A stretch of DNA of 9,324 bases. Origin: Halobacteriales archaeon QS_9_68_42. Lineage in GTDB: Archaea; Halobacteriota; Halobacteria; Halobacteriales; Haloarculaceae. The notes under the pieces were generated by a model. That model did no database searches, was not told the origin of the DNA, and saw only the letters and a list, made by a program, of their open reading frames with translations. Made by a program: the position numbers and the translations under genes. Shown piece after piece: positions 1-9,324 of the stretch (positions within the stretch are counted from its first letter, which is position 1; each line of letters starts with the position of its first letter). The stretch covers positions 1-9,324 of the forward strand of contig PXSE01000131.1 in NCBI GenBank assembly GCA_003022905.1. Direction: 5' to 3'.

Positions 1-257
1 TCAGTACGCCCTAAAGTCGGGGGTGATGACCGTGAACGCTACTGACGTGGCGTCCGACCAGTATGTGTCGGCAGAACGGGAGTCCACCGACAAGCCAACC
101 GCTTCAGCCATCGGTAGCTGACCCGTGCTGTCCACGCGATGTGGCGAGCGGCGTACGAGAATATGACCTCGATCGGCTGAACAGCGCATCAAACCCGCCC
201 TGATCGTGATCGCTGGAATTGACCTCCTCACCGAGAACTCCGACAGGATGACCCCTG
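1..257. other. No convincing gene; AT-richer flank
   Basis: I see no supportable gene here. The longest open frame (minus strand, 231 down to 1, GTG start, 76 codons) lacks the acidic bias of the other proteins in the window, shows no motif I recognise and has no start-site signal I would trust. Plus-strand frames are interrupted by stops. The base composition is visibly less GC-rich than the genes from 410 on, as expected for intergenic or decayed DNA. It could hold the remnant of a lost gene or a short unrecognised protein. Confidence 0.4.
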
Positions 258-339
258 ATACTGATTACTGTAAATCACTATCGACTTGACCGTCCGACTG
301 TGGGCGGTCATATCGGTAAACAAGTACAGTAATCGGTAT
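258..339. repeat. 82-bp concentric imperfect palindrome
   Basis: The outer arms are ATACTGATTACTGTA (258-272) and TACAGTAATCGGTAT (325-339), which are inverted copies with 14 of 15 positions matching. An inner stem, GACCGTCC (288-295) and GGGCGGTC (302-309), pairs over 8 positions with one G-T and a 6-base loop. Both arm pairs share exactly the same centre, 298.5. Between them lies a partly symmetric block (TATCGA at 279-284 against TCGGTA at 313-318). It lies downstream of the minus-strand HNH gene. It could be a paired regulator site, a hairpin-forming structure or the relic of a small mobile element; the sequence does not decide. Confidence 0.6.
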
Positions 340-409
340 GAGGAGGCACGGCGGTATCTCATCCGGTCCCTCGGCCGCCAAGACAGCCCGAACGAATCCA
401 GTCATGTCT

Positions 410-937
410 CTACCTTCCGTCGTACCGCTCGGCGGCCGACTCGAAGGCCGCCTCCTCGAGTTCCCGCGAGCGCCGGCCCTCCGCTTCCGCCAGCGCCTCG
501 GGGTCCGGCGAGGCGTCGTCGTCGATTCGGGCCCACGAGTCGTGTATCTTCGCGTGACACCACCGACAGAGGAACACCGTTATTTCGTGGGACAGCTCCT
601 TGCGGTCGTCGTCGCGGTACTCGAGGTGGTGCTCCTCGAGCAGCGGCCGCTCGTCGTCGTGGGCGTGCCGCCGCTCGGCGAGGCCACAGCGCACACACTC
701 CCGGGAGCGCTGTCGCGCCCGGAACTGCGGGCAGTCAGCCCAGTCCCACTCGCCAGACGGGTCGGCCGCCGGACACCGGAGGCCGTCGGCCCGCCGCTTT
801 CGGGCGAACTCGGGGTCGTGGTGGCCGTGCTCGGCGGCGTACCGGCACCGGCCGTCGTCGGTCAGGTGGTCGCAGCGCTCGACGGTCTCGTAGGGGTCGT
901 CGACGCCGACCGGCGTGCCCTGCGGCGTCCTCTCCAT
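410..937 (-). CDS. HNH-type zinc-binding protein (putative HNH endonuclease)
   Basis: A 175-residue acidic protein. The HNH core is visible: CVRC at 81-84, EEHHLEY at 101-107 and CRWCHAKIH at 124-132. This gives a CxxC...HH...CxxCH arrangement like McrA/HNH endonucleases, where two Cys pairs hold structural zinc and the His residues bind a catalytic metal. A second set of cysteines lies N-terminal (C22, C31, C55, C69) and may bind another zinc. The C-terminal 40 residues are a charged, probably helical tail. I chose the ATG at 937 because MERTPQGTPVGVDDP resembles the start of related haloarchaeal proteins as I recall them, and because the frame upstream runs antisense to the DUF192 gene. It is divergent from that gene (78 bp). 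No partner or cognate modification gene is adjacent, so a restriction role is unproven; substrate unknown. Confidence 0.8.
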   Translation of the reverse strand: MERTPQGTPVGVDDPYETVERCDHLTDDGRCRYAAEHGHHDPEFARKRRADGLRCPAADPSGEWDWADCPQFRARQRSRECVRCGLAERRHAHDDERPLLEEHHLEYRDDDRKELSHEITVFLCRWCHAKIHDSWARIDDDASPDPEALAEAEGRRSRELEEAAFESAAERYDGR

Positions 938-1015
938 ACCGGCCGTGGGGCCGCCCCGGAGTTGAATCCTCCGTCGAGGGGTGACTTTTTGCGTGCCGCC
1001 GTCCCATCCTGCCTC
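938..1015. promoter_or_regulatory. Divergent promoter region, HNH and DUF192 genes
   Basis: This 78-bp gap separates two divergent starts. A T-rich stretch (gactttttg, 982-990) lies about 26-34 bases before the GTG at 1016, and an A/T-richer patch (gttgaatcc, 961-969) lies about 24-32 bases before the ATG at 937 on the other strand. These are the positions expected for TATA boxes of leaderless haloarchaeal transcripts, but neither is a strong consensus match. Confidence 0.3.
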
Positions 1016-1363
1016 GTGCGCGTCGTCCACGAGGCCGACGGCGAGCGCGTCATTGCCAGCGACGTCGACGTCGCCGACGGCCTCCTCTCGAAGGCGCGGG
1101 GGCTGATGTTCCGCCGGTCGGTCCCCGATGACTATGCGCTGGTGTTCCCGTTCCGGCGGGTCCGCCGGCGGAGCCTCCACATGGTCTGTGTTCCGTTCGA
1201 CATTGACGCCGTCTGGCTGGTCGACGGCGAGGTCCGGCAGGTGCGTCGGCTCCCGGCGTGGACCGGACTGGACTGGGCGCGAGCCGACACCGTCGTCGAG
1301 CTGCCGGCCGGGGCCGCCGACGGCGTCGAGACCGGCGATACCGTTCGCGTCGAGGGGCTGTGA
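1016..1363 (+). CDS. DUF192 family protein
   Basis: A 115-residue protein starting at GTG (MRVVHEADGERVIASDV). The family pattern is clear: a short N-terminal strand, then DGLLSKARGLMFRRS (21-35), LVFPF (42-46), the core SLHMVCVPFDIDAVWLVDGEVRQVRRLPAW (53-82) and a C-terminal strand VVELPAGAADGVETGDTVRVE (93-113). This matches DUF192, a small beta-rich fold found in archaea and bacteria, often secreted in bacteria, with no settled biochemical role. There is no signal peptide here, so the haloarchaeal form should be cytoplasmic. The GTG was chosen because family homology begins there; the open frame continues far upstream only because it lies antisense to the HNH gene. The leuA-like gene follows after 90 bp with its own promoter-like signal. 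Confidence 0.87.
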   Translation: MRVVHEADGERVIASDVDVADGLLSKARGLMFRRSVPDDYALVFPFRRVRRRSLHMVCVPFDIDAVWLVDGEVRQVRRLPAWTGLDWARADTVVELPAGAADGVETGDTVRVEGL

Positions 1364-1417
1364 CCGCTCAGAGCCGGGGCCGAGCGCGGACCGGGACGAT
1401 TCCTGCGCCAACCCGCA

Positions 1418-1427
1418 GGTTCATACG
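1418..1427 (+). promoter_or_regulatory. Putative TATA box for leuA-like gene
   Basis: The stretch ggttcatacg (1418-1427) stands out in GC-rich surroundings and lies about 27-35 bases before the ATG at 1454. That spacing fits a TATA box for a leaderless or very short-leader transcript and supports the chosen start. The match to consensus is weak. Confidence 0.3.
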
Positions 1428-1453
1428 TCCCCCCGTCGTCGTGTGGCATACCC

Positions 1454-3109
1454 ATGCAACCCGATGCCGACGAGGATAGAGTAAGTCGCCGCGAGTCACG
1501 CACTGAGGATTCTCCTGTGGCCGACCTGTTCGGTGATCATCCAGCGACGGCTCCCCTCGACGACCGCGACGTACGGTTCCTCGACACCACCCTGCGCGAC
1601 GGCGAACAGGCGCCGGGCGTCTCGCTTTCGCCCGACGAGAAGGCAGACATCGCCCGCGAGCTCGACGCCGCCGATATCGACGTCATCGAGGCCGGTAGCG
1701 CCTGTACCGGTCCCGGCGAGCGGAAGACCATCTCCCGGGTCACCGACCTCGGCCTCGAGGCGCGGGTGACGAGCTTCGCACGCGGGGTCGAGGGGGACAT
1801 CGACCTCGCCGTCGAGTGCGACGTCGACGGCGTCAACCTAGTCGTGCCGGCCAGCGACCGCCACGTCGAGCGGAAGGTCGGCACCACCCGCGAGGCGGTC
1901 GTCGAGCGGACGGTCGAACTCGTCGAGTACGCCAAGGAGTACGGCCTGTGGGTCGAGGTGCTCGGCGAGGACGGCTCCCGTGCGGACCTCGAGTTCCTCA
2001 AGGAGCTGATGGGTGCCGCCGTCGACGCGGGCGCCAACCGGATATGCGCGCCGGACACCGTCGGCCACGCCACCCCCGACCGGACGCTGGAGCTCTACTC
2101 GCGGCTCTCGGAACTAGGGCCGACGTCGACCCACACCCACGACGACCTCGGCCTGGCCGTGACGAACGCCCTGGTCGGGGTCGCCGCCGGGGCCGACCTC
2201 GTCCACGGCACAATCAACGGCGTCGGCGAGCGGGCCGGCAACGTCGCCTTAGAGGAGGTCGCAATCGCCTTAGAGCACGGCTACGGCGTCGAGACGGTCG
2301 ACACCGAGAAGCTCTACGACCTCGGGCAACTGGTATCGACGACGACCGGCGTGCCGCCCGCGCCGAACAAGGCCGTCGTCGGTGAGAACGCGTTTACACA
2401 CGAGTCCGGCATCCACACCGACGGGACGCTGAAGGACGACGCGATGTACGAGCCGTACCCCCCAGAGAAAGTGGGCAGACAGCGCCGGCTCGTCCTCGGC
2501 AAGCACGCGGGCCGGGCCGGCGTCGAGGCCGCCCTCGCCGAACACGGCGTCGACGTCGACGACGAGAAACTGGGCGAGGTGGTCGCCCGGGTCAAGGAGT
2601 TGGGCGAGCGGGGCAAGCGCGTCACCGACGCCGACCTGCTGACGGTCGCCGAGGAGGTCCAGGGCCGCGAGCGCGAGCGCCGGGTCGAACTGGTGGACCT
2701 GACGGCCGCCTCCGGCAGCGGCACGCCGACGGCGTCGGTCCGCCTGGCAGTTGACCGCGAGGCGCTGGGCGCCTCGGAACGGTCGAGCGGCGCGTCGTCG
2801 GAGCCGCGAGGCACGGAGGAGCGGGTCGCCTCCGGCACCGGCAGCGGTCCCGTCGACGCCGCCATCGCGGCCGTCCGGTCGGCGCTCGGCGCCGCCGCCG
2901 ACGCGCAACTCGACTCCTATCACGTCGACGCCATCACCGGCGGCACCGACGCCGTCGTCACCGTCGAGGTGGAGATGTCCCGCGACGACCGCGCCGTCAC
3001 CGTCGCGGCCTCCGATTCGGACATCACTACTGCCTCCGTGCGCGCGATGGTTGACGCCCTCGACCGCCTGCTGGCCGACGAGGCGACGCCCGCCCTCGCC
3101 GACGACTGA
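1454..3109 (+). CDS. leuA: 2-isopropylmalate / (R)-citramalate synthase family protein
   Basis: A 551-residue enzyme of the DRE-TIM metallolyase family, joining acetyl-CoA to a 2-oxo acid in leucine or isoleucine synthesis. The catalytic barrel includes [14 protein letters not shown] (42-55), holding the metal ligand D44 and the R48-D49 pair, the metal-binding HTHDD (227-231), NGVGERAGN (255-263) and [11 protein letters not shown] (311-321). From about 415 to the end is the LeuA-type regulatory dimer domain ([23 protein letters not shown]), which usually carries feedback inhibition by the end product. Within that domain, 436-458 is an unusual Ala/Ser/Gly/Glu/Arg-rich linker. The first 38 residues are variable and lack motifs. 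Substrate choice (2-oxoisovalerate or pyruvate) cannot be read from sequence; haloarchaea often carry two such paralogues. No ilv or leuBCD genes are adjacent. Family certain, exact reaction moderately so. Confidence 0.88.
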
Positions 3110-3120
3110 CGGGTCGTCAG
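3106..3120. terminator. Small hairpin at the leuA/zim convergent junction
   Basis: CTGACG (3106-3111) and CGTCAG (3115-3120) form a perfect 6-bp stem with a 3-base loop. It contains the leuA stop codon TGA (3107-3109) and lies between two convergent genes whose ends are 18 bases apart. It could help end transcription from either side. There is no T-tract after it, and archaeal termination mainly depends on T-runs, so the role is uncertain. Confidence 0.3.
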
Positions 3121-3127
3121 CCCGGCC

Positions 3128-4049
3128 TCAGAGCGGTTCGTGGGTCGCCGACAGTCGGAGCGGCTCCTCGCCGACCCGCTCGAGGCTCTCGACCGTCGGG
3201 AGCCGTATCTCCCGCTCGCTTTCGGTCACGACGCGGGTGTCGTAGTGTCGCGCCTCGTAGTTGACCGTCCCCTCGTTGTCGGCGACCGACGCCGAGCGAG
3301 GACCGTCCCTCGAAAAGCGCCGCCAGCGAGGTGGTGCCGGTGCCGACGAACGGGTCGAACACGGTGTCGCCGCGGACGGAGTACATCCGCACGAGCCGCA
3401 GCGGCAGCTCCAGCGGGAACGCCCCCGAGCGCTCCCGGCGGCCGTCGTCGATGTCCTGTCCGGTGCCGCGAATCTCCCAGCAGTCGGAGAACCACTCGTT
3501 GCGCTCCTCCCAGAAGAACGCCGACGCGTAGCGGTCGGCGTCGTTCGGCGGGAACGCGCGGGTGCTCCCCTTCCGGAACAGCAGGACGTGCTCGTGCTCT
3601 AGGGTCGCGTAGGCGTTGGTCGGTAGCGTGCCCGACCCCATGAACTTCGCGGTGCTGTTGGTCGGCTTCCGCCAGACGACCCCCGGCAACTGCTGGAGAC
3701 CGAGCGACGACAGCGCCTCGACGACGCGGGCGTGGTTGGGGTACAGCCGGAACTCCCCGTCGAGGCGCCGGGTGGCGTCGCCGATGTTGACCGCGACGAT
3801 GCCGCCCTCCCGGAGGGCGCCGGCGACCGTCTCCCAGACGTCGTCCAGCAGGGCGTGCATCGCCTCGAAGGCGGCCTCGCCGTCGCCCGCCGAAAGCGCC
3901 TCGGCGGCCGCGGGGCTCTGGGCGGCGAACGTCTCGTCCCACATCTCCACCATCGGGTACGGCGGCGAGGTAACCACGAGGTCGATGCTCCCGGCGTCGA
4001 CGTCGGCCTCGCGGGCGTCGCCGACCCGTATCTCGTGGGACGTCCTCAC
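3128..4049 (-). pseudogene. zim: Zim-like N4-cytosine DNA methyltransferase, frameshifted
   Basis: The product resembles haloarchaeal Zim, the methylase linked in the literature to CTAG modification. From the GTG at 4049 the frame reads VGDARE (9-14), the catalytic motif TSPPYPMVEMWDE (27-39), NIGDATRR (88-95), GVVWRKP (123-129) and the SAM-binding DPFVGTGTT (232-240). Catalytic motif before SAM motif marks a beta-class amino-methyltransferase. After about residue 252 this frame degenerates into Arg-rich sequence and stops at 3117. A neighbouring frame takes over at about 3284-3295 and reads SVADNEGTVNYEARHYDTRVV to a stop at 3128. The segment normally linking the SAM motif to this tail seems missing, about 40 or more codons by family recall. 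An upstream start near 4310 would run through a repeat-like element and is rejected. It may be inactive, or the break may be an assembly error. Confidence 0.75.
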
Positions 4050-4126
4050 GGGAGGTGGTGGTCCGGAGAGGTAAGGTGTCTTGCGGTCCGTTCCTGAAAA
4101 GTGGTGTTCAGACACGGATTGAGGAA

Positions 4127-4297
4127 TCCAGAAAGCCCTCGGCACTCTCGACTCCCAGGACTCGCTGTCGTCCGAAAATCGGAGATTTTCGTGATCACGG
4201 AAGATCTTCGATCTTCCGAACGACGCTCCTCGGTCGCGATGCTCCCTGTGGTGCTTGCGTCGTCCGGGTTCGCCGAGCGTACCTCGCCCTTTCAGTC
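4127..4297. repeat. Hairpin-rich repeat-like element with imperfect inverted ends
   Basis: Three palindromes sit back to back: CGAAAATC/GATTTTCG (4173-4180 and 4184-4191, loop GGA), CGTGATCACG (4190-4199) and CGGAAGATC/GATCTTCCG (4198-4206 and 4210-4218, loop TTC). The surrounding DNA has imperfect inverted ends: TCCAGAAAGCCCTCGG (4127-4142) against GACTGAAAGGGCGAGG read on the minus strand from 4297 to 4282, with a shared GAAAG core. From memory, related sequence with a GACTGAAAGGGC end recurs between genes in haloarchaeal genomes, which would make this a small non-coding repeat or MITE-like element; I cannot verify that here. It fills most of the gap between divergent zim and aglD. Confidence 0.5.
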
Positions 4298-4412
4298 CGC
4301 CAGGAGTCAATTGATCGGCCGGCAGAAACTGGCTTGCCGGTCAATGCTTATCTGAACACCGCCTCCCGGAAAGACAGAACCTTGATACGCGGGCCTGCCC
4401 GACACACGGCCG
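4298..4412 (+). promoter_or_regulatory. aglD upstream region with inverted repeat and TATA-like box
   Basis: TTGA (4311-4314) plus CCGGCA (4319-4324) are mirrored by TGCCGG (4335-4340) plus TCAA (4341-4344), giving an inverted repeat with a 4-base asymmetry around a 10-base loop. Directly after it comes tgcttatctg (4345-4354), a TATA-like sequence that would place the transcript start near 4375 and give a leader of about 35-40 bases before the ATG at 4413. The inverted repeat sits where the BRE or a repressor would bind. This is inference from position only. Confidence 0.35.
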
Positions 4413-6033
4413 ATGACCGACCGGGAGGTGAGCGTTGTCCTGCCCGCCTACAACGAGGCGGACACCATCGAGCACACCGCCGAGGTGACGCTCGAGACGC
4501 TCGCTTCCTTCCTGCCTGCAGGCGCCTTCGAGGTCATCGTCGCCGAGGACGGCTGCGACGACCGGACGCCCGACATCGCCGACCGGCTGGCCGACGCCGA
4601 CGACCGGGTCCGGCACGTCCACAGCGACGAACGGCTCGGCCGGGGCGGCGCCCTAGAACAGGCCTTCCGCGAGAGCCACGGCGACGTGCTGGCCTACTTC
4701 GATACGGACCTCGCAACGGACATGAAGCATCTCGAGGAACTGGTCGAGTCCGTCCGCCGGGAGGGCTACGATGTCGCCACGGGGTCCCGGCGGATGCCGG
4801 GCAACGAACAGGAGCGAAACCCCGAGCGGGGTGTCGCCTCCACCGGATTCAACTCGCTGGTCCGGCTGTTCCTCCGATCGCCGATGTACGACCACCAGTG
4901 CGGGTTCAAAGCGTTCGACCGCGGGGTGCTGTTCGCGCTGCTCGAGAACGTCGAGGACGACCACTGGTTCTGGGACACCGAGGTGCTGGTCCGCGCTCAG
5001 CGGGCCGGCTACGACGTCCGGGAGTTCCCCGTCGAGTGGGCGCCGAAGGGTGACACGACGGTCGATCTAGTCCGGGATGTCTTCGGGATGGGCAGTCAGA
5101 TACTCCGGCTGTGGTGGCAGGTGGCCATCAGTCCGCGCCTCGACCGCCGGGTGACGACAGCCGCCGGGACGCTGCTCGTTCTCGTCGCCGTCGCGCTGAT
5201 GACGGTGTACCTAGACCCCTCGGCGGTACTCGACGCCGTGGGCAGTGCCGACCCGGCGCTGGTCGGCCTCGCAACGCTCGTGTACCTGCTGTCGTGGCCG
5301 CTCCGGGGCCTCCGGTACCAGGACATCCTCGCGGAGCTCGGCTACCGCGAGCGGGTCGGCTTCCTCACTGGGGCGGTGTTCATCAGTCAGACGGGCAACC
5401 TTGTCTTCCCGGCCCGACTCGGCGACGGGGTCCGGGCCTACGTGGTGAAGGCCCGCCGCGACATCCCCTACCCGTCCGGATTCGCGTCGCTGGCCATCGA
5501 GCGGGTGTTCGACTTGCTGACCATCGCGGCGCTTGCGGGCGGGACGTTCATCGCGCTCGCGGTCGCCGGCGTCGACGTGACTGCCATCGGCGCGGCCGGA
5601 GAGTCGGGCGGCGCCGAGCGGAGCGGCCGGACGGCCGTCTACGTCGCTGGCGGCGTCGGTGCCGCCGCCGTCGCCGCCGTCGGCCTCATCGTGGCGACGG
5701 CCCGCTCGGACCGGAACCTCGTGCGGGCCACGCTCGGCCGGGTCAGCGACGACTCCTACGTCGAGTACGTCGCGGGCGTCGTCGAGCGGTTCGCCGGCGA
5801 CGTCCAGACGGTCGCCGATCGGCCTCTACGAGGGGGCGTTCACGCTCATCGTGGTGGCGCTGACGCCGGTGCCGGCGGCCGTCGCGCTGTCGGCGGCCGT
5901 CGTCGACCACGCCGTCAAGAACGTCGTCACCGTCGTCGGCGGCGTCGCCTCCACGCTGCTGTTCAACGTCTCGCTGACCGCGGCCGTCGAGGAGTCCCGC
6001 GACGTTGAGGATGAGACGGCCGCTTGCGAGTGA
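4413..6033 (+). pseudogene. aglD: AglD-like glycosyltransferase with membrane domain, frameshifted
   Basis: The N-terminal 240 residues are a GT2 family transferase of the dolichyl-phosphate sugar synthase type: VSVVLPAYNEADTI (6-19), VAEDGCDD (43-50), the metal-binding DTD at 97-99, CGFKAFDR (163-170) and HWFWDTEVLVRA (184-195). It would move a sugar from a nucleotide donor to dolichyl phosphate at the membrane. The rest is a multi-pass flippase-like (lysylphosphatidylglycerol-synthase TM type) domain from about 248, with SQTGNLVFPARLGDG (325-339). This two-part design is that of Haloferax AglD, which is needed for S-layer N-glycosylation. After VQTVAD (464-469) the frame fails. A second frame reads IGLYEGAFTLIVVALTP from 5818 to a stop at 6033. 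The membrane segment expected between is absent, roughly 45-50 codons by family recall. The first frame alone ends at 6008 in Arg-rich nonsense. Either broken or mis-assembled. Confidence 0.78.
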
Positions 6034-6204
6034 GTGTATAAACTAACCGCACATCGTCGAAGATTCCGGCGCGAGAGGGGTTCTCCCGAACCGACGCGCG
6101 GAAATAACGCAAAGATTAAATAATTTTCGTACGTTCGTTTAATATCGATAGCTGACCGGGTCTTTTCGGGGTATCCCCCTACCTGGTAGCACCCGCCCAG
6201 TAGC
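6034..6204 (+). promoter_or_regulatory. TFB promoter and leader region
   Basis: A strongly AT-rich patch (6111-6146) lies in the 171-bp gap before TFB. TTTAATAT at 6138-6145 is a good TATA-box candidate, putting the transcript start near 6170 and leaving a leader of about 35 bases. ATTAAA (6115-6120) and TTTAAT (6138-6143) form an inverted pair. A second TATA-like stretch, gtataaac (6036-6043), follows the aglD stop codon. The leader carries two adjoining dyads, GGGG-TAT-CCCC (6168-6178) and CTACC-T-GGTAG (6179-6189), which could be regulator sites; no factor is identified. Confidence 0.5.
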
Positions 6205-7037
6205 ATGAACAAGCACACACGAACGCGAACGACCGAGGAGGAAACGGCGACCGAACGAGACGAGCGTGCCGGCTGTCCGGAGTGCGACGGCGACCTCGCC
6301 GCCAGCGGCGCCGAGACCGTCTGCCAGAGCTGTGGCCTCGTGGTCGAGGCCGACGAAATCGACCGGGGGCCGGAGTGGCGGGCCTTCGACAGCGCCGAGA
6401 AGGACGAGAAGTCCCGCGTCGGCGCCCCCACGACCAACATGATGCACGACAAGGGGCTGTCGACGAACATCGACTGGCGCGACCAGGACGCCTACGGCAA
6501 CTCGCTGGACGCCCGCCAGCGCAGAACGTCCGCGAGACCGCCTCGGTCATCTACCGGCGCGCGCTCGACGAGAACCTGCTGCCGGGGCGCTCCATCGAGG
6601 GCGTCGCCACAGCGTCTGTGTACGCCGCCGCCCGGCAGGCGGGCGTCCCCCGGAGCCTCGACGAGGTATCGAGCGTCTCCCGCGTCGAGAAGAGCGAAAT
6701 CGCCCGCACCTACCGGTACGTCGTCCGGGAACTCGGCCTGGAGGTCAAGCCGGCCGACCCCGAGAGCTACGTGCCGCGGTTCGCCAGCGACCTGGAGCTG
6801 TCCGACGAGGCCGAGAATCGCGCCCGGAAGCTGCTCCGGAACGCCAAGGAGCAGGGCGTCCACTCCGGGAAGTCGCCGGTCGGACTCGCGGCCGCCGCGG
6901 TGTACGCCGCCTCGCTTCTGACCAACGAGAAGACCACCCAGGCGGCCGTCTCCGAGGTGGCCGACATCTCCGAGGTCACCATCCGCAACCGGTACCACGA
7001 GCTGCTGGAGGCCGAACAGGGCCTCGCGGCCGCCTAA
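6205..7037 (+). pseudogene. tfb: Transcription initiation factor IIB (TFB), frameshifted
   Basis: The archaeal TFIIB homologue, which bridges TBP-bound promoter DNA and RNA polymerase. From the ATG at 6205 the first frame encodes the N-terminal zinc ribbon (CPEC at 24-27, CQSC at 40-43), then the reader and linker region: RGPEWRAFDSAEKDEKSR (54-71) and GAPTTNMMHDKGLSTNIDW (73-91). It fails after DARQR (102-106). A second frame takes over at 6519-6526 and encodes NVRETASVIYRRALDENLLPGRS, the rest of the first cyclin repeat and the whole second repeat with SGKSPVGLAAAAVYAASLL, to the stop at 7037. Family sequences have about 40 residues between these points, including the motif RLRKWNERFR, and these are missing. 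Haloarchaea usually have several TFB genes, so loss of one is tolerable; a collapsed assembly is equally possible. The promoter upstream looks intact. Confidence 0.85.
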
Positions 7038-7142
7038 TACGGGCCGGCCTGTCGGTCCGGCGGGAAACCCGGGTGCCGCGTTCGCCGAAGCCGTCGCTCA
7101 ACGTCGCGTCTTCTGTTACTCTCCGCGAACGGGCAACGCCCC
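7038..7142. other. Convergent intergenic gap, tfb and pcc1
   Basis: This 105-bp gap separates the convergent ends of tfb and pcc1. GCCGG (7044-7048) and CCGGC (7057-7061) could form a weak hairpin near the tfb end, and ttctgttact (7110-7119) is the only T-richer stretch on the plus strand. No clear terminator and no gene are visible. Confidence 0.3.
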
Positions 7143-7400
7143 TCACCCGTCGACGGCCTCGAGGCTCCGCTCTGCGACCTCGACGAGCGAACTCCAGGTG
7201 TTGAGGCCGGCCCGCAGCGCCACCAAGTCATCGGCGCCGACATTCACCCGGACCGCGGCGCCGTCGCGGAAGACCGCCGCCGCGGACCTGTCGCCGTCTA
7301 TCTCGCCGACCTCCTGGGAGACGGCCGCGGCGACGAGGCCGGCGGCGTCGCTGTCGGGGTAACAGAATGTCAGCGTGGCCGCGTGTGGGCGGTCAGTCAC
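7143..7400 (-). CDS. pcc1: KEOPS complex subunit Pcc1
   Basis: An 85-residue protein. Pcc1 is the small dimer-forming subunit of KEOPS, the cytoplasmic complex that makes threonylcarbamoyladenosine (t6A) at position 37 of tRNAs. The sequence fits the family: a first strand HAATLTFCYPD (6-16), a helix with AAGLVAAAVSQEVGEID, a central pair AAAVFRDGAAVRVNV and a long C-terminal helix LVALRAGLNTWSSLVEVAERSLEAV. That is the alpha/beta layout and length expected. It starts at GTG 7400, 13 bases after the rpoP stop codon, as the last gene of the rpl37ae-rpoP-pcc1 cluster. This gene order is common in haloarchaea and strengthens a call that sequence alone would leave moderate. No other KEOPS gene is in the window. 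Confidence 0.82.
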   Translation of the reverse strand: MTDRPHAATLTFCYPDSDAAGLVAAAVSQEVGEIDGDRSAAAVFRDGAAVRVNVGADDLVALRAGLNTWSSLVEVAERSLEAVDG

Positions 7401-7413
7401 GAGAAGAACGGCG

Positions 7414-7548
7414 CTACTGTACGTCGACTTCCTTGACGTCGCGGCTCCGCTCCTTCAGCAGGACGCGGTGGCCGCAGTACGGACAGCGGACGCCGCCGTA
7501 CTCGTCGAGTTCGACATCGCGCTTGCAGCGGGAGCACTTGTAGCTCAT
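7414..7548 (-). CDS. rpoP: DNA-directed RNA polymerase subunit P (Rpb12 homologue)
   Basis: This 44-residue protein begins [20 protein letters not shown] and continues [24 protein letters not shown]. The two zinc-binding pairs CSRC (5-8) and CPYC (22-25), followed by [10 protein letters not shown], are the signature of RpoP/Rpb12, a small zinc subunit that holds the assembly platform of archaeal RNA polymerase together. The length is the usual one for the family. The ATG at 7548 lies 3 bases after the rpl37ae stop codon, so the two are co-transcribed and probably translationally coupled. pcc1 follows after 13 bases. All four zinc cysteines are kept here, in contrast to L37Ae just upstream. 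Confidence 0.95.
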
Positions 7549-7551
7549 GTC

Positions 7552-7815
7552 TTACGCCTCGTCTTCGCCGAGCGCGGCGCGGATCGACCGCGTGACGGTC
7601 TTGCCGGCCGGCGTCTCCGGGCGGTAGGCGCCGCCGGTGAATGTCTCGCCGGTCTCCTCGTTGACCCAGATGCCCGTGCCGACGCGCTTGACGTCGTCGC
7701 CGTCGACCTGTGCGTTCTCGGTGTCCTCCTCGATCTCGGCGACGCGGCGGCGGGCGACCCGGCCGTATCGGGCTCCGAACCGCCCGGCGCTACCGGTCGA
7801 ACCTCGTTCGGCCAT
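7552..7815 (-). CDS. rpl37ae: Large ribosomal subunit protein L37Ae (eL43), cysteine-free
   Basis: This 87-residue protein belongs to the 50S subunit, where the family binds 23S rRNA. The N-terminus ([23 protein letters not shown], 7-29) and the C-terminal part (GTGIW at 46-50, [24 protein letters not shown] at 59-82) are typical of the archaeal family. The zinc ribbon is not: family members I know have CxxC pairs before and after GTGIW, but this protein has no cysteine at all. The first pair is replaced by a shorter acidic loop ([12 protein letters not shown]) and the second by VNEETGET. There is no frameshift and the gene starts the operon with rpoP and pcc1, so it looks functional. The ATG at 7815 is supported by a TATA-like box 28-33 bases upstream. 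Confidence 0.9.
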
Positions 7816-7842
7816 AGTACCGTATCGTCGGCCCAGCGGACG

Positions 7843-7848
7843 GATAAA
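7843..7848 (-). promoter_or_regulatory. TATA-like box for the rpl37ae-rpoP-pcc1 operon
   Basis: Read on the minus strand, GTTTATCCG (7850-7842) contains TTTATC 28-33 bases before the ATG at 7815. Position and sequence fit a haloarchaeal TATA box for a leaderless or nearly leaderless operon transcript. It sits in the 92-bp divergent gap with the gene at 7908. Confidence 0.5.
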
Positions 7849-7907
7849 CCCCACGTTTCCGCCCGCTCCGGCGACATCCATTTGTCGCCGGCCGCCGAAC
7901 CTCGGGT

Positions 7908-8225
7908 ATGACATCAAGCGGCACGGCCGACCGACTCGTGGTGTCGTACCCGGCCGACCTCAGCGACTGGGGCCGGATGCAGGTCGAGAAGCCCTCGTTC
8001 CGGGCGTTCCTCCGGAAAACCCGCGAGCGCGTCAACCCCGGCGACGTCTGGGAGGAGTTCGTCGGCGTTGGCTGTTGTGGCGACACCCTCGACGTGCCGC
8101 TGCGGGTCGAGTCCGTCGAAGGAGGCGACCGCGTCGGCGCCGAGACGGCAGTCGAGTTCGACGTCCGGGCGGCCTGCGGCCTCGAGGGCGGATGGCTGGT
8201 CCAGAGCGAGGCCGCCCCGGACTAG
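7908..8225 (+). CDS. Small conserved-looking haloarchaeal protein, function unknown
   Basis: A 105-residue acidic protein with no membrane segment or signal peptide. I do not recognise a characterised family. Visible features are a conserved-looking start ([42 protein letters not shown], 10-51), a compact [16 protein letters not shown] stretch (53-68) with adjacent cysteines C56-C57, a third cysteine at 90, and beta-strand-like runs [21 protein letters not shown] (81-101). Codon use and acidity match the neighbouring real genes, which supports coding. It is divergent from the L37Ae operon (92 bp) and convergent with the DUF2103 gene, sharing a CTAG that gives both stop codons. The paired cysteines might bind metal or form a disulfide; this is a guess. 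Confidence 0.75.
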
Positions 8226-8944
8226 TCGCGGAACCCCGCCTCCGCCAGCGCGTCGTTGAGGTCCGCCCGGACGTGCTCGCCGAGCTTCCGCTCGCCGGCG
8301 GTCGTGACCACGCGGTTCTCCTGGACGCTGGAGCCGTCCCGTATCAGCAGCCGGACGTTGCCGGTGTCGTCGGCGCGGGTGGCCTTGGCGCGCACGCCGG
8401 TTTGCGACCCGGAGCCGCCGGCGTCGATGGGCCCGGGGATGATCTTCTTGACGTGCGGGTGGTCGGCGACCGTCTCGAGGACGCGGCGGCCGTCCCGGTC
8501 GCCGATGAGCGTCGAGTGACTCCCGCCGAGTTTCTCGGCGACGGAGGCCTCGACCACCTCGAGGGCCGGGTCGCCGCGCCGGCGCCGGACCGCCTCGATC
8601 GGGTCCTCGTCGCCGACCCGGTAGAAGGGGTAGCGTAACTCGCCCCGGACCGCCCGCAACACCTCGCGGTCGCCGGCGGCGTACACCTCCTCGGGCCGCT
8701 TCCGCCGGGCCTCGTCGGCGACCCGGCCGGCGTAGTTGCGGAGTTCGGTTTGGGCCCACCGCTCGTCGTTGCCCACGGCGGTCGTAACCGTCCGCTGGCC
8801 GACGATTTCGTCCTCGAGCAGGCTGGTGACGGTCGCCCGCTCGCGCTCGCAGTCGACGACGACGGTGTCGGCGTTTTCGCTCCGACAGACCAGACAGTAG
8901 TCGCCCGGCCGCTCGAGTGCGCTCGCACAGCACCGACACTCCAT
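8222..8944 (-). CDS. DUF2103 family protein with N-terminal zinc-ribbon-like motif
   Basis: A 240-residue protein. The N-terminus MECRCCASALERPGDYCLVC has a cysteine-rich ribbon (C3/C6 and C17xxC20). A helical, charged middle part follows (about 60-140). The C-terminal domain SHSTLIGDRDGRRVLETVADHPHVKKIIPGPI...GVRAKATR...GNVRLLIRDGSSVQENRVVTTA (142-216) matches DUF2103, an archaeal and bacterial family described as predicted metal-binding with unknown activity. The ATG at 8944 is chosen because homology starts there and a TATA-like CTTATC lies 24-29 bases upstream. Its TAG overlaps the stop of the convergent gene in one CTAG. The upstream methyltransferase gene ends 37 bases away on the same strand; its own promoter suggests separate expression. 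Confidence 0.85.
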   Translation of the reverse strand: MECRCCASALERPGDYCLVCRSENADTVVVDCERERATVTSLLEDEIVGQRTVTTAVGNDERWAQTELRNYAGRVADEARRKRPEEVYAAGDREVLRAVRGELRYPFYRVGDEDPIEAVRRRRGDPALEVVEASVAEKLGGSHSTLIGDRDGRRVLETVADHPHVKKIIPGPIDAGGSGSQTGVRAKATRADDTGNVRLLIRDGSSVQENRVVTTAGERKLGEHVRADLNDALAEAGFRD

Positions 8945-8967
8945 ACCGCTGGAAGGCGTCTGCGCCG

Positions 8968-8973
8968 GATAAG
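8968..8973 (-). promoter_or_regulatory. TATA-like box for the DUF2103 gene
   Basis: Minus-strand CTTATC lies 24-29 bases before the ATG at 8944, the spacing expected for a leaderless haloarchaeal transcript. It sits in the 37-bp gap after the methyltransferase gene. Confidence 0.4.
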
Positions 8974-8981
8974 TCGGCCGG

Positions 8982-9324
8982 TTACGGCCGGAGCACGCCG
9001 ACGTAGTCGCCGTCCTCGTCGCCGATGACCTCCTCGAGAGTCCAGGGCGTGTCGGCGACGACCGCCCGCATCTCCTCGGGCCCGGCCAGCAGGTAGTCGA
9101 ACCACGGGGTGGCGTACTGGCGGTAGCGGACCCGGATACGGAGCGCGCCGGGCAGTCGCCCACGCTCCCGGTTGCGCTCGTGGTACGCGAGGTGGTCTTC
9201 CTCATCGGTCTCGGTCGGGTTGCGGCTCTCGGCGAACAGGACCGCGTCCTCGCTCGCGACGGCCGCGAGCGCCTCGAGCACCTCCGGGGCGCGCTCGCGG
9301 GTGCCGACCAGCCCGAAGTTGTTG
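8982..9324 (-). CDS. Class I SAM-dependent methyltransferase, C-terminal part
   Basis: Only the last 113 codons are in the window; the gene enters from the right edge, so the true start is outside. The visible part begins NNFGLVGTRERAPEV and contains LFAESRNPTETDEEDHLAYHERNRERGRLPGALRIRVRYRQYATPWFDYLLAGPEEMRAVVADTPWTLEEV. This resembles the C-terminal half of small haloarchaeal class I methyltransferases, where NNFGL/VGT follows the strand after the SAM-binding motifs, and ATPWFDYL plus TPWTLEEV form the last strands of the fold. The SAM-binding glycine motif itself would be outside the window, so the class rests on the C-terminal pattern. The substrate cannot be inferred. An internal GTG at 9281 is not the true start, since the frame and the family pattern continue upstream. 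Confidence 0.7.
   Translation of the reverse strand, partial: NNFGLVGTRERAPEVLEALAAVASEDAVLFAESRNPTETDEEDHLAYHERNRERGRLPGALRIRVRYRQYATPWFDYLLAGPEEMRAVVADTPWTLEEVIGDEDGDYVGVLRP

What the first reader, a model, noticed from the sequence alone, without database searches (positions are those of the whole stretch)
3128..7037. Three consecutive genes each carry one out-of-frame internal loss
zim, aglD and tfb, on both strands, each read as good family members at both ends but switch frame once (near 3290, 5818 and 6523), and at each switch a conserved stretch is absent. The rest of each gene shows no stops or drift. Three similar events in 4 kb next to intact genes are hard to explain by chance decay. 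The leading explanation is an assembly artefact (collapsed low-coverage spots, removed gap characters, strain mixing); the alternative is a run of recent deletions in one lineage. Anyone mining this contig should treat the three products with care.
Basis: partly seen in the sequence, partly recalled or inferred. Interest (0 to 1): 0.7.

Follow-up and report, generated by a model that had tools for sequence, protein, structure and literature searches.

The report
Three gene breaks, probably assembly errors
Three neighbouring genes on this salt-loving archaeon's contig each lack a short internal piece that relatives keep, and the pattern looks more like sequence dropped during genome assembly than like biology.

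Summary
Against intact homologues zim lacks 104 bp (junction 3286/3287), aglD 188 bp (5816-5819) and tfb 121 bp (6520-6523), each out of frame. Close intact alleles exist for two of the three: AglD at 99% over 88% of the query and Zim at 96% over 82%; the best listed TFB is 91%. The joins share only 0-2 bp, the fragments hold no stops, and their dN/dS is mostly like that of intact relatives. A reference-free frame-switch scan gives 3 calls in 9.3 kb here against 5 in 689 kb of named non-MAG loci. Similar blunt losses of about 60-120 bp occur in other drafts: four in about 18 kb of the public MAG QS_8_69_73 against its sibling QS_4_69_225, and three in an unnamed draft, G014. No reads were available, so the artefact is inferred, not shown. 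The leuA2-zim adjacency next to it was not seen in 146 family genomes, but lies between intact genes. Low interest, except as a data-quality warning.

The parts
3128..4049 (-). zim (DNA methylase, Pfam N6_N4_Mtase), 104 bp shorter than the intact form; first part in one frame (4049-3287), end in another (3286-3128)
3286..3287 (.). junction of the 104 bp loss in zim
4413..6033 (+). aglD (glycosyltransferase family 2 plus LPG_synthase_TM region), 188 bp shorter than the intact 602-aa form
5816..5819 (.). junction of the 188 bp loss in aglD (2 bp ambiguity)
6205..7037 (+). tfb (transcription initiation factor IIB), 121 bp shorter than the intact 317-aa relative P0245; zinc ribbon in one frame, TFIIB repeats in another
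6520..6523 (.). junction of the 121 bp loss in tfb

Best explanation
The three losses are local assembly errors of a short-read (probably metagenome) contig. At three spots two correct pieces of the same genome were joined directly and the 104, 188 and 121 bp between them were dropped; the organism most likely carries intact zim, aglD and tfb. Shown: the losses, their lengths, joins with 0-2 shared bases, close intact alleles for aglD and zim, the excess over named non-MAG loci, and similar losses in other drafts. Inferred: that assembly is the cause and that the contig is metagenomic. Not determined: the step that dropped the sequence (gap characters removed, direct joins in scaffolding, or read pairs joined without overlap).
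For: Losses exact and single in each gene. Intact AglD at 99% over 88% of the query, whose tail equals the window's second fragment; intact Zim at 96% over 82%. Full-length single frame in 89 of 90 loci for aglD, 32 of 34 for zim, 65 of 65 for tfb by best hit, possibly a paralogue. Frame-switch calls: 3 in 9.3 kb here, 5 in 689 kb of named non-MAG loci, 7 in 118 kb of G001, 13 distinct in 181 kb of G014. G001, the MAG QS_8_69_73, lacks 83, 118, 108 and 104 bp against G002 in about 18 kb with 0-2 bp overlaps. G014 lacks 115 bp against three genomes and about 56 and 61 bp in its own zim and aglD. Of 13 control pairs of named non-MAG loci, the net differences of 40 bp or more lie at two places in L016, both noncoding. 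Passages of Chen et al. 2020 say uncorrected local assembly errors put incorrect genes in databases and are suspected to be prominent in IDBA-UD (PMC7111523).
Against: No reads were seen. The 18 MAG loci as a group gave only 2 calls in 171 kb, close to the non-MAG rate, though they were found through an intact aglD. One further G001 loss (86 bp, L150 at 1345) has a 14 bp overlap and one (72 bp, noncoding) 12 bp, so not all G001 losses are blunt. One of the four G001 losses, 108 bp, is in frame. dN/dS of the first tfb and zim fragments is somewhat above that between intact relatives (0.21-0.39 against 0.07-0.22, and 0.23-0.29 against 0.17-0.21). It is not known that the window comes from a metagenome, nor that G014 is one.
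Confidence: 0.85

Rival explanations
1. Three real, recent deletions in one strain, possibly carried on only some copies of a polyploid chromosome, each breaking a gene that may be dispensable (dispensability is recalled, not tested here).
For: All three junctions are clean and the three genes are neighbours. dN/dS is slightly raised in the first tfb and zim fragments. The neighbouring leuA2-zim adjacency was not seen in 146 family genomes, so the region may be rearranging.
Against: Close intact alleles for two genes, so the events would all have to be very recent. Joins share 0-2 bp, while passages of a review say Haloferax volcanii has no Ku and repairs breaks by microhomology end joining or recombination (PMC7776575). 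The rate would be about 44 times that of named non-MAG loci.
Confidence: 0.12
2. The contig is a chimera of different genomes, the junctions being places where strains or species were spliced together.
For: The leuA2-zim adjacency was not seen in 146 family genomes, and 7 of 7 relatives inspected share another gene 3' of zim.
Against: From zim to the right-hand end the window is collinear with one genome, G009, at 82-90% identity on both sides of each loss, apart from the losses and intergenic differences. The tail of AglD matches the same 99% protein as its front. The leuA2-zim join lies in an 18 bp spacer between intact genes, where a random splice would rarely fall.
Confidence: 0.03

Closest known systems
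Local assembly errors of metagenome-assembled genomes (Chen et al. 2020, PMC7111523; passages seen)
   Same: A short stretch of consensus that goes wrong inside otherwise good sequence and gives incorrect protein-coding genes.
   Different: The paper's test is lack of a perfectly matching read, which could not be made here; the passages seen do not describe losses of about 100 bp in particular.
Blunt losses in the public MAG QS_8_69_73 (G001) against its sibling QS_4_69_225 (G002)
   Same: Losses of 83, 118, 108 and 104 bp with 0-2 bp overlaps in about 18 kb, most breaking a frame.
   Different: Another genome and, as far as is known, another assembly; one loss is in frame and two further ones (86 and 72 bp) have 12-14 bp overlaps.
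Deletions by microhomology-mediated end joining in Haloferax volcanii (PMC7776575; passages seen)
   Same: Gives deletions in a haloarchaeon.
   Different: Uses short homologies at the ends; the window's joins share 0-2 bp.

Membership tests
Local assembly error (sequence dropped) | No read matches the consensus across the junction | not testable with these tools
   No reads are held for the window.
Local assembly error (sequence dropped) | Intact form present in close relatives of the same population | tested here: met
   AglD 99% and Zim 96% intact; for TFB only 91%.
Local assembly error (sequence dropped) | Excess over isolate-type genomes, with like events in other drafts | tested here: met
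   but the 18 MAG loci as a group show no clear excess.
Microhomology-mediated deletion | Short direct repeats shared by both ends of the deleted segment | tested here: not met
   0, 2 and 0 bp, read by eye against relatives, so uncertain by a base or two.
Ordinary pseudogene decay | Further stops, frameshifts or relaxed selection in the fragments | tested here: not met
   One switch per gene; dN/dS mostly as between intact relatives, slightly raised in the first tfb and zim fragments.

The most novel reading that the evidence does not exclude
The deletions are real: some Natronomonas-like populations carry frequent blunt deletions of about 100 bp inside genes, perhaps on a fraction of their many chromosome copies, made by an end-joining route not known in haloarchaea, and drafts such as G001 and G014 record the same process.
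Probability: 0.06. Interest if true: 0.6.

Novelty: not a real feature. Interest (0 to 1): 0.12.

Why it matters
Mainly as a warning: claims of gene loss or pseudogenes from this contig, and from drafts such as QS_8_69_73, need checking against reads. If the deletions were real instead, haloarchaea would have an unrecognised blunt end-joining process.

Tried and rejected
GC extreme: the relatives' segments matching the losses have GC 0.65-0.75, at percentile 0.12-0.69 within each gene. Repeat-mediated deletion: almost no shared sequence at the joins. Hot spots: P0143 (Zim, 251 aa) and P0090 (AglD, 466 aa) end near the window's zim and aglD junctions, but may be cut by contig ends or interrupted otherwise; their DNA could not be reached. 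Significant clustering: not found. Further out-of-frame losses in the window: none found.

Limits of the scan: it missed the 61 bp aglD loss of L129. Of the three counted calls in L151, two (174, 16701) coincide with measured losses and one (4462) does not; a fourth switch at 994, at the 118 bp loss, was dropped by the gene-overlap filter. The five calls in named non-MAG loci were not inspected. Some loci cover the same bases: L129 and L139 (one call counted twice, corrected), L001 and L150 (one call standing in both the MAG group and G001), L002 and L155, L005 and L134. The first dN/dS run had no pairs of intact relatives for comparison and one meaningless leuA2 value; one search supplied the comparison for the six fragments. 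The control pairs reuse loci and count only gaps that split a match.

Full report
What was claimed.

The window is a Natronomonas-like haloarchaeal contig; the nearest loci are two MAGs, QS_8_69_73 and QS_4_69_225, at about 85% DNA identity over aglD, then Natronomonas genomes. Alignment to intact homologues gives missing lengths of 104 bp in zim, 188 bp in aglD and 121 bp in tfb. A codon-usage scan without a reference places the switches at 3288, 5816 and 6518, and its only other call, at 7553, is an ordinary gene overlap. For tfb the family profile agrees: positions 3-106 lie in one frame and 142-304 in another.

The rest of the window. L101 spans 418-3110 and differs by 10 bp or more at 992-998 (a compensating pair between genes), at 1365-1498 around the divergent leuA2 start, and by 57 bp in frame at 2759; L125 spans 7147-9324 and differs only at 7859 and 7897, between genes. 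Six further loci for parts of the left block show the same places, the leuA2 start up to 1553 and some compensating pairs; L002 lacks much of the 7908-8225 gene, and L129 differs in and after pcc1 and has about 60 bp more at the convergent ends near 8229. From zim to the right-hand end the window is collinear with G009, which its contig length identifies as Natronomonas marina. The leuA2 block lies elsewhere in G009. No listed match in 146 family genomes spans leuA2-zim; 130 of them had some match and the list was cut at its weak end. In 7 of 7 relatives inspected another, conserved gene lies 3' of zim. Since this join falls in an 18 bp spacer between intact genes, a real rearrangement seems at least as likely as a false join.

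Intact forms. The protein database holds a 602-aa AglD at 99% over 88% of the query, whose tail equals the window's second fragment, and a 341-aa Zim at 96% over 82%. The best listed TFB is 91%. In 90 loci (L001-L080, L125-L134; L005 and L134 are one place) a single frame covering at least 90% was found for aglD in 89 of 90, for zim in 32 of the 34 that had one, and for tfb in 65 of 65 by best hit, which may be a paralogue. Of the three exceptions two run off a contig end; the third is L129 of G014, whose aglD also counts as full length although it lacks 61 bp near its start.

Deletion or artefact. The joins share 0, 2 and 0 bp with the alternative arm, read by eye against relatives at roughly 75-90% identity and so uncertain by a base or two. 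Passages of a review say Haloferax volcanii has no Ku and uses microhomology end joining or recombination (PMC7776575). dN/dS of the fragments against four relatives is mostly like that between those relatives, but somewhat higher for the first tfb fragment (0.21-0.39 against 0.07-0.22) and the first zim fragment (0.23-0.29 against 0.17-0.21). The frame-switch scan gave 5 calls in 689 kb of named non-MAG loci, 2 in 171 kb of 18 MAG loci, 1 in 101 kb of other genus loci, 2 in 80 kb of G002, 7 in 118 kb of G001 and, without double counting, 13 in 181 kb of G014, against 3 in 9.3 kb here. Three or more in the window has P about 5e-5 at the first rate and 0.026 at the joint G001 and G014 rate. The window was chosen for having three, so these are guides only. 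That the MAG loci show no clear excess is against a general rule for MAGs, though they were found through an intact aglD.

The same thing elsewhere. QS_8_69_73 (G001) lacks 83, 118, 108 and 104 bp against QS_4_69_225 (G002) in about 18 kb, with overlaps of 2, 1, 2 and 0 bp. The 118 and 108 bp segments are present in the N. marina genome too. Three of the four lie at a frame switch; the 108 bp one is in frame. In another stretch G001 lacks 86 bp in a gene and 72 bp outside genes, with 14 and 12 bp overlaps, which is unlike the blunt cases. Among the 360 listed proteins (best 120 of each of three searches) there are further altered copies from metagenome-type sources: a TFB without 84 residues (P0243), a Zim without 24 (P0159), a Zim (P0138) and an AglD (P0036) with altered ends. 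In 13 control pairs of named non-MAG loci (104 kb aligned, loci reused) the net differences of 40 bp or more lie at two places in L016, both noncoding.

In print. Passages of Chen et al. 2020 say that leaving local assembly errors uncorrected spreads incorrect protein-coding genes and that the errors are suspected to be prominent in IDBA-UD assemblies (PMC7111523). Passages of the Atacama salt-crust paper name IDBA_UD, paired 100-base reads and a driest site Qs (PMC5532433). That the QS_ MAGs come from that paper is inferred from the site code.

Verdict. An assembly artefact is the best explanation (0.85); recent real deletions are the main rival (0.12). Relatives' GC does not explain the spots. 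Reads would settle it.

Noticed in passing
3110-3127: leuA2 and zim stand end to end with an 18 bp spacer; no listed match in 146 family genomes spans this, and 7 of 7 relatives inspected have another conserved gene 3' of zim.
   Followed up: partly
L151 (G001:C3:60001-80000) at 176, 995, 4566 and 16700: The public MAG QS_8_69_73 lacks 83, 118, 108 and 104 bp against its sibling QS_4_69_225, with 0-2 bp overlaps.
   Followed up: partly
L129 (G014:C6:12000-24000) and L147 (G014:C7) at 8587: The unnamed draft G014 lacks about 56 bp in zim, 61 bp in aglD and 115 bp in a third place.
   Followed up: partly
protein P0243: A 238-aa TFB from an ENA contig lacks 84 residues between two EIDR motifs, as if lost between short repeats.
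   Followed up: no
1-123: The left end is 96% and 93% identical to stretches of G002 and G009, and its part 72-124 has many weaker matches in these genomes; perhaps the end of a mobile element.
   Followed up: no
8222-8944: Gene for a predicted metal-binding protein (DUF2103); it and the convergent gene at 7908-8225 overlap by 4 bp.
   Followed up: no
L001 at 10501: A TFB paralogue in QS_8_69_73 also shows a frame switch.
   Followed up: no
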